DNA of 64,000 bases from assembly GCF_016756595.1 (NCBI RefSeq), contig NZ_AP023257.1:6216001-6280000 (forward strand), read 5' to 3'. The stretch's first letter is position 1, and each line of letters opens with the position of its first letter. The notes under the pieces were generated by a model, which saw only the letters and a list, made by a program, of their open reading frames with translations, did not search any database and was not told where the DNA came from. Positions 1-64,000 of this stretch are shown one piece after another. The stretch is from Mesorhizobium sp. L-2-11 (lineage in GTDB: Bacteria > Pseudomonadota > Alphaproteobacteria > Rhizobiales > Rhizobiaceae). Both the position numbers and the translations under genes were made by a program.

Positions 1-187
1 ACCTCGATCTCATCCGGCGTCGCCGATGGGGACAAGGATCTCTCCGAGCCTGCACTGATAAGAGGCGGCATCGTAAGCGGCTTTGGGCGAAAGAGACCGA
101 TCAGCGCAAGGGCATTATTCGCATCATCACATAAACATCTCGTTATATGTATTGACAAGGAGCGAAGCTGCTGTGATTGTGCGCATG
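1..187. other. No supported gene; upstream edge
   Basis: No confident gene is visible between the window edge and the riboswitch. One plus-strand frame is open from base 3 to a TAA near base 134 and is arginine/lysine-rich; it could be the tail of an upstream gene, but I recognise no family. The metE promoter should lie in the last 100 bases or so. Confidence 0.3.
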
Positions 188-357
188 TCGTGGTTCTCCG
201 CGCGGCACTGCTGTAGCGGAGCTAAGAGGGAAGCCGGTGCGATGCCGGCGCTGCCCCCGCAACTGTTAGCGGCGAGCCAAGCCCATTGGTGTCACTGAGG
301 CGAACGGCCTCGGGAAGACGGGCAGAGGCTTTGACCCGCGAGCCAGGAGACCTGCCA
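188..357 (+). promoter_or_regulatory. Cobalamin (B12) riboswitch upstream of metE
   Basis: The conserved cobalamin-riboswitch blocks occur in the right order: GGGAAGCCGGTG at about 228-239, the B12-box core CCCCCGCAACTGT at 254-266, GGGAAGACGGGCAGAGG near 312-328, and GAGCCAGGAGACCTGCC at 340-356. About 110 bases of leader separate it from the metE start. Known role of the family: B12 binding shuts down expression of the B12-independent methionine synthase so that the B12-dependent enzyme is used instead. Confidence 0.93.
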
Positions 358-465
358 CGACGAACAACGTCCACGGGCGGGGTGTCTCGGTGGCCGCGGT
401 AGCCTGGCTTCGTGCCGCCTGCTCGCGCGTTCCTTGTCCCCACGCCCCAACCATCGGGGTATGGC

Positions 466-2820
466 ATGACTGTCTCTCAACAAATTCCAGTGGCAACGCT
501 CGGCGTGCCGCGTATCGGTCGACGGCGGGAACTCAAATTCGCGCTTGAAAGCTACTGGTCCGGAAAATCTCCCGCTGCCGACCTGCTCGCGACGGCGAAG
601 GCGCTACGCGCCGCCAGCTGGAGGGAGCAGCACGATCGCGGCGTGTCGAAAATCCCGTCCAACGATTTCTCGCTTTATGACCATGTGCTCGACACCGTCG
701 CCATGGTCGGCGCCGTGCCGGCACGATACACCTGGACTGACGGCGAGGTCCCACTCGATACCTATTTCGCCATGGCGCGCGGCAACCAAGATCAGGCCGC
801 TGATTGCGGACATGCCGGTGACGAGCATGCGGCCAACGGGCATGGCCTTGCCGCGATGGAAATGACCAAATGGTTCGACACCAACTATCACTACATTGTG
901 CCGGAACTTACCGACGATCAGAGCTTTGCCCTCTCGTCGGCGAAACCGGTCGATCATTTCCTCGAGGCCAAGGCGCTCGGCATCCACACGCGCCCGGTCC
1001 TGCTTGGACCGGTTACCTTTCTCAAGTTGGCGAAGTCACCTGAGGAAGGTTTCAACCCTATCGCGCTCCTGCCACGGCTGCTGCCCGTCTACGAGGAGCT
1101 CCTGCGGAGGCTGAAGCTCGCGGGAGCCGATTGGGTGCAGATCGATGAGCCGGCGCTCGTGGTCGATCTGGTTCCCAATGAACGGGATGCGCTCCAATTC
1201 GCCTACTGCCGGCTGTCAAAAGCAGCACCGGAGTTGAAGATCATGGTCGCTACCTATTTCGGATCGCTGGGAGACAATCTCGAGACCGCAACTTCTCTGC
1301 CCGTGGCGGGACTGCACGTCGATCTCGTGCGCGCTCCAGAGCAGTTGGAGACCGTCGGCCGGCTCGCGCAAAAGGAACTTGTCCTGTCGCTCGGACTGAT
1401 CGACGGCCGCAACGTCTGGCGCGCGAACCTGCCTGCCATACTTGACCGCATCAAGCCGATCGTCGCCGGCTGGCCGTTGGACCGCGTGGAGATCGCCCCG
1501 TCCTGCTCGATGCTGCATGTGCCGATCGACCTGGACATGGAGACGGCACTCGATGCGGACGTGAAATCGTGGCTCGCCTTCGCGGCGCAAAAAACCGACG
1601 AGCTGGTCGTGCTCGCCCGTGCCCTGGCTGAAGGCCGGGACGCGGTCGCCGCCGAACTAGAGGCGTCGGCTGAGGCTGCCGCCGTTCGCGCGACATCCGC
1701 TAAGGTGCATGATCCGCTCGTCGAAGGACGGGTCGCCAGCATCAAGGTCGGCATGACGCGCCGGAAGAGCGCATTCGACGTGCGCTCCAAGCTTCAGGGC
1801 GACACGTTTGGCTTGCCATCCTTCCCCACCACGACGATCGGCTCCTTCCCGCAAACAGCCGAGGTTCGCAAGGCGCGGGCAGCCCATGCCAAGGGCGAGC
1901 TGAGTTACGTCGACTATGAGGCCTTCCTGAAAAAAGAGATAGAAGCCGCCGTTCGCTGGCAAGAAGAGATCGGACTCGACGTGCTGGTCCACGGCGAATT
2001 CGAGCGCAACGATATGGTGCAGTATTTCGCCGAGCAGCTCCGCGGCTTTGCCTTCACGCAGCATGGGTGGGTGCAGAGCTATGGCTCGCGCTTTGTGCGA
2101 CCCCCGATCATCATTGGCGATGTGTCGCGACAAAATCCGATGACACTACACTGGTGGCGATACGCCCAGTCGCTGACGCCAAAGCCGGTGAAGGGCATGC
2201 TTACCGGCCCGGTGACGATCCTCAACTGGTCCTTCGTCCGAGACGACCTTCCGCGCTCAGCCGTCTGCCGCCAAGTCGCGCTCGCCATTCGCGATGAAGT
2301 GAGCGACCTCGAAAAGGCCGGCGCCAAGATGATCCAGATCGACGAAGCCGCACTGCGCGAGGGCTTGCCGCTTCGTGAGGCCGACTGGGAAACCTATCTC
2401 GACTGGGCCGTCGAATGCTTCCGGCTGGCTTCAACGGCGGTTGGCGATGCGACCCAGATTCACACCCATATGTGCTACTCCGAGTTCGGCGACATCGTGG
2501 ACGCGATTGCTGCAATGGATGCCGATGTGATCTCCATTGAAACCTCGCGCTCGCAGATGGAACTGCTCGATACGCTGCGAACCTTCAAGTATCCGAACGA
2601 GATCGGTCCCGGCGTCTATGACATTCACTCGCCGCGGGTCCCGGAAGTGGGCGAGATTTCCAACCTCATCATGCTTGCTCGCGATCGATTGCTGGATGGC
2701 CAATTGTGGGTGAATCCCGACTGCGGTCTCAAAACACGCAGATGGGAGGAGGTCCGCCCTGCCCTGATGAACATGGTGGCTGCGGCACGCGCAATTCGGG
2801 AAAAAGCGCAGACGGCGTAG
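466..2820 (+). CDS. metE: Cobalamin-independent methionine synthase MetE
   Basis: Transfers the methyl group of 5-methyltetrahydropteroyl-triglutamate to homocysteine, the last step of methionine synthesis, in the cytosol. The 784-residue product has the two homologous barrels of MetE. The C-terminal zinc and homocysteine ligands are visible: HTHMC (His668, Cys670), Glu692 in ISIETSRS and Cys753 in NPDCGL. The frame is open back to 412, but the ATG at 466 (protein start MTVSQQIPV) follows a G-rich patch and gives the normal family length. The cobalamin riboswitch just upstream is the expected regulator. Confidence 0.96.
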   Translation: MTVSQQIPVATLGVPRIGRRRELKFALESYWSGKSPAADLLATAKALRAASWREQHDRGVSKIPSNDFSLYDHVLDTVAMVGAVPARYTWTDGEVPLDTYFAMARGNQDQAADCGHAGDEHAANGHGLAAMEMTKWFDTNYHYIVPELTDDQSFALSSAKPVDHFLEAKALGIHTRPVLLGPVTFLKLAKSPEEGFNPIALLPRLLPVYEELLRRLKLAGADWVQIDEPALVVDLVPNERDALQFAYCRLSKAAPELKIMVATYFGSLGDNLETATSLPVAGLHVDLVRAPEQLETVGRLAQKELVLSLGLIDGRNVWRANLPAILDRIKPIVAGWPLDRVEIAPSCSMLHVPIDLDMETALDADVKSWLAFAAQKTDELVVLARALAEGRDAVAAELEASAEAAAVRATSAKVHDPLVEGRVASIKVGMTRRKSAFDVRSKLQGDTFGLPSFPTTTIGSFPQTAEVRKARAAHAKGELSYVDYEAFLKKEIEAAVRWQEEIGLDVLVHGEFERNDMVQYFAEQLRGFAFTQHGWVQSYGSRFVRPPIIIGDVSRQNPMTLHWWRYAQSLTPKPVKGMLTGPVTILNWSFVRDDLPRSAVCRQVALAIRDEVSDLEKAGAKMIQIDEAALREGLPLREADWETYLDWAVECFRLASTAVGDATQIHTHMCYSEFGDIVDAIAAMDADVISIETSRSQMELLDTLRTFKYPNEIGPGVYDIHSPRVPEVGEISNLIMLARDRLLDGQLWVNPDCGLKTRRWEEVRPALMNMVAAARAIREKAQTA

Positions 2821-3539
2821 GGCTCGGTGACACTCGCCGGCGGTGAGCGGCAACGCCACACACCGGGCATCCTTGGGGGAGTCTATCCGGCGCGCCCAAG
2901 GCAATCGCGCTGCCGGTGACGAAGCGCCTCGGCAAGCTTGGCCTGGCCGCGGCCCTTGTTACGGCGCGTCGAAGTCAGCTTTCCAGACGCCGCCGTTGGC
3001 TGGCGATCGAAGGAGGCTTGGCCTCAAATGAGCCGGCCAGAAACGAGACGGCTCACCGCCAGCCAGTTTCGGATTATTCCGTATTGGGATCATCCAGTGT
3101 CACTATCGTCTCCCCGACCTTGGTCGCCGAACCCCCCGGTCCCGACCATCGGGAGAAGCATCAGCGATCACGCGGCGCCGGTCCGCGGAGCGTGTTGCGG
3201 GAGATCGGATGCAGGGCCAAGCTGGGGCAAGGTTCATACGGTACTTCCGGAGACTTTTGAGGCGGCATCGACGCTCCACCATCTGCAGCGGGCCAATTCC
3301 CGCTCGATGGCTCCGTCTGCCTCTGGCTGCAATCACCATCACCGCGACGGCGAAGCCGAGCGGCCGCAGCTGGCTGGCGGACCCTTGTGCTTCGATGGTG
3401 GAAGATCAGGCGCCGGACCAGGAAAGCCGCCGCGGAAAGTGCGGTGTTGGCTTGCTCCTGGCGGAGCCGGCAGGGGTGTTCGGACCGCGCCCAATAGCGA
3501 TGTGCAGATGGCCGAAATTCACGAGCGGCGTCCCAGATC
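2821..3539. other. Gene-poor stretch after metE
   Basis: Several long open frames overlap on both strands here, but none has a recognisable family, a good ribosome-binding site or a clear codon-position pattern. They are probably by-products of high GC content. I see no tRNA, IS end or strong terminator. Confidence 0.35.
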
Positions 3540-3788
3540 TCAATCACTGCGCAGAATGCGTGCTTCGAGCGCGGCTGCGACAAAAGCTCGTCGAGCAGCT
3601 GGTGGATGGGTCTTACCGCGTAACACCTGCAGACAGGTGTCCATCGCTATCCTGCGTTTATCGGTCTCATGATGCAGATCCCGGAGCAAGATAGCGGCCG
3701 CGTCGTTGACGTCGAACACGACACGCTCCGAGCCGCGGCGGCTAAGCTGAACTACGACTGGCCTCTCAAATCTGATCAACCCGGTCAT
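3540..3788 (-). CDS. DUF982 family protein
   Basis: A protein of about 82 residues with the DUF982 pattern: an N-terminal strand (RFERPVVVQ), a central ALxxLxxxW-like segment in which the Trp is missing (AAAILLRDLHHE) and a C-terminal helix ending ARRAFVAAALEARI. DUF982 proteins are small, mostly rhizobial and of unknown function. The open frame begins with a GTG at 3806, but a GGAGGAGGGG stretch lies directly in front of the ATG at 3788, which I prefer despite the tight spacing. A second DUF982 gene lies 270 bases away in the same orientation. Confidence 0.6.
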   Translation of the reverse strand: MTGLIRFERPVVVQLSRRGSERVVFDVNDAAAILLRDLHHETDKRRIAMDTCLQVLRGKTHPPAARRAFVAAALEARILRSD

Positions 3789-4058
3789 CCCCTCCTCCAC
3801 AGCCACTACTCGGCAAACAGCGCGGGCCGCATTTCTTTACTCAGCCGAACGCGACCGCTGCATCGCGCCAATGAGCCTGGCCATTGGCGGGCAAGCGATC
3901 GCCATGAGCTGCGTCTGGCATGGTCAGCTTGCGTGCGATCTGCGGTTTTGCAGTTGGTGGTGAGGAACTGCTTCTCATTCGCGTGGTCTAACCGTGAAAC
4001 CTGTGCATACTGCACTATTCGACGCGGCTCGCGCCAGTCTCAAACATGTCGTCGAAAT

Positions 4059-4361
4059 CTACACCTGCACTTTTCCACTGCCCGATCTGCAGGCGGCGAT
4101 CCACTGCATCGCGGAGGTTGAATCTTCCAAGATGGCGACCCGCTTCGCAAAGCCGAAAAAGGCATTGCGCGCCGTGCTTACCGGCTTGCGCCCATCGTAT
4201 GCATCGTAGCATGCCCTCAGGGCGGCTTCGTGGATCAGGTCTCTGCGGTCTTCCGGCCATTCGTTGAGAAAATCGATTGCATCCGCAAGGCCAGCAATCT
4301 CTTGGATGATGTGCGTTGCGCGCTTCACAAAAAGGGGGCTGCTGAAAGCCTTAGCGTTCAT
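4059..4361 (-). CDS. DUF982 family protein
   Basis: A 100-residue protein that starts MNAKAFSSPLFV and carries the DUF982 core: AIDFLNEWPEDRRDLIHEAALRA in two overlapping halves, followed by ARNAFFGFAKRVAIL. The ATG at 4361 is preceded by GGGAGAAACC, so the upstream part of the open frame is not used. Function is unknown. It reads away from the MucR-like gene at 4606 and the roughly 240 bases between them may hold both promoters. Confidence 0.72.
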   Translation of the reverse strand: MNAKAFSSPLFVKRATHIIQEIAGLADAIDFLNEWPEDRRDLIHEAALRACYDAYDGRKPVSTARNAFFGFAKRVAILEDSTSAMQWIAACRSGSGKVQV

Positions 4362-4605
4362 TGGTTTCTCCCAACTTTCTAAATAGCCAATTTGCGGTGA
4401 AGAGGCGCCGCATCGACACGGCGACCCTGGCACAATGTGTTGTCAGGGCGATGACGGTTCAAGAGGAAGATCCGTGACGGCGACCGGGCGTGCAGCGATC
4501 CGCCAACACATCATGCAATGGCGTGGTTGCCATCAAAGGCGGTCGTCACTATTAAGCTATGAAGTGATTCATAACCGGCTAGTCTAATTCCGCAGGAGCG
4601 TTTTC

Positions 4606-5070
4606 ATGACCGACGAAACCGAGAGCAAAGCCGACAACCTCATCGAACTCACCGCCCATGTCGTCTCAGCCTATGTTTCGAACAATCCGGTTCCCGTCGG
4701 TGAACTGCCTGGGCTTATCGGCCAGATACACATCGCATTGAAAGGCACTGCTGGTGGTGCCGCACCAGAAAAGTCAGAAGCTCTCAAGCCTGCCGTACCG
4801 ATCAGAAAATCGGTTACACCCGATTACATTTTCAGCCTTGAGGACGGTAAGAAGTTCAAGTCGCTCAAGCGTCACCTGGCTACCCACTATGGCCTTACGC
4901 CCGACGAATATCGCGCGAAATGGGAGCTGCCGGCGGACTATCCCATGGTGGCGCCGAATTACGCTGCGGCGCGCTCGGCATTGGCCAAGACGATGGGTCT
5001 GGGCCGCAAGCCGAAGGAACCGGGAACGCCGGCACCTGCCAAGCGTCCCCGCAAGAAAGCCGCAGCCTGA
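4606..5070 (+). CDS. Ros/MucR-family regulator lacking the zinc ligands
   Basis: A 154-residue DNA-binding regulator. The N-terminal half (about 1-60) matches the MucR oligomerisation region (LIELTAHVVSAYVSNN, LPGLI) and the C-terminal half the Ros/MucR DNA-binding domain (LEDGKKFKSLKRHLATHYG, LTPDEYRAKW). In Ros the zinc is held by two Cys and two His; here the Cys positions are Ser77 and Asp80, and the last His position is Tyr95, so no classical zinc site exists. Zinc-free homologues that still fold and bind DNA are known from Mesorhizobium loti. The tail is Lys/Pro/Ala-rich. It may be a nucleoid-like global repressor of accessory genes; its targets cannot be told from sequence. Confidence 0.88.
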   Translation: MTDETESKADNLIELTAHVVSAYVSNNPVPVGELPGLIGQIHIALKGTAGGAAPEKSEALKPAVPIRKSVTPDYIFSLEDGKKFKSLKRHLATHYGLTPDEYRAKWELPADYPMVAPNYAAARSALAKTMGLGRKPKEPGTPAPAKRPRKKAAA

Positions 5071-5249
5071 CCGCACTTTTTCAGGCCCGACGAAGCGGGC
5101 CCGGCATGATTTCGCACTCGCGAGATAACATTTGTGCATTGCAATATCCGGGGCTATCGGTATGATCATGGTGTCGGCCATCTACTCCTCCCAGATGTGG
5201 TGCCGACCCTGAATGGGGCGCACCTCCTCCCGTGCCTCATTCTAAATCG

Positions 5250-5287
5250 AGCCCGCTGCCACCTCCTCCCGGTAGCGGGCTTTTTCT
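5250..5287 (+). terminator. Rho-independent terminator
   Basis: The stem AGCCCGCTGCC pairs with GGTAGCGGGCT with one mismatch around an 11-base loop and is followed by TTTTTCTTT. It lies between the convergent mucR-like gene and cold-shock gene and is oriented to end the mucR-like transcript. The T-rich tail makes it weaker for the opposite strand. Confidence 0.8.
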
Positions 5288-5327
5288 TTGTCTGAGGGAC
5301 GATTTCGGTAGGCCAACGCATTTGGCT

Positions 5328-5927
5328 CTAAGCGAGGCGAATGCTCCGAACTTCCGGGCCTTTCTTGCCCTGCCCGCATTGGACAAAAACCTTCTGACCC
5401 TCCATCAGCATGCTCAGTCCTGAGCGGGTCAGCGCGGTGGCATGAACGAAGATGTCCTTCTCACCGTTTTCAGGAGCAATGAAGCCGAAGCCCTTTTGGG
5501 GATTGTACCACTTGACCGTGCCCTCGCTCTCCACCTGGGCACTCGTCCCGGCGGTGGACTCTCCAGTGCGACGCGTATGTAGCTGAGGTTTTGCGGTCTG
5601 ACCGCCTATCTCCAGCACTTGCGCGACCTGATGACCTCTTGGACTTTCTTCCGTTGTGACCTTGAGACGCGTTCCCTCGGAAACACCGCGGCTCCCGGCC
5701 GCCTCCAGCACTCGGATGTGCAGATAGGCCTCGATGCCCTCTGGCAGTTTGACAAAGCCAAAACCCTTGCTGGTGTTGAACCAGATCACTTCGGCGTCGA
5801 CAGCGGATGCGGCTAGGGTCGACGAACGCTGAAAGTAGCTTGGCTCGGAAGGCCGTTCCGCAAAAGAAACCGGGTCATCGTCATGACGATGCCGGCGTGG
5901 CTCACGATGATCTTTATATTTGCTCAT
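5328..5927 (-). CDS. Protein with two cold-shock domains
   Basis: A 199-residue protein. After a charged, Arg/His-rich N-terminus (about 1-40) come two cold-shock domains. The first (about 45-105) keeps KGFGFV, but its RNP2 is AYLHIRVL and so is partly degenerate. The second (about 130-199) has the full EGTVKWYNPQKGFGFI plus DIFVHATAL. Such double-CSD proteins are typical of rhizobia and bind single-stranded nucleic acid. I chose the ATG at 5927 (MSKYKDHREP) because the 18 codons upstream do not resemble the family. Confidence 0.88.
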   Translation of the reverse strand: MSKYKDHREPRRHRHDDDPVSFAERPSEPSYFQRSSTLAASAVDAEVIWFNTSKGFGFVKLPEGIEAYLHIRVLEAAGSRGVSEGTRLKVTTEESPRGHQVAQVLEIGGQTAKPQLHTRRTGESTAGTSAQVESEGTVKWYNPQKGFGFIAPENGEKDIFVHATALTRSGLSMLMEGQKVFVQCGQGKKGPEVRSIRLA

Positions 5928-6300
5928 GATCGTCTCGACTCGGCTGAACAACGCACTGCGCTCCCGGCAGGATAATCTCAATCGGGCGATGCATTCATGT
6001 CAATTCACCAGTTGGCCGCTTACCCGCTCGATCGCATCACGATCCCGACCTGTTGCCACACGCGCGATGATGGCGGGTGAGCAATATATGCCACAGCTCG
6101 AGGCAGCTGATCCGAACGGGATCCCTATATCGCACGGCAAAAGGGTCGCGCTGTAGGGCGGCACCCGCGATCAACCGTTTCGATCGTGACATGCTCCGGG
6201 CTGCCGCCTCACGCGGATGCGCATCCGATGTTTCGATTTACGCGCACTTTTCCGCACAGCCCCCAGGAGGGCAGACGGGCAGCTCGTCATTAACGCCCCC
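5928..6300. other. Intergenic region, no gene seen
   Basis: No reading frame in this stretch has family features. It should contain the promoter of the double cold-shock gene (leftward) and the end of the adenosine-kinase transcript. I could not identify a convincing terminator. Confidence 0.3.
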
Positions 6301-7308
6301 CTACAACAACCCAGCCTGCTCGGCCTCGCGGCGCAGGTTCTGCCGAGGCCTCGGGCCGATCTGCTGGATAACCAGGCCGGCGGCCAGTGAGCCAAGGTCG
6401 CCGCAGGTCTTGAGGTCGCGGCCCTGCGTGTAGCCATGCAGGAAGCCGGCGGCATAGAGGTCGCCGGCGCCGGTGGTATCGACCAGTTCGCGGATCGTCA
6501 TCGCCTTGATGGTGACGGTTTCGTCGCCACGCACGATCACCGAGCCCTTTTCCGAGCGGGTCACGGCGGCTATTCTGCAGTCCTTGCGGATCCGCGCCAG
6601 CGCATCATCGAAGGACGACGTCTGGTAGAGCGATTTGATCTCATGGCTGTTGGCAAAGACGATGTCGACCGTGCCCGATCGCATCAGCTCGAGAAATTCG
6701 TCGCGGTAGCGGTCAACGCAGAACGAATCCGAGAGTGTCATCGAGACCTCGCGGCCGGCTGCGTGCGCGAGCTTCGCCGTCCGCCGGATCGCCTCCTTGG
6801 CGCGCGGCGGGTCCCACAGATAGCCCTCGAAATAAGTAACCTTGGCGCCCGACGCCTTCTCGGCCTCGACGTCCTCCGGCCCGAGTTCGATGCAGGCGCC
6901 GAGATAGGTGTTCATTGAGCGCTCGCCGTCCGGCGTGATGAAGATCATCGACCGCGCCGTCGGCGGCTGGCCTTGGAGCGGCTCGGTGTCGAACGCGACG
7001 CCCTGGGCCTGGATGTCGTGGGTGTAGATTTCGCCGAGCGCATCGTTCGAAACCTTACCGAAGAAGGCGGCACGTCCACCGAAGCTGGCAACGCCGGCCG
7101 CCGTGTTGCCGGCGCTGCCGCCGGAGGCCTCGATCGCCGGGCCCATACGGCTGTAGAGTAGTTCGGCGCGATGGGTGTCGATGAGGTTCATCGCGCCCTT
7201 GATGATGCCGTTGGTCTCGAGGAATTCCTCGTCGCATTGGGCGATGATGTCGACAATGGCATTGCCGATGCAAAGCACGTCATAATCCGGCATCAATGTC
7301 TCCGCCAA
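6301..7308 (-). CDS. PfkB-family adenosine kinase
   Basis: Predicted to phosphorylate adenosine to AMP. The 335-residue protein has the ribokinase/PfkB fold: an N-terminal DVLCIGNAIVDII, the substrate-binding GGSAGNTAAG near residue 63, and the C-terminal signature DTTGAGDLYAAGF with the catalytic Asp of GAGD near residue 285. It is the last gene of the minus-strand glyA-metK group. In this context it would remove adenosine released from S-adenosylhomocysteine, although no ahcY is in the window. The start may instead be the internal Met at 7293. Confidence 0.85.
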   Translation of the reverse strand: MAETLMPDYDVLCIGNAIVDIIAQCDEEFLETNGIIKGAMNLIDTHRAELLYSRMGPAIEASGGSAGNTAAGVASFGGRAAFFGKVSNDALGEIYTHDIQAQGVAFDTEPLQGQPPTARSMIFITPDGERSMNTYLGACIELGPEDVEAEKASGAKVTYFEGYLWDPPRAKEAIRRTAKLAHAAGREVSMTLSDSFCVDRYRDEFLELMRSGTVDIVFANSHEIKSLYQTSSFDDALARIRKDCRIAAVTRSEKGSVIVRGDETVTIKAMTIRELVDTTGAGDLYAAGFLHGYTQGRDLKTCGDLGSLAAGLVIQQIGPRPRQNLRREAEQAGLL

Positions 7309-7393
7309 CTACCCACCGGCTTTCTGCTATGCCGGCCAGGCGCGCGTCTAGCGAGTTGAAAAGGATTGCCGCATGCGCTTGATCCAGCGGCCC

Positions 7394-8569
7394 TCACGCA
7401 GCTGCCGGTCCTGCTTCACGCAGCAAGTCGTCGGCTCTGTCCGTCTTCTCCCAGGTGAACTCAGGCTCTTCACGGCCGAAGTGTCCGTATGTCGCGGTCT
7501 TGCGGTATATCGGGCGCAAGAGATCAAGCATCTTGATGATGCCTTTCGGTCGGAGATCGAAAAGCTCAAGAACAAGGCTCTCGATCCTTTTTTCCTCAAT
7601 CCTTGCGGTTCCGAATGTGTTGACCATGACAGAAACCGGACTGGCCACGCCGATCGCGTAGGCAAGCTGAACCTCGCAGACCTCCGCAAGTCCGCTGGCA
7701 ACGATATTCTTCGCGACGTACCGGGCGGCATAGGCGGCCGAGCGGTCAACCTTGGATGGGTCCTTGCCCGAGAAGGCGCCGCCGCCATGACGCCCCGTTC
7801 CGCCGTAGGAATCGACGATGATCTTGCGTCCGGTGAGGCCGCAGTCGCCGGCAGGCCCGCCGACCACGAACCGCCCTGTTGGGTTGACCAGAAATCTGAT
7901 CCCTGACGTATCCAAGTGGGTCGGCAGGACCGGTTTTATGATCTCCTCAATGACACCTTCGCGGACTGTATCTTGGGAGACCGCCTCGTCATGCTGAGTT
8001 GACAGCACTATAGTGTCCAGCGCCACTGGGCGGAGACCCTCGTAGCGTACGGAGACTTGAGATTTTACGTCAGGACGCAACCAGCCAAGCTGTCCCGTCT
8101 TCCGGATCTCTGCCTGTCTTTTCGTCAAATGGTGAGCGAGTTGGATCGGCAAGGGCATCAAAGTATCCGTCTCGTTGCATGCGAATCCAAACATGAGGCC
8201 CTGATCCCCCGCCCCCTGCTCGAGATCCTGCCCTCGTCCCTCATCAACGCCCTGGCTTATGTCGGGCGACTGCTCGGTGAGAGCCAGAACGACGGCGCAA
8301 CGTCGACCATCAAAGCCGATGCCATCGTCGTCGTAGCCAATATCGAGGATCGTATCGCGGGCAACTTGAGTATAATCGATCACCGCGTGGCTGGTGATCT
8401 CTCCAGCCAGAACGACCATCCCTGTCTTCACCAACGTTTCACAGGCGACGCGCGCCTTCGGGTCGGTGCGGAGGATGGCATCGAGGATGGCATCGGAGAT
8501 GTTGTCTGCCATCTTATCGGGGTGTCCCGCGCCGACGGATTCGGAAGAGAATACGAACTGCCTGGTCAT
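7394..8569 (-). CDS. metK: S-adenosylmethionine synthetase MetK
   Basis: Makes SAM from methionine and ATP. The 391-residue sequence carries the family hallmarks: [10 protein letters not shown] near residue 10, the [10 protein letters not shown] signature near residue 119, and the glycine-rich [16 protein letters not shown] near residue 261. Its start is 55 bases after the glyA stop, and the adenosine kinase starts 85 bases downstream, so co-transcription is likely. I looked for an SAM riboswitch in the glyA-metK gap and saw none. Confidence 0.96.
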
Positions 8570-8624
8570 GGATGCCCTCGCTTCAAGTGTTGGAGTTAGA
8601 TGGGAGTTTCTGGATTAGGGCGGC

Positions 8625-9962
8625 TTATCGGTCGGTGATGCCGGGGACGTCGAACGCAGTGCAAAAATCGGCAACCTCTCTTCGTACGCTCGCATGAACT
8701 TCCTGGTCATCGGGCTGGCGGCAGACCGAGTCGATGAAAGCGGCGATCTGCACCATCTCCGTCTCGCGCATGCCCATGGACGTCACCGCTGGTGTCCCTA
8801 AGCGGATGCCGCTTGTGAGCGCCGGATGCCGCCGGTCACCCGGCACCATATTGAAATTCGCAATGATACCAGCACGCGATAAGCGCTCGGCATAGGCTTT
8901 GCCCGACAGCGGCCGGTTTCGAAGATCAAGGATCAGCATGTGATTGTCAGTGCCGCCAGTGACAAGTTTATAACCTCGCTCCAGAAGCGCCCCGGCCAGA
9001 GCCTTGGCGTTGTTGACGATCTGCTGACCGTAGACACGAAAGGACGGGTTCGCTGCCTCCTGCAAGGCGACGGCAAGCGCGGCGATAGTATTCATATGCG
9101 GTCCGCCTTGCAGGAGAGGGAACACGGCGCGGTCTATACGTTTGGCCAGATTGTGTTTGCTTTTCGGATGATAGAGCGGCTGATAGCGATCTTCATTCCT
9201 TGACAAAATAAAGCCACCGCGGGGGCCGCGGATCGACTTGTGAGATGTGCTGGTGACGACGTCGCAATGAGCCACGGGATTCGGATGCGCTCCAGCGACA
9301 ATCAGGCCGCTGATGTGCGCAATGTCGGCCACGAGATAGGAGTTGGCCTCCAGAGCGATTTCTGCCATTGCCGCGTAGTCAAAGACACGCGGGTAGGAAG
9401 TTCCGCCGACCCAAATGAGTTTCGGCCGTTCCCGCCTGGCGGTCTCGCGCAAGCGGTCATAGTCAATTTGCTGCGTCTTATCGTGCAGCCCATAGGGGAC
9501 GCGTTGATAATCAGTGCCGGAAAAGTTGACGGACCACCCATGAGTCAGATGGCCCCCTTCGGGCAACGGCAGCCCCATGACTTTGTCACGGGGGCTCAAA
9601 AGCGCGCGATAGACAGCCTGGTTGGCTGGTGAGCCCGAATAAGGCTGGACGTTGGCGTGCTCACTGCCAAATAGCGCTTTCAGGCGCTCGATCGCGAGGG
9701 TCTCAAGCTCATCGACGATCTCATTTCCCGCGTAGTAGCGCGCACCCGGGTAGCCCTCGGCATACTTGTTCGCGAAGATAGAGCCGGTCGCTTCCAGTAC
9801 GGCTGAGGAGGCAAAGTTCTCAGATGCGATAAGTTTGAGCATCGTCCGCTCTTGCCGCCTCTGTCGTAGAAGCAGTTCATGAACGCGGCAATCGACGTGG
9901 ACCAAGGAAGACCGTCCGTATGTGCCGGGCTCTGCCATGGCTACGTCAGCGGAGTTCTTCAT
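8625..9962 (-). CDS. glyA: Serine hydroxymethyltransferase GlyA
   Basis: PLP enzyme that interconverts serine and glycine and supplies 5,10-methylenetetrahydrofolate. The 445-residue product has the SHMT landmarks: LIASENFASSAVLEA, YAEGYPGARYYAGNE, VQPYSGSPANQAV and the PLP-lysine motif SHKSIRGPRGG (usual form THKTLRGPRGG). The start overlaps the stop of the ArsR-type gene by four bases (ATGA), so the two are translationally coupled. It is probably an accessory copy dedicated to the methionine/SAM cycle. Confidence 0.95.
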   Translation of the reverse strand: MKNSADVAMAEPGTYGRSSLVHVDCRVHELLLRQRRQERTMLKLIASENFASSAVLEATGSIFANKYAEGYPGARYYAGNEIVDELETLAIERLKALFGSEHANVQPYSGSPANQAVYRALLSPRDKVMGLPLPEGGHLTHGWSVNFSGTDYQRVPYGLHDKTQQIDYDRLRETARRERPKLIWVGGTSYPRVFDYAAMAEIALEANSYLVADIAHISGLIVAGAHPNPVAHCDVVTSTSHKSIRGPRGGFILSRNEDRYQPLYHPKSKHNLAKRIDRAVFPLLQGGPHMNTIAALAVALQEAANPSFRVYGQQIVNNAKALAGALLERGYKLVTGGTDNHMLILDLRNRPLSGKAYAERLSRAGIIANFNMVPGDRRHPALTSGIRLGTPAVTSMGMRETEMVQIAAFIDSVCRQPDDQEVHASVRREVADFCTAFDVPGITDR

Positions 9963-10345
9963 GGTAGTTTCGCACTCCCACTTAGGCAGATCTTTTCACG
10001 ACAAGCAGCAGTCCCCTTCGACCACGCGTCTTGTACCGCCTCGAGCCGCTCCAGGTCGCGCTTATGATACTCATCGTCGTGGGGTAGGAGATCGACCAGG
10101 AATTGAACCAACCCTCCGTCCCGGCCCCCTGCATTGAGATGATATGAGGACCAAGGACGTTGTCCATTGCCGCAAAGAAAGTTGGCTTTGGCGAGCATCC
10201 GGACGTGTCGCGCAACGCGCTCCCGACGAAGATCGAGAATCGCAGCTAGTTCGCAGACAGTCAGGTCGGCATGCGCGCAAAGGCCCAGGATCCGTAGGCG
10301 ATCAAGATGTGCTGCTGTCATTAGGCGATCGACAAGTATCATCAT
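9959..10345 (-). CDS. ArsR-family regulator, first gene of the glyA-metK operon
   Basis: A 128-residue winged-helix protein. The ArsR/SmtB helix-turn-helix is visible at about 14-70 (LRILGLCAHADLTVCELAAIL, RVARHVRMLAKANFL). No CxC metal-binding pair sits in helix 3, so a metal sensor is unlikely. ArsR-type SahR regulators are known to control methionine/SAM-cycle genes in proteobacteria in response to S-adenosylhomocysteine. Its place at the head of glyA-metK-adenosine kinase makes such a role plausible, but this is inference. Start ATG at 10345. Confidence 0.78.
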   Translation of the reverse strand: MMILVDRLMTAAHLDRLRILGLCAHADLTVCELAAILDLRRERVARHVRMLAKANFLCGNGQRPWSSYHLNAGGRDGGLVQFLVDLLPHDDEYHKRDLERLEAVQDAWSKGTAACREKICLSGSAKLP

Positions 10346-10659
10346 TGGTTAGCACGACGCCAAAATAGAAGAACCGAACGCTCGTCCTGCTGGCTTTATC
10401 ATTTCGCGCTCTTCGCAAATGCTGTTCGGCGGCGGAACACAAAACGACACCAGATTTCTGCAGCCACTGAACTCGAAAGTTGTGGTGAGCGTACCATTGA
10501 CAGCACTTTTCGGTCGCAAAGTTTCCGTGAATTTCCTTGAAGGATCTGTTGCAAGGCCTAAACAAGAACGCAACGAGATTGGCGAGGTGCTGGTAAGACG
10601 GCAAGCTGGCGAACAGCTTGGCCAAGAGAGAGGCGACCGGCGCCACCTTTTTCCCAGGC
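10346..10659. other. Intergenic region upstream of the ArsR operon
   Basis: Holds the presumed promoter of the ArsR-glyA-metK operon at its left end. The rest has no supported gene and leads into an IS256 remnant. Confidence 0.3.
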
Positions 10660-10960
10660 GACAGTGCTAACCTGCTGGTGCACCCGATCCGCCATTTACT
10701 TGATTTCGTGTCGCGGAGGGATCGCAAAGCCGTCGTGCCGACGCTCAGCGCCATCTGCCGGAGGCGCGGACGCCAAGCCGGCATGAAGGCTGTGGGGACT
10801 TCAGGGCCACGGACTGGGCCGGCGGTACCCGGCGATCACTAGAGCTGGCGGCGCGACTGGCAGCACGTCGTGCCGTTCTTCGCCTATCCGAGTGTGCGCA
10901 GCATCATTTACACGACGGATGCAGTCGAAATGTCCGCGGCGCGTCGGCGCCGTTTCCAAA
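10660..10960 (+). pseudogene. IS256-family transposase remnant
   Basis: Pieces of the mutator-type transposase C-terminal half can be read in different frames: LVHPIRHLLDFVSRRDRKAV at about 10678-10735 and, after a frame change and an in-frame TAG near 10840, SWRRDWQHVVPFFAYP and SIIYTTDAVE up to about 10935. These match the conserved RH-DFVSWKDRK and VIPFFAFP-IIYTTNAIE blocks of IS256. Non-functional. Confidence 0.72.
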
Positions 10961-10976
10961 TAGCGCCTAATCCCGG

Positions 10977-11186
10977 TCAGTCAGGTCGCACCAGATCGGT
11001 GTGGCTGACACGGAGGGCTTGTGCCAGTTCATAAAGCGTGACGATTGTGGGGTTCCTTTTGCCCTTCTCCAACCCGCTGATGTACTGCTGGCTGAAGCCG
11101 GAGATCTCGGCAAGCTGCTCCTGCGTCAAGCCGGCCTTCTCCCTGATCCTGCGTGCATTTCGTCCGACCAGCTTGCGCATATCCAT
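10977..11186 (-). CDS. Small XRE-family HTH regulator
   Basis: A 69-residue protein that is almost only an HTH_3 domain: RRIREKAGLTQEQLAEISG, then SQQYISGLEKGKRNPTIVTL. It has no separate sensor domain. It is the first of four similar mini-regulators on the minus strand (10977-12303). The upstream sequence is AT-rich (CAACTATAATATG near 11222-11234) and could be a promoter. It resembles QseC-type repressors in size and architecture. Confidence 0.8.
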   Translation of the reverse strand: MDMRKLVGRNARRIREKAGLTQEQLAEISGFSQQYISGLEKGKRNPTIVTLYELAQALRVSHTDLVRPD

Positions 11187-11341
11187 GCGCGGAGGTCAGC
11201 GGATCACGGGCCTTGAGTTTATCAACTATAATATGTAATCCACATTGTCATCGATTTGCCCGAACCATCTGCCGCGGGGGGCAGTAAATCCAGGGATGCG
11301 ATTTTGATGACGTTGGTCGCTCAAGCCAAGCACAGCACGAG

Positions 11342-11587
11342 CTATCGGTCACGCAAGCGACGCACATGTGCGAGAACCTCGCAAGGGTCGATTTCGAGCG
11401 CTTCCGCTGCGTCGAGGAATTCAATGACGTCCATGCGACGTTCACCGCCCTCATACCTGGCCACGAAAGACTGCGGGCGGCGAAGCGCGTCGGTAACCTT
11501 GGCCTGGGTTAAGCCCTTGTTCTTGCGCGCCGCTATCAGCTGTTCAAGCAGCCGGCGTTGGCGGGGCGATCGAAGGGAGTTCGGCAT
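11342..11587 (-). CDS. Small XRE-family HTH regulator
   Basis: An 81-residue HTH protein: LLEQLIAARKNKGLTQAKVTDALRR in two helices, then QSFVARYEGGERRMDVIEFLDAAEAL. The open frame extends upstream to 11833, but that part is antisense-like sequence overlapping the next gene. The ATG at 11587 (MPNSLRSPRQ) lies 16 bases after the stop of the XRE gene at 11604-11819, suggesting a two-gene operon. This resembles the paired HTH genes of phage and toxin systems, but no toxin is seen. Confidence 0.75.
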   Translation of the reverse strand: MPNSLRSPRQRRLLEQLIAARKNKGLTQAKVTDALRRPQSFVARYEGGERRMDVIEFLDAAEALEIDPCEVLAHVRRLRDR

Positions 11588-11603
11588 GAGACGGTGCTTA
11601 AGC

Positions 11604-11819
11604 CTATTCAGATCGCGGATCGAGCAGCGTTGCCGGCTCAACCTCCAGCACCGTAGCGAGCTTCTCGACCATGTCGATGGTAGCAGCATATACACTGCGC
11701 TCAAGAGCGCTGATGTAGGTTCGATCAACACCAGCTTCATGCGCCAGCGCCTCCTGCGACAGCTTCTTTTTCTCGCGAAGCCTACGCAGATTGCGGGCAA
11801 AGACCTCTCGGATTCCCAT
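11604..11819 (-). CDS. Small XRE-family HTH regulator
   Basis: A 71-residue HTH protein (FARNLRRLREKKKLSQEALA, then DRTYISALERSVYAATIDMV). It is typical of the short XRE repressors common in rhizobial plasmids and islands. It is followed at 16 bases by another XRE gene, and a GAGTATACTC palindrome lies 39 bases upstream of the start. Confidence 0.8.
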   Translation of the reverse strand: MGIREVFARNLRRLREKKKLSQEALAHEAGVDRTYISALERSVYAATIDMVEKLATVLEVEPATLLDPRSE

Positions 11820-11857
11820 AGGCGAGAGGCCACCCTCTTGTTGAGGATTTCACCACG

Positions 11858-11867
11858 GAGTATACTC
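11858..11867. promoter_or_regulatory. Palindrome GAGTATACTC, candidate operator
   Basis: A perfect 10-base palindrome located 39 bases upstream of the XRE gene that starts at 11819. Its position suits an autoregulatory operator. Short palindromes arise by chance, so this is only a candidate. Confidence 0.35.
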
Positions 11868-12093
11868 TACAAACTTAAGGAGCAACTCGCACGAGCATCG
11901 ACTTTGCCCGAACTACCTGCTGTTAGGGATCGCGACTTCCCGGATGCGATCTGACGATGATTATCGCTCAAGGTCAGCGCTGTAGTCACGCGAGCTACGC
12001 CAGGGAGCGAAGCCGACTGGTCAGGTCACTGGCGGCCGGTTGCGCGCCATCAAAATCGATTTCGGCAATCCGGGATGGGCCAGATCGCCTTTG

Positions 12094-12303
12094 TTACTGC
12101 GGCCTAATCAACTCACAAGGATCAACGTCAAGTGCTTTTGCGAGCCGGCCAAGCACACTGACGCTTGCGGAAACCCGAGCACGCTCGATCGAACCCACAT
12201 AGCGCATGCTCAGCTCTGCGCGGGCAGCCAATTCTTCCTGCGTCAGGTCCTGATCATGGCGCAAACGACGCATGTTGATCGCCATGACCTCCTTGAGGTC
12301 CAT
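12094..12303 (-). CDS. qseC: QseC-like XRE repressor, divergent from qseM-like gene
   Basis: A 69-residue HTH protein (MRRLRHDQDLTQEELAARA, then SMRYVGSIERARVSASVSVL). In ICEMlSymR7A of Mesorhizobium, QseC is a short XRE protein transcribed divergently from qseM and acts on operators between the two genes. Here the same arrangement occurs: a divergent gene of the DUF2285 type starts 84 bases away and two matching GAAC-N4-GTTC sites lie between. The role as a switch that controls the antiactivator is inferred from this layout. Confidence 0.75.
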   Translation of the reverse strand: MDLKEVMAINMRRLRHDQDLTQEELAARAELSMRYVGSIERARVSASVSVLGRLAKALDVDPCELIRPQ

Positions 12304-12324
12304 GGCGAGATAGGGACCAGAACC

Positions 12325-12354
12325 GGAACTATGGTTCTAGGAACGATCGTTCCT
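12325..12354. promoter_or_regulatory. Twin operators between qseC- and qseM-like genes
   Basis: Two inverted repeats with the same arms lie side by side: GAAC-TATG-GTTC at 12326-12337 and GAAC-GATC-GTTC at 12341-12352. The second is part of the perfect 16-base palindrome AGGAACGATCGTTCCT (12339-12354). Their centres are 15 bases apart. This is the arrangement expected of an XRE repressor that binds two operators cooperatively and controls divergent promoters. Confidence 0.78.
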
Positions 12355-12386
12355 ATTCGCTATGGTGAGCCAACCGAGGAGCAGCC

Positions 12387-12680
12387 GTGCCCGATCACAA
12401 CAAACCCCAAACAGGCAAGAGGGTCGCGATGAAACGCAAAGTCCAAGACGAAGTCCCTTGGTCGGACAGCCTGACCGCTTACGACAATGAGCACTTCACG
12501 ATCTATATGAGGCTCCTGGACGCGTCCGCTGACGATGCCAGCGAAGACGAGATGGCTCAGCTCGTCCTCGGCATCGATCCGATGCGAGAACCTGAGCGCG
12601 CCCGAATGGCTGTTCGCAGCCATCTCGACCGGGCCAACTGGATGGTTACGACTGGATACAAAGAACTGTTCGCGCGCTAA
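12387..12680 (+). CDS. qseM: QseM-like DUF2285 antiactivator
   Basis: A 97-residue protein made essentially of one DUF2285 domain: YMRLLDASADDASEDEMAQ, VLGIDPMREPERARMAV, HLDRANWMVTTGYKELF. Known for Mesorhizobium ICEs: QseM is a small DUF2285 protein that blocks both TraR and FseA and so holds down quorum-sensing-driven transfer. Size, domain, divergent XRE partner and nearby traR/traI/fseA genes all agree. The GTG at 12387 has GAGGAG seven bases upstream. An internal ATG at 12429 with AAGAGGG is the alternative. Confidence 0.8.
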   Translation: MPDHNKPQTGKRVAMKRKVQDEVPWSDSLTAYDNEHFTIYMRLLDASADDASEDEMAQLVLGIDPMREPERARMAVRSHLDRANWMVTTGYKELFAR

Positions 12681-12710
12681 CCGGCTCCAGGTGAGCTATT
12701 CCAATTACTT

Positions 12711-13271
12711 TCAGGCGAGGAAATCCCGATAGCCACGATCCATGAGCATGTGACCGCGCCGGACGGCACGGCGGATGCGATCGCGAAGGTGGTTGCGCGG
12801 ATCCGTCCAGTCGGCCCTGACGCGTTGTCGGCCCAACAGAGCCATTGCGATTTGGCGGTGCGATGCCCCGCCTAGCGAGCCGTCGAGCGCCTGGAGGACA
12901 AAGCGCAGACGGCTGGCGCGCGCTTCGGGGGGAAACAGCCTGTCGGGAAGTTGTCCAGTCGAGTGAAGAGCATTGAGGCATTCGAGCGCATTCAGGTGCT
13001 GCCTCATCCGATCGGGGGGCCAGATCGCGTCGACGGAAAGCCGAACGGGGCACAAAACGTCCGCGCCCTCCACAACCAGTTGTAAATCCCGGTGAGCATT
13101 TCGCAGCACGACGTGCTGGCGATCGTCCGCCGTGGTCACGATTGCCACCCGACATGGCAATGCAGCGAGATCAAACGAAAGCGTTTCGGGCGACAATGCC
13201 TTTTCCGCAATGAGCGGCAGGACATGCGGGCATTGGCGGAAGCACCAGAACACAGCCGCATCAGGCCTCAA
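12711..13271 (-). CDS. fseA: FseA C-terminal part (DUF2285, Msi171-like)
   Basis: This open frame of about 186 codons encodes the DUF2285 half of the ICE excision activator FseA: VFWCFRQCPHVLPLIAE, LRFVLQALDGSLGGASHRQI, DWTDPRNHLRDRIRRAV. It has no good start of its own (a TTG at 13271 inside the upstream ORF) and stays open back beyond the end of that ORF, as expected for the second half of a frameshift product. In R7A, a +1 programmed frameshift joins msi172 and msi171 into FseA, which activates the excisionase gene. Confidence 0.82.
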   Translation of the reverse strand: MRPDAAVFWCFRQCPHVLPLIAEKALSPETLSFDLAALPCRVAIVTTADDRQHVVLRNAHRDLQLVVEGADVLCPVRLSVDAIWPPDRMRQHLNALECLNALHSTGQLPDRLFPPEARASRLRFVLQALDGSLGGASHRQIAMALLGRQRVRADWTDPRNHLRDRIRRAVRRGHMLMDRGYRDFLA

Positions 13272-13512
13272 TGAGCTTGCGAAAAAGGAGCCGCCACCGC
13301 GTGAGATCGAGCGGCGATCTCACCACTTCTACATTGAAGCGCCTTTTTGCAAATTCTGCCTGCTCAAGGGCGCGCCTCAAGTCACGCTGGAAGGCCGGAT
13401 TGCGCCGCAGGAATTCCCAGGCCCAGCCGCGTCGGGTCAGGTAGCGCGTATAGCGATAGGATTTCTCATCCTGCCAGTCCGGCCAGTCGGCGCCGTTACC
13501 TATCATAACCAT
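13261..13512 (-). CDS. fseA: FseA N-terminal part (DUF6499, Msi172-like)
   Basis: An 83-codon ORF starting MVMIGNGADWPDWQDE and carrying the DUF6499 pattern YLTRRGWAWEFLRRNPAF. The start ATG at 13512 lies one base after the traI stop codon, so it belongs to the traI transcript. It ends in TGA at 13261-13263, while the DUF2285 frame overlaps it. Alone it would give a short protein; with a +1 shift it gives full FseA. Longer upstream starts would overlap traI and are not needed. Confidence 0.8.
   Translation of the reverse strand: MVMIGNGADWPDWQDEKSYRYTRYLTRRGWAWEFLRRNPAFQRDLRRALEQAEFAKRRFNVEVVRSPLDLTRWRLLFRKLIEA
13279..13290 (-). other. Candidate +1 programmed frameshift site in fseA
   Basis: On the minus strand the codons read CTC CTT TTT CGC AAG, six codons before the TGA. 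A tRNA-Phe on TTT can slip forward one base to TTC, which it pairs with better. The next codon is then GCA in the DUF2285 frame. The joined protein would read WRLLFASSLRPDAAVFW, which restores the continuity expected between the two domains. The shift itself cannot be proved from sequence. Confidence 0.6.
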
Positions 13513-13513
13513 G

Positions 13514-14140
13514 TCAGGCGGCCGTGCAGAGCACCGGCGCCCCCAGCACGGGACCGCCAAGACCGCCATTGTGGCAGACCGCAGCAAGGCTCGCCTCTGA
13601 GACATCCAAAAAGCCGGCAACGGCGTGCGTGGTGCCGATTGTCTGGGGCGGCCCGATGCGGGCCAGCGGCCATCCGGCGCGACGCAGGATTCGCTCCATG
13701 CGCAAATCCGTAACCGTAACGATATGCGTGAGCCGCCGCGACAAACCGAACTCGATCATGCCGGCGAAGAGTTTATAGGTGGCAACAGCAATGCTCCCAC
13801 TGTCCTTCGGTCCAGACGGTGGGAGATCAAGGGCGAAACGGCTGCTTTCCCAGACACTCGGTTCCTCGGGTGCCGTTCTCCCTTCCAACAGCCTCGAAAA
13901 GACATCTCGCAGCATCGTCGGCCCCGTCGAGGGCAGAAGGCGTACGCCGCCCCCGACGCGACTGGCCGAATCGCGCAACACAAGATAGCGCGGTTTCAGG
14001 GAATCGAATGAATCGATCTCGAAGCCCCCGGTCGTGCGCACGTTCCAGTCGAGCCGCTCCTTGAAGACGCGGTAGCGCAGGCAGTGCATTAGTTCGTCGG
14101 CAAAGGCGCCGTACCAGCCGGGCGCAATAAGCTCAATCAT
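13514..14140 (-). CDS. traI: LuxI-family acyl-homoserine lactone synthase (TraI-like)
   Basis: A 208-residue AHL synthase. The conserved LuxI core is complete: LRYRVFKERLDW (Arg, Phe, Trp), FEIDSFD with its two Asp, GGVRLLPSTGPTMLRDVF and VWESSRFALD (Glu and Arg). The chosen ATG at 14140 (MIELIAPGWYG) has GAGGAGA in front; the ATG at 14188 lacks one. A tra-box-like palindrome lies about 60 bases upstream, and traR precedes it in the same orientation. Product: an AHL that activates TraR for ICE transfer. The acyl chain cannot be predicted. Confidence 0.9.
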   Translation of the reverse strand: MIELIAPGWYGAFADELMHCLRYRVFKERLDWNVRTTGGFEIDSFDSLKPRYLVLRDSASRVGGGVRLLPSTGPTMLRDVFSRLLEGRTAPEEPSVWESSRFALDLPPSGPKDSGSIAVATYKLFAGMIEFGLSRRLTHIVTVTDLRMERILRRAGWPLARIGPPQTIGTTHAVAGFLDVSEASLAAVCHNGGLGGPVLGAPVLCTAA

Positions 14141-14198
14141 GATGGTCTCCTCGCAGGTATGACCCTGCCATTGGAGGCGAACCTTCATGCCGCGACTG

Positions 14199-14216
14199 CC
14201 TGTGTATTTGCACAGG
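14199..14216. promoter_or_regulatory. tra/lux box upstream of traI
   Basis: CCTGTG-TATTTG-CACAGG is an 18-base inverted repeat with perfect 6-base arms, the size of known LuxR/TraR binding sites. It lies between the traR stop and the traI start, placed to activate traI and the fseA frames behind it. Confidence 0.75.
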
Positions 14217-14240
14217 TGGATTAAAGAGAGATTTTGTTCC

Positions 14241-14966
14241 TCAGGGAATTGATGATCGTGAGGAGGCCAGCAGCGTCACCGCCTGATTTTTGGTGCGCAC
14301 GCCGAGCTTCTTCTTGGCATTGTCCAGATGGAAAGCGGCCGTGCGCTCCTTGATCCCCAAGATGCAGCCGATCTCCCAGGCGGACTTGCCCTTTGCCGTC
14401 CATTGCAGGCATTCGTACTCACGAGGCGTCAGCGAAACACCATCCACCGCCAGCCCACCCGAAAGCTTGCGGCGAACGCCAATGTGAAAACACATTGCCA
14501 TAATCTCGAGCGCTTGCTCATATTGCTCGGCGGTGCGCAGGAAGGTCGGATCGAGCCTGTCTGCCGCGAAGGTCATCGCAGCGACACCGCCGCGGCGGTC
14601 GACAAGTGGAATGGTCAGTCCGCAGCAGATGCCGAATTCGGCAGCCTCGTCGAAAAGCTGTTGCTGTCGCTTTGAAATGCCGGCATGGCCGAAACCCGGT
14701 CCCCACTGAAAGGGACATTCGCTGCACCTTGCCCATTCTATGACCGGGTCGATCCTTTCGTATTGGTGGCGCAAGTAGTGCCACGTCCAGCCGGAATGAT
14801 AGTTCGATATCAGCCTGGGTTTTGTGACGCGATCAGACACCAGAGACAGATAGGCGAATGCGGGAATGTCGAAGGCGCCGGCGGCGCTGGCCAGTGCGTT
14901 ATGGAAGTCGACTTCATCAACGCTCAAAGACAACTGTTCCAGCAAAGTTTCGAAGACGAGCTGCAT
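14241..14966 (-). CDS. traR: LuxR-family quorum-sensing activator (TraR-like)
   Basis: A 241-residue regulator with an N-terminal autoinducer-binding domain carrying the typical residues (SGWTWHYLRHQYERIDPV: Trp, Tyr and Asp-Pro) and a C-terminal GerE/LuxR HTH (LTPREYECLQWTAKGKSAWE, then HLDNAKKKLGV). An AGGAG sequence precedes the ATG at 14966. With traI and fseA directly downstream it forms the activator arm of the ICE transfer switch; QseM-like protein would be its antiactivator. Confidence 0.9.
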   Translation of the reverse strand: MQLVFETLLEQLSLSVDEVDFHNALASAAGAFDIPAFAYLSLVSDRVTKPRLISNYHSGWTWHYLRHQYERIDPVIEWARCSECPFQWGPGFGHAGISKRQQQLFDEAAEFGICCGLTIPLVDRRGGVAAMTFAADRLDPTFLRTAEQYEQALEIMAMCFHIGVRRKLSGGLAVDGVSLTPREYECLQWTAKGKSAWEIGCILGIKERTAAFHLDNAKKKLGVRTKNQAVTLLASSRSSIP

Positions 14967-15135
14967 TTTCTCCTGCGGCTGTTTTCAATTAAACCTGGGA
15001 CTTTCGGACTTCTTGCCAGCTAAGGGCGTTGCATCGTGATCAGAGGACGCGGGGTAGATGGCCGCAGCAGACTGCGGCGGGGAAACAAGTTTCCGTCAAA
15101 TCCCGCGCGGATTGACGTGACAGACGGGATAGTAA

Positions 15136-15831
15136 CTAGCCCGTGGAGATGTATCTCGCGACGCGCAATAGGCCGTATGAGATGAAGTTTCGCTGCACAA
15201 ATCCGACTGCTCTCAGATCTCCAGCACGCAACGCGCGACAGAGTTCATCAACTTCCTCCTTTAAGAACCTGACTTCATCCTCCCACATTCTATCTACCAA
15301 GCTGTACCAGACACGTGAGGCCTGAAAGTACAGGCGGTCGTGGCTCTCCCTCATCGCGGAATTGCTGATAAGCCCATTGACCGCGAAATGAAGCTCATGG
15401 TTAATCTGCCAGAACTGCTCAAAATCTCTCGAATGAAGAAGGGCTTCCACCCGCGGGACAAGTGCCTCGACTGCCTCAAGTGCTTTGGGGGCTCGCTCGG
15501 GTCTGCTGAAATCGCCGATCATTTCACTCAGTCTTAGACGGAAAGCGTAGACGTCCTTGAATTCCTTGAAATCCACTCCGGTGACTGTCGTGCCGACTCC
15601 ATTCTTGGTTTCAACAAGACCTTCGTAGTCAAGACGCTGCAACGCCTGCCGAACCGGTGTACGACTGACATTGAACTCCGCAGCCAATTCTGTCTCGACG
15701 AGCAGTTCTCCGGGCCGGTATTGCAACAGACAAATCCGGTCTCGAAGAACGCGATGGATCTCGACCGACTGGCCCCGAGGAGGCGCGGTTCGTGGCGCCT
15801 CTCGCTTAAATGCTGTCGCGGCTTTAGACAT
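15136..15831 (-). CDS. GntR/FCD-family regulator
   Basis: A 231-residue protein with an N-terminal GntR winged helix (YRPGELLVETELAAEFNVSR, TPVRQALQRLDYEGLVE) and an FCD-type C-terminal effector domain (FRLRLSEMIGDF, the His-containing NHELHFAVN). The start ATG at 15831 overlaps the stop of the racemase-family gene as TGATG. It probably controls the divergent cluster at 16604/16768, perhaps with a catabolic intermediate as effector. Confidence 0.85.
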   Translation of the reverse strand: MSKAATAFKREAPRTAPPRGQSVEIHRVLRDRICLLQYRPGELLVETELAAEFNVSRTPVRQALQRLDYEGLVETKNGVGTTVTGVDFKEFKDVYAFRLRLSEMIGDFSRPERAPKALEAVEALVPRVEALLHSRDFEQFWQINHELHFAVNGLISNSAMRESHDRLYFQASRVWYSLVDRMWEDEVRFLKEEVDELCRALRAGDLRAVGFVQRNFISYGLLRVARYISTG

Positions 15832-16604
15832 CAGTTCTCTTTGAAAAGTCGGCCATATTTGTCGCTCCGGTCGTTCACCCCCGCCAACCGCAAGCAATCC
15901 CATATCATCGCCTGGTTGCTGGTGATCACCGGCTTACCCGATTCTGCTTCAAGTGCCTGGATAATGTCCACCGAGCGAAGGGCACCGCAACTGATAAAAA
16001 TGGCATCGGAATCTGCCCGATCGACCTGCTTCGCGAATTCGTAGATATAGTCAGGGGTCACCCGCACCATGTCTTCATCATTTTCAATGTTCAAACCCTG
16101 GATATTCAGGATCTCAAATCCCCGTTCTTCCATATAAACCCGCTCGATCTCGTTAACCGGATCGACATAAGGAGTCGCGACGGTGATCTTCCTCGCATTC
16201 ATCGCCTTCAGGGCGCGCATGACGCCGGAGATTATAGATGTCGGCTTGGCGCCGGGTGCACCGCGTGTGAGTTCCGCGAACACCTTGTCTTCGCCGATCA
16301 CGACGCTTCCAGAAGTGCATGCGTAGCAAATGACGTCGAGTTGCACCTCCGGAACGATCAGGGAAGCAGCGTCGCCGATTCCCGAAGCCATGGCAGACAA
16401 AGTTTCGACGTCCACCTTATTTGCCATCGGGGCTCTCTGGAAGTGAACGCCGACCCCGTGCGGAGCCAGCTTGAACATATCCTCTTCGATGGTCTGCTCC
16501 ATCGCCAGAAGAACGAACCCCAGCTTGGCCTTGTGATGGCGCCCCCCGTCGAACCGGATGCCTCCGCGACCGAGTGAATATTCAACGGTTCCAGTCTGTT
16601 GCAT
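15831..16604 (-). CDS. Asp/Glu racemase-superfamily enzyme (maleate isomerase/arylmalonate decarboxylase-like)
   Basis: A 257-residue enzyme with the two-cysteine Asp/Glu racemase architecture: CYACTSGSVV and, near the C-terminus, ISCGALRSVDIIQALE. FVLLAMEQTIEEDMF at the N-terminus is typical of the maleate cis-trans isomerase and arylmalonate decarboxylase branch. The substrate is unknown. GGAGCAGG lies in front of the ATG at 16604. It forms an operon with the GntR gene and is divergent from the M24/amidase/ABC cluster. Confidence 0.78.
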   Translation of the reverse strand: MQQTGTVEYSLGRGGIRFDGGRHHKAKLGFVLLAMEQTIEEDMFKLAPHGVGVHFQRAPMANKVDVETLSAMASGIGDAASLIVPEVQLDVICYACTSGSVVIGEDKVFAELTRGAPGAKPTSIISGVMRALKAMNARKITVATPYVDPVNEIERVYMEERGFEILNIQGLNIENDEDMVRVTPDYIYEFAKQVDRADSDAIFISCGALRSVDIIQALEAESGKPVITSNQAMIWDCLRLAGVNDRSDKYGRLFKEN

Positions 16605-16668
16605 TTGCCGCCTGCTCCTATAGCCGTCCCTTACCTGTACACAGCCAATGCGAATATGCAAGATTTGT

Positions 16669-16717
16669 TGTCAAAAAACTGCCGATTACGTCGCAGTTGA
16701 CAGATTTTTGACGTCAA
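16669..16717. promoter_or_regulatory. Candidate operator region in the divergent promoter
   Basis: TGTCAAAAAACTGC (16669-16682) and GCAGTTGACA (16693-16702) form an imperfect inverted repeat, followed by TTTTTGACGTCAA (16705-16717). The region lies between the divergent racemase/gntR and M24 genes and is the natural place for a GntR site. Only the symmetry is observed. Confidence 0.4.
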
Positions 16718-16767
16718 TTTAACATTGCTGTAATCCAAGCTGCATACAGATTGAGAGGCCCGAGACC

Positions 16768-17913
16768 ATGAGACCAGGCAAGCAACGTACCGAGAAACTG
16801 AAGAAGGCGCTCCATGCGGGTGGCTTCGAAAGCGCCATTCTGACCAACCCGGATTCCATCGCCTACTTCGGCGAGTATCTGGACTATCTGGGCATAGACT
16901 TCGGCCGGCCTACTCTGATGACGGTTCCGGTTGACGGCGAGCCGACCATTATTACTCCCCTGATGGAATCGGAGATGTGCGGACGGATGAGCTGGGTGAC
17001 CGACATCCGCCCTTGGAGCGACGGCATCAACGACGAGTGGCGGAGCGTCCTCAAATCGGCGGTCGAAGGAAAGGCGCGCCGAGTTGCAATCGAGAAGCGA
17101 TCCATCCCGGCGCTCGTGGCCAATGATTTGCTCCCCATGCTTCATGGAGCCGAAGTCGGCGACGCGGGACCTGTCATCTCGGAGATCCGGATGATCAAGT
17201 CGGCCGATGAGATCGGAATTATGCGCAAGGCGGGCGAAGTTGCCGTCGCCATGGTGAAAGGCGCGCGCGAAGTCATTGCCGAGGGCGTGCCGGAGTACGA
17301 GGTCGCGCTGGCAGTCATCGCAGCGGGCACCAGGAAGGCAGCGTCATTCCTCGATGACAAGACGGATCGTTTCGTCTCTCCTACCATCTACAATCTTCAG
17401 ATCCTGCAGTCGGGCACCGACGTGTGCCTGGTACACCGACGTTCGTCGGTTCGTGAAATCCGAAAGGGAGATCCAGTTTATCTCTGCTTCTGCGGGATCG
17501 CCAACTTCCGCAACTACAAGCTCGGCTTCGACCGCGAATTCTTCGTCGGCGGAGCGACAGACGAGCAAGTCCGTGTTTATGAGACTGCCGTGGCCGCTCA
17601 GCAGGCGGCGCTCGCGGCAATCAAGCCGGGCATCGCATGCGAGGAAATCAACGCCGCTGCAGAAGCAGTCTACACCGAGGCAGGTTTCGCGGCTGGATAT
17701 CGAACTGGTCGTTCGGTCGGTCAGTCATTCCTGGAGTTCCCGGAACTGAAGCGCGGAGAGAAGCGTCTGCTCGAAGCCGGCATGACCTTCGCGGTGGACG
17801 GTGGGATCACGATCGAAGGAAGCTTCGGCGGGCGTATCGGCGACTCGATCGTGGTGACCGATACCGGATTCGAGTACCTGACGAACTATCCGCGTGAACT
17901 CGCAGTCGTTTGA
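16768..17913 (+). CDS. M24 (creatinase/aminopeptidase P) family hydrolase with altered active site
   Basis: A 381-residue pita-bread-fold protein with an N-terminal creatinase domain (about 1-130) and a C-terminal M24 domain. The metal ligands of aminopeptidases are not kept: the first acidic pair falls in VYLCFCGIANF and LGFDREF, and the GHGIG-type His motif reads GRSVGQSF. A His in SGTDVCLVHRR aligns with the catalytic His of creatinase. It could be a creatinase-like or ectoine-hydrolase-like C-N hydrolase rather than a peptidase. First gene of the plus-strand cluster with the AtzG-like gene and amidase. Confidence 0.75.
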   Translation: MRPGKQRTEKLKKALHAGGFESAILTNPDSIAYFGEYLDYLGIDFGRPTLMTVPVDGEPTIITPLMESEMCGRMSWVTDIRPWSDGINDEWRSVLKSAVEGKARRVAIEKRSIPALVANDLLPMLHGAEVGDAGPVISEIRMIKSADEIGIMRKAGEVAVAMVKGAREVIAEGVPEYEVALAVIAAGTRKAASFLDDKTDRFVSPTIYNLQILQSGTDVCLVHRRSSVREIRKGDPVYLCFCGIANFRNYKLGFDREFFVGGATDEQVRVYETAVAAQQAALAAIKPGIACEEINAAAEAVYTEAGFAAGYRTGRSVGQSFLEFPELKRGEKRLLEAGMTFAVDGGITIEGSFGGRIGDSIVVTDTGFEYLTNYPRELAVV

Positions 17914-17922
17914 GGTGGCTCA

Positions 17923-18135
17923 ATGACCCGGCCCACCTTTGCTACATTGAGAGCGATGAACGCCGAATTCTTCGGCGGCCGCTGGGACGATAAGGATCTG
18001 GAGCAGCTTGTTGCGCCAACATTCGGTGTCGTCTCCAGCTTCGAAAAGGTCATTTTGGACCTTCAGCGCATTGTCAATAAAGATTTGGGCCAGGTGACCC
18101 CCGATGACCACAACTCGGGGCTCACCAATGACTGA
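17923..18135 (+). CDS. AtzG-like small amidase partner
   Basis: A 70-residue protein. A small acidic protein directly in front of, and overlapping by 8 bases, an AtzE/GatA-type amidase resembles AtzG, which forms a complex with AtzE in the carboxybiuret hydrolase system (analogous to GatC-GatA). Sequence similarity is weak by eye, so the call rests mainly on size and context. Confidence 0.5.
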   Translation: MTRPTFATLRAMNAEFFGGRWDDKDLEQLVAPTFGVVSSFEKVILDLQRIVNKDLGQVTPDDHNSGLTND

Positions 18136-19468
18136 GAGGAAATCCGTCAAACAGATCGCGGCAGAAATTCGAGGCGGCCGCTCGGTTGTCGAAGTTGTCG
18201 AAGAGAGCTTGGCAACAGCGGAACGACTGAATCCCGAGCACTTCAGCTTCATAACGATTATGCGGGATCAAGCACTCTTGCGGGCGGCAAAAGCCGACGC
18301 CCGGAGAAGACACGGCCATGATGGGATGCTGCTCGAGGGCGTGCCTTTCGCGGCAAAGGACATGTTCGAAACCGCCGACGTTCTCACAACGGGCGGAAGT
18401 CCGGTACTGAAGGATAATGTGCCTGACACATCAGCCCAGGTCATCACGCGTCTGGAGGAGGCTGGCTCTGTACTGATCGGCAAGGCGAACCAGCACGAGT
18501 TCGCGTATGGCGCGACGGGGGAGAACAGCTGGAGCGGTACGACACGCAATCCGTTCGACACCACACGGTTGGCTGGAGGATCCAGCGGAGGGTCGGCTGC
18601 CGCGGTTGCGGCGGGGATCGTGCCCTACGCACTGGGAACGGACACTGGCGGGTCGGTTCGCGTTCCAGCCGCACTTTGTGGAGTAGTTGGTTTCAAACCC
18701 AGCTTCGGGCGCATGAGCCTTCAAGGCGTCATTCCATACTGCTGGTCTCTCGATCATGCCGGGATCTTCGCCAACAACGTGGAAGACGTGGCCCTCGTCC
18801 TAGATCAGACGACATCTATCGGTCGCGCACCGGTACACAGGAACCTAAAGGTCGGGACTGTAAGGGGGTGGGCCGAAAGAAGTGACGCCCCCGTCCGTAA
18901 GGCGTTCCTCATGGCCAAATCTGCCCTCGAGCAAATGGGGGCATCATTCACGGAAATCGAGCTCCCGGACCAAGCGGAAGCAAGAACAGTTTCGCTGACG
19001 ATACAGTTGGCAGAGACGTTGGCCTATCATGGCCCCAACCTCGCGCGTGCGCGCTCATCGTTCGGGGAAGACATGCTGAGCGGGATGGCGCTCGGACAGT
19101 TCCTTTCGGCAGAAAGCTACATACAGTGCAAGCGCATGCTTGAGGTTTATGATCGGGCGTTCTCAGAGACGATGAGCACCGTGGACGTTCTGCTGACGCC
19201 CAGTTGCCCGATCACGGCCCCCAAAGTCGGTTCCGTGCGTGTCGACGTGGGAGGTGACAGTCTGCCCGTAGGAAACGCGCTGACCCTGTTCACATCGTTC
19301 TTCAACCTCGTGGGGGCACCAGCTATCGCGTTCCCCGTCCCTGAAGCGACATCCTACCTTCCTGTATCAGCGCAGCTAGTCGGCCGACGCAATCGCGACT
19401 CCGAGCTTCTGGCGGTAGCGCAGGCTTTTGAGGAAAACCTTCGAGGAACAAACAAGATCGCGACCTAG
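18128..19468 (+). CDS. Amidase-signature hydrolase (AtzE/GatA-like)
   Basis: A 446-residue amidase with the full Ser-cisSer-Lys machinery: the catalytic Lys in VPFAAKDMF, the Gly/Ser-rich [14 protein letters not shown] and the nucleophile region [11 protein letters not shown]. The ATG at 18128 (MTERKSVKQ) lies inside the end of the AtzG-like gene, implying coupled translation. It likely hydrolyses an amide taken up by the neighbouring ABC system; the substrate is not predictable. Confidence 0.88.
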
Positions 19469-19531
19469 CCGCTTTTGAATTTAATCGACCAAGCCGGCGT
19501 GAAGTTCGGTCGATCCAGAGGAGTAACAAGA

Positions 19532-20599
19532 ATGAATAAGTTTCTATATCTAGTGGCTGCGATTGCTAGCATCCCCACCGTTTCTTCCACAACCTTCGCC
19601 GCGGACCAACTGGTTATCGCGTCGTTCGGAGGTGCCTACACGGCCAGTCAGTCAAAGGCCTTTATCGAGCCCTACACGGCCGAGAAAGGCGCCAAGGTAC
19701 TCACCGCTGATTATAACGGCGGTCTCGCGGAACTTCGATCCCAGGTTCAATCCGGCAACGGCGCTTGGGATGTGATCGACCTCGAGCTTCAGGATGCGCT
19801 CAGAGCTTGCGATGACGGCCTCATCGAAAAGATCGACGCCTCCCAGCTCGCTCCGGCCGCCGATGGAACCGCCGCTAAGGACGACTTCCTGCCAGACACC
19901 CTGATGGATTGCGGCGTTGGAACCATCATGTGGTCGAACATCATCGCCTACGACAAGACCAAGTTCCCGAACGGCGGTCCCAAGACCATTGCCGATTTCT
20001 TCGACCTAAAGAAGTTTCCGGGCAAGCGCGGCCTGAGCAACAAGCCAAATGTCAACCTTGAGTGGGCGCTCATGGCCGATGGTGTGCCGAACGACAAGGT
20101 TTATGAAACGCTCGCGACCAAAGAGGGTCTCGACAGGGCGTTTGCGGAGCTCGACTCGATCAAAAAGGACGTGGTGTTTTGGGGCGCGCATGCTCAGGCA
20201 CCGCAGCTTCTCGCGGACGGCGAAGTCGTCATGACGGCAGCGGCGAATGGCCGGATTTACGACGCGATCTCCAAGGAGAACAAACCCTTCGAGATTGTGT
20301 GGGACGGACAAATCTGGAATCTGGACGTATGGGCGATCTCGAAGGCAAGCAAGAATAAGGACGCTGCTCTGGACTTCGTGAAGTTCTCGACGACGGGCCA
20401 GCGCCTTGCAGACATGACTAAGTACATCAGCTACGGCCCGGTCAGAAAGTCATCCCAAAGTTTGGTTCCCGAGACGATCCGGACCAGCCTGCCGACCTAC
20501 GAAGACAACTTCAAGACGTCTCTTGCGAACGATCTCGAGTTCTGGGCAGATCATCAGGATGAGATCAACCAGCGCTGGGCGACCTGGATGGCGAAGTAA
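19532..20599 (+). CDS. Periplasmic substrate-binding protein, PotD/spermidine-type ABC
   Basis: A 355-residue protein with a Sec signal peptide (MNKFLYLVAAIASIPTVSS, probable cleavage after TTFA-A), then a mature part starting DQLVIASFGGAY, typical of family 1 extracellular binding proteins of the PotD/putrescine type (WDVIDLE, GTIMWSNIIAYDK). GAGGAG precedes the ATG at 19532. Delivers the substrate to the permeases encoded downstream. Confidence 0.88.
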   Translation: MNKFLYLVAAIASIPTVSSTTFAADQLVIASFGGAYTASQSKAFIEPYTAEKGAKVLTADYNGGLAELRSQVQSGNGAWDVIDLELQDALRACDDGLIEKIDASQLAPAADGTAAKDDFLPDTLMDCGVGTIMWSNIIAYDKTKFPNGGPKTIADFFDLKKFPGKRGLSNKPNVNLEWALMADGVPNDKVYETLATKEGLDRAFAELDSIKKDVVFWGAHAQAPQLLADGEVVMTAAANGRIYDAISKENKPFEIVWDGQIWNLDVWAISKASKNKDAALDFVKFSTTGQRLADMTKYISYGPVRKSSQSLVPETIRTSLPTYEDNFKTSLANDLEFWADHQDEINQRWATWMAK

Positions 20600-20700
20600 T
20601 TCGGTCGCGCTTGCTTTCCGCTGCGATGGTCGGAGCGTTGCTCCGGCCATCGGATTTGAAGCGTTAGCTGCGGCAGTACCACGAGCCAGAACCAGAGATC

Positions 20701-21810
20701 ATGAATAGCGGCAGCGCAGCGTTCGTGCATTTCCACGAAGTGCAAAAAAGCTACGACGGCTCTTGCCTTGTCGTGCAGTCCCTTTCCCTTGCCATAGCAA
20801 AGGGAGAATTTGTCACGATGCTAGGGCCATCGGGGTCGGGCAAGACAACGTCGCTGATGATGCTTGCAGGTTTCGAGCGGCCCACCGGCGGCAAGATCAC
20901 CGTAGCAGGACGCGACCTAACGAACGTTCCTCCTCACCGGAGGGATATCGGCATGGTCTTTCAGAACTATGCCTTGTTTCCTCACATGACCATTGAGGAG
21001 AACGTGGCGTTCCCCCTCGTGGCGCGCAAGATGCCGAAGCCGGAGATTGCATCCCGTGTCCGCGGGGCGCTGGAACGGATTCGCATGGGCGCACTGGCGC
21101 ATCGTCGCCCCGCTCAGCTTTCAGGCGGCCAGCAGCAGCGAGTGGCCCTCGCCCGCGCTCTGGTGTTCGAGCCGTCGCTCGTGCTGATGGATGAACCCTT
21201 AGGCGCGCTCGACAAGCAGCTGCGCGAACACATGCAGATGGAGATCAAGCACCTGCACGAGGAGCTCGGCCTTACCGTGGTGTATGTCACGCATGATCAG
21301 GACGAAGCCTTGGCGATGTCTGACCGCGTGGCGGTATTCAACAACGGCATTATTGAGCAGGTCGGCGCTGCCCGCGCGATTTATGAATCGCCTGAAACGG
21401 CATTCGTGTCGTCATTCGTGGGCGAGAATAACCACCTGAGCGGCTTGATCTCTTCGGCTGCTCGCAACGGGTGTGTCGTGACCGTCGGAAAAGTCGACAT
21501 GCAATGCGTTGCCGTCGGATCCTTGAAGCGGGGAGATAGCGCGGTGGTCTCGCTTCGTCCGGAGCGCGTGTCGTTGGTACATGATGGTTCGGTTTTCGCC
21601 AACACCGCGAAAGCTATCGCAAAGGAAGTAGTCTACTTCGGAGATCATCTGCGCCTGTCGTGCCAGCTCGAAGACGGGCAAACCGTGACGATGAAACAGC
21701 CGAACAGAGACGGGATCACACAGATCTCCGTCGGTCAGCCGGTGCTTCTCGGTTGGCAAGCCACCGACGCGCGAGCCTTTTCATCCCAGAAAGTGCCTGG
21801 CAATGGCTGA
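20701..21810 (+). CDS. ABC transporter ATPase, PotA-type
   Basis: A 369-residue ATPase. Walker A GPSGSGKTT, Q-loop FQNYALFPHMT, signature LSGGQQQRVALARAL, Walker B LVLMDEPLGALD and the H-loop VTHDQDEA are all intact. The C-terminal third is a TOBE domain, as in PotA/UgpC. Energises uptake with the two permeases downstream and overlaps the first permease gene by 8 bases. Confidence 0.95.
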   Translation: MNSGSAAFVHFHEVQKSYDGSCLVVQSLSLAIAKGEFVTMLGPSGSGKTTSLMMLAGFERPTGGKITVAGRDLTNVPPHRRDIGMVFQNYALFPHMTIEENVAFPLVARKMPKPEIASRVRGALERIRMGALAHRRPAQLSGGQQQRVALARALVFEPSLVLMDEPLGALDKQLREHMQMEIKHLHEELGLTVVYVTHDQDEALAMSDRVAVFNNGIIEQVGAARAIYESPETAFVSSFVGENNHLSGLISSAARNGCVVTVGKVDMQCVAVGSLKRGDSAVVSLRPERVSLVHDGSVFANTAKAIAKEVVYFGDHLRLSCQLEDGQTVTMKQPNRDGITQISVGQPVLLGWQATDARAFSSQKVPGNG

Positions 21811-23053
21811 TTGTGCTGTGACTGTCTTCGCGACACCTGAAGAAATCGCCCGGCAGGTCGCTCGGTCTCGACGGGGCGAAACGCGAAAGGGTCTTCTCCT
21901 TCTGGCGCCTGCCTTGTTGTTCCTGTTCTTCACCTTCCTCCTTCCGCTCGGCTACATCCTGCGCTTAAGCGTTTACGATCCGACCATTCATGATGGGCTT
22001 CCGCGGACCGCAGAGGCACTGCAAAGTTGGAGTGGAAACGGGGCTCCCGATGAGCACACGTTTCAGGCCCTCGCCCAGGACCTGATCGACGCGCGGCAGG
22101 CGGATATTGTCGGCTCAATTGCCAATCGGCTGAACGTCGAGGCAGCGGGACTGCGTAGTGCGTTCGCGAGAACTGCTCGGCGTCTCGGGGAGAAGCCTCC
22201 CAGCGGTCATTACTCAGAGTGGTTTCAACGGGCAGATCCGGTATGGGGTGAGCAGTCAACCTGGCAGGTCATCAACCAATTACGAAGCTCAGTGAGCGCG
22301 AACTATTACCTCGCAGCCGTCGATCTTCGTCGCAACGCCTCCGGCGGCATCGAAATGGCCCCTGAGGAAAACCGTATACACACCACGCTCTTTGCAAGGA
22401 CTTTCCTCATCGCTTTTTCGGTGACGGCTCTATGCATTCTTCTCGGCTACCCGGTGGCCTACTTGATTGCGACTTCATCGAAGCTTGTTGGTACGATCAT
22501 GATCGTACTGGTTCTACTCCCATTCTGGACCTCTCTGCTGGTCAGAACCACCGGTTGGATCGTGCTTCTACAGTCTCAGGGCGTTCTGAATGACCTGCTT
22601 GTTTACCTCGGTCTTATTTCGGACGAGAACAGGGTGAGAATGATCTACAACCTTGCCGGCACCCTGATTGCCATGACGCACATCCTTCTGCCCTTCTTCA
22701 TCCTCCCTCTATACAGCGTAATGGTTTCGATCTCCCCGGTCTATATGCGCGCTGCGCAGTCGTTGGGTGCCCACCGGTTCTACGCGTTCTGGAAGGTGTA
22801 CTTTCCTAACACGCTCCCGGGTGTAGGCTCGGGCGCGCTCCTCGCATTCATACTCGCCGTGGGCTACTATATTACCCCCGCCCTGGTCGGCGGACAGTCC
22901 GGGCAGATGATCTCGAACATGATCGCATTCCACGTTCAGTCGTCCCTCAATTGGGGCCTGGCAGCGGCACTCGGCATAATCCTCCTGTCGGTCATCCTGA
23001 TCCTCTACGCCGTGTACCACCGATATTCCGACGCCAATCGTTTGGTGAACTGA
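21803..23053 (+). CDS. ABC transporter permease, PotB-type, with a large periplasmic loop
   Basis: A 416-residue membrane protein, about 120 residues longer than classical PotB. After the first membrane segment (LLLAPALLFLFFTFLLPLG) comes a loop of roughly 140 residues before the remaining five segments. The permease EAA-like loop is near the C-terminus (AAQSLGAHRFYAFWKVYFP). Such long N-terminal loops occur in a subgroup of spermidine/putrescine-type permeases. Confidence 0.9.
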   Translation: MADCAVTVFATPEEIARQVARSRRGETRKGLLLLAPALLFLFFTFLLPLGYILRLSVYDPTIHDGLPRTAEALQSWSGNGAPDEHTFQALAQDLIDARQADIVGSIANRLNVEAAGLRSAFARTARRLGEKPPSGHYSEWFQRADPVWGEQSTWQVINQLRSSVSANYYLAAVDLRRNASGGIEMAPEENRIHTTLFARTFLIAFSVTALCILLGYPVAYLIATSSKLVGTIMIVLVLLPFWTSLLVRTTGWIVLLQSQGVLNDLLVYLGLISDENRVRMIYNLAGTLIAMTHILLPFFILPLYSVMVSISPVYMRAAQSLGAHRFYAFWKVYFPNTLPGVGSGALLAFILAVGYYITPALVGGQSGQMISNMIAFHVQSSLNWGLAAALGIILLSVILILYAVYHRYSDANRLVN

Positions 23054-23063
23054 GGAACGAGGC

Positions 23064-23903
23064 ATGCACAGCTTCACCGTCGAAGGAGCTTGGTCAGTCG
23101 CATTCCGGATTATCTGCGCTGCGATCCTGATCTTTCTGATCGTGCCGATTTTGATCATTGTGCCACTCTCCTTCAATGCGGAGCCATACTTCACATTCAC
23201 CAGCGGCATGCTGCACTTCCACTCGGAAGCGTTCTCAACGCGGTGGTACGAAGCGTTCGTTTCGGATGCAGGCTGGATGGTCGCCGTACACAACAGCTTC
23301 TTTGTCGGGATTCTTTCGACGCTGCTCGCGACAGCGCTCGGCACCCTTGCCGCATTAGGCCTCAACAAGCCCCTGCCCATGCGCAACCTGATCGTGAGCC
23401 TTCTCCTGGCGCCAATGATCGTCCCGATCGTGGTGCTGGCTACCGGCACCTATTTCGTCTTTGCCAAGGTAGGTCTCGTTGACAGCTATCTCGGGCTTGT
23501 GCTCGCTCATTCTACCTTGGGACTGCCTTTCGTCGTAGTAACCGTGCTGGCCAGCCTCTCGAACTTCGATCAGGGGTTGGTGCGGGCGGGTCTCATTTCC
23601 GGCGCGCATCCGACGATGGTCTTTCGTCGCGTCACGCTGCCACTTATAGCGCCTGGCGTCCTTTCCGGCGCCGCACTGGCCTTCGTAACATCGTTCGACG
23701 AAGCTGTAATCACTCTCTTTTTGTCCCCAAGTCCGGCCTACTACACGGTTCCCCGCAAAATGTGGTCCGGCCTGCGTGAACAGATCAGTCCTACCATTCT
23801 GGCCGTCGCCACCACCTGGATCGTTCTCTCTTTGGTGCTGATGATCCTTATGGGAGTGCTGCGGCGCCAGTCCGCCAAGCGGTCGGCAAAACCAGTCGAC
23901 TAA
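23064..23903 (+). CDS. ABC transporter permease, PotC-type
   Basis: A 279-residue protein with six predicted membrane segments and the EAA-type loop (ISGAHPTMVFRRVTLPLI). It is the last gene of the importer, 10 bases after the first permease. The operon reads M24 hydrolase, AtzG-like, amidase, binding protein, ATPase, permease, permease, so transport and hydrolysis of one nitrogenous substrate are probably linked. Confidence 0.92.
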   Translation: MHSFTVEGAWSVAFRIICAAILIFLIVPILIIVPLSFNAEPYFTFTSGMLHFHSEAFSTRWYEAFVSDAGWMVAVHNSFFVGILSTLLATALGTLAALGLNKPLPMRNLIVSLLLAPMIVPIVVLATGTYFVFAKVGLVDSYLGLVLAHSTLGLPFVVVTVLASLSNFDQGLVRAGLISGAHPTMVFRRVTLPLIAPGVLSGAALAFVTSFDEAVITLFLSPSPAYYTVPRKMWSGLREQISPTILAVATTWIVLSLVLMILMGVLRRQSAKRSAKPVD

Positions 23904-24189
23904 CTGAGCAAACGGAGCTCCGGCCTGCTTCGTAACTCATAACGAATACGTGGGAAAGACGACCCGCTGACCATCGCTGTCGGCAACGATCCCTTCGAAC
24001 GGCGTGGGGCGACGCAGGTTCCAAGTTGGCAGGTTGGTGCACTCCACGACGTGCCCCGAAAGAGCTGGAGAGATCCGCCATTCCGGGCGACCTATTGCAG
24101 AACGAAAGTGCTCTTAGCCGACCGGCTCGTGCAGTCTAGGTCGAGTGCCCCGCGTTCAAAGGGGATCGAATAACAAAGCTCCTCGCCGA

Positions 24190-24812
24190 GAAAGCCTCTG
24201 CCATCGTCGTTTCGGTCCAGCCAGGTTATTTTCGGTCGGTCGACATCGCGACCGAAGGAAGCTCTCGATTTCCGTCATGGCCGGGATCAATCTGACGACG
24301 CTTTCCCCGCAAATTGGAACGGAGCGCATCGTCCGATCCCTGCCGAATGCTGCGGCAGAAGTCAGGCAGTCCTACACACCACGGGTCGCGTCGCCGAACC
24401 TAACGGATAAGGATCGCGTCGTCGCAGAGCGCATTATTTCCGCTTGGGGCGAAGCTGACGAGTTGCGTTCGGTACTCGACGTGGCTTATTTCATTGGATT
24501 AACAGTTTCAGGTCCTGCATTTCCCGCTCTGCTCGCCCGGGCAATGGCGCGAGATGCTGTGGCGAGGGTGATTGATCCGGGTCGTTTGCGTGCAGGCCGT
24601 CATGCCCGTGCTGAAAGGTGCCGAGGCACTCTTTCAACCCAGTTCCGACGGACCTGAGGATTGGTCAAAAGGTTCGTTGATAACAGAGGCATCACCTCGG
24701 CAGCGCTGGAGCGATGATCGCCGGCAACTTTGAGACTGCGGTCAGCAATGGCCTTGAGCCGGCGCTTGCCCGATCATACTTGCTCGGACCTGACGAAAGC
24801 AGAGCCGACTGA
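24190..24812 (+). pseudogene. Pyrroline-5-carboxylate reductase (proC) pseudogene
   Basis: Pieces of ProC occur in several frames: VSVQPGYFRSVDIATE (about 24209-24256), then in another frame RRKLSISVMAGINLTTL, RIVRSLPNAAAEV and LTVSGPAFPALLARAMARDAV, and finally VKRFVDNRGITSAALERMI with FETAVSNG before a stop near 24813. The order matches ProC (SIMAGI, RAMPNTPA, SGSGPAY, DPGGTT-ALE). At least two frameshifts make it non-functional. Confidence 0.7.
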
Positions 24813-25793
24813 TCATCGCTTGCTTTCCCTTATTCTGTCCCGAAGCCGGCCCGGGGTGATTGAGAAGCGCGCAGTGAACACTTTGGAAAAATGACCAGCA
24901 CTAGAAAATCCGGTGGCGAACGCGATCTCGGAGACCGACAGCGGGCTCTGCTCCAAAAGACGGCGTGCGTGATCCAGGCGGACGTTTCGATACGCTTCAA
25001 GAAATCCGATTTCCAAGTGGTCTGCGAACAATCTGTTTAGGTGGCGAACGCTGACGCCAGCGACCTTCGCCATAGCGTCGCGGGATAATGGCTGTTCGAT
25101 GGCCGCTTCCATCTTTTCCAGGATCGTCAGCAGCGCCGGATGATGGGTGCCGAAGCGCTCCGCCGCCGAGCTGCGCTGCGACGCGGTGGGCTCACCGACC
25201 GCCGTGTGGAGATACCAATCGCTAACTCGGCGAGCGAAATGCGAGCCCATCCGCTCGGAAATCATCGCATGCATCATGTCGAGCGGCGCTATACCACCCC
25301 CGCAGGTGATCCGGTCGCCGTCTATGACATAGCGCGCCTGCCGGGGCGACAGACGTGGAAAGGCTTCCTTCAGAAGCCCGGCATGTTCCCAGTGAATGGT
25401 AAAGTCGCGATTGTCCAGGAGGCCTGCTGCAGCCAGAAGGTAGGCACCCGAGGATATGCCGCCGATCCTGATTCCTTGCCGCGAGAGCTTGCGCAGCGTG
25501 CCATAAAGCCCTTCCCGATCCACCCAATCGCGGGGGCTGCCGCCGGCACAGACGAAAAGCGTATGGCAAGCGCTGCCTTGGACCAGCAGGTCGCCGCATT
25601 CGACATTGAGGCCCGACGAGCTTCGCACCGGGTCGCCAGAGGAAGAAACCGGCACCGCATCATAGAGCGGTATGCCGGCGATTAGGTTCGCAGCGCGCAA
25701 GGGCTCGCTGGCGGACGCATAGGACATCAGCGCGAAATTTGGCACGAGCAGAAAGCCAATGCGGTGGAGGGCATTTGTTTCAATCGACACCAT
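24813..25793 (-). CDS. GlxA-type AraC-family regulator (DJ-1/PfpI + HTH)
   Basis: A 326-residue regulator with an N-terminal DJ-1/PfpI-like domain (about 10-195; FLLVPNFALMSYASASEPLR, FVCAGGSPRDW, GISSGAYLLAAAGLL) and a C-terminal double AraC HTH (LSRDAMAKVAGVSVRHLNRLF, SVSEIAFATGFSSAGHFSKVF). The usual nucleophile Cys of DJ-1 proteins is replaced in ISSGAY, as is common in the GlxA group. Members of this group control glycine betaine, dimethylglycine and sarcosine catabolism. It is divergent from soxB and probably regulates it. Confidence 0.9.
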   Translation of the reverse strand: MVSIETNALHRIGFLLVPNFALMSYASASEPLRAANLIAGIPLYDAVPVSSSGDPVRSSSGLNVECGDLLVQGSACHTLFVCAGGSPRDWVDREGLYGTLRKLSRQGIRIGGISSGAYLLAAAGLLDNRDFTIHWEHAGLLKEAFPRLSPRQARYVIDGDRITCGGGIAPLDMMHAMISERMGSHFARRVSDWYLHTAVGEPTASQRSSAAERFGTHHPALLTILEKMEAAIEQPLSRDAMAKVAGVSVRHLNRLFADHLEIGFLEAYRNVRLDHARRLLEQSPLSVSEIAFATGFSSAGHFSKVFTARFSITPGRLRDRIRESKR

Positions 25794-25886
25794 GGCCCAA
25801 TTTTACTTCACGACGTCCTATCTGTGCAATTCAGATCGGAAAACTCGGCCTAGGCTGTGGGGCATCACCTCGATTGCGGGCATTAC

Positions 25887-27137
25887 ATGCGATACTCGGC
25901 TCTATCCCTATTTCTCAACGCGCTTCGCGGCAACAAGGCTTGGGCGCCGGCCTGGCGCCAGCCGGATCCGAAGTCCCGTTACGACGTGATCATCGTCGGT
26001 GGCGGTGGCCACGGCCTGGCGACCGCCTATTATCTCGCCAAGGAATTCGGGATCACCAATGTCGCCGTGCTGGAAAAAGGCTATATCGGCGGCGGAAACG
26101 TCGGCCGCAACACGACGATTATCCGTTCGAACTACCTGCTGCCGGGCAATAATCCCTTCTACGAACTGTCGATGAAGCTCTGGGAAGGCTTGGAGCAGGA
26201 CTTCAATTTCAATGCCATGGTCTCCCAGCGCGGCGTGCTGAATCTCTACCATTCCGATGCGCAGCGCGACGCCTATACGCGACGCGGCAATGCCATGCTG
26301 CTGCACGGCGTCGATGCGGAACTGCTCGACCGCGAGGCGGTGCGCGCCAAGCTGCCATTCCTCAATTTCGACAATGCACGCTTCCCGATCCAGGGCGGCC
26401 TGCTGCAGAGGCGCGGTGGCACGGTGCGGCATGACGCGGTGGCCTGGGGCTATGCGCGCGGCGCTGACATGCGCGGCGTCGATATCATTCAGCATTGCGA
26501 AGTGACCGGCATTCGCCGCGAAAACGGCAAGGTCGTCGGCGTCGAGACAACCCGCGGTTTTGTCGGCTGTGGCGGGCTGGCGCTCACAGCCGCTGGCAAT
26601 TCTTCACGCGTTGCCGAAATGGCCGACATCAAGCTGCCGATCGAGAGCCATGTGCTCCAGGCATTCGTGTCGGAAGGCCTGAAGCCCTTCCTCGACTCCG
26701 TGGTCACCTTCGGTGCGGGCCACTTCTACGTCTCGCAATCCGACAAGGGCGGCCTGGTCTTCGGCGGCGATATCGACGGCTATAATTCCTACGCCCAACG
26801 CGGCAATCTCGCCACCGTCGAGCATGTCGCTGAGGCGGGTAAGGCGATGATCCCAGGCATTTCCCGTGTGCGCGTGCTGCGCTCCTGGGGCGGCGTCATG
26901 GACATGTCAATGGACGGCTCGCCGATCATCGACCGTACCCATATCGACAATCTCTACCTCAATGCCGGCTGGTGCTATGGCGGCTTCAAGGCGACGCCGG
27001 CATCGGGCCTCTGCTTTGCGCATCTCATGGCACGGGGCACGCCGCACGAGACCGCTCGCGCCTTCCGGCTCGACCGTTTCGAGCGCGGCTATCTGATCGA
27101 TGAAAAGGGCCAAGGCGCCCAGCCCAACCTTCACTGA
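25887..27137 (+). CDS. soxB: Sarcosine oxidase beta subunit SoxB
   Basis: A 416-residue flavoprotein subunit of heterotetrameric sarcosine oxidase, which oxidises sarcosine to glycine and passes the methyl carbon to tetrahydrofolate. It has the dinucleotide fold DVIIVGGGGHGLATAYYLA near residue 32 and the DAO-family C-terminus (GWCYGGFKATPASG). I chose the ATG at 25887 (MRYSALSLF), the usual SoxB start. First gene of soxBDAG. Confidence 0.96.
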   Translation: MRYSALSLFLNALRGNKAWAPAWRQPDPKSRYDVIIVGGGGHGLATAYYLAKEFGITNVAVLEKGYIGGGNVGRNTTIIRSNYLLPGNNPFYELSMKLWEGLEQDFNFNAMVSQRGVLNLYHSDAQRDAYTRRGNAMLLHGVDAELLDREAVRAKLPFLNFDNARFPIQGGLLQRRGGTVRHDAVAWGYARGADMRGVDIIQHCEVTGIRRENGKVVGVETTRGFVGCGGLALTAAGNSSRVAEMADIKLPIESHVLQAFVSEGLKPFLDSVVTFGAGHFYVSQSDKGGLVFGGDIDGYNSYAQRGNLATVEHVAEAGKAMIPGISRVRVLRSWGGVMDMSMDGSPIIDRTHIDNLYLNAGWCYGGFKATPASGLCFAHLMARGTPHETARAFRLDRFERGYLIDEKGQGAQPNLH

Positions 27138-27156
27138 CCCTCAAGGTAGTTGCACG

Positions 27157-27420
27157 ATGGCAAGTCTCATCCCCTGCCCCCATTGCGGCTCCCGGCCGAA
27201 GGAAGAATTCACCGTGAAGGGCGCGGCGCTCGCCCGGCCCGCGCCCGACGCCGGCAAGGAAGCCTGGGTGGACTATGTCTATCTGCGCGACAACCCGCGT
27301 GGTGTCTATGAGGAATACTGGCACCATACCTCCGGCTGCCGCCGCTGGCTGGTGGTGACCCGCGATACCGCCACCCACGAGATAGAAGCGAGCCGCGATG
27401 CGGCGCTCGCGCAAGGATAG
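27157..27420 (+). CDS. soxD: Sarcosine oxidase delta subunit SoxD
   Basis: An 87-residue zinc-binding subunit: CPHCGSRPKEEF at the N-terminus, then WHHTSGCRRWLVVTRDT, which gives the Cys/Cys/His/Cys site. It begins 19 bases after soxB and ends 6 bases before soxA. Confidence 0.95.
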   Translation: MASLIPCPHCGSRPKEEFTVKGAALARPAPDAGKEAWVDYVYLRDNPRGVYEEYWHHTSGCRRWLVVTRDTATHEIEASRDAALAQG

Positions 27421-27426
27421 GCGCCC

Positions 27427-30396
27427 ATGACATCGTACCGTTTGCAGAATGGCGGCATTATCGACCGCCAGGCGAGCCTGTCTTTTTCCTTTGATGGCAA
27501 AAGAATGCTCGGCTTTGCCGGCGACAGCCTCGCCTCGGCGCTGCTCGCCAACGGACAGCTTCTGGTCGGTCGCAGCTTCAAGTATCACCGTCCGCGTGGC
27601 ATCCTGACCGCCGGTGCCGCCGAGCCGAATGCGCTGGTGACCATCGGTCGGGGCGGCCGCACCGAGCCGAATACCCGCGCCACCATGCAGGAGCTATTTC
27701 AGGGACTGGAAGCGAAGAGCCAGAACCGCTGGCCGTCACTTGATTTCGACATCGGCTCGCTGAACAGCCTGTTGTCGCCCTTCCTCGGCGCCGGCTTCTA
27801 CTACAAGACATTCATGTGGCCGGCCCCATTCTGGGAAAAGGTTTACGAGCCCTTCATCCGCAAGGCCGCCGGTCTCGGCAAGGCAAGCTATGAGGCGGAT
27901 CCGGATACCTATGAGAAATGCTGGGCGCATTGCGACCTTCTGATCATCGGCGCCGGCCCTGCCGGCCTTGCCGCTGCGCTGACTGCCGGACGATCCGGCG
28001 CGCGGGTGATCCTGGCCGACGAGCATTCGATGCTCGGCGGTTCGCTCCTGTCGGAAACAGCCAGGATCGGCGACGCGACCGCGGTGGAATTCGTCCGCCA
28101 AATGACGGCCGAGCTGGAATCGCTCCCGAACATACGCATCCTCGACCGCACCACTGTGTTCGGCTGGTACGACGGCAACGTGTTCGGCGCGGTCGAACGA
28201 GTGCAGAAGCACGTCGCTTTGCCGCAGGCGAAACTCCCGGTCGAGCGGCTGTGGCGCATCGCCGCGAAGCAGGCGCTTCTGGCGACCGGTGCCGAGGGAC
28301 GCCCGTTGGTCTTCGGCGGCAACGACATTCCGGGCGTGATGATGGCAGGCGCGATGCGCACCTATCTCAATCGCTATGGCGTTGCGCCCGGCCGTGAGGT
28401 GGCGATCTTTACCACGAACGACAGCGGCTATGCGCTCGCTCTTGATCTCGAAGCGCGGGGCATCGTGCCTGTGGCGATCATCGACAGTCGCGCAGAAGGC
28501 TGTCCGGCCTATGCAGGCAGGGGACGGGTCCTCAAGGGTGCGCTAGTATCGGATGCCAAGGGCGGCAAGGCCCTCTCGGCCATCGAAATTTTGAAGGGCG
28601 GCTCCAAGGAAACCCTGAAAGTAGATGCGCTCGCGGTGGCCGGCGGCTTCAGCCCCATCATTCATATTGCCTGCCATCGTGGCGGCAAGCCCGTTTGGTC
28701 CGACGAGCAGGCTGCATTTCTTGCGCCGGAGAGGCTGAACGGTTTGCAGCTGGCAGGCGCGGCCTTAGGCGCGGCGGGCATTGCCGCTTCGCTGGCAATA
28801 GGCGCAGCCAAAGCCTCGGTTATGGTCTCAGACATGGGCTTCTCGGCGACGCCGGTCAGTTTAGGTACGGTTGAAGGCGACATGGCAGCGCAGACGCGTC
28901 CGACCAAGGCGCTGTGGACCATTCCGGGCGTCAAGGGCAAGGCCTTTGTCGACTTCCAGAACGATATACATCGCAAGGATCTCGGCCTCGCCGTGCAGGA
29001 AGGCTATGGCGACGTGGAGCTGGCCAAGCGCTACACGACGTTGGGCATGGCGACCGATCAGGGCAAGCTCTCCAACGTCAACGCCATTGGTCTGCTCGCC
29101 GAAGCGCGCGGCGTCTCGCCTGCGGATGTCGGCACGACGACCTTCCGTCCCTTCTATACGCCGGTCTCCTTCGGAGCGCTCACCGGCGCCTATCACGGTT
29201 TCCACTTTCAGCCGGTGCGCAAGTCGCCGCTGCATGACTGGGCCAAGAAAAACGACGCGGTCTTTGTCGAGACCGGCCTCTGGTATCGTTCCTCCTGGTT
29301 CCGACGTTACGGCGAGACAACCTGGCGCGAAAGTGTCGACCGCGAAGTCAAGAACGCCCGCATCAATGCCGGCCTTTGTGATGTGTCCATGCTTGGCAAG
29401 ATCGAGGTCTGCGGCAAAGATGCCGCCGAATTCCTCAAGCGCGTCTATTCAAACGCCTTTTTGAAACTGCCGGTCGGCAAGGCGCGCTATGGCCTGATGT
29501 TGCGTGAAGACGGCATGATCCATGACGACGGCACGACCAGCCGCCTGTCGGACCATCATTTTTTCATGACCACCACTACGGCTTATGCTGCAGGCGTCAT
29601 GAATCACCTCGAATTCTGCTCGCAGGCATTGTGGCCGGAACTCGACGTACGGCTTGCGTCGGCAACCGACCAGTGGGCGCAGATGGCGATCGCCGGGCCG
29701 AAATCCCGAACGATCCTGCAGAAGATCGTCGACGAAGATATTTCGAATGCGGCCTTCCCGTTCCTCGCTGCCAAGGAAGTGTCCCTGTTCGGCGGTCAGC
29801 TCCATGGCCGCCTGTTCCGGATCTCCTTCTCCGGCGAGCTGGCTTATGAAGTGGCGGTTCCAGCCGGCTATGGCGAAAGCGTCGCCGACGCGCTGATGGA
29901 GGCGGGCCGCGAGCACGGCATCCAGCCATATGGCGTCGAGGCGCTCGGCGTCATGCGAATCGAGAAGGGTCACGTCACCCATAACGAAATCAACGGGACC
30001 GTGGTGCCGGGCGATCTCGGCTTCGGCAAGATGGTGTCCGCCGCCAAGGAGGATTTCATTGGCAAGGCCATGGTGGGCCGCGAAGGACTTGTTGCGCCTG
30101 ACCGGCCGCAGCTCGTCGGTGTCATGCCGCTCGATTCTAGTACCTCCTTCCGCAATGGCTCGCATATCCTCGCAAAGGATGCGGCCCCCATACTCGAAAA
30201 CGGCCAGGGCTATGTCACCTCTTCAGCCTACTCGCCGCATGTTGGCTCCACGATCGGTCTGGCGCTCGTCAAGCGCGGTTCCGAGCGGCATGGCGAGGAA
30301 GTGATGATCTGGAATGGCCTGCGCGATGAGTTCACACGCGGCCGCCTCTGCCATCCGGTTTTCGTCGATTTAGAAAATGAGAAGCTTCATGTCTGA
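27427..30396 (+). CDS. soxA: Sarcosine oxidase alpha subunit SoxA
   Basis: A 989-residue subunit. From the N-terminus: a ferredoxin-like domain (KRMLGFAGDSLASALLANG), an NAD/FAD Rossmann domain starting LLIIGAGPAGLAAALTAG near residue 174, and a C-terminal aminomethyltransferase (GCV_T) folate domain from about residue 600. Length and order are those of the family. Its stop overlaps the soxG start. Confidence 0.96.
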   Translation: MTSYRLQNGGIIDRQASLSFSFDGKRMLGFAGDSLASALLANGQLLVGRSFKYHRPRGILTAGAAEPNALVTIGRGGRTEPNTRATMQELFQGLEAKSQNRWPSLDFDIGSLNSLLSPFLGAGFYYKTFMWPAPFWEKVYEPFIRKAAGLGKASYEADPDTYEKCWAHCDLLIIGAGPAGLAAALTAGRSGARVILADEHSMLGGSLLSETARIGDATAVEFVRQMTAELESLPNIRILDRTTVFGWYDGNVFGAVERVQKHVALPQAKLPVERLWRIAAKQALLATGAEGRPLVFGGNDIPGVMMAGAMRTYLNRYGVAPGREVAIFTTNDSGYALALDLEARGIVPVAIIDSRAEGCPAYAGRGRVLKGALVSDAKGGKALSAIEILKGGSKETLKVDALAVAGGFSPIIHIACHRGGKPVWSDEQAAFLAPERLNGLQLAGAALGAAGIAASLAIGAAKASVMVSDMGFSATPVSLGTVEGDMAAQTRPTKALWTIPGVKGKAFVDFQNDIHRKDLGLAVQEGYGDVELAKRYTTLGMATDQGKLSNVNAIGLLAEARGVSPADVGTTTFRPFYTPVSFGALTGAYHGFHFQPVRKSPLHDWAKKNDAVFVETGLWYRSSWFRRYGETTWRESVDREVKNARINAGLCDVSMLGKIEVCGKDAAEFLKRVYSNAFLKLPVGKARYGLMLREDGMIHDDGTTSRLSDHHFFMTTTTAYAAGVMNHLEFCSQALWPELDVRLASATDQWAQMAIAGPKSRTILQKIVDEDISNAAFPFLAAKEVSLFGGQLHGRLFRISFSGELAYEVAVPAGYGESVADALMEAGREHGIQPYGVEALGVMRIEKGHVTHNEINGTVVPGDLGFGKMVSAAKEDFIGKAMVGREGLVAPDRPQLVGVMPLDSSTSFRNGSHILAKDAAPILENGQGYVTSSAYSPHVGSTIGLALVKRGSERHGEEVMIWNGLRDEFTRGRLCHPVFVDLENEKLHV

Positions 30397-30922
30397 ATTC
30401 CGCGTCACCCTACGGCCCGCTCTGGCCACCATGCGTCCAATTGTTTCCGACCGGATCGCGCTAGAAGCATTGGCCGAAGGCCATGTCATTCATGTTCTCG
30501 GCAAGCCGGGCGACGAAGGTCTTGCTGCGCGTCTTGGGCTACTTTCCGACGGTTCGAAGCAGGCGGTTCGCGCCGGCGGCCCCGGCCAGTGGTTTCTCAT
30601 CGGCAATCGCATGAAATCACATGCGGAGCTTTCGGCGCTATTCCAAGCGCTAAAGCCGGACGCCTTTGGCGTCGACCAAAGCCAGGGCCGCGTTCGAATG
30701 CTGGCGAAAGGCCCCATGGTCGAGCGGGTGCTGGCTAAGGGCACCGCGGTCGATCTGTCGCTTGCCGCGTTCCCGGTCGGTCACTCGACGACCACGCTGA
30801 TTGGCCACATCGCGGCGCACGTGACCCGCGTGGGCGACGACGCTTTCGAAATTATGGTTCTGCGCGGCTTTGCCGAAAGCCTGTGGGATGATCTTGCCCG
30901 CATGTGCGCTGAATACGTCTGA
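30389..30922 (+). CDS. soxG: Sarcosine oxidase gamma subunit SoxG
   Basis: A 177-residue subunit of the YgfZ/GcvT-like type (GPGQWFLIG, VDQSQGRVRM). I take the ATG at 30389 (MSEFRVTL), which overlaps the soxA stop by 8 bases, as the start. Confidence 0.93.
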   Translation: MSEFRVTLRPALATMRPIVSDRIALEALAEGHVIHVLGKPGDEGLAARLGLLSDGSKQAVRAGGPGQWFLIGNRMKSHAELSALFQALKPDAFGVDQSQGRVRMLAKGPMVERVLAKGTAVDLSLAAFPVGHSTTTLIGHIAAHVTRVGDDAFEIMVLRGFAESLWDDLARMCAEYV

Positions 30923-31026
30923 AAACGGAAAGCTTCCATGACAATCATTATCGTAGGCGTGATCAGCTCCCCACGTGATCTCGGAGTGTCGGATACTATT
31001 GTCGGCGTTGAGGCGAGAGTATTGCG

Positions 31027-31400
31027 ATGTCGGATGCAGTCAGGCTTAGTGTCGGGCTTGAAGCCTTCAGCGGCTATCGGAGGATCGAGCTGATTTCTGG
31101 CCACCGGCAGCATCGGGCGTGATCGGACGACGAGAAGGCGAAGCGGGCGCGAACATCTTGGAGGTGATCATAATGGCGTCAGCCGAGGCCTGTCGACGGT
31201 TTGCGCCGCGTCGCTGGCGTTGTCCGCGCGAGGGGTATGCCTACCCAGTTTCATTCCGGTCGAGGTCGAGGTAGCGCCGCGCGAGCCGATGGCGCCTGCG
31301 GGATTGACGTCGACCTTCGGGCGGGACGTGTTGCGTTTCGCGGCGGCATCGCCCCGCGCATTGGCCGCGGTCCTGCCGCACCGCGAAATGTGGAGCAGCA
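31027..31400 (+). pseudogene. IS66-family tnpA (orf1) remnant
   Basis: Between soxG and purU the sequence reads SDAVRLSVGLEAFSGYRRIE, LISGHRQHRA, a TGA in place of the usual Trp, then SDDEKA, and in another frame NGVSRGLSTV and FIPVEVEV. These match the YRRIELI-WSDDEKARIV-GVSRGLL-FVPVEV order of IS66 TnpA. Stops and frameshifts make it dead. It interrupts an otherwise tight sox-purU operon. The bases from 31400 to 31610 hold nothing I recognise. Confidence 0.62.
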
Positions 31401-31610
31401 AGACCGTCGTTGCAGTTATCCGGAGGGAACGTGGACCTGGAGCGTTTGGCGCGTCCTTAGTTGATCTCCTGACGCCGCCGGGTCGCAACGTTTGTTTTGG
31501 TCGGGTGACCTCATGCCCTGGACGACAGGCCGGGCTCCGAAAGCTTCGAGCGTGGCCCACCTTCTCACAAAGAAGCGAACCTTGTTTCCCACAACCCGTA
31601 AAGGCAACGA

Positions 31611-32495
31611 ATGACCACTTATGTCCTGACAGCAACGTGTCAATCAACGCGAGGAATAGTAGCCGCCGTATCCAGTTTTCTTTGCGAACTGGGTTGCAAT
31701 ATCGTCGATAGCTCGCAATTCGACGATCTTAGCACTGGCCGCTTCTTTATGCGCGTCTCATTCATATCCGAGGACGGGCAACGAGCCGAAGCACTCGCCG
31801 AGGAGCTAAGACCAATCGCCGAAAAATTTCAAATGGAAGCAGAGCTTCACATACCAACGCAAAGGATGAAGGCGCTATTGATGGTCTCGCGCTTTGGCCA
31901 TTGCCTCAACGACCTTCTGTATCGTTGGCGGATTGGGGCTCTGCCGATCGACATCGTTGGCGTCGTCTCAAATCATTTCGACTACCAAAAGGTCGTGGTG
32001 AACCATGACATTCCCTTTCACCACATTAAGGTGACGAAGGAAAACAAGCCGCAGGCCGAAGCCCAGATCATACAGTTGGTTGAAAGCTCAGGCACCGAAC
32101 TGATCGTGCTTGCTCGCTACATGCAGGTGCTGTCGGATGCCATGTGCCACAAGATGTCGGGCAAGATAATCAACATCCATCACTCTTTCCTGCCGAGCTT
32201 CAAGGGCGCCAACCCCTACAAGCAGGCTTATGAGCGCGGCGTCAAGCTGATCGGGGCTACGGCGCATTATGTCACTGCCGATCTCGATGAGGGCCCGATT
32301 ATCGAACAGGACACGGTTCGCGTTACCCACGCCCAAAGCGCGGAAGACTATGTCTCGATAGGCCGGGACGTTGAAAGTCAAGTCCTTGCACGGGCAGTCC
32401 ACGCCCATATCCATCACCGCGTCTTCTTGAACGGCAACCGCACCGTCGTCTTCCCGGCGAGCCCGGGAAGTTACGCCTCCGAACGCATGGGTTGA
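31611..32495 (+). CDS. purU: Formyltetrahydrofolate deformylase PurU
   Basis: Hydrolyses 10-formyl-THF to formate and THF. The 294-residue protein has an N-terminal ACT domain (about 1-80, YVLTATCQSTRGIVAAVSSF) and a formyltransferase domain with the catalytic NIHHSFLPSF, GATAHYV and LDEGPII motifs. In rhizobia purU and folD often follow soxBDAG to recycle the C1 unit released from sarcosine. Here the folD behind it is broken. Confidence 0.95.
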   Translation: MTTYVLTATCQSTRGIVAAVSSFLCELGCNIVDSSQFDDLSTGRFFMRVSFISEDGQRAEALAEELRPIAEKFQMEAELHIPTQRMKALLMVSRFGHCLNDLLYRWRIGALPIDIVGVVSNHFDYQKVVVNHDIPFHHIKVTKENKPQAEAQIIQLVESSGTELIVLARYMQVLSDAMCHKMSGKIINIHHSFLPSFKGANPYKQAYERGVKLIGATAHYVTADLDEGPIIEQDTVRVTHAQSAEDYVSIGRDVESQVLARAVHAHIHHRVFLNGNRTVVFPASPGSYASERMG

Positions 32496-32497
32496 AT

Positions 32498-32819
32498 ATG
32501 ACGATAGTCGACGGGAAACAGGTTGCCGCATCCGTGATCGATATAATGGAGGCCGCGGCTGCGGCGCTTGAGAGCAGAATGGCGTGAAGACCCTCCCTGC
32601 CGTCACCTCGTCGGTGACGACCCAGCGAGCCGCACTTACATTTGTTCCGGCAGCCGCAAAGGGCAAGGAGCGGCTTAAGCTCGGTGCAGCACGCCCTCGC
32701 CGCCGAGACCAGCCAGGAAGATCTCACAAGTTTGGTGAATTACCGTAGCCTCCGGCGAAGCGATCACCGGATAGCTACGAAGAACCTGAATGCCGATAAG
32801 ACCATGCACGCCCTCCTAG
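32498..32819 (+). pseudogene. folD: folD 5' remnant, cut by an IS701-family insertion
   Basis: Starts MTIVDGKQVAASVIDIMEAA, the FolD N-terminus, two bases after the purU stop. It then shifts frame: GDDPASRTYICSGSRKGQG, SQEDLTSLVN and LNADKTMHALLV correspond in order to FolD's VGEDPAS-YV-K, TQEELLxLI and LNADxxxHGILVQ blocks. The sequence breaks at CTAG (32816-32819). A continuation, VQLPLPRLPDGQ, follows the insertions from 35716. Both frameshifts and IS insertions inactivate it. Confidence 0.75.
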
Positions 32820-34344
32820 TACTACTGCGTCATAAATTGCGAGCCTGACGCGGACTGTCCATTGCCCTTATGCAGCACGGACATCGTTGCAGACGGTTGG
32901 CCAGGGCCACAGTCAGGCGTCGCCTGAGGGTCGGGATCGAGGTCGGGACGTGCCGCTCTGGTCGGATCGGAGGATCCGCGGGGTCGATAACCGTCGGGAA
33001 GACCAGGTGTTTGGCGGCCCTGGGCGCGAGCTGGAGCCGAGGGAATCGTCTCCCTCAGAGAGACCAGGAAGCCATAGGCGGCGATACAGAGGCTGGCGTG
33101 GTGGTGGAAGCCCCGCCACCCTCGGCCTTCGTAGTGGCTCAGTCCCAGCTCCTGCTTGAGTTCCTGATAGTCTCGCTCGATCCGCCAACGCAGCTTGGCG
33201 GTGTCGACCAGCTGGGTGATCGTAGCGTCGGCCGGCAAGGTGGAGAGCCAATACTTGCTCGGCTCGACCTCGCCTTCAGGCCACTCGATCAGGAGCCACT
33301 CTTCGGCGTGAGCCTCGGGCCGATTGTAGTCCCTGGAGGCCGGCCGCAAGCGCACGGCGGCGAAGCGGGAATTGAGCTCGGTGTTGGTTCCTTCACGCCA
33401 GGCGATCGTGCGCCAGGTCTTGGCGTCGAACTCCTCGGCCAGGGCCTTGGCCGAGATCGGCTTGTGTTTGTCGGTTCGGCCGACCCGAGACGGCGGCCGG
33501 CCTCTTCCGCTCCAAGGCTTGGGCGGCAGCGGGCTCTCGCCTGGGCGCCAGACGCTGAGGGTGGGCTGAACGCCGACAACATAGGTCAGACCGAGCTCGG
33601 ACAGACCGGCGCGGAAACTACCGTCGGCGCCATATCCGGCGTCGGCGAGAACCACGCCGGGCGCGACGCCCTCGGCCTTGGCCGTCCTGATCTGCTCGAG
33701 CGCGATCTGCGGCTTGGTCTGGAACGTGATCGCCGCCGGAATCTTGGCCTTCTTGCGTTGTTCCGGATCCTCCGCCCAGCTGTGCGGGAGATACAATTCG
33801 TAGGCGATCGGAAGCGAGGCTGCGTCATTCGCGATCGATAGGCTAACCGCAATCTGACAGTTGTCCTGCTTGCCCAACTGGCCGCAATACTGGCGCGCTA
33901 CGCCCACCGAGTGCTTGCCCTTCTTGGGAAAGCCCGTGTCGTCGACGATCCACGCCCGGATCGGTCCACGCCGCTCGATCCGTGGAAGAACCCAGTCGCG
34001 AACCCGCGCCAGCAAGGCCGCGTCCGACCACGGCGCCTGTCCCACGAAATGCAGCAGAGACTGATGCTTGGCCGCCACCCGCGACGGCGCCGTGACGGCC
34101 GCCAACGGCTCCACGCTCTTGCGCTCGATCGGCATTAGAAGTCCCAGGCAATAATCCTTCAGCGGCTCAGCTCTGTCGGCGTGGCCGATCACCCCGATCA
34201 AGCATCGATATAGGCGTCGAACGCCGCTTCACTCTCCGCAGTCCAGTTGGTCATGGCGCGCTTCCCTGATCACGAATCAGCACGCTAACAAATCCGCAGC
34301 CAGCGCGAATCCCCCCGCACCCGCGACTTTCTGACTCAGTAAGA
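32820..34344 (-). mobile_element. IS701-family insertion sequence, 1525 bp, CTAG target duplication
   Basis: The ends TACTACTGCGTCATAAA (left) and, on the other strand, TCTTACTGAGTCAGAAA (right) are imperfect inverted repeats. CTAG flanks both sides (32816-32819 and 34345-34348), a 4-base target duplication. One transposase gene fills the element and its stop codon lies within the left repeat. It is inserted in the folD remnant. Confidence 0.82.
32822..34255 (-). pseudogene. IS701-family DDE transposase with an N-terminal frameshift
   Basis: The product matches the IS701 transposase group: IVDDTGFPKKGKHSVGVARQ, GVVLADAGYGADGSFR and LRWRIERDYQELKQELGLSHYEGR hold the catalytic Asp, Asp and Glu. 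The natural ATG at 34255 opens MTNWTAESEAAFDAYIDA and then hits TGA. One missing base near 34202 separates it from the long frame, which continues ALIGVIGHADRAEPL-style from a TTG at 34201. Either the copy is inactive or it uses the TTG start. Confidence 0.72.
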
Positions 34345-34349
34345 CTAGT

Positions 34350-35245
34350 CTAGTAGGCTGTTGAAGAAGGAGCACGTTTGGCCTTGAGGATAGCCTCGTC
34401 GCCGTTGTGATAGGCGAAGGTGACGAGCAATTCGGCGGAGCCGTCGCCGGTGACCTCGTCCGTCTCATCGAAGCCCGCCCATGTGAAGAAGACGATGCCA
34501 TTGGTCTGCGGGTTCTTGGTCTTGGTGCGGGAATGGTCCACGTCCTCAACCGCCAGATAGAGCTCGTACTCGTGGTGTTCGGGATTGCCGCAATATTCAG
34601 TGCCGCGGTCGGTCAGCACCCGGCTTAGCTTCACCTCGTCGAAGAACGGCACCACGCGGTCTTGAGGAGATCGGCGGCGGTGATCGGCGTCTTGCGGTCA
34701 TAAATCCTGGCGAAGGCGACTTTCGAATAGGTGTCGAGGATGGTCTGCTGGTAAATGCGTCCGACCCCCTTCATGGCGCCGACATAGAAGGTGTCCTGGC
34801 CGCCGCAATAGCCCGGGCATTCAATCTCGAACTCACCATGTGCCTCCTTGTCCAGCTTGGCCTTTTCCAGTGCCGCCAATTGGCTCTCGGTGAGCACGAT
34901 ACCGTCCTGGGCGACCTTGGCCTCCAGCGCCTTCAGCCGCTTCTTCATCGTCTCCAGATCGTGACGCTGCCACACCCCGCGGACGCCCGACGGCGAGACC
35001 GAGTGGCCGAGCTTGCGCATTTCGTTGGCGATGCGGGTCTGCACATAGGCGGGATATTCCAGCGTCAGCTCGAGGATGATCGCCTCGATCTCCGGTGGCG
35101 TGCGGTTGGCCAACAGCGGCTTCCTGCGCGTCAGTTCCTGCAGCGCCAGTTCGCCACCGGTCTCGTAAAGCTCCTTGAAGCGGTAGAAGCTGTCGCGCGA
35201 ATAGCCCATTATCTTGCAGGGCTGGCTGACATTGCCGAGCTGTTT
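34350..35245 (-). pseudogene. IS481-like transposase, frameshifted, with a foreign C-terminus
   Basis: Reads [20 protein letters not shown] then [20 protein letters not shown] and VLTDRGTEYCGNPEHHEYEL, the N-terminal HTH and rve core of IS481 transposases. A frameshift separates the parts near 34650. After KTKNPQTNGI the normal tail is replaced by VFFTWAGFDETDEV and TFAYHNGDEAILKAKR, which does not belong to IS481 and which I cannot name. Non-functional. Confidence 0.65.
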
Positions 35246-35714
35246 GGCCAGCCAGCAACCCCACTTTGGCGCGGATGATCGCCCGATGACAGCCGGAACT
35301 TCGCCGCGATATCGCCCTCAGCAGCCGGTCGCGGTTCTTCGAGAAAACCGAATGGTCCCAGGCTGCATCGGAACAGGAGGTCGTATTCCAGCCGCTCCAT
35401 CAAAAGCCGTTCCGAGCGGATCGAATAGAACGCCTGCAACAGCATCGCTCGCAACAGCTTTTCCGGCGGGATCGACGACCGTCCGATCGGCGAGTACAGC
35501 GCCGTAAACTCCCGCTCCAACGCCGAAAGCGCCTCTTTCACAATCGCCCGAATACGGCGCGACGGATGATCGCGCCGAACCCGAGCCTCAAGGTCCACGT
35601 AGCTGAACAGTTCGCCCGTCTGTCCGTCACCGCCCCGCACGATTCACTCCTACCTCTTGGTGGTCAGAGTGAATCGCGAACCGGAGACTGTCGCGAGCCC
35701 TTTTCAACTGCCTG
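34354..35714 (-). mobile_element. Chimeric IS with matching ends (IS1182/IS5-like ends, IS481-like interior)
   Basis: Left end TAGGCTGTTGAAGAAGG and right end (other strand) CAGGCAGTTGAAAAGGG are inverted repeats. CTAG precedes the left end (34350-34353) and follows the right end (35715-35718). Inside, the right third encodes an IS1182/IS5-type transposase start and the rest an IS481-type transposase, so it appears to be a fusion of two IS elements carrying one pair of ends. It lies one base beyond the IS701 duplication and in the same folD target. Confidence 0.55.
35209..35640 (-). pseudogene. IS1182/IS5-like transposase N-terminal fragment
   Basis: The first roughly 110 codons (GELFSYVDLEARVRRDHPSR, LYSPIGRSSIPPEKLLRAML, YSIRSERLLMERLEYDLLF) are a typical N-terminus of this transposase group. 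Small indels then shift the frame (FSKNRDRLL appears in a second frame), and the sequence runs into the IS481-like part. The catalytic domain is missing. Confidence 0.7.
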
Positions 35715-35801
35715 CTAGTGCAGTTGCCGTTGCCTAGACTGCCTGATGGACAGGCAAAAACTCCCTGTTCATGGACTACTCAGAGTTTGCGGCAAAAACC
35801 C
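35715..35801 (+). pseudogene. Short folD continuation and unassigned sequence
   Basis: From the CTAG at 35715 the sequence reads LVQLPLPRLPDGQ, which continues the folD block HALLV interrupted at 32819 (FolD consensus HGILVQLPLP). After about 40 bases it is unrecognisable up to the left end of IS21-A at 35802. Confidence 0.55.
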
Positions 35802-35854
35802 TGTCAAGCGACACGAGGAATTGACCCCTTGGCGACATCAGGAACTGACCCCCT

Positions 35855-36013
35855 TCACTGGGTTGCTGTTTCGTTGGTTTCGGGCGCCGGTCCCGCCTTC
35901 TGCAGAAGACCGGACCGACGTTTTTCGCGGAGACGGTAGCTGTCGCCGCGGATGGTAATCACCGCCGAATGGTGAAGCAGGCGATCCAGGATCGCGGTGG
36001 CCACCACGGGATC
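35855..36013 (-). pseudogene. istB: istB of IS21-A, 3' part
   Basis: Reads DPVVATAILDRLLHHSAVIT, RGDSYRLREKRRSGLLQK and ends TGA at 35855, the C-terminus of an IstB helper ATPase. It joins exactly to the 5' part at 38641-39284 if the SR1 element is removed: the joint reads GGA GAT CCC (Gly-Asp-Pro). The restored protein would be 266 residues. Confidence 0.88.
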
Positions 36014-36023
36014 CGCGAATGCT

Positions 36024-38129
36024 TCATGATGCACCTTTCCTTGATCGCCTGGTCCGTTGCAGTCGGCGTTGAAGTTGATCGATCTGGTCGCTGGAAAGGC
36101 TGATCTGCCAAGGCTGGCCTTTCGTGCTTTGCCGACCGTTGATAAGTCCCTGGGCGAGGTAATCGAAGATGGTTTGAGCCGTCACGCCGATTGCAGCGGC
36201 AGCGCCCTGTACAGAGTAGGTCCCATCAGGCCAGCGTGTCGGATTGGCTGCGACACCGTTAATCTTGGCTGTCGGGATTCCCCAGCGGTGGCGCAGAAGC
36301 CAGACGTTCTCGTAGGTGAATGGTCTGCCTCGGGCTGAACGAATGCCCTCGTCGTTCAATTTTTTGGCGATTTGCCTGTCCATATCGCCCGCAGCATTGA
36401 GTTGCGTGATCCGCTCACGCACAAGCTCGAGTTCGCCATAGTCTCGATCGTAAGATTGAACTCGGCGTTGGATTTGATGTTGGCTGGTTGCGCCGGTCTG
36501 CCAAAGAATCCTGATGGCGACCTGGCCGCGTATCTTCTTCTGGTCGAGAACGACCTCCTGCACGATGAAGCGCAAGATACGTTTGCGGTCTTCTGGTTGG
36601 GTCGTTTCTGAGTGCCAGATAGCCGGCAAATTCTCGGCGAGTTGCTGAAGCGCCGCGTGATCCTGTGTCTGTAACACCAAGGGCTCTCGGTCTCTCCACC
36701 GACGATATTCCTGCTCGATCTCATCGACCAAGCGCAGCTTGTCTTCCCATGCCTTTTCCAGGGTTCTGGCGACGAGACGATTTTCCGGTTCCACGGTGTC
36801 GTATTGTCGTCGAGCCCGCTCGGCGTCATACCGCGCACGTTCCCGCCGTAGCGTCCATTGTTTCTCGAGGCTCCGCGTTTCCTCCGCAATCTCGTCGAGC
36901 GCAGCGATGGCGATGGCGATTTGGTCAGGTTCCAACGCCTTCAGGAGGGTTTGGGCGACCAACTCATCTACTGCGGGCGCCCGAACCTCCTGACAGAGAG
37001 AGCTGCCGGTCTGGTTGCGGTCCGCCAGGCAGCAGTAAACGGGGCATGCACTGTCGGGGCCGCTGTAGCGCACGGTCATCCGCCGCCCGCATTGGCCGCA
37101 AACCGCCAAGCCCTGCAGCAAAGCAATGCCCTTGCGCGGCGCGCCGCGGTGGCCGGCCTCGTATCGATTGGTGTTGTCGGCGAGGCGGCGCTGATTGACC
37201 ATGAACTCCTCCCAGTCAATATAACCAGGGTGTGCGTCTTTGATGCAAACCTCCCAGTCGTCAATGGCCACCTTCGAGGTTGCGCGGTGCGAACCCGGAC
37301 CTTGGCGGACCGCATTTATTCGGCGCCGGCCGTAGACATATGCGCCGGCATAGGCCGGGTTGTGCAAAATATAATGGACATGGGCGATGGTGGCGTCTCG
37401 CCACACCAGCTCATGGGGTCCCGGCCCGCGGAGCGGCCGCACCGGTATGCGTAGGTCGTGCGTGCGCAGGTAACGCATAACGCGTCGCGCGGTCCCAAGC
37501 TCCCTAAATTTGTCGAAGACCAGACGCAGCCGAGCCTGCACCTCTTCATCAGGATTGAGCACGATCTGGCCGGAGCGGTTGTACGCCAAGCCACCTGGCA
37601 GCGGTATGCGAAGCTCGCCTCGCGCCGCCTTCTGCCGCTCCCCTTGATGCAGGCGGATGCGGATCTGATGCAACTCTGCTTCGCTCATGATCCCCGAGAG
37701 CCCTAACAGCAGCCGGTCGTGATAAGCGCAGGGATCGTAGAGGCGCTCGCCATCAGCGATGATAACGCCGAACAATGAACACAACTCGAGGAGTTGATGC
37801 CAATCTCGGTTATTGCGTGCCAATCGAGATGCATCGAGGCTGACCACCAGACCCGCGTTGCCGAGCCCGATCTCGGCGATGAGCCGTTGGAAGCCGCCGC
37901 GCTCGACTTGGCCGTTTCCCGATTTTCCAAGATCCTCATCGATGACGACGACACGATCCGGCGGCCAGCCCAATCTGACGGCTCGGTCCACCAAGCTGTA
38001 CTGAAGTTCGGTGCTTTCCTGATGGTGGCGCACCTGGTTTATCGAGGATTGGCGTACATAAACGTAAGCGAACTTTGAACGCCGGACGGCCGTGAGCCGC
38101 TCGTCAGAATTACCCGGGACGGCCAACAT
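36024..38129 (-). CDS. Large serine recombinase of SR1, copy 1
   Basis: A 701-residue recombinase. The N-terminal catalytic domain (about 10-160) has the nucleophile Ser in [10 protein letters not shown], then [21 protein letters not shown] recombinase domain and a zinc ribbon (VCGQCGRRM, then a CPVYCC/LCQEV pair near 350-400) follow, then a coiled coil (about 430-500) and a C-terminal HTH-like part ([19 protein letters not shown]). The start ATG overlaps the preceding ORF's stop (TGATG) and the stop lies 10 bases from the attachment core. It presumably integrates and excises SR1. Same sequence as copy 2. Confidence 0.93.
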   Translation of the reverse strand: MLAVPGNSDERLTAVRRSKFAYVYVRQSSINQVRHHQESTELQYSLVDRAVRLGWPPDRVVVIDEDLGKSGNGQVERGGFQRLIAEIGLGNAGLVVSLDASRLARNNRDWHQLLELCSLFGVIIADGERLYDPCAYHDRLLLGLSGIMSEAELHQIRIRLHQGERQKAARGELRIPLPGGLAYNRSGQIVLNPDEEVQARLRLVFDKFRELGTARRVMRYLRTHDLRIPVRPLRGPGPHELVWRDATIAHVHYILHNPAYAGAYVYGRRRINAVRQGPGSHRATSKVAIDDWEVCIKDAHPGYIDWEEFMVNQRRLADNTNRYEAGHRGAPRKGIALLQGLAVCGQCGRRMTVRYSGPDSACPVYCCLADRNQTGSSLCQEVRAPAVDELVAQTLLKALEPDQIAIAIAALDEIAEETRSLEKQWTLRRERARYDAERARRQYDTVEPENRLVARTLEKAWEDKLRLVDEIEQEYRRWRDREPLVLQTQDHAALQQLAENLPAIWHSETTQPEDRKRILRFIVQEVVLDQKKIRGQVAIRILWQTGATSQHQIQRRVQSYDRDYGELELVRERITQLNAAGDMDRQIAKKLNDEGIRSARGRPFTYENVWLLRHRWGIPTAKINGVAANPTRWPDGTYSVQGAAAAIGVTAQTIFDYLAQGLINGRQSTKGQPWQISLSSDQIDQLQRRLQRTRRSRKGAS

Positions 38130-38325
38130 CAAACTGTTCCCTCACCGCCGGCGCGGTCGGCGGCATCCGGCGGATCAGAGTCGCAAGCATCTGCGCGAGT
38201 TGGTGCTGACATACCGGTGGGAGATCGTTCCAAAGATTGGGCGAGTCTCGCTTGATCCTTACCAGTGGAACGTTGGCCTCCGGAAGAGATACCGCCATCC
38301 GAAGTGCTAATGCATGAGCAACCAT
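38110..38325 (-). CDS. Small ORF of SR1, copy 1
   Basis: A 71-residue frame overlapping the recombinase start: [36 protein letters not shown]. The pattern W-LP-----QLA--LA-LIRRM looks like a real short helical protein of the kind found beside such recombinases, and a comparable small frame precedes the SR2 recombinase. It competes with the DUF5372-like frame for this region. Function is unknown. Confidence 0.5.
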   Translation of the reverse strand: MVAHALALRMAVSLPEANVPLVRIKRDSPNLWNDLPPVCQHQLAQMLATLIRRMPPTAPAVREQFDVGRPG

Positions 38326-38602
38326 TGCAATTCGCTATTGAGTTACCAAAGGTGATTCGCACATAATACACTAAAGGAAGCAAAATTCTAACGGATATTA
38401 ACTTTTCAGTCCCGCCGCGATGCTCATCGTCATCATCGATAGCGCGCGACAAATCCGTCACTGACCGGCGGATATTGCGTAACCGCCCATCCGGCAGGCG
38501 GATGACAACAAAGGCAGGTCCGCGCCCCGACCGAAGTGATGCCACCTCAAACCGCTGTCCACAGAGCGCGTGTCGACGGTCAACTACCGTGATGTGAGAC
38601 AC
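38129..38602 (-). CDS. DUF5372-like protein of SR1, copy 1
   Basis: The first 65 residues (VSHITVVDRRHALCGQRFEV, RGPAFVVIRLPDGRLRNIRR) resemble DUF5372, small proteins that accompany this recombinase class. SR2 has a clearer member. The frame stays open to the recombinase start, but the second half crosses an AT-rich stretch (about 38340-38400) that looks more like a promoter, so the real protein may be shorter. Start GTG at 38602 is a guess. Confidence 0.55.
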   Translation of the reverse strand: MSHITVVDRRHALCGQRFEVASLRSGRGPAFVVIRLPDGRLRNIRRSVTDLSRAIDDDDEHRGGTEKLISVRILLPLVYYVRITFGNSIANCNGCSCISTSDGGISSGGQRSTGKDQARLAQSLERSPTGMSAPTRADACDSDPPDAADRAGGEGTV

Positions 38603-38640
38603 CAGCCGATCAATGACAGGGGCATCCTGCTCTGCTTGGG

Positions 38641-39284
38641 TCTCCAAAAACGTTCCCCCATTCGCCCACCGAACGATTGGAGGTAATCAGGATCGATCCC
38701 TTCTCGTATCGGCGCGACACCAGCTGGAAGAACAGGTGAGCGGCATTGGCCTCGAAGGGAAGATAGCCGAGCTCGTCGATGATCAGCAATTTTGGACGCG
38801 ATAAGATCGTCAACTGCTTGTCGAGCGAGCCATCGCCATGGGCTTTTGCCAACATCGCCACCAGCGTGGCCGCAGTGACGAATTGGACATTGTAATTCTG
38901 GCGGATCGCCTCGCGACCAAGGCTCACAGCAAGATGGGTTTTGCCCGTTCCCGGAGGCCCCAGCAACAAGAGCGTGTCGCCATGGGCAATCCAGCGGCAG
39001 GTCGCCAGCTCCCTGATTTGTCCTGGATCCACCGATGGCTGCGCGTCGAAGTCGAAGCCGTCGAGTTCGCGCACGAACGGGAACTGCGCGATCTTGCTCG
39101 ACATGGAGATGCGCCGCTCGTCGCGCCGCGCGATCTCGCGCGACACCAGGAAAGCCAAGGCCTCGCGCAAGGTCATCTTCGAACGGACCGCTTCGTCCAG
39201 CAGCGTGTCGAGCTGGTCGCGGATCGCCGTCAACTTCAGCCGATCCAGGGTTGCGATCAGCACGTCATGATCTAGGGTCGTCAT
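38641..39284 (-). pseudogene. istB: istB of IS21-A, 5' part
   Basis: Starts MTTLDHDVLIATLDRLKLTA at 39284, overlapping the istA stop as TGATG. AAA+ motifs are present: Walker A LLGPPGTGKTHLAV and Walker B LLIIDELGYLPF. The frame is good up to SILITSNRSVGEWGNVFGD, where SR1 interrupts it. Confidence 0.9.
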
Positions 39285-39797
39285 CACCAGCCCCCTCCGA
39301 CCACCGCTTCGTACTCGGCGAGTGGCCGCAGCAAGGTGGCCGGGGCGATCTCGATGCGCTCGGCGCGCACCGGCCCTTCGAAGCCGGCAACGCCGACAAA
39401 ATGCATTCGGTCCACGATGCGCTGTCGTCGCCCTCGGTATAGGGCATGGTCGGCCACTACCTGGCCGGCATGACGGATGATCACGCGGCCTGCCAGCACC
39501 ACGACCTGGACGCTTTCGCCGATCAGGCGCCAAGGGACCGAGTAGCTGTTCGTATCCAAGTCGATTGCGCAGTCGGCCTGGACCTTGCGGACCAGATCCC
39601 GCAGCTGTCCGAACGGCGCGCGTCCCGCCAGCGGGCGAAGCGCACGAGCTTCAGCGGCAAAGCGTTCCACCGGCGCGACACCGGTCGTGCCGTGTTCGCG
39701 CTGGTCGGCGACCTCGCGCGTCCACCGGTCCAAATGCGCCTCGAACGCCGCCCAGCTCTCAAACCGGCGCCCGGCGATCGCGTTCTTCTTAACGTAG
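39284..39797 (-). pseudogene. istA: istA of IS21-A, 3' part
   Basis: Reads YVKKNAIAGRRFESWAAFEA, then LDRWTREVADQREHGTTGVA and a C-terminal domain with SYSVPWRLIGESVQVVV. It continues the 5' part at 48339-49119 in frame across the TAACGTAG duplication once IS21-B is removed: G-Y-V then K-K-N. Stop TGA at 39284. Confidence 0.88.
39790..39797. repeat. Target duplication TAACGTAG, left of IS21-B
   Basis: The same 8 bases occur at 48339-48346, directly outside both ends of IS21-B. This fixes the insertion point inside istA of IS21-A. Confidence 0.9.
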
Positions 39798-39925
39798 TGC
39801 GGATTCCGAGATCATCGCGCGCACCGTTCCGATTTGATCGCGCGCGGCATTCCGAAGTGATGGCGCGCAGCATTCCGAGAATTACCCGCGCGGGATTCCG
39901 ACACGATCGCGCGCAGTTCGGAGTT
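39798..39925 (+). repeat. Multiple terminal repeats at the left end of IS21-B
   Basis: About five related units of roughly 23 bases follow one another, each with ATTCCGA or TTCCGA followed by a GCGCGC-containing block (for example TTCCGATTTGATCGCGCGCG and ATTCCGACACGATCGCGCGC). The right end carries inverted versions (GCGCGCGATCAGATCGGAAC and two more). IS21 ends typically contain several transposase-binding repeats. Confidence 0.8.
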
Positions 39926-39979
39926 AGGAGAACCTGATCCTTGGGGCATGTTCCGGTCGGGCAACGACCGGAGGAATGG

Positions 39980-40751
39980 ATGCCGACGAGGAGGGTTAGG
40001 ATGCGCCACGTGCGCGAGATTTTACGTCTGAGCTTGGAAGCGGGGCTATCGACGCGGATGGCTGGCGAGCGTGCCGGGGTCGGGCCGACGACGGTCCGGG
40101 ATATGCTGAAGCGGTTTGCACGCTCCGGGCTGAACTGGCCGGTCCCGGCCGAGATGAGCGATGCCGACCTGGAAGCTTGCCTATACGGCTTACCTGGGAT
40201 GAAGCCCGGCCGGCGCAAACAGCCGGAACCGGACTGGTCGGCGGTAGCACGTGAGCTGAAGCGCAAGCATGTGACGCTGCAGGTTCTGTGGGAAGAGTAT
40301 GTCGCCGCCCACCCGGATGGCTATCGCTACAGCCGTTGGTGTGACCTGTTCCGGCGCTGGGAAGGCCGCCTGCCTCTGACGATGCGGCAGAGCCACGCGG
40401 GCGGTGAGAAGATGTTTGTCGATTACGCCGGCGACACGGTGCCGGTTGTAGTCGACCGCCGGACCGGTGAGGTGCGCGATGCCCATCTGTTTGTGGCGGT
40501 GCTCGGCGGATCGAGCTTGTCATTTGCCTGCGCGACGTGGACCGAGCAGTTCGCGGACTGGATCGAGGCGCACAATGGCGCCTTCGCCTTCTTCGGCGGC
40601 GTGGCCCATCTTCTGGTCCCGGACAACGCGAAGGTCGCGGTGATTAAGGCGTGTCACTTCGATCCGATGGTCAACCGCAGCTACACCGACATGGCGCGTC
40701 ATTACGGCACGGCGGTGCTCCCGGCAAGACCGAGGAAGCCACGCGATAAGG
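39980..40751 (+). pseudogene. istA: istA of IS21-B, 5' part
   Basis: Starts MPTRRVRMRHVREILRLSLE after GGAGGAATGG. It has the N-terminal HTH (STRMAGERAGVGPTTVRDML) and the rve core (KMFVDYAGDTVPVVV with the first Asp, HLLVPDNAKVAV with the second). It is in frame to ARPRKPRDK, where SR2 begins. The 3' part resumes at 44059 with KAKVEAC, which brings the third catalytic residue, Glu. Confidence 0.9.
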
Positions 40752-40759
40752 AGAAGGCT

Positions 40760-42838
40760 TCATATTGCACCTTGTTCGGTTGATTGAGCGGTAGTGGATT
40801 GAAGGCGAGCGGGATAAGGATGTTTTCCAGCGTTTCCCTTAATTATGGTGCGACCTGCGGGAAGTTCCCAGAGGCCGCGATTATGGTTATCACTAAAGCA
40901 TTTGGTGATGAGGCCTTGGCGGCCCCACGCATGGACAGTCGTCAGAGATATATTGAACCGGATTGCAACTTGCTTTGTGGTGAGCATTCCTTTGTCGAGA
41001 AGGCGCTGACGACGACTTGATAATCTATAGGCATTGCGGATGTGGGCGATCTTCTTGAGATTATAGGGTGAGCCTTCCCACGTTCGAAGGCCGCGCTCGT
41101 TGAAGATTTCGGCGATCTGGCGATCGCAGTGAAGATCGAGCAGGCGGTCGACCTCGGCGACCAGATCAGGCTTAAATTTGCGGATCTGAGCGATCGGCAG
41201 CGGCCGATCCAGGGTCAAGGAGCGCGTCGCTCCGCCAGACAAGCTAACATGGACCGTGATCTTGTCCGCCTTGATTAGGGTCACGTCGGCGATGAGCAAG
41301 CGCAGGATGCGCTTGCGTTCACGCACGTCGACGCGGGGGTCGCTCCAGATCCGAGGGAACTGCTCGGCGAGATCAAGGATGCGTTGGCGCATCTCGGTGT
41401 CGAGGGCGGCGGCCTCCTCGGGCGCCCGCCGCTCGTAGTCCTCGACGACATCGGTGTGCAGCCGCAGCTTCTCGTTCCATTCAGCCTCGAGGGCGTCGGC
41501 GACGAGACGGTTGTCGGGATCGACCTTCATATAGCGTCGCTGGGCGAGTTCGGCGTCGTAGCGCGTTCGTTCAATATGTTGGCGACGCAAGTTGTCGGTC
41601 TCGGCGGTGCGGGCTTCCAGCTCGCCCTGTACCGCGAGGCTGACCTCCAAGGTCATCGGGGTCATCAGCTTGACTAACAGCGCGCTGACGGCCGGGTCGA
41701 CCACCTTGCCCGGCACCGACTGGCAGACCTTGCCGCCCCGGCGGGTGGCGGTTTCCTTGCAAACGTAGGTCGGGACTGACTGCCCATGTTCCTGACTATA
41801 CTGGACGCTCATGCGTTCGCCGCATAGGCCGCAAAGGACGCGACCCTGAAGCAAGCCTGGTCCCTCCCGGACCGGGCCGGCTTTGCGGTGTATGGTATAG
41901 GCTTGGGCGTTGTCGGTGAGCTTTTCCTGGTTCGCCTTGAAGCGCGCCCAGTCGATGTAGCCCGGATGCATGTCGGGCATGACGACTTGCCAGTCAGCCA
42001 TTTCCACCTTGATCTGGGACACGCCGCCTCCGGGCCGAGGGCGGCCGTGTGATCTTCCATAGACAAAGGCGCCTGCATATCTCGGGTTATGAAGCACCTG
42101 CAAAATGCGAGCGTGACGCGGCGGCGCCCACAACACCTCGCCTTTTTGCGTGCCTTTGCGCAGCCGTCGTGGGAACAGGATGCCTTCGTCCAGGAAGTAC
42201 TTGACCGTCCGGGTCGCGCTGCCGAGGCGCTCGAAGGTGGCGAACACCAGGTGAAGCGCGGCCTGCACCTCGGCATCGGGGTCGAGATCGAGGGCGCCAT
42301 CAGGCCGGTAAACCAGGCCGACAGGCGCGCCGATCCGAAGCTCGCCGCGGCGGGCCTTGTTGATCTGTCCACCGCGCATACGGGCTTTGAGGAAGTGCAG
42401 CTCGGCTTCGCTCATAGTTCCTTTGAGCCCGAGTAACAGCCGATCGTTAAAGCCGACCGGGTCGTAGATGCCGTCTTCGTCGAGGATCAGGGTGCGGGTC
42501 TGGCCGCAGAGTTCGAGAAGCCGATGCCAATCAGCCGAATTGCGCGCTAATCGCGAGACCTCTAGCCCCATGACGATGCCGGCCTTGGTTAGCGCGACTT
42601 CGCTGACCAACTCCTGGAAGCCGTCGCGAGAGACAGCGCTGGATCCGGACTTGCCCAGATCGCAGTCGATGACGTGGATACGATCAACGGGCCAACCGGC
42701 GGCGATGGCGCGATCACGCAACGCGTACTGTCGCTGGGTGCTCTCGCCATTCTCGGCGACCTGTCGCAGTGTCGATTGGCGGATGTAGAGGTAGGCATCG
42801 CGCCGGAGGTGATCGGTGGTGATTTTGAGATCAGGCAT
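40760..42838 (-). CDS. Large serine recombinase of SR2
   Basis: A 692-residue recombinase with the same architecture as that of SR1 but clearly different sequence. The catalytic domain has AYLYIRQSTLRQVAENGEST and LEVSRLARNSADWHRLLELC; then come the recombinase domain, a zinc ribbon (LCGLCGERM), a coiled coil near 430-490 and a C-terminal HTH-like part (LTTKQVAIRFNISLTTVHAW). The start overlaps the upstream small frame's stop and the stop lies about 10 bases inside the left junction. Presumably specific for the istA target. Confidence 0.93.
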   Translation of the reverse strand: MPDLKITTDHLRRDAYLYIRQSTLRQVAENGESTQRQYALRDRAIAAGWPVDRIHVIDCDLGKSGSSAVSRDGFQELVSEVALTKAGIVMGLEVSRLARNSADWHRLLELCGQTRTLILDEDGIYDPVGFNDRLLLGLKGTMSEAELHFLKARMRGGQINKARRGELRIGAPVGLVYRPDGALDLDPDAEVQAALHLVFATFERLGSATRTVKYFLDEGILFPRRLRKGTQKGEVLWAPPRHARILQVLHNPRYAGAFVYGRSHGRPRPGGGVSQIKVEMADWQVVMPDMHPGYIDWARFKANQEKLTDNAQAYTIHRKAGPVREGPGLLQGRVLCGLCGERMSVQYSQEHGQSVPTYVCKETATRRGGKVCQSVPGKVVDPAVSALLVKLMTPMTLEVSLAVQGELEARTAETDNLRRQHIERTRYDAELAQRRYMKVDPDNRLVADALEAEWNEKLRLHTDVVEDYERRAPEEAAALDTEMRQRILDLAEQFPRIWSDPRVDVRERKRILRLLIADVTLIKADKITVHVSLSGGATRSLTLDRPLPIAQIRKFKPDLVAEVDRLLDLHCDRQIAEIFNERGLRTWEGSPYNLKKIAHIRNAYRLSSRRQRLLDKGMLTTKQVAIRFNISLTTVHAWGRQGLITKCFSDNHNRGLWELPAGRTIIKGNAGKHPYPARLQSTTAQSTEQGAI

Positions 42839-43096
42839 GTGCTGGCTCCGCGGTTAGCGTGACAACAAGACTGGCTAAAATGACGATAAGCTCATTGGTG
42901 GCGGTCGCGCCCGGCATAGGCGGTCGATACACCGGGCGTGTCAGCGCCGAAGCGGGGGGCGTGGACATGGCCTTGATCCAAGCGGCCATACCTTGACGCC
43001 GAAGGGTGCCCAGCCCTGCGGCGGTAATTACTGGGGCGCCAAGCACGACCGCCCGTAACTGTTCGTAGGCGTCGACAAGATTGGCTGCGCCGGCGG
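42831..43096 (-). CDS. Small frame between the HTH gene and the recombinase of SR2
   Basis: The frame reads NLVDAYEQLRAVVLGAP, RRQGMAAWIKAM and TATNELIVILASLVVTLT, ending in TGA that overlaps the recombinase start. The pattern looks conserved and protein-like. No start codon is evident: the frame is open upstream into the HTH gene across a run of eight A residues (T at 43115-43122), so it may be made by frameshifting from that gene. Function is unknown. Confidence 0.45.
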
Positions 43097-43577
43097 TTAA
43101 AGAGAGTCGGGTCGTTTTTTTTGGCGCGCCATCGCCCGTTCGAGACTTCGTCGGTGCACGGTGATGCCAAAGCGCGCTGTGATCTCGGCGATGCATTGCG
43201 GCAAGGTCAGATCTGGCCTTGCCGCCTTGAGTTCGTCGACAAAGCCAACGATCTCTGCCGAGAGCTTGTGCCCATCCTTTGGTCCCCGCTGCTGGGGGAT
43301 CAAGCCTGCCAGACCGTGATCGGCCAAGGTGCTTTGTGCCTTGTAGAAGGTTGGCCGCGAGACCCCGAAGACGCGGGCCACATTGCTGATGGGCACGCCA
43401 TCGGCTTGATGGCGACGCACCATCTCGTAGCGCACCTGGACAAGGTCCTTGGCGTCGAAGGAAGGGATTGCTGATGAACAGGGTGTCGCTGATGGCTTCG
43501 GGGTGGGGGTTGAGCGTGCCGTCCCGAGCCAGGGCCTCGCCCTTTGGATCGTCTAGCACCGGCTTTGGTTTGGCCAT
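43097..43577 (-). pseudogene. HTH protein of SR2, with a one-base frameshift
   Basis: Starts MAKPKPVLDDPKGEALARDG and, after a frame change near 43457-43466 (CCCTTCCTTCG, one base too many), continues FDAKDLVQVRYEMVRRHQAD, GVSRPTFYKAQSTLADHGLA and ITVHRRSLERAMARQKK. This resembles HTH proteins that accompany serine recombinases in rhizobia. The shift may be a mutation or recoding; I call it disrupted. Possible role: control of the element or a recombination accessory. Confidence 0.65.
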
Positions 43578-43744
43578 GTCCAACCTCAAAACTGATTCGT
43601 AAATAAAAATACGCCTCACAAGCTAAGCTGTCAAATGCCGCAACCTGATATGAATCCCCAAAATGCCTGATACTACAGGCAACATTGAGGTCTCTTATCG
43701 CTCGATGCGGCGTATTTTGCATTACAATAGCGGTGTAATTGTTT

Positions 43745-44032
43745 TTACGCATCGCCCACCTCTATTGACGAGGAGACCTGCTCCAAGATGCCGAGCAGCC
43801 GCTGCAGGTCGACTATCCGGAAAGCGGCACGCCCAGCCGCGATCCGCCGGAATGGATCGGGCGGCGCCATGTCCGTCAAAGCGACGGCAATGGTTGGCAA
43901 AGTCCCGTTTGCCGCCCGATAGATTACCCGGTCCTCGCCCCAATGCGGGCTACGGCTGACCACCTCGAAGATCTGACCAAGGAGTGGGTGGAAGGGATGT
44001 GTGATGCGCACCGCAAGACCGGTCGTACCCAC
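43745..44032 (-). CDS. DUF5372-family protein of SR2
   Basis: A 95-residue protein with the DUF5372 pattern ITHPFHPLLGQIFEVVSRS, HWGEDRVIYRAANG and LTDMAPPDPFRRIAAGRAAF. It starts at a GTG (44032) only about 27 bases from the istA junction. The SR1 element has a related ORF in the same first position, so the gene seems to be part of the element's core. Function is unknown. Confidence 0.75.
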   Translation of the reverse strand: MGTTGLAVRITHPFHPLLGQIFEVVSRSPHWGEDRVIYRAANGTLPTIAVALTDMAPPDPFRRIAAGRAAFRIVDLQRLLGILEQVSSSIEVGDA

Positions 44033-44058
44033 ACGAGCTGCAGTTGACGGCTTGATCC

Positions 44059-44838
44059 AAGGCGAAAGTCGAGGCCTGTGTCGGCATTGTCGAACGCTGG
44101 GTCCTGGGCCGCTTGCGCAACCGGATCTTCTACAGCCTGGCCGAGGTGAACGCGGCGGTCGCCGAATGCATCACCGATCTCAACGACACACGGGTGCTTC
44201 GCCAGTTCAGCAAAACGCGGCGCCAGCTGTTCGAGGAGATCGACGCGCCGAACCTCAAGCCGCTGCCGGCGGAACGGTGGGTCCACGCTGAGTGGAAGCG
44301 TTGCCGAGTCGGACTCGATTATCACATCGCGATTGAGCACCACCATTACTCGGTGCCCTGGCGCTTCGCCCGCCGCGAGGTCGAGGCTCGAATTACCACA
44401 CGCACCGTCGAAATCTTCCTCGACGGCGAACGCATCGCCGCGCACATGCGTGGCAGCGGCAACGGGCGGCATACGACGATCCCCGAACATATGCCCTCGA
44501 GCCATCGGCGCTACCGTGAATGGACGCCCGTGAAGATCCGGGAGGAAGCGGCGCGGATCGGGCCGATGCTGTCGTTGCTGGTTGAAAAGATCATTGAGGA
44601 TCGGCCGCATCCCGAGCAGGGTTACCGTTCATGCCTCGGCATCATCGGGCTAGCGAAGCGCTTCGGCGCCGAACGCCTGGAAGCGGCCGCGCGGCGCGCG
44701 CTGGAGATCCAGGCGCGCAACTATCCCTCGGTCAAATCGATCCTCGAGAAGGGGCTCGACAAGGTTCCGGCGCGCGAAGCCCCGGACCACACGCCGATCT
44801 TCCACACCAACATCCGGGGCTCCGGATATTACAACTGA
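44059..44838 (+). pseudogene. istA: istA of IS21-B, 3' part
   Basis: Reads KAKVEACVGIVERWVLGRLR, then NRIFYSLAEVNAAVAECITD, LDYHIAIEHHHYSVPWRFAR and ends at 44838. In frame with the 5' part when SR2 is removed; the restored IstA would be 515 residues. istB begins 10 bases later. Confidence 0.9.
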
Positions 44839-44848
44839 AAGGACTACA

Positions 44849-45483
44849 ATGCTCAAACATCCGACACTCGAACTGCTGGGGCAACTCGGCCTGGCCGGCA
44901 TGGCCCATGCGTTCATCGAATTGGAAAGCAACAGCGATGCCGACAACCTCAGCCACGCCGAATGGCTTGCCCTGCTGCTCGATCACGAGGCGACATACCG
45001 TAATGACCGGCGCCTTGCGCTCCGCCTTCGTCATGCGCGGCTACGCCACCATGCCGTGCCCGAGGATGTCGATTACCGTGCTGCGCGCGGTCTCGATCGC
45101 CGGCTGTTCGACAAGCTGCTCAAGGGCGACTGGATCGCCGCCCATGAGAGCTTGGCCATCGTCGGGCCGGCCGGGGTCGGGAAGAGCTGGTTGGCCTGCG
45201 CCATCGGTCACAAGGCCTGCCGTGACAACCGTTCGGTCCTCTACACCCGGCTGCCGCGGCTCATCGATGACCTGTCCCTGGCCAAGGGCGACGGCCGCAT
45301 CGCCGCGCGCATGAAAAGCCTGGCCAGGGTCGATCTCCTTATCCTCGACGATTGGGGCCTCGAACCGCTCGACGGCAATGCCCGTCACCACCTGCTCGAA
45401 ATCCTCGAAGACCGGTACGGGCGGCGCTCAACGCTGGTGACCAGTCAACTCCCGGTGGCCCGCTGGTTCGATCTGATCGGAGA
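44849..45483 (+). pseudogene. istB: istB of IS21-B, 5' part
   Basis: An IstB ATPase N-terminal part: MLKHPTLELLGQLGLAGMAH, Walker A AIVGPAGVGKSWLACAI, Walker B LLILDDWGLEPL. The frame is intact to PVARWFDLIGD, where SR1 copy 2 interrupts it at the same Gly-Asp-Pro codons as in IS21-A. The 3' part is at 48111-48218. Confidence 0.92.
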
Positions 45484-45521
45484 CCCAAGCAGAGCAGGAT
45501 GCCCCTGTCATTGATCGGCTG

Positions 45522-45995
45522 GTGTCTCACATCACGGTAGTTGACCGTCGACACGCGCTCTGTGGACAGCGGTTTGAGGTGGCATCACTTCGGTCGGGGC
45601 GCGGACCTGCCTTTGTTGTCATCCGCCTGCCGGATGGGCGGTTACGCAATATCCGCCGGTCAGTGACGGATTTGTCGCGCGCTATCGATGATGACGATGA
45701 GCATCGCGGCGGGACTGAAAAGTTAATATCCGTTAGAATTTTGCTTCCTTTAGTGTATTATGTGCGAATCACCTTTGGTAACTCAATAGCGAATTGCAAT
45801 GGTTGCTCATGCATTAGCACTTCGGATGGCGGTATCTCTTCCGGAGGCCAACGTTCCACTGGTAAGGATCAAGCGAGACTCGCCCAATCTTTGGAACGAT
45901 CTCCCACCGGTATGTCAGCACCAACTCGCGCAGATGCTTGCGACTCTGATCCGCCGGATGCCGCCGACCGCGCCGGCGGTGAGGGAACAGTTTGA
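45522..45995 (+). CDS. DUF5372-like protein of SR1, copy 2
   Basis: Same as the copy at 38129-38602: a DUF5372-like N-terminal part (VVDRRHALCGQRFEV), then an open frame through an AT-rich stretch to a stop that overlaps the recombinase ATG (TGATG). Only the first half looks conserved. Confidence 0.55.
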   Translation: MSHITVVDRRHALCGQRFEVASLRSGRGPAFVVIRLPDGRLRNIRRSVTDLSRAIDDDDEHRGGTEKLISVRILLPLVYYVRITFGNSIANCNGCSCISTSDGGISSGGQRSTGKDQARLAQSLERSPTGMSAPTRADACDSDPPDAADRAGGEGTV

Positions 45996-46014
45996 TGTTG
46001 GCCGTCCCGGGTAA
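45799..46014 (+). CDS. Small ORF of SR1, copy 2
   Basis: A 71-residue frame identical to 38110-38325 (RIKRDSPNLWNDLPPVCQHQ, LAQMLATLIRRMPP). It starts just after the AT-rich stretch and overlaps the recombinase start by 20 bases. Confidence 0.5.
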   Translation: MVAHALALRMAVSLPEANVPLVRIKRDSPNLWNDLPPVCQHQLAQMLATLIRRMPPTAPAVREQFDVGRPG

Positions 46015-48100
46015 TTCTGACGAGCGGCTCACGGCCGTCCGGCGTTCAAAGTTCGCTTACGTTTATGTACGCCAATCCTCGATAAACCAGGTGCGCCACC
46101 ATCAGGAAAGCACCGAACTTCAGTACAGCTTGGTGGACCGAGCCGTCAGATTGGGCTGGCCGCCGGATCGTGTCGTCGTCATCGATGAGGATCTTGGAAA
46201 ATCGGGAAACGGCCAAGTCGAGCGCGGCGGCTTCCAACGGCTCATCGCCGAGATCGGGCTCGGCAACGCGGGTCTGGTGGTCAGCCTCGATGCATCTCGA
46301 TTGGCACGCAATAACCGAGATTGGCATCAACTCCTCGAGTTGTGTTCATTGTTCGGCGTTATCATCGCTGATGGCGAGCGCCTCTACGATCCCTGCGCTT
46401 ATCACGACCGGCTGCTGTTAGGGCTCTCGGGGATCATGAGCGAAGCAGAGTTGCATCAGATCCGCATCCGCCTGCATCAAGGGGAGCGGCAGAAGGCGGC
46501 GCGAGGCGAGCTTCGCATACCGCTGCCAGGTGGCTTGGCGTACAACCGCTCCGGCCAGATCGTGCTCAATCCTGATGAAGAGGTGCAGGCTCGGCTGCGT
46601 CTGGTCTTCGACAAATTTAGGGAGCTTGGGACCGCGCGACGCGTTATGCGTTACCTGCGCACGCACGACCTACGCATACCGGTGCGGCCGCTCCGCGGGC
46701 CGGGACCCCATGAGCTGGTGTGGCGAGACGCCACCATCGCCCATGTCCATTATATTTTGCACAACCCGGCCTATGCCGGCGCATATGTCTACGGCCGGCG
46801 CCGAATAAATGCGGTCCGCCAAGGTCCGGGTTCGCACCGCGCAACCTCGAAGGTGGCCATTGACGACTGGGAGGTTTGCATCAAAGACGCACACCCTGGT
46901 TATATTGACTGGGAGGAGTTCATGGTCAATCAGCGCCGCCTCGCCGACAACACCAATCGATACGAGGCCGGCCACCGCGGCGCGCCGCGCAAGGGCATTG
47001 CTTTGCTGCAGGGCTTGGCGGTTTGCGGCCAATGCGGGCGGCGGATGACCGTGCGCTACAGCGGCCCCGACAGTGCATGCCCCGTTTACTGCTGCCTGGC
47101 GGACCGCAACCAGACCGGCAGCTCTCTCTGTCAGGAGGTTCGGGCGCCCGCAGTAGATGAGTTGGTCGCCCAAACCCTCCTGAAGGCGTTGGAACCTGAC
47201 CAAATCGCCATCGCCATCGCTGCGCTCGACGAGATTGCGGAGGAAACGCGGAGCCTCGAGAAACAATGGACGCTACGGCGGGAACGTGCGCGGTATGACG
47301 CCGAGCGGGCTCGACGACAATACGACACCGTGGAACCGGAAAATCGTCTCGTCGCCAGAACCCTGGAAAAGGCATGGGAAGACAAGCTGCGCTTGGTCGA
47401 TGAGATCGAGCAGGAATATCGTCGGTGGAGAGACCGAGAGCCCTTGGTGTTACAGACACAGGATCACGCGGCGCTTCAGCAACTCGCCGAGAATTTGCCG
47501 GCTATCTGGCACTCAGAAACGACCCAACCAGAAGACCGCAAACGTATCTTGCGCTTCATCGTGCAGGAGGTCGTTCTCGACCAGAAGAAGATACGCGGCC
47601 AGGTCGCCATCAGGATTCTTTGGCAGACCGGCGCAACCAGCCAACATCAAATCCAACGCCGAGTTCAATCTTACGATCGAGACTATGGCGAACTCGAGCT
47701 TGTGCGTGAGCGGATCACGCAACTCAATGCTGCGGGCGATATGGACAGGCAAATCGCCAAAAAATTGAACGACGAGGGCATTCGTTCAGCCCGAGGCAGA
47801 CCATTCACCTACGAGAACGTCTGGCTTCTGCGCCACCGCTGGGGAATCCCGACAGCCAAGATTAACGGTGTCGCAGCCAATCCGACACGCTGGCCTGATG
47901 GGACCTACTCTGTACAGGGCGCTGCCGCTGCAATCGGCGTGACGGCTCAAACCATCTTCGATTACCTCGCCCAGGGACTTATCAACGGTCGGCAAAGCAC
48001 GAAAGGCCAGCCTTGGCAGATCAGCCTTTCCAGCGACCAGATCGATCAACTTCAACGCCGACTGCAACGGACCAGGCGATCAAGGAAAGGTGCATCATGA
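45995..48100 (+). CDS. Large serine recombinase of SR1, copy 2
   Basis: A 701-residue recombinase with the same protein sequence as that at 36024-38129. The catalytic-domain Ser, zinc ribbon, coiled coil and C-terminal HTH are all intact, so the element should be able to move. The ATG at 45995 is preferred over a TTG at 45992. Confidence 0.93.
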
Positions 48101-48110
48101 AGCATTCGCG

Positions 48111-48218
48111 GATCCCACCTACGCCGATGCCATCCTCGACCGCCTCGTTCACAACGCTCACCGGCTCGAACTCAACGGCGAATCCATGCGCAGATCCATC
48201 ATCTCCGCTGCCGCTTGA
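48111..48218 (+). pseudogene. istB: istB of IS21-B, 3' part
   Basis: Reads [30 protein letters not shown] and a short Ala-rich end before TGA at 48216-48218. The first codon is completed by the GA core. Joined to 44849-45483 it gives a 246-residue IstB. Confidence 0.9.
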
Positions 48219-48338
48219 CCGAACCGCAAATGCAGTGACATCTTCCCCGACGATCAGGTGCTCCACCTGCGCGCGATCAGATCGGAACGCTGCGCGGCAT
48301 CAGATCGGAATACATGCGCGCCATCGTCGGAATCCGCA

Positions 48339-48346
48339 TAACGTAG
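48339..48346. repeat. Target duplication TAACGTAG, right of IS21-B
   Basis: Partner of 39790-39797. It lies within istA of IS21-A and encodes part of Gly-Tyr-Val on the minus strand. Confidence 0.9.
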
Positions 48347-49119
48347 CCGACTCCGCGTTCGTCCTTCCCTTTCGTGCGCGCTCGATAGGGAGCACAGGCC
48401 CGCGGCTTGAAGCCCCAGTACCGGGCGAAGGCATGCAGCCGCGCGTTAAACCTCACCTCGCGCGTCACCGCGTCATGGTGCTCGACAAGAGCCTTCGCAT
48501 TATCGATCAGGACTTCCGCCGGAACGCCCCCGAACCGCAGGAATGCGCCCTCCAGCCCTTCGAACCAGTCGGCCTGGCGCTGCCTCTGCGAGGCCCGGAT
48601 ATGCATCCGGCGCGAATAGCCAAGCGTCCCGACAAACACATGGATCCGCACCCGCTCGCCGCCGATCCAAACACGGGTATCGCCGAAGTCGATCTGCATC
48701 TGATGACCGGGCGCCGTCTCGAAGCGGACTGTCGCCCGCTTCTGCGCCTTTAGCTCCCGGCGCCAATGCTGCACCCCACGCTCCACCGAACGCAGGCTGA
48801 TAACGATCCCGTGTTCGTCCGCCAACTCTTGGCGAATAACGTCCGCGTTGCCGTCGTGACGGAAAAATCGCTCCCGCAACCAATCATCAAGCCCGTCGAG
48901 CGCCGACACGCGCGGGCGACCCTGATAAGCGATGACACCGCCTTCACGAAGGTAGCGGCGAGCCGTATTGCGCGCGCAACCGAATTCCTTTGCGATCCGT
49001 TTTGCGCCCCAGCCGCATTTATGCAGGCGCACCATCGACATGACTTCCTCTGCCTGCAGCATCCCCTCTCCCTGCATCGATCTGGACGGTGCAGGAGTCA
49101 CAGAAATCTCAATCGTCAT
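48339..49119 (-). pseudogene. istA: istA of IS21-A, 5' part
   Basis: Starts MTIEISVTPAPSRSMQGEGM; HTH region GWGAKRIAKEFGCARNTARR; rve core MQIDFGDTRVWIGGERVRIH and EVLIDNAKALVEHH (first and second Asp), then RARTKGKDERGVGYV (third acidic residue). The IS21-B target lies directly after this motif. The 3' part is at 39284-39797. Confidence 0.9.
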
Positions 49120-49195
49120 CTAGCTTCTTTCCTCTCAAAAGAGAGGGATCAGTTCTTCGTGTCGTCAGGGGGTCAATTGTGCATGTCGCCTGACA

Positions 49196-49495
49196 CTGTC
49201 GTCTTGCTGATCTTCAGCCGTTCCGACACCTCACGCACCGAAAGACCCTGCTCATGGGTCAGGCGCAAGATCGCTTGGATGTCCCTCACGCTCGTTCGTC
49301 TCGCTTGCTTCCGTCTCGGCATGGCCCCTCTCAACATCATCGTGAGAGGCCAAACTGCCAGAACGGCGCAACCAAGAACCGACCGCTAAATCCGCTCCCG
49401 AAAACTGTCCGGGATTTAGCGGAATCGCTGTCCGCGAATTACTGAAATCACTGTCCGGGATTTAGCGAAAAGGGTGTCCGGGAATTACCGAAACA
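49196..49495 (-). mobile_element. IS21-C fragment: terminal repeats and istA start
   Basis: From the right end (about 49495) repeats of the type TCCCGGACA and TCGCGGACA with GTAATT/CTAAAT blocks occur four times. Then at 49322 an istA starts MPRRKQARRTSVRDIQAILR with LSVREVSERLKISKTTV and is cut at 49196 by IS21-A. The rest of IS21-C is absent from the window. Its right neighbour is an istB fragment, so IS21-C itself seems inserted in another IS21. Confidence 0.78.
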
Positions 49496-49745
49496 CGCAC
49501 ATGACCGGCTGATCGCACTCGGCTTGACCGGAATAGCCAACGCCTTCGAGGAACAGCGGCGATCGCCGGATCTCGATGCGCTGTCGTTCGAGGAGCGTCG
49601 CATCGGGCTTCTTGTCGATCGTCGAGGAGCGCGACACCAAACGGCTCACCACGCGCCTTAAATTCGCCGCGCTGCGCCAGAGCGCATGCGTGGAAGATGT
49701 CGATTTGCGCATCCCGCGCGGCATCGATCGCGCCGTTACACCGGC
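49496..49745 (+). pseudogene. istB fragment of a fourth IS21-family element
   Basis: Reads HDRLIALGLTGIANAFEEQ, SPDLDALSFEERRIGLLVDR and, after a frame change near 49620, [20 protein letters not shown] with [11 protein letters not shown]. This is the N-terminal 80 residues or so of an IstB. It begins exactly at the IS21-C end and has lost its ATPase core. Confidence 0.75.
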
Positions 49746-50000
49746 CACAAGTGCCGAGACTTCGATCAGGACGTTGTCGTAGCCCGGCCGATCGACGACC
49801 GATGCACGCGATCACGCGAACGCCACGGCACGAGTTCCACCACGAGACGTTGGCCAAGAAGCGACAAGCTGGCGCATTTCTGCTCGATGTGCGGGCCGAA
49901 ATTCTGCTCCCTGCGAATCTCTTATGAGTTCGCTCGGAAGTCCAGAAGGAGGGCATGGCGGTTATGGCCGCGAATACCGCGAGGGCGGCGATCTCCACGC
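49745..50000 (+). pseudogene. thiC 3' remnant
   Basis: In shifting frames: [10 protein letters not shown], then [20 protein letters not shown], then KEGMAVMAA. The CSMCGPKFC cluster motif and the preceding HHETL are diagnostic of the C-terminus of phosphomethylpyrimidine synthase ThiC. Only the end of the gene remains, with frameshifts. Confidence 0.75.
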
Positions 50001-50040
50001 GCGCGGGCGCCATTCAGCGGCAGCCCTAGTTCGCGAATGA

Positions 50041-50170
50041 TTAGTTCCGGGCACCCGGGTCGCGAACATTGCTTCTATTTTGGGTTCTGATCAAATCGCA
50101 CGGATCAACGTTCAGTGCGCCTGCCCCCGACGACCCTCCCAGTCCACGCCGATCGCCACCAGCACCGCCT
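50041..50170 (-). pseudogene. XRE regulator C-terminal remnant, QseC-like
   Basis: The minus strand reads [20 protein letters not shown] and stops near 50041. The block VDPCDLIR parallels the C-terminal VDPCELIRPQ of the QseC-like protein at 12094. The HTH part upstream is disrupted. Confidence 0.5.
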
Positions 50171-50280
50171 GGCTGGCGATCACGCTCGCGAGCCCGCTCG
50201 TAGCGCGCGTCTAAAATGAGAAGTGGGCTCAACCGGTGAGGGCAACACACAAGTCTTTCATCAAAGATGGAGTGTGGGCC

Positions 50281-50790
50281 ATGAAGCAGCGACGTCGCAT
50301 CTATCATTCTGCTGCCCAGCGATCGGAGATCTGGGATCGGTGGCAGGCTGGCGAGTCGATGAATTCGATTGGGCGGCGGTTTGATCGGGCGTCACTGAAC
50401 CCTCGGGATATCTCCTCCGCTCGCCCAGACTGAGCGCCTTGGGCGCCCGTCGCCGCTCGGCTGGGCGAATGCCGCCGGCTGGGGAGATCACCGAGAATAC
50501 CGATGACGTGGGACCGAGGCAAAGAGCTTGCCGACCACCAGCGGCTGACACTGGCCACGGACGTCGAGGTCTACTTCTGCGATCCTCGATCACCATGGCA
50601 GCGCGGCCCGAATGAAAACACCAACCGACTGCTGCGCCAATATCTGCCACGTGGTACCGACTGTCCCTGCACAGCACACAGGCAAAGCTCAGCGCCATCG
50701 CGCGGCAGCTCAACGAACGCCCCAGAAAGACCTTGCTCTATCAGACCGCAGCGGAGAAGTTCGCTGAGTGTGTTGCAGCGATCGGTTGAA
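50281..50790 (+). pseudogene. IS30-family transposase remnant
   Basis: Starts MKQRRRIYHSAAQRSEIWDR, WQAGESMNSIGRRFDRAS (IS30 N-terminal HTH). After a large internal deletion it continues [20 protein letters not shown] and [20 protein letters not shown], and in another frame [20 protein letters not shown] to a TGA near 50788. The middle of the catalytic domain is missing. Confidence 0.8.
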
Positions 50791-50819
50791 CCCGCCGATA
50801 CGGCATTCCAGCGGCTGCG

Positions 50820-51290
50820 TGAAGAACGCCTTCAGCGCTTCATCCAGTCGCACCGTCGCCTCGCTCACCGTCGAGGCCAAAGAAGGCGTGGCCGCACAGT
50901 TCCTCCGTGTTCGCCTTCACCTTGCGGGTCGAGACCCCTTGCACGTACATCTCCACCAGCGCCGACACCAAGGCCTTCTCCGAACGCTGGTAGTGTTCAA
51001 ACAATTCCGTCGAGAACCGGCCGGCCCGGTCCTGCGGTACGCGTAGCTCGAGAACTCCGACTCGCGTCAACAGCTAGCGTTCATAATAGCCGGACCGGCA
51101 ACCAACCCGCTCCGCCGTCCGCTCGCCTTTCTGCGCCTCAATAGCCTCCGTCATCTCGCTTTCCAAAGTCTCCTGCACCACAGTCTGCAAGACCTTGCGA
51201 AAGCCGTCCTCATCCAACAACAGCAACGCTTTCAACTCGCCTCTGTTCAGTCTAGAATAGTTTCTCGATTGGTCATGGCACTCCCCTTCT
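50820..51290 (-). pseudogene. IS256-family transposase remnant
   Basis: Reads SGYYER, an in-frame TAG near 51071, then [40 protein letters not shown] and [10 protein letters not shown]. This is the first half of a mutator-type transposase with its usual RSGYY-RVGxLxLxVPRDR-FERYQR pattern. Broken by the stop and lacking the C-terminal half. Confidence 0.8.
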
Positions 51291-51439
51291 ACGGGAATCG
51301 GGGATCGCCACTCTCCACCGTGCCATGGCCGCCTCACTTCCGGGCAAGCGCTGGCCTTTCTCCAAAGCTTTTTGCAGAACCTTCAGGACACTATCGCACC
51401 TTCTGCCAGGCTCATGACCCAGGCCCGCCTTGAGGACAG

Positions 51440-51700
51440 GGGCAACGACCAGACATCACGCGGCCCTGCAGGCTACTGGCGCCCACAGTATAGGCCCATG
51501 TAACCGGCCACTCCGCCGAACGGTATCCAGCCTCTCGGTGGAGACGTCGAGATATCCGGTCACGGCGCTGGTGGCGTGGCGATTCGCCGATCCGCGCAAT
51601 CGGCCGGCCGGCGCGGCAAAGGATGCGCTCCAGGCGCAGATCGGTGACGATGACAATTCGGCTGAGATGGCGCGACAGTTAATCGCCCTGCCGGTGGGGA
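51440..51700 (-). pseudogene. LuxI-type AHL synthase C-terminal remnant
   Basis: Two frames together read VIVTDLRLERILCRAGRP, IARIG and SAVTGYLDVSTERLDTVRRS. These align with the C-terminus of the intact TraI-like protein at 13514 (VTVTDLRMERILRRAGWPL, AVAGFLDVSEASLAAV). A frameshift and the missing N-terminal half make it dead. It is a trace of a second quorum-sensing locus. Confidence 0.68.
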
Positions 51701-51997
51701 GGTGCACCGGCAGGGCGCGCCGCGCTTAGGTCGCGGTCAGGTGGCGACCGGACAGCGGCGACAGGCTGGGCTTTGCGAACGAGTTTGTCTCTGGATCCGC
51801 AAGGGTTTGCTCCGTTACATCGTTGGGCACGCTCCACAAACAGTCCCGTGAGTGCGCGGAAGGGCAGTTGCATCCTTTAACATCTCCGCGCGCCTGCCGG
51901 GCCCACGGTCTGCCCAACGTCGCACGCGTATTGCGCTGAAGCGACTGCTTGGAGAATATGACTCATCGCCGGCAGCAATCCAACGACTCAGTCACGA
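51701..51997. other. No gene recognised
   Basis: Short overlapping frames only, none with family features. It separates the mobile-element debris from the catabolic cluster. Confidence 0.35.
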
Positions 51998-53404
51998 TTA
52001 TATCGCACCCTCGGCCTTCAACGCGTGATAGGTTGTCTCGACAGATTTAGCGGTTGCGTCGACGATTATGTCGATCTCCTTCCGGGTGATGATCAAAGGC
52101 GGGGCAAAGCCGAGGATATCACCGTGTGGCATGGCGCGGCCGATGACACCGTTCTCGAACAGAGCAGCGGCGGCGCGAACGCCGACCTGAAGATCGGATT
52201 CAAACGGTAACCTCTGCTTTGGATCTCGCATCAGCTCTACGGCGGAGAGGATTCCGACACCACGAACCTCGCCGACGATGGGGTGTCCCGCCAGTTCGGC
52301 AGTCATGCGGGCATGCCAATACGGTCCGACATCGCGGACATGCTCCAGGATATTTCTTTCCTTTAGGAGTCGAATATTGGCGAGCGCGGCCGCAGCGCAA
52401 AGCGTGTGACCCGAATATGTCCAGCCATGACCGAGGGCGCCGTGCTTCTCTGTTCCTTGTTCCAAGACCGACCAGACGCGGTCGCCAATGATTGACCCGG
52501 AGATGGGTAGGTAGGCTGAACTCAAGCCCTTGGCGATGGTCACGAAGTCCGGCCGCATGCCATAGAGGTGTGAACCGAATTTCTCACCGGTTCGTCCAAA
52601 CCCGCAGACCACTTCGTCGGCGATGAGGAGGATATCATACTTGTCGAGCACGCCTTGGATCGCGGTCCAATATCCTTTTGGGGGCGGAACGATACCGCCT
52701 GTCCCAAGCACCGGCTCTCCGATAAAAGCTGCAACGGTCTCCGGGCCTTCAGCGAGGATAAGGGCTTCAAGTTCATCCGCACAGCGCTCCGAGAACGCTT
52801 GCTCACTTTCGCCGTCATGCGCCTGGCGATAGTGGTGCGGCGTCGTTGTATGGCGCACCAGATCCAACGGCAGGTCGAAGAAATTATGGAAGAAGGCAAG
52901 GCCCGTCAGGCTGCCAGTGACCAGCCCAGACCCGTGATAGCCGCGATGTCGCGAGATGATCTTCTTCTTTTCGGGGCGGCCCAGAATGTTGTTGTAGTAC
53001 CAGACCAGCTTGATGTTGGTTTCGTTGGCGTCGGAGCCGGAAAGGCCGAAAAAGACCCTTCGCATGTTCTGACCAAAATACTCGACCACGGCCTCGGCCA
53101 AGAGGGCGACTGGCTCTGTTCCTTGACTTGCATAGACATGGGCGAACGGCAATTCGTGTGCTTGCCTGGCAATGGCCTCGGCAATTTCCGTGCAGCCATA
53201 TCCCATATTGACGCAGTAGAGCCCACCGAAACCGTCGAGGCTCTTTCGGCCTTCGGTATCCCAGATGTACACGCCTTCTGCACCGGCCATGATCCGATTT
53301 GGGGTCTCGCCTCGGCTGTGCTTGGCCAGATGCGTAGACGGATGAAAGACGAAGCTTCGATCCTTCTCTCTGAGTTGCTCGGTTCCCAGATTGCTCAACC
53401 GCAT
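51998..53404 (-). CDS. Class III PLP aminotransferase (omega-amino acid/diamine type)
   Basis: A 468-residue transaminase. FHPSTHLAKHSRGETPNRIM and GLSGSDANETNIKLVWYYNN are typical of the group that includes 2,4-diaminobutyrate and putrescine-pyruvate aminotransferases. The PLP Asp is in LLIADEVVCGFGR and the PLP Lys in TIAKGLSSAYLP. A GAGGAGAGG precedes the ATG at 53404. It ends the minus-strand cluster, with an Lrp gene upstream, as in ectoine-degradation operons, but other genes of that pathway are missing. Substrate unknown. Confidence 0.88.
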   Translation of the reverse strand: MRLSNLGTEQLREKDRSFVFHPSTHLAKHSRGETPNRIMAGAEGVYIWDTEGRKSLDGFGGLYCVNMGYGCTEIAEAIARQAHELPFAHVYASQGTEPVALLAEAVVEYFGQNMRRVFFGLSGSDANETNIKLVWYYNNILGRPEKKKIISRHRGYHGSGLVTGSLTGLAFFHNFFDLPLDLVRHTTTPHHYRQAHDGESEQAFSERCADELEALILAEGPETVAAFIGEPVLGTGGIVPPPKGYWTAIQGVLDKYDILLIADEVVCGFGRTGEKFGSHLYGMRPDFVTIAKGLSSAYLPISGSIIGDRVWSVLEQGTEKHGALGHGWTYSGHTLCAAAALANIRLLKERNILEHVRDVGPYWHARMTAELAGHPIVGEVRGVGILSAVELMRDPKQRLPFESDLQVGVRAAAALFENGVIGRAMPHGDILGFAPPLIITRKEIDIIVDATAKSVETTYHALKAEGAI

Positions 53405-53565
53405 TGTCCTCTCCTCGCGATGGATTGGCGGAGGGCACTCGGCCGGCCGCCTCCTTAGCAATTACCATACCGCAAACGCCTCTTCAGTTTCGCGGGAATG
53501 CACGTCCTTCGCCGACGAAATCGCGGAATCGGGACCAAAAGCCGTGGAAACCAAGGCCTCGGCGT

Positions 53566-54063
53566 TTACCGTCGCCTTAGTGCGGACAAGGGGATTGGTG
53601 AATTGGACTTGATTGGTTTGGTCACGACAAGACTGTAATATTGATCGATCCCCAAGGCTGCCTGCAGCAGTCCCTCCATGAAATCCTGATACGCAGCCAT
53701 AGAAGGAGATGCGACGCGCATCAGATAATCGATCCGCCCGCCGATAGCCCAGCAATCCAGGATTTCCGGAAATTCTCCGATCGCAGTCTCGAAGTGTCTT
53801 TGGTCCTCGAGGCGATGACGTCCCAGCACGACCTCCACCATGACAAAGACCATGCCGCCGATGAGGGCCGGACTCAGCCGCGCGTAGAACCCCTCAATAA
53901 TCCCTGCGACCTCGAGTGCACGGAGCCGCTCCGAGCAGGCCGACGCCGAAAGATGAACGCGTTTTGCAAGCTCGCTTTTTGAAATCCGGCCGTCTGCCTG
54001 AATCTCTGAGAGAATCCGGAAGTCCCAAGCGTCCAGGCGCGCAGGATTGGGGTTCGACTTCAT
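53566..54063 (-). CDS. Lrp/AsnC-family regulator
   Basis: A 165-residue protein with an N-terminal AsnC HTH (DAWDFRILSEIQADGRISKS, LSASACSERLRALEVAGIIE) and a RAM effector domain (about 70-150). It lies between the aminotransferase and fumarase genes in the same orientation and probably responds to an amino-acid substrate of the cluster. Confidence 0.92.
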   Translation of the reverse strand: MKSNPNPARLDAWDFRILSEIQADGRISKSELAKRVHLSASACSERLRALEVAGIIEGFYARLSPALIGGMVFVMVEVVLGRHRLEDQRHFETAIGEFPEILDCWAIGGRIDYLMRVASPSMAAYQDFMEGLLQAALGIDQYYSLVVTKPIKSNSPIPLSALRRR

Positions 54064-54131
54064 GACCTTGTGCTCTTAAGCCGTTGTCGACAATGGAATT
54101 GACGCCGACCAACCGAGATTGGTCGGAAGGC

Positions 54132-55676
54132 TCAAACGCCGATGTTGCGTGCGATGCTGTCCGCAGCCATGCGCTTGCGCCACTCAAGAGGCCCGGAATT
54201 GTGAATGGAGTTTCCCTCAACATCGACAGCCATGATGACAGGCATATCCTGCACCTCGAATTCACAGACTGCTTCCATGCCCAGGTCTTCGAAGGCAATG
54301 ACCCGCGCTGACTTGATTGATTTTGACATCAGGTAGGCAGCCCCACCCACTGCGATGAGATACGGCGTTCTGTGTCTGACAATCGACTCGATGGCCGCCC
54401 GTCCTCTCTCCGCTTTGCCCACCATCGCGAAAAGCCCGGTTTCAGCGAGCACCTTGTCCGTAAAATCGTCCAAGCGGCTGGAGGTTGTTGGGCCAGCGGG
54501 TCCGACGACCTCATCTCTCACGGCGCGGACGGGCCCAACGTAATAAATAACGCGTCCTTGCAGATCGAATGGAAGCGGCTTGCCGGCGTCGATCAACTCG
54601 ACGATTCGTTTGTGGGCGGCGTCACGGCCTGTCAGCATCTTTCCGGACAGAAGAAGCGTTTCACCACAGCGCCACGATGCCGTCTCTTCCTTGGTCAACG
54701 CGTCGAGGTTGACTCTTCGTACGCCGGCTGGACTCAATTCGTCGGTTCCAATGTCGGGCCATTCGCGCAAGTCGGGCGGCTGAAGCCTGATGGGTCCAGA
54801 GCCGTCCAAGGTAAACTTCAAGTGCCGGTTGGCGGCGCATTGCGGAATGAGCGCCACGGGCTTGGACGCCGCATGGGTAGGATAAGTCGCAACCTTGACG
54901 TCGACGACTGTCGTCAGGCCTCCAAGGCCTTGGGCGCCGATGCCCAGCGCGTTAATCCGTTCATAAAGTTCAATCCGCAGTGCCTCTTCCGCACTTGTTG
55001 GCCCCCTCGCGATCAACTCCGCCATATCGATGGGCTGGTTCATAGCCTCCTTGGCCAGCAGCATCGCCTTTTCAGCGCTACCACCGATGCCAACGGAGAT
55101 CAGGCCGGGTGGACACCATCCACTTCCAAGCGTCGAGACTGTGTCAACCACCCAGTCGGAAACGGACCCGCTGGGGTTCAAGGTGGTAAAGCGCGCCTTG
55201 TTCTCTGACCCGCCGCCTTTTGCGGCAATGGTGATCTCGATCTGGCTACCTTGCACAAGGTCGACGTGGACGACCGCCGGCGTGTTGTCACGGGTGTTGA
55301 CCCGTCCGGCGAGCGGATCGGCAACGATCGATGCCCGAAGGGGATTGTCAGGATCGAGATATGCCTGACGGACACCCTCATTCACGAGGTCTGCGAAACT
55401 GACCGTTGATTTGATGCGGGCGTCCATGCCGACTTTTGCGAACACCACCACAAGACCGGTGTCTTGGCAGAGCGGTCGCCGCCCAAAGGCCGCCATGCGG
55501 GAGTTCAGCAGAATCTGCCCGATGGCATTCTTTGCCGCCGGGCTCTGTTCGCGCGCGTAAGCCTGCGAAAGAGATCGGATGTAATCTGGGGGATGGTAGT
55601 ACGAGATGTACTGAAGGGCGTCGGCCACGCTCTTCGTGATGTCGTTGCCGGCGATGGTCCGTGTTCTATTTCCCAC
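54132..55676 (-). CDS. Class I fumarate hydratase/mesaconase
   Basis: A 514-residue iron-sulfur hydratase with the fused alpha-beta layout of class I fumarases. Probable cluster cysteines are in PLCQDTGLVVVFAK, GSGWCPPGLISVGIGG and IPQCAANRHLKF. Class I enzymes often hydrate mesaconate to citramalate as well as fumarate to malate. With methylaspartate ammonia-lyase nearby, mesaconase activity is the likely role. It starts 6 bases after the aldehyde dehydrogenase stop. Confidence 0.9.
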   Translation of the reverse strand: MGNRTRTIAGNDITKSVADALQYISYYHPPDYIRSLSQAYAREQSPAAKNAIGQILLNSRMAAFGRRPLCQDTGLVVVFAKVGMDARIKSTVSFADLVNEGVRQAYLDPDNPLRASIVADPLAGRVNTRDNTPAVVHVDLVQGSQIEITIAAKGGGSENKARFTTLNPSGSVSDWVVDTVSTLGSGWCPPGLISVGIGGSAEKAMLLAKEAMNQPIDMAELIARGPTSAEEALRIELYERINALGIGAQGLGGLTTVVDVKVATYPTHAASKPVALIPQCAANRHLKFTLDGSGPIRLQPPDLREWPDIGTDELSPAGVRRVNLDALTKEETASWRCGETLLLSGKMLTGRDAAHKRIVELIDAGKPLPFDLQGRVIYYVGPVRAVRDEVVGPAGPTTSSRLDDFTDKVLAETGLFAMVGKAERGRAAIESIVRHRTPYLIAVGGAAYLMSKSIKSARVIAFEDLGMEAVCEFEVQDMPVIMAVDVEGNSIHNSGPLEWRKRMAADSIARNIGV

Positions 55677-55682
55677 CGGATT

Positions 55683-57131
55683 TCATCCAAATGAACCGAG
55701 GCCGTTCACCATTTTCAGGATTTGGAAGCTTCGCACCCCCTGCTCGCCTCCTTCATAGCCATAGCCGCTCTGTTTGACGCCCCCATAAGGCGCGTCCGCG
55801 GAAACCCCTTTAAGGTAATTCACACTGACAGCGCCTGCTGAAAGACTGTTGGTCAGCTTCTGTTGCGCATCGGCAGCTTCCGTGAAGAAGTAGGCGGCCA
55901 GGCCATACTCAGTATCGTTGGCTTTTTCGATGGCCTCGTCGATCGTATCGAACGGCGCCACCGTGAGGATCGGTCCGAACGGCTCTTCATGAAGCACTCT
56001 GGCATCCTTTGGCACGCCCGTCAGGATGGTTGGCGGCCAGTAAAAGCCTGGTCGGTCGAGGCGGGTTCCACCTGTCTCGATGCGGGCGCCGCGATCGACT
56101 GCATCCTTGGTCAGACGCTGCATGGCCTCAATTCGCCGCGCATTTGCCATCGGTCCCATCTCCGTTGCAGGGTCGTCCGGTGGGCCGATCCTGATCTTGC
56201 GGGCTGCTTCCGTCATCCGGGACAAGAATTGCTCATAGAGCGACCGAGCGACGAGAATCCTGCTCGGCGCGTTGCAGCTCTGGCCCGCGCACTCGAACTT
56301 GTATTGCGAAATTGCCGGTATCGCCTTTGCCAGGTCGGCATCCTCACACACAATGACCGGGGAGTGCCCACCGAGTTCAAGGATGCAACGCTGCAAATTA
56401 TTTGCGGCGAGCGTGGCCAGCTGCTTTCCAACCGCGGTTGAGCCCGTGAAAGTCAAGACCTTCACGATTGGCGAACTGAGCAGATGCCGCGATATATGCA
56501 CCGGCACGCCGAAGACCAGATTGACCACGCCCTCCGGGATGCCTGCTTGGTGCAACGATTTAACGATATGGACCGCCACGCTCGGTGTCTCTTCGGCCCC
56601 TTTGAGGATCACCGGGCAGCCTGCCGCCAGCGCGGGGGCGAGCTTGCGGGCGATGAGCACGGCCGGATAATTCCATGGCGTGAACGCAGCAACGACACCG
56701 AGCGGCTCCGGGACGATCATCCGGCTCGGGCCCATCGGAATGGGGGCCGACAGCTCTTCGGCGCGCGTGCCGTTCCACTCCAGTGTTTCGACGGCGCGCG
56801 CGTACTCGCCTGTCGATTCGGCAATCGTCTTTCCCTGTTCGGCTGACAGGTCCCTGGCTGCTGCTTCAATCTTCGTTGCCAAGATTCTTGCGGCTGCTAC
56901 CAGGATTTCGCCACGTTCTTTTGCAGGCCGTGAGGACCAAGCCTTGCGGCTGCGTTCTGCAGAAGCGAGGGCCTCATCCAGATCCGACACCGTCGCCGAG
57001 GCGACCGAGGCAAATACCTTCTCCGTTGCCGGATTAATCACCGGCAATGTGACTCTGCTACCACCGGCCCGCCATTTGCCGTTGATGAAGAGCTCGTGGC
57101 TCCTGGCGTCGGACATCGCGTGCTGCTCCAC
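55683..57131 (-). CDS. NAD(P)-dependent aldehyde dehydrogenase (succinate-semialdehyde type)
   Basis: A 482-residue enzyme. Motifs: FTPWNYPAVLIARKLAPALA, the nucleotide loop FTGSTAVGKQLA, the general base Glu in LELGGHSPVIV and the catalytic Cys in ECAGQSCNAPSR. It most resembles the succinate-semialdehyde dehydrogenase group. Its substrate is probably the aldehyde left by the aminotransferase of this cluster. The start could also be the Met at 57116. Confidence 0.9.
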   Translation of the reverse strand: MEQHAMSDARSHELFINGKWRAGGSRVTLPVINPATEKVFASVASATVSDLDEALASAERSRKAWSSRPAKERGEILVAAARILATKIEAAARDLSAEQGKTIAESTGEYARAVETLEWNGTRAEELSAPIPMGPSRMIVPEPLGVVAAFTPWNYPAVLIARKLAPALAAGCPVILKGAEETPSVAVHIVKSLHQAGIPEGVVNLVFGVPVHISRHLLSSPIVKVLTFTGSTAVGKQLATLAANNLQRCILELGGHSPVIVCEDADLAKAIPAISQYKFECAGQSCNAPSRILVARSLYEQFLSRMTEAARKIRIGPPDDPATEMGPMANARRIEAMQRLTKDAVDRGARIETGGTRLDRPGFYWPPTILTGVPKDARVLHEEPFGPILTVAPFDTIDEAIEKANDTEYGLAAYFFTEAADAQQKLTNSLSAGAVSVNYLKGVSADAPYGGVKQSGYGYEGGEQGVRSFQILKMVNGLGSFG

Positions 57132-57319
57132 TTGTGTGAATTTTTGCCATACGAGCGCCGTTCGATACCGAAACCGCTGAACTCGCTTGAGCCACTTTCA
57201 CCGCGACGGTCGCAGCGGGTCAAATATTGAATATTGGCCAAACCCATCTCGAATCCAGATTGATACCGCTCAAGCAGCCGCGAAGAGCGTTAGCACTGGA
57301 AGAACTTGGCTGGGATCTC

Positions 57320-58270
57320 CTAAACCCGGTCCGGAACCGTGGCTGACCAGTGCTTGCCCTCGATCAAAGTCCTTACGACCTTGGGGATCAGCTTGCGGAC
57401 CGCGGAGACAGCTGGAGAGCGCTCATCTTTCGGGTTGACGGCAAGCACGACGGAACGGGTGATCACTGGGTCAATGATCTTAACCGTCCGGACTTGGCCT
57501 TGAGACGCCTCTTTCTGAATCGCCGACGGGGTAAGGATGGAGTACGCCTTTCCTTCCATGACCATATTGATGATCGTGGAAAGGGAGTCGACTTCGAACC
57601 TGACGTCCAGAACACAACCGTGCTGGGCAACGACATCCGCCACCGAACGCCTGACATTGTTGTTGCGCATGGGAACCGCCAGTGGAAATGCGTGCAGGTC
57701 GGCGAGCGCTATTGAATCTTCGAAAGGCGGTAGAGCCGGCGGCACCACCAGGCAAAACTCTTCGCGGGCCAGCACCGCCATTTGCCCAACGCTCTCGGCA
57801 GTGCGGTAGAGGACAGCCAGATTGAAACGGCCAGCAGCCATCCACTCCTCCAGCGGTCCCGTCATTCCCTCGATCATCTTAAGCGAGATCCTCGGCAATT
57901 CGCTTCTTACCGATTCAAGCAGGGGACCGCTGAGGACGCGAGCGGCGCCGGACGGAATGCCGATGGTCACCTCTCCGGAAGGAGCAGCCACCGAGTTGGT
58001 CAGTTCGGCCTCAGTGAGCTGAATTTCCTTCAGGATAACCCGCGCGCGCTCAAGCAGCTTATCTCCGGACGCTGTGACGCTGACACCGGTCCTGTCGCGA
58101 ACCAGCAGCTGGGTGCCGAATCCTTCCTCCAGTTGACGCACATGCAGGCTTAGAGCGCTTTGAGCAACATTGAGGGTCGCAGCTGCCTTCGTGAAACTGC
58201 CGGCTTCCACGACGCCGACAAAATATCTTAACTGCCTGATGTCCACGATGAACAAATCCAACCGGGGCAT
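57320..58270 (-). CDS. LysR-family regulator
   Basis: A 316-residue protein with the N-terminal LysR HTH (LRYFVGVVEAGSFTKAAATL, VAQSALSLHVRQLEEGFGTQ) and a periplasmic-binding-like effector domain. It resembles the Nac/Cbl subgroup. It sits within the catabolic cluster and is transcribed in the same direction, so it may regulate the aldehyde dehydrogenase-fumarase part in front of it. Confidence 0.9.
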   Translation of the reverse strand: MPRLDLFIVDIRQLRYFVGVVEAGSFTKAAATLNVAQSALSLHVRQLEEGFGTQLLVRDRTGVSVTASGDKLLERARVILKEIQLTEAELTNSVAAPSGEVTIGIPSGAARVLSGPLLESVRSELPRISLKMIEGMTGPLEEWMAAGRFNLAVLYRTAESVGQMAVLAREEFCLVVPPALPPFEDSIALADLHAFPLAVPMRNNNVRRSVADVVAQHGCVLDVRFEVDSLSTIINMVMEGKAYSILTPSAIQKEASQGQVRTVKIIDPVITRSVVLAVNPKDERSPAVSAVRKLIPKVVRTLIEGKHWSATVPDRV

Positions 58271-58371
58271 GTTCCCCAGTGCTGTTTATCTATCTCGAAA
58301 CGAGATGGCAGGCAAGCCACAAAACTGTCGCATTAGTTTCAAAACCGCCTGTCCGGCCGCTGATTATAGGG

Positions 58372-59274
58372 TCAGTTATTGCTGGAGAGAGCCAGGATCT
58401 CGTGGGCGCGTCGCACCACTGGCGGATCGATCATTTTGCCATTCAGCGAGAATGCGGACAGTCCACGCGTGGCGGCATCGTTTTCCGCCGCGACGACCTT
58501 ATGGGCCCACTCGAGTTCCTGGGCGCTTGGCGAGAAAGCCTCATTGAATATTGCCACCTGTGTCGGATGGACCGCCAAAGCTCCAGCGAAGCCTAGCCGC
58601 CGCGCATGCACCGCGGCTTCATGAAGTTTATGCGTGTCCGAGAACTCGCCGATGCTTCCTATGAAGCCAAGCGGGAGCAAGCCGGCCGCACGGGCGGCAA
58701 ACAGAACAGAAAGGTTCGGCGCCAACAGTAGGTCGAATTCCGGGGCGCCGCCAACAGCGGCACTGAAGTCTTCAGGACCGAGTGCCATTGCGACCATCCT
58801 TGGGTGCGCCGACGCAATGGCCGCGAGCCTTTGCAAGGCGCCCGGCGTCTCGATCTGAGCAAGAAAGCGGATGCGTCCCAGCGGAAGATTTCTTTCTCGT
58901 TCTAGTTCTGAAACCGCATTCGCGATCTCTAAAACCCACTCTGCCGAATCCGTCTTCGGAAGAACCAGTGAGTCAACACCAGCCATCACGGCTGCATCGA
59001 GATCGGCCGCCAAGGCGCGCAAACCACGATTCAGGCGTACCAAAACAGATGCGCCCTTGCGGCCCACCTTTGCCACGGATTCAGGAAGCTGCCGCCGTGC
59101 CTCGCCCTTCTGATCCTGGGGAACGGAATCCTCTAGGTCGACAATGATGCCATCTGCACCCCGCTCATGCGCCGTCTCCACAAACCGCGGAACGTGAGCG
59201 GGTACGAAGAGCAGGGATCTCCAGCGGGGCACAGACATCGCGCTTTGAACGACCGCAAAGGTGTCCTTGATCAC
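58372..59274 (-). CDS. HpcH/HpaI-family CitE-like lyase, probable citramalyl-CoA lyase
   Basis: A 300-residue CitE-type TIM-barrel protein: RSLLFVPAHVPRFVETAHER, DGIIVDLEDSVPQDQK with its metal Asp/Glu, VLVRLNRGLRAL, LAQIETPGALQRL and ALGPEDFSAAVG. It would cleave a beta-hydroxyacyl-CoA. In this operon the logical reaction is citramalyl-CoA to acetyl-CoA plus pyruvate. Malyl-CoA-type specificity cannot be excluded. Confidence 0.82.
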   Translation of the reverse strand: MIKDTFAVVQSAMSVPRWRSLLFVPAHVPRFVETAHERGADGIIVDLEDSVPQDQKGEARRQLPESVAKVGRKGASVLVRLNRGLRALAADLDAAVMAGVDSLVLPKTDSAEWVLEIANAVSELERERNLPLGRIRFLAQIETPGALQRLAAIASAHPRMVAMALGPEDFSAAVGGAPEFDLLLAPNLSVLFAARAAGLLPLGFIGSIGEFSDTHKLHEAAVHARRLGFAGALAVHPTQVAIFNEAFSPSAQELEWAHKVVAAENDAATRGLSAFSLNGKMIDPPVVRRAHEILALSSNN

Positions 59275-59407
59275 GGAGTCGCCTCCGCGGCCGTTTTTAG
59301 CGACGGCGGTGCCAGTGAGCTTTTTGGGCGGCCGGCGTGCTGAGATGATGCGTGGTATACAGGTCCTTTGAAAATCGCGTGCTCGCTCACCCTACCGAGA
59401 TGCGCGC

Positions 59408-60559
59408 TCACGCTGACGCGGCTCTCTCGCGCAAACGCCCCAGAACCTCCTTGCGGACAGTGTCGGTATGAGCGCCAAGAGCCGGAACTGGGCGCAGCGA
59501 GGGGTGCTCGGAGTTGAAAATCGCCGCCGGCGCTATCGTTTCGACGGTTCCTTCGGGTGTTCCGACCTGCATCCTGCGAAGGTGTGGATGGTTTGAAACA
59601 TCCGCCACTTCGTTTAGTCGGCCGTATGCCAAACCGGCGGCCTCGAGCTCCCTCATCGCTTCAAGGCAGGACAGTTCAGAAAACCGCCTCTCAATGATCT
59701 CATCAAGTTGCGCACGGTGACTGAGGCGCTCCATATTATCAGCAAAACCACGTGCGCGTGTAAGCTCCGGCTGCTTCAGGAATTTCTCGCAGAAATTTAC
59801 CCATTCGCGGTCATTTTGAACCGAAAAGATGACCTCTTTGCCGTCAGCACAACGATAGGCGCCATAGGGCGCCAGCGACGGGTGTTTCACGCCCGCGCGT
59901 ACCGTTTGGTAGCTGCTGTAGTCGTGTTGCAGAACCGGTACGTTCATCCAGTCGGCGACGGCATCGAACAGTGACACCTGAATGCTAGCCCCCTCGCCGG
60001 TGACCTCGCGGTGATACAGCGCCTGAAGAATGGCGCTATGTGCTGTCATGCCCGCCGAGATGTCGCAAACCGACACCCCTACACGCGCTGGCCCTTGTTG
60101 GGTGCCGGTGATCGCGCATAGACCTGTTTCAGCCTGGACGATGAGATCATACGCCTTCAAATGGGAATACGGCCCTTTCTCCCCGAAACCCGAGATGTCG
60201 CAGGTGATCAGCCGCGGAAAGCGTCTACGCAGATCAGCAGACCCGAAACCCAGTTTTTCTATGCTGCCCGGCTTTAGGTTTTGGATGAAGACGTCAGCAA
60301 CGGCAATGAGGGATTCCAGGACGGCACTGTCCGCCTCAGATCTCAAGTCTAGGCACACTGACTCCTTACCCCGATTAAGCCAGACGAAATAGGCGCTTTG
60401 CCCCCGCACCAGCTTGTCGTAGTTTCGGGCAAAATCTCCTTCGGGCCTCTCAATCTTGATCACCCGGGCGCCGGCGTCCGCAAGGCGAGACGATGCGTAA
60501 GGCGCAGCAACGGCCTGCTCCACGGCAACGACGGTGATCCCCTCAAGAGAGTTCTGCAT
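59408..60559 (-). CDS. Class III (CaiB/BaiF) CoA-transferase
   Basis: A 383-residue CoA-transferase with ITVVAVEQAVAAPYASSRLA, GARVIKIERPEGDFARNYD, LNRGKESVCLDL and FIQNLKPGS; the catalytic Asp of this family lies in VQAETGLC/AYDLIVQ. It resembles succinyl-CoA:citramalate/mesaconate transferases, which fits its place between methylaspartate ammonia-lyase and a CitE-like lyase. I chose the ATG at 60559; a TTG at 60580 would overlap the previous gene. Confidence 0.85.
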   Translation of the reverse strand: MQNSLEGITVVAVEQAVAAPYASSRLADAGARVIKIERPEGDFARNYDKLVRGQSAYFVWLNRGKESVCLDLRSEADSAVLESLIAVADVFIQNLKPGSIEKLGFGSADLRRRFPRLITCDISGFGEKGPYSHLKAYDLIVQAETGLCAITGTQQGPARVGVSVCDISAGMTAHSAILQALYHREVTGEGASIQVSLFDAVADWMNVPVLQHDYSSYQTVRAGVKHPSLAPYGAYRCADGKEVIFSVQNDREWVNFCEKFLKQPELTRARGFADNMERLSHRAQLDEIIERRFSELSCLEAMRELEAAGLAYGRLNEVADVSNHPHLRRMQVGTPEGTVETIAPAAIFNSEHPSLRPVPALGAHTDTVRKEVLGRLRERAASA

Positions 60560-60572
60560 GCGGCACCGTGTT

Positions 60573-61835
60573 TCATCCAACGTTTTCGTTTTGAGCCCGA
60601 CGACGGTTCAGCATCGCCAGCGACCGGTTTTGTTCATTTCCAACAATTGAGAAGGCCTCGTCGACACCCATTCCGGGCTTTGCAAGCATCATGTCGGCCT
60701 GGGTTGCCACTGATACGTGGACAGAAGCTTGGGCGGAGAGATCTGTCTCGGTGCAACTTCCTCCGACATAAGCTCCGACCTTGTTGGCCTTGCAAAGGAG
60801 AACGGCACGCGCTGTGTCGGCAATCGAGCCGACATCGGGGGTCTTGATTTGAACGAGATGCGCAGCCTTCGCTTCGGCAAAGAGCCGGATATCCTCGAGC
60901 GTATTGCATCTCTCATCCACGACAATGCGAGCGCTGGACCCCCGGTCAGCCAGGATCGATACAATTCGAGCGTAGTTATCAATTTGGGCCTGTGTGGAAC
61001 CAAAATCGGCCGGGCACTCGATGTTCAGCGTAAAACCCGGAACGGTATCGGCAACCCTGCAGATAAAGTCGGCGATTCGTTGCGGCTCCAGGCCGATTTC
61101 CAGGCCGATCCAACCATACACGTCGAAATGCAGCACCGGATGATACCCCGAGCGGCCGATTTCGCGCGTGCGCGCTGCAACCCACTTCACGAACTCCACG
61201 AAAGTCTGGCCGTTGACGCCGAATTTCTGCCGTGAGTTGATCAGACCGTGGGGAAGCACATCCACCGCTTTCAAAATCATCTTGTCGACGTTGATTTCGC
61301 GAGCATCGCCGCTCTGGCAGTAAATCGGGACCCTGCGCGTCGGCAGCGGTAAGTCAAATTCAGCGCATACAACCTCTGCCATGGTGGCGCGCTGAAGGTA
61401 GGCCGCGGCTCGAAGCAGCGCCTGGCTGACGCCGTACTCAATCGCGAGGGGTAGCCGCTGCTGTTCGAATGGCTCGAAAACCTTCGCGCAGGCATCAAGA
61501 TAAAGAGACGCATCGACATCGAGAAGCCGTGGTGCCACGACGCGCGACGTCAAATCCGAGATTCGAGTAGTTTCGAACACAGGATCGCGTCCGCCAGCAC
61601 CAGAGTACTGAACGCCCATCATGTCGCCCCAAACAACGGTGTCGTCCGTGAGAACAAGCCCGACGCTCAGCGAAGATGCCGGAATGCGAAGCGACGTGAA
61701 CCCAGGCGTTATCGGTTCGCCGACATAGATGAAGCCGTCCTGGGTTGCGCCGGACCTAATGGCAGCTTGATCGTCATAGAAGAATGCGCCGTTGCCAGGC
61801 GCAAGGAGGACGTCTTTGATCTGCAATTCAGTCAC
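60573..61835 (-). CDS. mal: Methylaspartate ammonia-lyase
   Basis: Removes ammonia from (2S,3S)-3-methylaspartate to give mesaconate. The 420-residue protein shows the family along its whole length: ALFFxDDQ-like AFFYDDQAAIRSGATQDGF, MGVQYSGAGGRDP, YCQSGDAREINVDKMI, LHFDVYGWIG, the metal-binding DERCNTLED and the catalytic Lys in VQIKTPDVG. The start is GTG. No glutamate mutase gene is in the window, so the substrate probably comes from another source. The gene is 53 bases behind the deacylase gene. Confidence 0.95.
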   Translation of the reverse strand: MTELQIKDVLLAPGNGAFFYDDQAAIRSGATQDGFIYVGEPITPGFTSLRIPASSLSVGLVLTDDTVVWGDMMGVQYSGAGGRDPVFETTRISDLTSRVVAPRLLDVDASLYLDACAKVFEPFEQQRLPLAIEYGVSQALLRAAAYLQRATMAEVVCAEFDLPLPTRRVPIYCQSGDAREINVDKMILKAVDVLPHGLINSRQKFGVNGQTFVEFVKWVAARTREIGRSGYHPVLHFDVYGWIGLEIGLEPQRIADFICRVADTVPGFTLNIECPADFGSTQAQIDNYARIVSILADRGSSARIVVDERCNTLEDIRLFAEAKAAHLVQIKTPDVGSIADTARAVLLCKANKVGAYVGGSCTETDLSAQASVHVSVATQADMMLAKPGMGVDEAFSIVGNEQNRSLAMLNRRRAQNENVG

Positions 61836-61888
61836 TCGATTCTTTCTGAGGGGATTAAATTCGTTCCGCTACTGGCACGCCTGAACTC

Positions 61889-62884
61889 TTAGATCTTCAG
61901 CGGTCGCGCAACGAGCGCTACCCCTTCGTTGACGTCGACATGCGCGCCCGATCGTATGGCGATGACGATGGATGTTCCAGGCGCGCGGATATCAATGGAC
62001 TCAGCGGACAGCGAATCCATCGGATGCAGGATGCCTATGAGATCTCCCTGCTTCACTTCATCCAATACCGAGCAGCGAGGTTCGAAGATGCCGGTTGCAG
62101 GCGATTTCAACTCGTCGGAAGGATGCGTTTCGAGTGTTCGGCCGGACTTCTTTTGATGGAACGTTGGATACTCGGCTTTACCCTCGACCAGCCCGAGCGC
62201 GATGAGCGCGTTGCGTACTCCAGCCTCGTAGATCGCCAGATTGTCCGCACCGACCGTGCCGCCGCCGAATTCAGTGCAAACAAACACCTTGCCCTGGTTT
62301 TGCGCCAGGATATCGAACATTCCAGCCGTGTCGTTGTATTCCCAGACCAATGTCAAGGGCAATTTGAACGCTTCCGCCATTCTCACCGTCCTGGCCATGA
62401 GATCGGGATCGGCAATGGGGTGCGTCGTGGTCGCCGGCGGAAAATCCCACGTTGGTCCAAAGCTGTGCAGATCAAATACGGTGTCGACCACTGGCAACAA
62501 TACGCGCGAAACCGCATCCGCGATTCGTTCGGTCACTGGCCCGTCGGCGCGGCCCGGAAACACGCGGTTGAGATTCAACCCGTCGAGCGGAGTATTGCGG
62601 CTCCATGCCTGCACGGCCAATGGATTGAGCACCGGCAGGACGATGACCCTTCCACAGGTTTGCTCTTCTGGCAACCACTCAATAAGGCGTCGCGCGACTA
62701 GTGGCCCCTCCAGTTCATTGCCATGATTTCCGCCGGTGACAAGGAGGGGCGGTCCCTCTCCTTTATTGAGACTGAAGACCGGGAGCGAAAGCTCTCCGCG
62801 GTCGGCACCTCCCGGGACAACGAGATGCCCCCTGCTCACCCCGGGCGTATCGAGATCAAACGTAAGATATGGTGCTTCGCTCAT
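61889..62884 (-). CDS. Aspartoacylase/succinylglutamate desuccinylase-family deacylase (DoeB-like)
   Basis: A 331-residue zinc-dependent deacylase: VTGGNHGNELEGPLVARRLI holds the first zinc ligands (His, Glu) and VFDLHSFG the third His; VCTEFGGG holds the probable catalytic Glu. The C-terminal domain (SPATGIFEPR, VKQGDLIGIL) is biotinyl-like, as in DoeB, which deacetylates N-acetyl-diaminobutyrate in ectoine breakdown. Being first in the operon before methylaspartate ammonia-lyase, it may release an aspartate-like amino acid from an N-acyl form. Confidence 0.85.
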   Translation of the reverse strand: MSEAPYLTFDLDTPGVSRGHLVVPGGADRGELSLPVFSLNKGEGPPLLVTGGNHGNELEGPLVARRLIEWLPEEQTCGRVIVLPVLNPLAVQAWSRNTPLDGLNLNRVFPGRADGPVTERIADAVSRVLLPVVDTVFDLHSFGPTWDFPPATTTHPIADPDLMARTVRMAEAFKLPLTLVWEYNDTAGMFDILAQNQGKVFVCTEFGGGTVGADNLAIYEAGVRNALIALGLVEGKAEYPTFHQKKSGRTLETHPSDELKSPATGIFEPRCSVLDEVKQGDLIGILHPMDSLSAESIDIRAPGTSIVIAIRSGAHVDVNEGVALVARPLKI

Positions 62885-63289
62885 TGTTCAACCTATTGCG
62901 AGTATTCAGGCGACCTGGGCGCCGGGTTTACGATAGCAGTTGCGCGTTTGCATTCTCTCACTTTGGAAGTATGCGCCACGCGGTGTTCAATTCGCCAATA
63001 TAATGTCCCGGACGGTGCCATCGCATTTTCAGATGGCCAGCGCCTGCTTCGCTGGACTCCGCTGCTCCGATGTTCACAAGGAAGAACTGGAACCGTGGCG
63101 AATAGCGGGCCTCTCCTTCATAGACCTAGCACCGACAGCGTACTTGCCCGCCACACAGGCCAACCCAGGGATCTTGCAAGCTTAGTGGAGACGTTGGAGC
63201 GTTTCATCACCGGTCGAGGGCTAAGAAGCATATTGCCCGCTACCGTGCTCAATCCTGGCAGACATTATCAGCGCCTAGTTGCACTGCCC
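62885..63289. other. No gene recognised upstream of the catabolic cluster
   Basis: Contains the presumed promoter of the deacylase-mal operon near its left end. Otherwise only short overlapping frames without family features. Confidence 0.3.
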
Positions 63290-63570
63290 GTTGCTCCAAG
63301 ACGCCAGGCTTGTGCGAGATGAAGATGAAGGCGATGCCGATCCACTCTTGCAGATCCATGGGCAGGGTTCACGATCTGGGCCTACACGAAGACGTCCAGG
63401 GCCGAGGCCCTCTCGTCGGCGATGATATGCGAGACTTGAAGGGCCGCTTCGGCGCAATGTGCCGAGCTCTGGCGCGGGCCAACCGACAGTGCGGACGGGA
63501 CTTTGCGGGCGACGAGGGCCTTGGTCATACCGCCCAGTAGGGCCTGCCGGCGGAGCTTAGGGCCCATCTG
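63290..63570 (-). pseudogene. Peptide-type ABC transporter ATPase remnant
   Basis: The minus strand reads ALLGGMTKALVARKVPSAL, then HIIADERASALDVFVQAQIV. This corresponds to the LSGGMRQR-IA-AL and LIADEPTTALDVTVQAQIL blocks of oligopeptide-transporter ATPases, with damaged residues (LLGGM, ADERAS) and no intact N-terminal half. Non-functional. Confidence 0.55.
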
Positions 63571-63733
63571 GGCGCTAGATGACCCAGATATGGATACTGC
63601 ATTTGACGCAAGCTAGCAGGTGATCAATCTTGGACTGGAACGAGATTGCAAAATGGTGGCAATCTGCGCCTGCACATCTTCCGCGCAGGGCGTGTCTATA
63701 CGAACCGTCAAACGAGAGGCGACACTCCGAAAT

Positions 63734-64000
63734 ATGCGCAGGGTGGCGGAAGCAGATGACGACCCAGTTTCGCCGGCGACGTTTGCGCCACTTATGCAGC
63801 CGACTTTTCTTTCGATCTGGCTCGCCACCCAGGTCTCTACTCTCGGCTGGTTGATGCAGACTGTCGCCATCAGCTGGCTGATGGCGACAGTCTCGACTTC
63901 CGATCTGATGGTCGCGCTGGTACCGGCGTCATCGACGCTGCCCGCATTCATTCTATCTGTCTTCGTCGGGGCCATCGCCGACAATTTCAACCGTCGCAGG
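63734..64000 (+). CDS. MFS transporter, N-terminal part (runs off the window)
   Basis: The frame from the ATG at 63734 is open to the window edge (89 codons). It reads FLSIWLATQVSTLGWLMQTV, AISWLMATVSTSDLMVALV and PAFILSVFVGAIADNFNRR. Two membrane segments and the GAIAD-NRR loop are typical of MFS exporters of the enterobactin-exporter type. Substrate unknown. Confidence 0.72.
   Translation, partial: MRRVAEADDDPVSPATFAPLMQPTFLSIWLATQVSTLGWLMQTVAISWLMATVSTSDLMVALVPASSTLPAFILSVFVGAIADNFNRRR

Follow-up and report, generated by a model that had tools for sequence, protein, structure and literature searches.

The window analysed here is a 64,000-nucleotide stretch of the genome of Mesorhizobium sp. 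L-2-11. It holds two copies of a 2629-bp element, SR1, each lying inside the istB gene of an IS21 element. Copy A (36012..38640, minus strand), delimited by its identity to copy B and by an empty sibling site, interrupts istB of IS21-A; copy B (45484..48112, plus strand), delimited by comparison with copy A, interrupts istB of IS21-B. Direct sequence comparison found the two identical at 2629 of 2629 bp. The exact run common to both is 2638 bp, a few host bases included, and the flanks diverge beyond it. In IS21-A, istB is split into a 5' part (38641..39284, minus strand; PF01695, start taken from the joined frame) and a 3' part (35855..36011, minus strand; end calculated from a joined frame of 266 residues). 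The corresponding parts in IS21-B are found at 44849..45483 (plus strand; PF01695) and 48113..48218 (plus strand; end calculated from a joined frame of 246 residues).

Each SR1 copy carries a large serine recombinase gene of 702 codons (copy A: 36024..38132, minus strand; copy B: 45992..48100, plus strand; both from the ORF list). A Pfam scan of copy B gave PF00239 (Resolvase), PF07508 (Recombinase) and PF13408 (Zn-ribbon), each above its cut-off, with the Resolvase domain (residues 22-173) N-terminal to the other two, and a PDB sequence search returned one match, to a resolvase domain. Upstream of the recombinase gene is a small ORF (copy B: 45522..45995, plus strand; the same ORF in copy A: 38129-38602, minus strand), which is weakly DUF5372-like (E=0.0092; 16.4 bits, cut-off 25) and whose stop codon shares bases with an ATG in the recombinase frame. 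The other ORFs of at least 80 aa in the ORF list overlap the recombinase gene.

At both copies one junction reads GGAGA|CCCAAGC and the other CGCGGA|TCCC. GA is thus present at both ends, and no host bases were lost on insertion. Joining the flanks without SR1 gives GGAGATCCC, and removal of the element in silico leaves open IstB frames of 266 (IS21-A) and 246 (IS21-B) residues from ATG. The genome also holds an IS21-A istB without the insertion (L092), which reads CGTTTTTGGAGATCCCGTGG and matches both SR1 flanks with zero mismatches, showing that the empty site is real; compared with the loaded istB, only GA is common to both ends. A first-pass annotation of this DNA had claimed two identical units at the same codons of two different istB genes, with these junctions and with intact IstB proteins on removal, and had predicted an uninterrupted relative. 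All of this is borne out by the comparisons above.

The 702-residue recombinase occurs twice more in the genome at 100% identity (L001 and L004). L001 interrupts a third istB, again at the codon used by copies A and B; L004 is part of a second IS21-B. A further copy, 91-95% identical and with an internal deletion, occupies the same place in a fourth istB (host D) and shows AA instead of GA as its left dinucleotide. Altogether six istB genes were found in this genome, and SR1 is present in five. There is next to no chance that copies A and B stem from one duplicated segment already holding istB and the element, the origin that the annotation had set against target specificity, and we reject it: IS21-B with its passengers is indeed present twice as an identical 8541-bp block, by which L003 and L004 are related, but outside the 2638-bp run the flanks of A and B fail to align, and the istB genes of hosts A, B, C and D all differ from one another.

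The two IS21 elements of the window are nested. IS21-A carries IS21-B in its istA and SR1-A in its istB (35801..49196, minus strand, coordinates that mark how far the uninterrupted copy L113 matches, not the IS termini). IS21-B (39798..48338, plus strand; 8541 bp) ends in TGCGGATTCCG and CGGAATCCGCA and is flanked by the target duplication TAACGTAG (39790..39797 and 48339-48346), as found by sequence comparison. In addition to SR1-B it carries a second serine-recombinase element, SR2 (40752..44062, minus strand), antisense in its istA; the net insertion is 3311 bp and the joined istA frame has 529 codons. The ends of SR2 share AAGG, and the exact core is ambiguous among these bases. SR2 encodes a recombinase of 692 aa (40760..42838, minus strand; domain scan), an ORF with helix-turn-helix matches (43100..43435, minus strand; PF13518, PF13384) and a DUF5372 ORF (43748..44032, minus strand; PF17342, E=1.1e-32). 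The same 8541 bp occur with other flanks on contig C3, from which it follows that the passengers travel with their host. The loaded IS21-B therefore appears, judging from these flanks, to have moved as a unit, and the earlier suggestion that SR1 rides on IS21 gains support. Its companion, that SR1 disables the host, would follow from the broken istB frame.

One scan of genome contigs provided 76 homologous loci, 71 of which had a testable end. An istB gene was assigned, within 20 residues of the Gly-Asp codon, in 58 of these 71, as the annotation had expected of most recombinase homologues; by eye L019 is one more, and the remaining 12 testable loci of the istB clade had no istB assignment by script or eye. 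Where both ends were testable (n=41), istB was present on both sides in 32 loci, on one side in three and on neither in six. The element thus recurs in many different istB genes, and it does so in both orientations relative to istB. At the right end, 19 of 20 copies in sense orientation have the dinucleotide GA, and 21 of 22 in antisense have TC. The left ends vary more in sense copies: the script printed GA for 9 of 16, and three show AA by eye; at left ends the script mis-assigned L030, L044 and probably L061. L034 and L038, whose enzymes are 92.3% identical, have opposite orientations and opposite cores. In three elements the picture is mixed, L046 and L057 being flanked by istB in one sense on one side and in the other sense on the other, and L162 by two istB 5' parts. 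The attachment site had been proposed as an (I/F)GDP motif with a GA core. The Gly-Asp codons and the GA at both ends hold, but the right flank of L001 runs on as CGCTG, encoding Gly-Asp-Ala, so that Gly-Asp and not Gly-Asp-Pro is the conserved part; the proline is dispensable and the core is GA or TC.

SR1-type elements also have relatives outside istB. SR3, located elsewhere in this genome, interrupts two group II intron reverse-transcriptase (RT) genes, and further relatives were found in or beside transposase genes of IS66, IS3-like, IS5, IS110 and DDE_3 elements, a tyrosine recombinase gene and the IstB P-loop. Among individual loci, the left flank of L146 matches IS66 TnpC, L154 and L160 occupy the RPLGIP site of RT and not the first RT site, L143 is in sense orientation in its host gene, and L118 adjoins a TPR protein gene. 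The ORFs upstream of the recombinases score 112.3 (SR2), 16.4 (SR1) and 20.0 bits (SR3) for DUF5372, with a cut-off of 25. The site class follows the recombinase tree, and each recombinase clade keeps its own site: 75 labelled rows with 19 site classes required 19 changes (minimum 18; L119, L120 and L068 left out of the counts, and L077, too short, dropped from the tree), a number as low as this being reached in 0 of 200 label shuffles.

A loosely specific recombinase that merely accumulates in insertion-sequence-rich regions might leave a similar picture. The elements do cluster in regions rich in mobile elements, some relatives are outside istB and, according to the portions of PMC10083194 consulted, serine recombinases with many targets are known. 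Given the recurrence of the same codon in the istB survey and the fidelity of each clade to its site, we consider this explanation very unlikely. Nor do the data uphold the idea that a site always falls where its host protein is most conserved. The 11-residue junction windows rank in the top 1.5% (IstB P-loop), 1.8% (first RT site), 6.1% (IstA), 21.7% (RT RPLGIP), 38.1% (IstB Gly-Asp) and 44.0% (TnpC) by conservation, ranks that come from small sets of 3 to 24 sequences, the IstA set consisting of close relatives from a large protein search. Several sites fall in what we take to be catalytic motifs, namely the DDE glutamate, RT motif A, Walker A and tyrosine recombinase box II. Because the relatives invade other kinds of jumping-gene machinery, the group appears to form a family that parasitises mobile DNA. 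The earlier proposal of a family of small elements parasitising IS21 thus stands as regards the many istB hosts, but IS21 istB is only one of several targets.

We compared SR1 with known element classes. Its order of domains (Resolvase, Recombinase, Zn-ribbon) and its loss-free insertion at a short core are those of the large serine recombinase (LSR) class. No conjugation or mobilisation genes were found in the 2629 bp, the plausible genes being the recombinase and one small ORF, which sets SR1 apart from integrative and conjugative or mobilisable elements. A phage or phage-satellite origin was rejected, as tblastn gave no match at 1e-30 in 50,697 phage records and a pattern scan of viral contigs detected no relative. 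IS607-type serine transposons, described as having the DNA-binding domain before the catalytic domain and little target specificity, were also rejected: in SR1 the Resolvase domain comes first and the site preference is strong. The best match to cassette chromosome recombinases (Ccr) was 38.9 bits, which falls short of the NCBIfam cut-offs of 700-900 and places SR1 outside that group. DUF4368 was absent among the Pfam matches of the SR1 recombinase at 1e-3; as described in PMC10083194, this domain is common in the multi-targeting, TndX-like LSR clade, as a marker found in 63% and not in all of its members, and its absence speaks against placing SR1 there.

On our best reading these are minimal elements with a serine integrase that have specialised in targeting the genes of other mobile elements. 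For SR1 itself we put at roughly 85% the probability that it is a minimal integrative element whose recombinase joins a circular attP to an attB at the Gly-Asp codons of istB across a GA core, in a family whose clades each use one site in a mobile-element gene. The recombinase would most likely act on a circular form, with attB formed by the Gly-Asp codons of the IS21 helper ATPase and GA as the two-base crossover core. Excision as a circle would create an attP of the form ...GCATTCGCGGA-CCCAAGCAG... (also given as ...AAGCATTCGCGGA-CCCAAGCAGAGC...), a prediction from the SR1 ends; this exact pattern is absent from the assembly. The DUF5372-like ORF may have a role in directionality. A loaded istB would lose its activity, and loaded IS21 copies would move via IstA and IstB supplied in trans. 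Each recombinase clade keeps to a single site within a mobile-element gene, and sites of this kind are common, not needed by the cell and able to move themselves.

A programmed excision switch, similar to the fdxN element and restoring IstB when needed in the service of the host IS or the cell, is highly doubtful. Excision would restore istB exactly, and the best NCBIfam match of the recombinase is the fdxN excision recombinase XisF; but the score is 77.8 bits against a cut-off of 375, which leaves SR1 outside that family, and copies in many hosts, in either orientation and in several different genes, suggest that it is mobile and not a fixed switch. It is unlikely, too, that SR1 would act mainly to hold IS21 in check for the good of the cell, as is claimed for the intron RmInt1 in ISRm2011-2. 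The high proportion of loaded istB genes in this genome fits such a role, and PMC4238363 describes RmInt1 as restricting how far its host IS spreads; the apparent movement of the loaded IS21-B argues against it.

Beyond minimal integration into istB, it is probable that a widespread family preys on mobile elements, with each clade locked on conserved, often catalytic codons of a transposase, helper ATPase, tyrosine recombinase or group II intron RT gene. One core dinucleotide would set the orientation and new clades would arise by a switch of target gene, making these elements a DNA-recombinase counterpart of inteins and homing introns, but one that leaves the host gene broken.

Some of these traits are shared with other systems. 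Y4bA/Y4bD-type gene pairs occur on rhizobial plasmids; in them the recombinase adjoins a DUF5372 or Y4bD-type gene, as may be the case in SR1. This likeness is read from annotation ('Y4bD/Y4pK family protein' and 'DUF5372 family protein'), and a literature search yielded no relevant paper on y4bA, DUF5372, Y4bD, Y4pK or DUF6788. IS4321 and IS5075 insert in the ends of Tn21-type transposons and thus likewise target another mobile element, but with IS110-family transposases and at terminal repeats. The integrases of helper-embedded PICIs are of the tyrosine type, whereas SR1 has a serine recombinase, two ORFs and istB as host gene, and is not one of these. According to PMC10111431, they are phage satellites in which one integrase clade uses 14 sites in prophage late genes, with subclades following sites, and are alike in targeting mobile-element genes. 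Streptococcal ICEs with serine integrase triplets, as portrayed in portions of PMC4701971, likewise enter a mobile-element gene, in some cases traG of another ICE, but are large and conjugative, have three integrases and also target mutT and hsdM. RmInt1, according to sections of PMC4238363, homes into an IS transposase region in a rhizobium as well; it is a group II intron, an RNA element able to splice out, whereas SR1 is DNA without sign of splicing. Large serine integrases of phages and ICEs, as treated in parts of PMC10083194, have the same domains, a short core and clades on one conserved target gene, some being multi-targeting; SR1 differs in having one small ORF besides the recombinase. 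Among targets, those parts put the stress on genes for magnesium chelatase, prolyl isomerase and competence, and the word istB does not occur in the main text. Our literature search found no description of elements of the SR1 kind.

These elements suggest that insertion sequences and group II introns carry a layer of parasites, one recorded only as 'recombinase family protein' beside a broken transposase, and many interrupted transposase genes would be explained by them. Whether such elements restrain transposons or ride on them becomes a testable question. The family provides a natural range of related integrases whose targets can be read and whose cores have been swapped naturally, which is useful for understanding how serine integrases change specificity, and new site-specific integrases for laboratory use may come from it.

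Two copies of the serine-recombinase element SR1 interrupt two istB genes of the window, copy A at 36012-38640 on the minus strand and copy B at 45484-48112 on the plus strand. Their 2629 bp are identical throughout, and each contains a recombinase ORF of 702 codons with Resolvase, Recombinase and Zn-ribbon domains; a small ORF upstream of it gave a weak match to DUF5372 (E=0.0092), below the cut-off. The element junctions, marked here by a slash, read GGAGA/CCCAAGC at one end and CGCGGA/TCCC at the other. The istB frame enters SR1 for a few residues and then meets a stop; joining the flanks without SR1 yielded IstB proteins of 266 and 246 residues. The first-pass annotation, which had described identical recombinase units in two istB genes whose removal restores IstB, correctly identified the element and its istB target.

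A search of this genome for the istB family gave 13 matches, corresponding to six istB genes, a short fragment (L104) and a weak match (L103). The uninterrupted istB that had been predicted was present at locus L092, which matches both flanks of copy A with zero mismatches and reads GGAGATCCC. Compared with this empty site, copy A has GA common to both ends and a net insertion of 2629 bp. SR1 occupies the remaining five istB genes, namely hosts A and B, the second IS21-B on contig C3 of the same assembly, and hosts C and D; the copy in host D is decayed and has AA as its left dinucleotide.

Tabulating the flanks of recombinase homologues, as had been proposed, bore out the target. In a single scan of genome contigs we collected 76 loci of the istB clade and tested their ends against IstB references; the loci are not independent of one another, a single Rhizobium altiplani assembly having contributed ten of these contigs. 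At least one end was testable in 71 loci, and in 58 of these istB lay no more than 20 residues from the Gly-Asp codon (left ends, 48/60; right ends, 42/52). Where both ends were testable (41 loci), istB was found on both sides at 32, on one side at three and on neither at six. The 13 negative loci comprise L019, where istB is recognizable by eye in a broken match, L065, adjoining an rve ORF, L048, adjoining an IS5-like frame (by eye), L035, adjoining another element copy, and nine that are truncated or have no assigned flank. At L035, SR1-type elements stand in tandem, the end of the first being the start of the second. At L067 (5150-6229) the usual nesting is reversed, and an IstB frame separates residues 2-373 of an SR1-type recombinase from its residues 597-702.

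Among the 32 two-sided istB loci the elements were antisense at 19, sense at 11 and mixed at two. At right ends, 19 of 20 sense copies had GA as the dinucleotide, and 21 of 22 antisense copies had TC. Left ends, assigned by script, had TC in 27/31 antisense and GA in 9/16 sense copies; by eye, the sense exceptions have GA then ACCC (L030, L031, L033) or AA (L021, L025, L040) and include the mixed locus L057. The link between core and orientation is partly forced, because the position in istB is fixed. L034 and L038 form the informative pair: their recombinases are 92.3% identical, and their orientations and cores are both opposite. In serine integrases the core dinucleotide sets direction, and the swap fits this rule. 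Within the istB Gly-Asp class, the tree calls for at least four switches of orientation over 27 rows. The majority sequence of 31 distinct upstream host halves was TGG-N6-GTNTTCGGNGA, with the TGG letters at 96-100%; halves were taken where the script had located the core, so its GA is built into the search and is no evidence. At L046 and L057 istB appears on the two flanks in opposite senses, and L162 is flanked by two istB 5' parts, arrangements that recombination between copies in inverted istB genes could have produced.

IS21-B, with SR1-B and the second recombinase element SR2 (40752-44062, minus strand) inside, spans 39798-48338 (8541 bp) and interrupts istA of IS21-A, where an 8-bp duplication, TAACGTAG, accompanies the insertion. 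Contig C3 holds the same loaded 8541-bp IS21-B, 100% identical, between other flanks and a 5-bp repeat, GCGCG. That SR1 rides on its IS21 host, as had been suggested, is supported by this second location; SR1-B and SR2 were carried along as passengers. Because both of its own genes (istA and istB) are interrupted, the loaded IS21-B was most likely mobilized in trans by proteins from elsewhere. The whole nest occupies 35801-49196, IS21-A containing IS21-B in istA and SR1 in istB, and IS21-B containing SR2 in istA and SR1 in istB. A further long ORF, DDE-transposase-like by eye, adjoins it at 32822-34201.

Searches of a library of open-access papers found no description of an SR1-type element or of its istB target. 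Among the matches there, none that joined a serine recombinase to IS21 and istB concerned such an element; y4bA gave unrelated matches only, and DUF5372, Y4bD, Y4pK and DUF6788 gave none. Precedents are ICE serine integrases that insert into traG of a different ICE (PMC4701971), RmInt1 inside ISRm2011-2 (PMC4238363), an LSR survey (PMC10083194) and HE-PICIs (PMC10111431). The sites used by phage WO recombinases are a gene for magnesium chelatase and a locus of tandem repeats (PMC9203015).

SR2 breaks istA of IS21-B at PRKPRDK/AKVEA, and the joined frame has 529 codons. A third element, SR3, occurs five times in this genome, in two different flanks, lying antisense in group II intron reverse transcriptase (RT) genes at DIQQF/FDRVS and DIKGC/FDNIN; the joined flanks give 510 and 505 codons, and both halves of the first host are recognized by the group II intron RT model. 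One SR3 copy (L106) lies near nodulation-like genes (ABC transporter, glycosyltransferase; by eye), which points to a probable rhizobial genome.

Hosts were sought without preselection, as pairs of protein halves that adjoin each other in the query and lie on either side of a recombinase; a host is detected in this way only if the retrieved loci include a relative of it. In a sample of 297 genomes, 16 matched, with 21 loci beyond this genome; a host gene was split on both flanks at 12 (istA, IS66 tnpB and tnpC, IS110, tyrosine recombinase, istB and Pfam DDE_3, the last of which we take to be IS630-like by motif), and nine of the 21 had a mobile-element gene on at least one flank. In a sample of 289 genomes, seven matched, with eight such loci: two where both flanks carry part of a split host (tnpC, istB P-loop), one beside IS66 (L123), one beside a TPR protein gene (L118) and four without an assigned host. 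We also picked 22 plasmid regions for taxonomic spread from 447 and 360 matching records; they came from alpha-, beta- and gammaproteobacteria, cyanobacteria and Streptomyces. The host was split on both flanks in 17 of them and was always a mobile-element gene, that of L155 being assigned on weak RT matches without Pfam confirmation. At L154 and L160, RT pieces lie on each side and another gene intervenes; L156 is bordered on one side by a DDE_5 gene, L162 has its two istB parts, and L168 has no assigned host. IS66 tnpB was apparently hit at two places (Pfam positions about 57 and 91 of 101) by two recombinase clades (L128, L129, L130; L132, L135).

A quick maximum-likelihood tree was built from 78 recombinases, and eight of its long branches were flagged. 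Of the 78, 75 carried one of 19 site classes, several read from one flank or by eye; placing the classes on the tree took 19 changes, against a minimum of 18 and a mean of 43.9 after shuffling, and none of 200 shuffles was as low. Junctions fell in IstB at the P-loop GPP/GTGKSHLA, in IstA at DK/AKVE, in other transposase genes at VVER (IS5), LNPI/EQ (DDE_3) and NNxAER (IS66), and elsewhere at DIxGxF/D (RT) and QVL/LGH (tyrosine recombinase). Junctions thus often coincide with familiar motifs, which we regard as a tendency because a conservation test at the junctions had a mixed outcome. The larger result is a likely family of very small serine-recombinase elements housed in the genes of other mobile elements.
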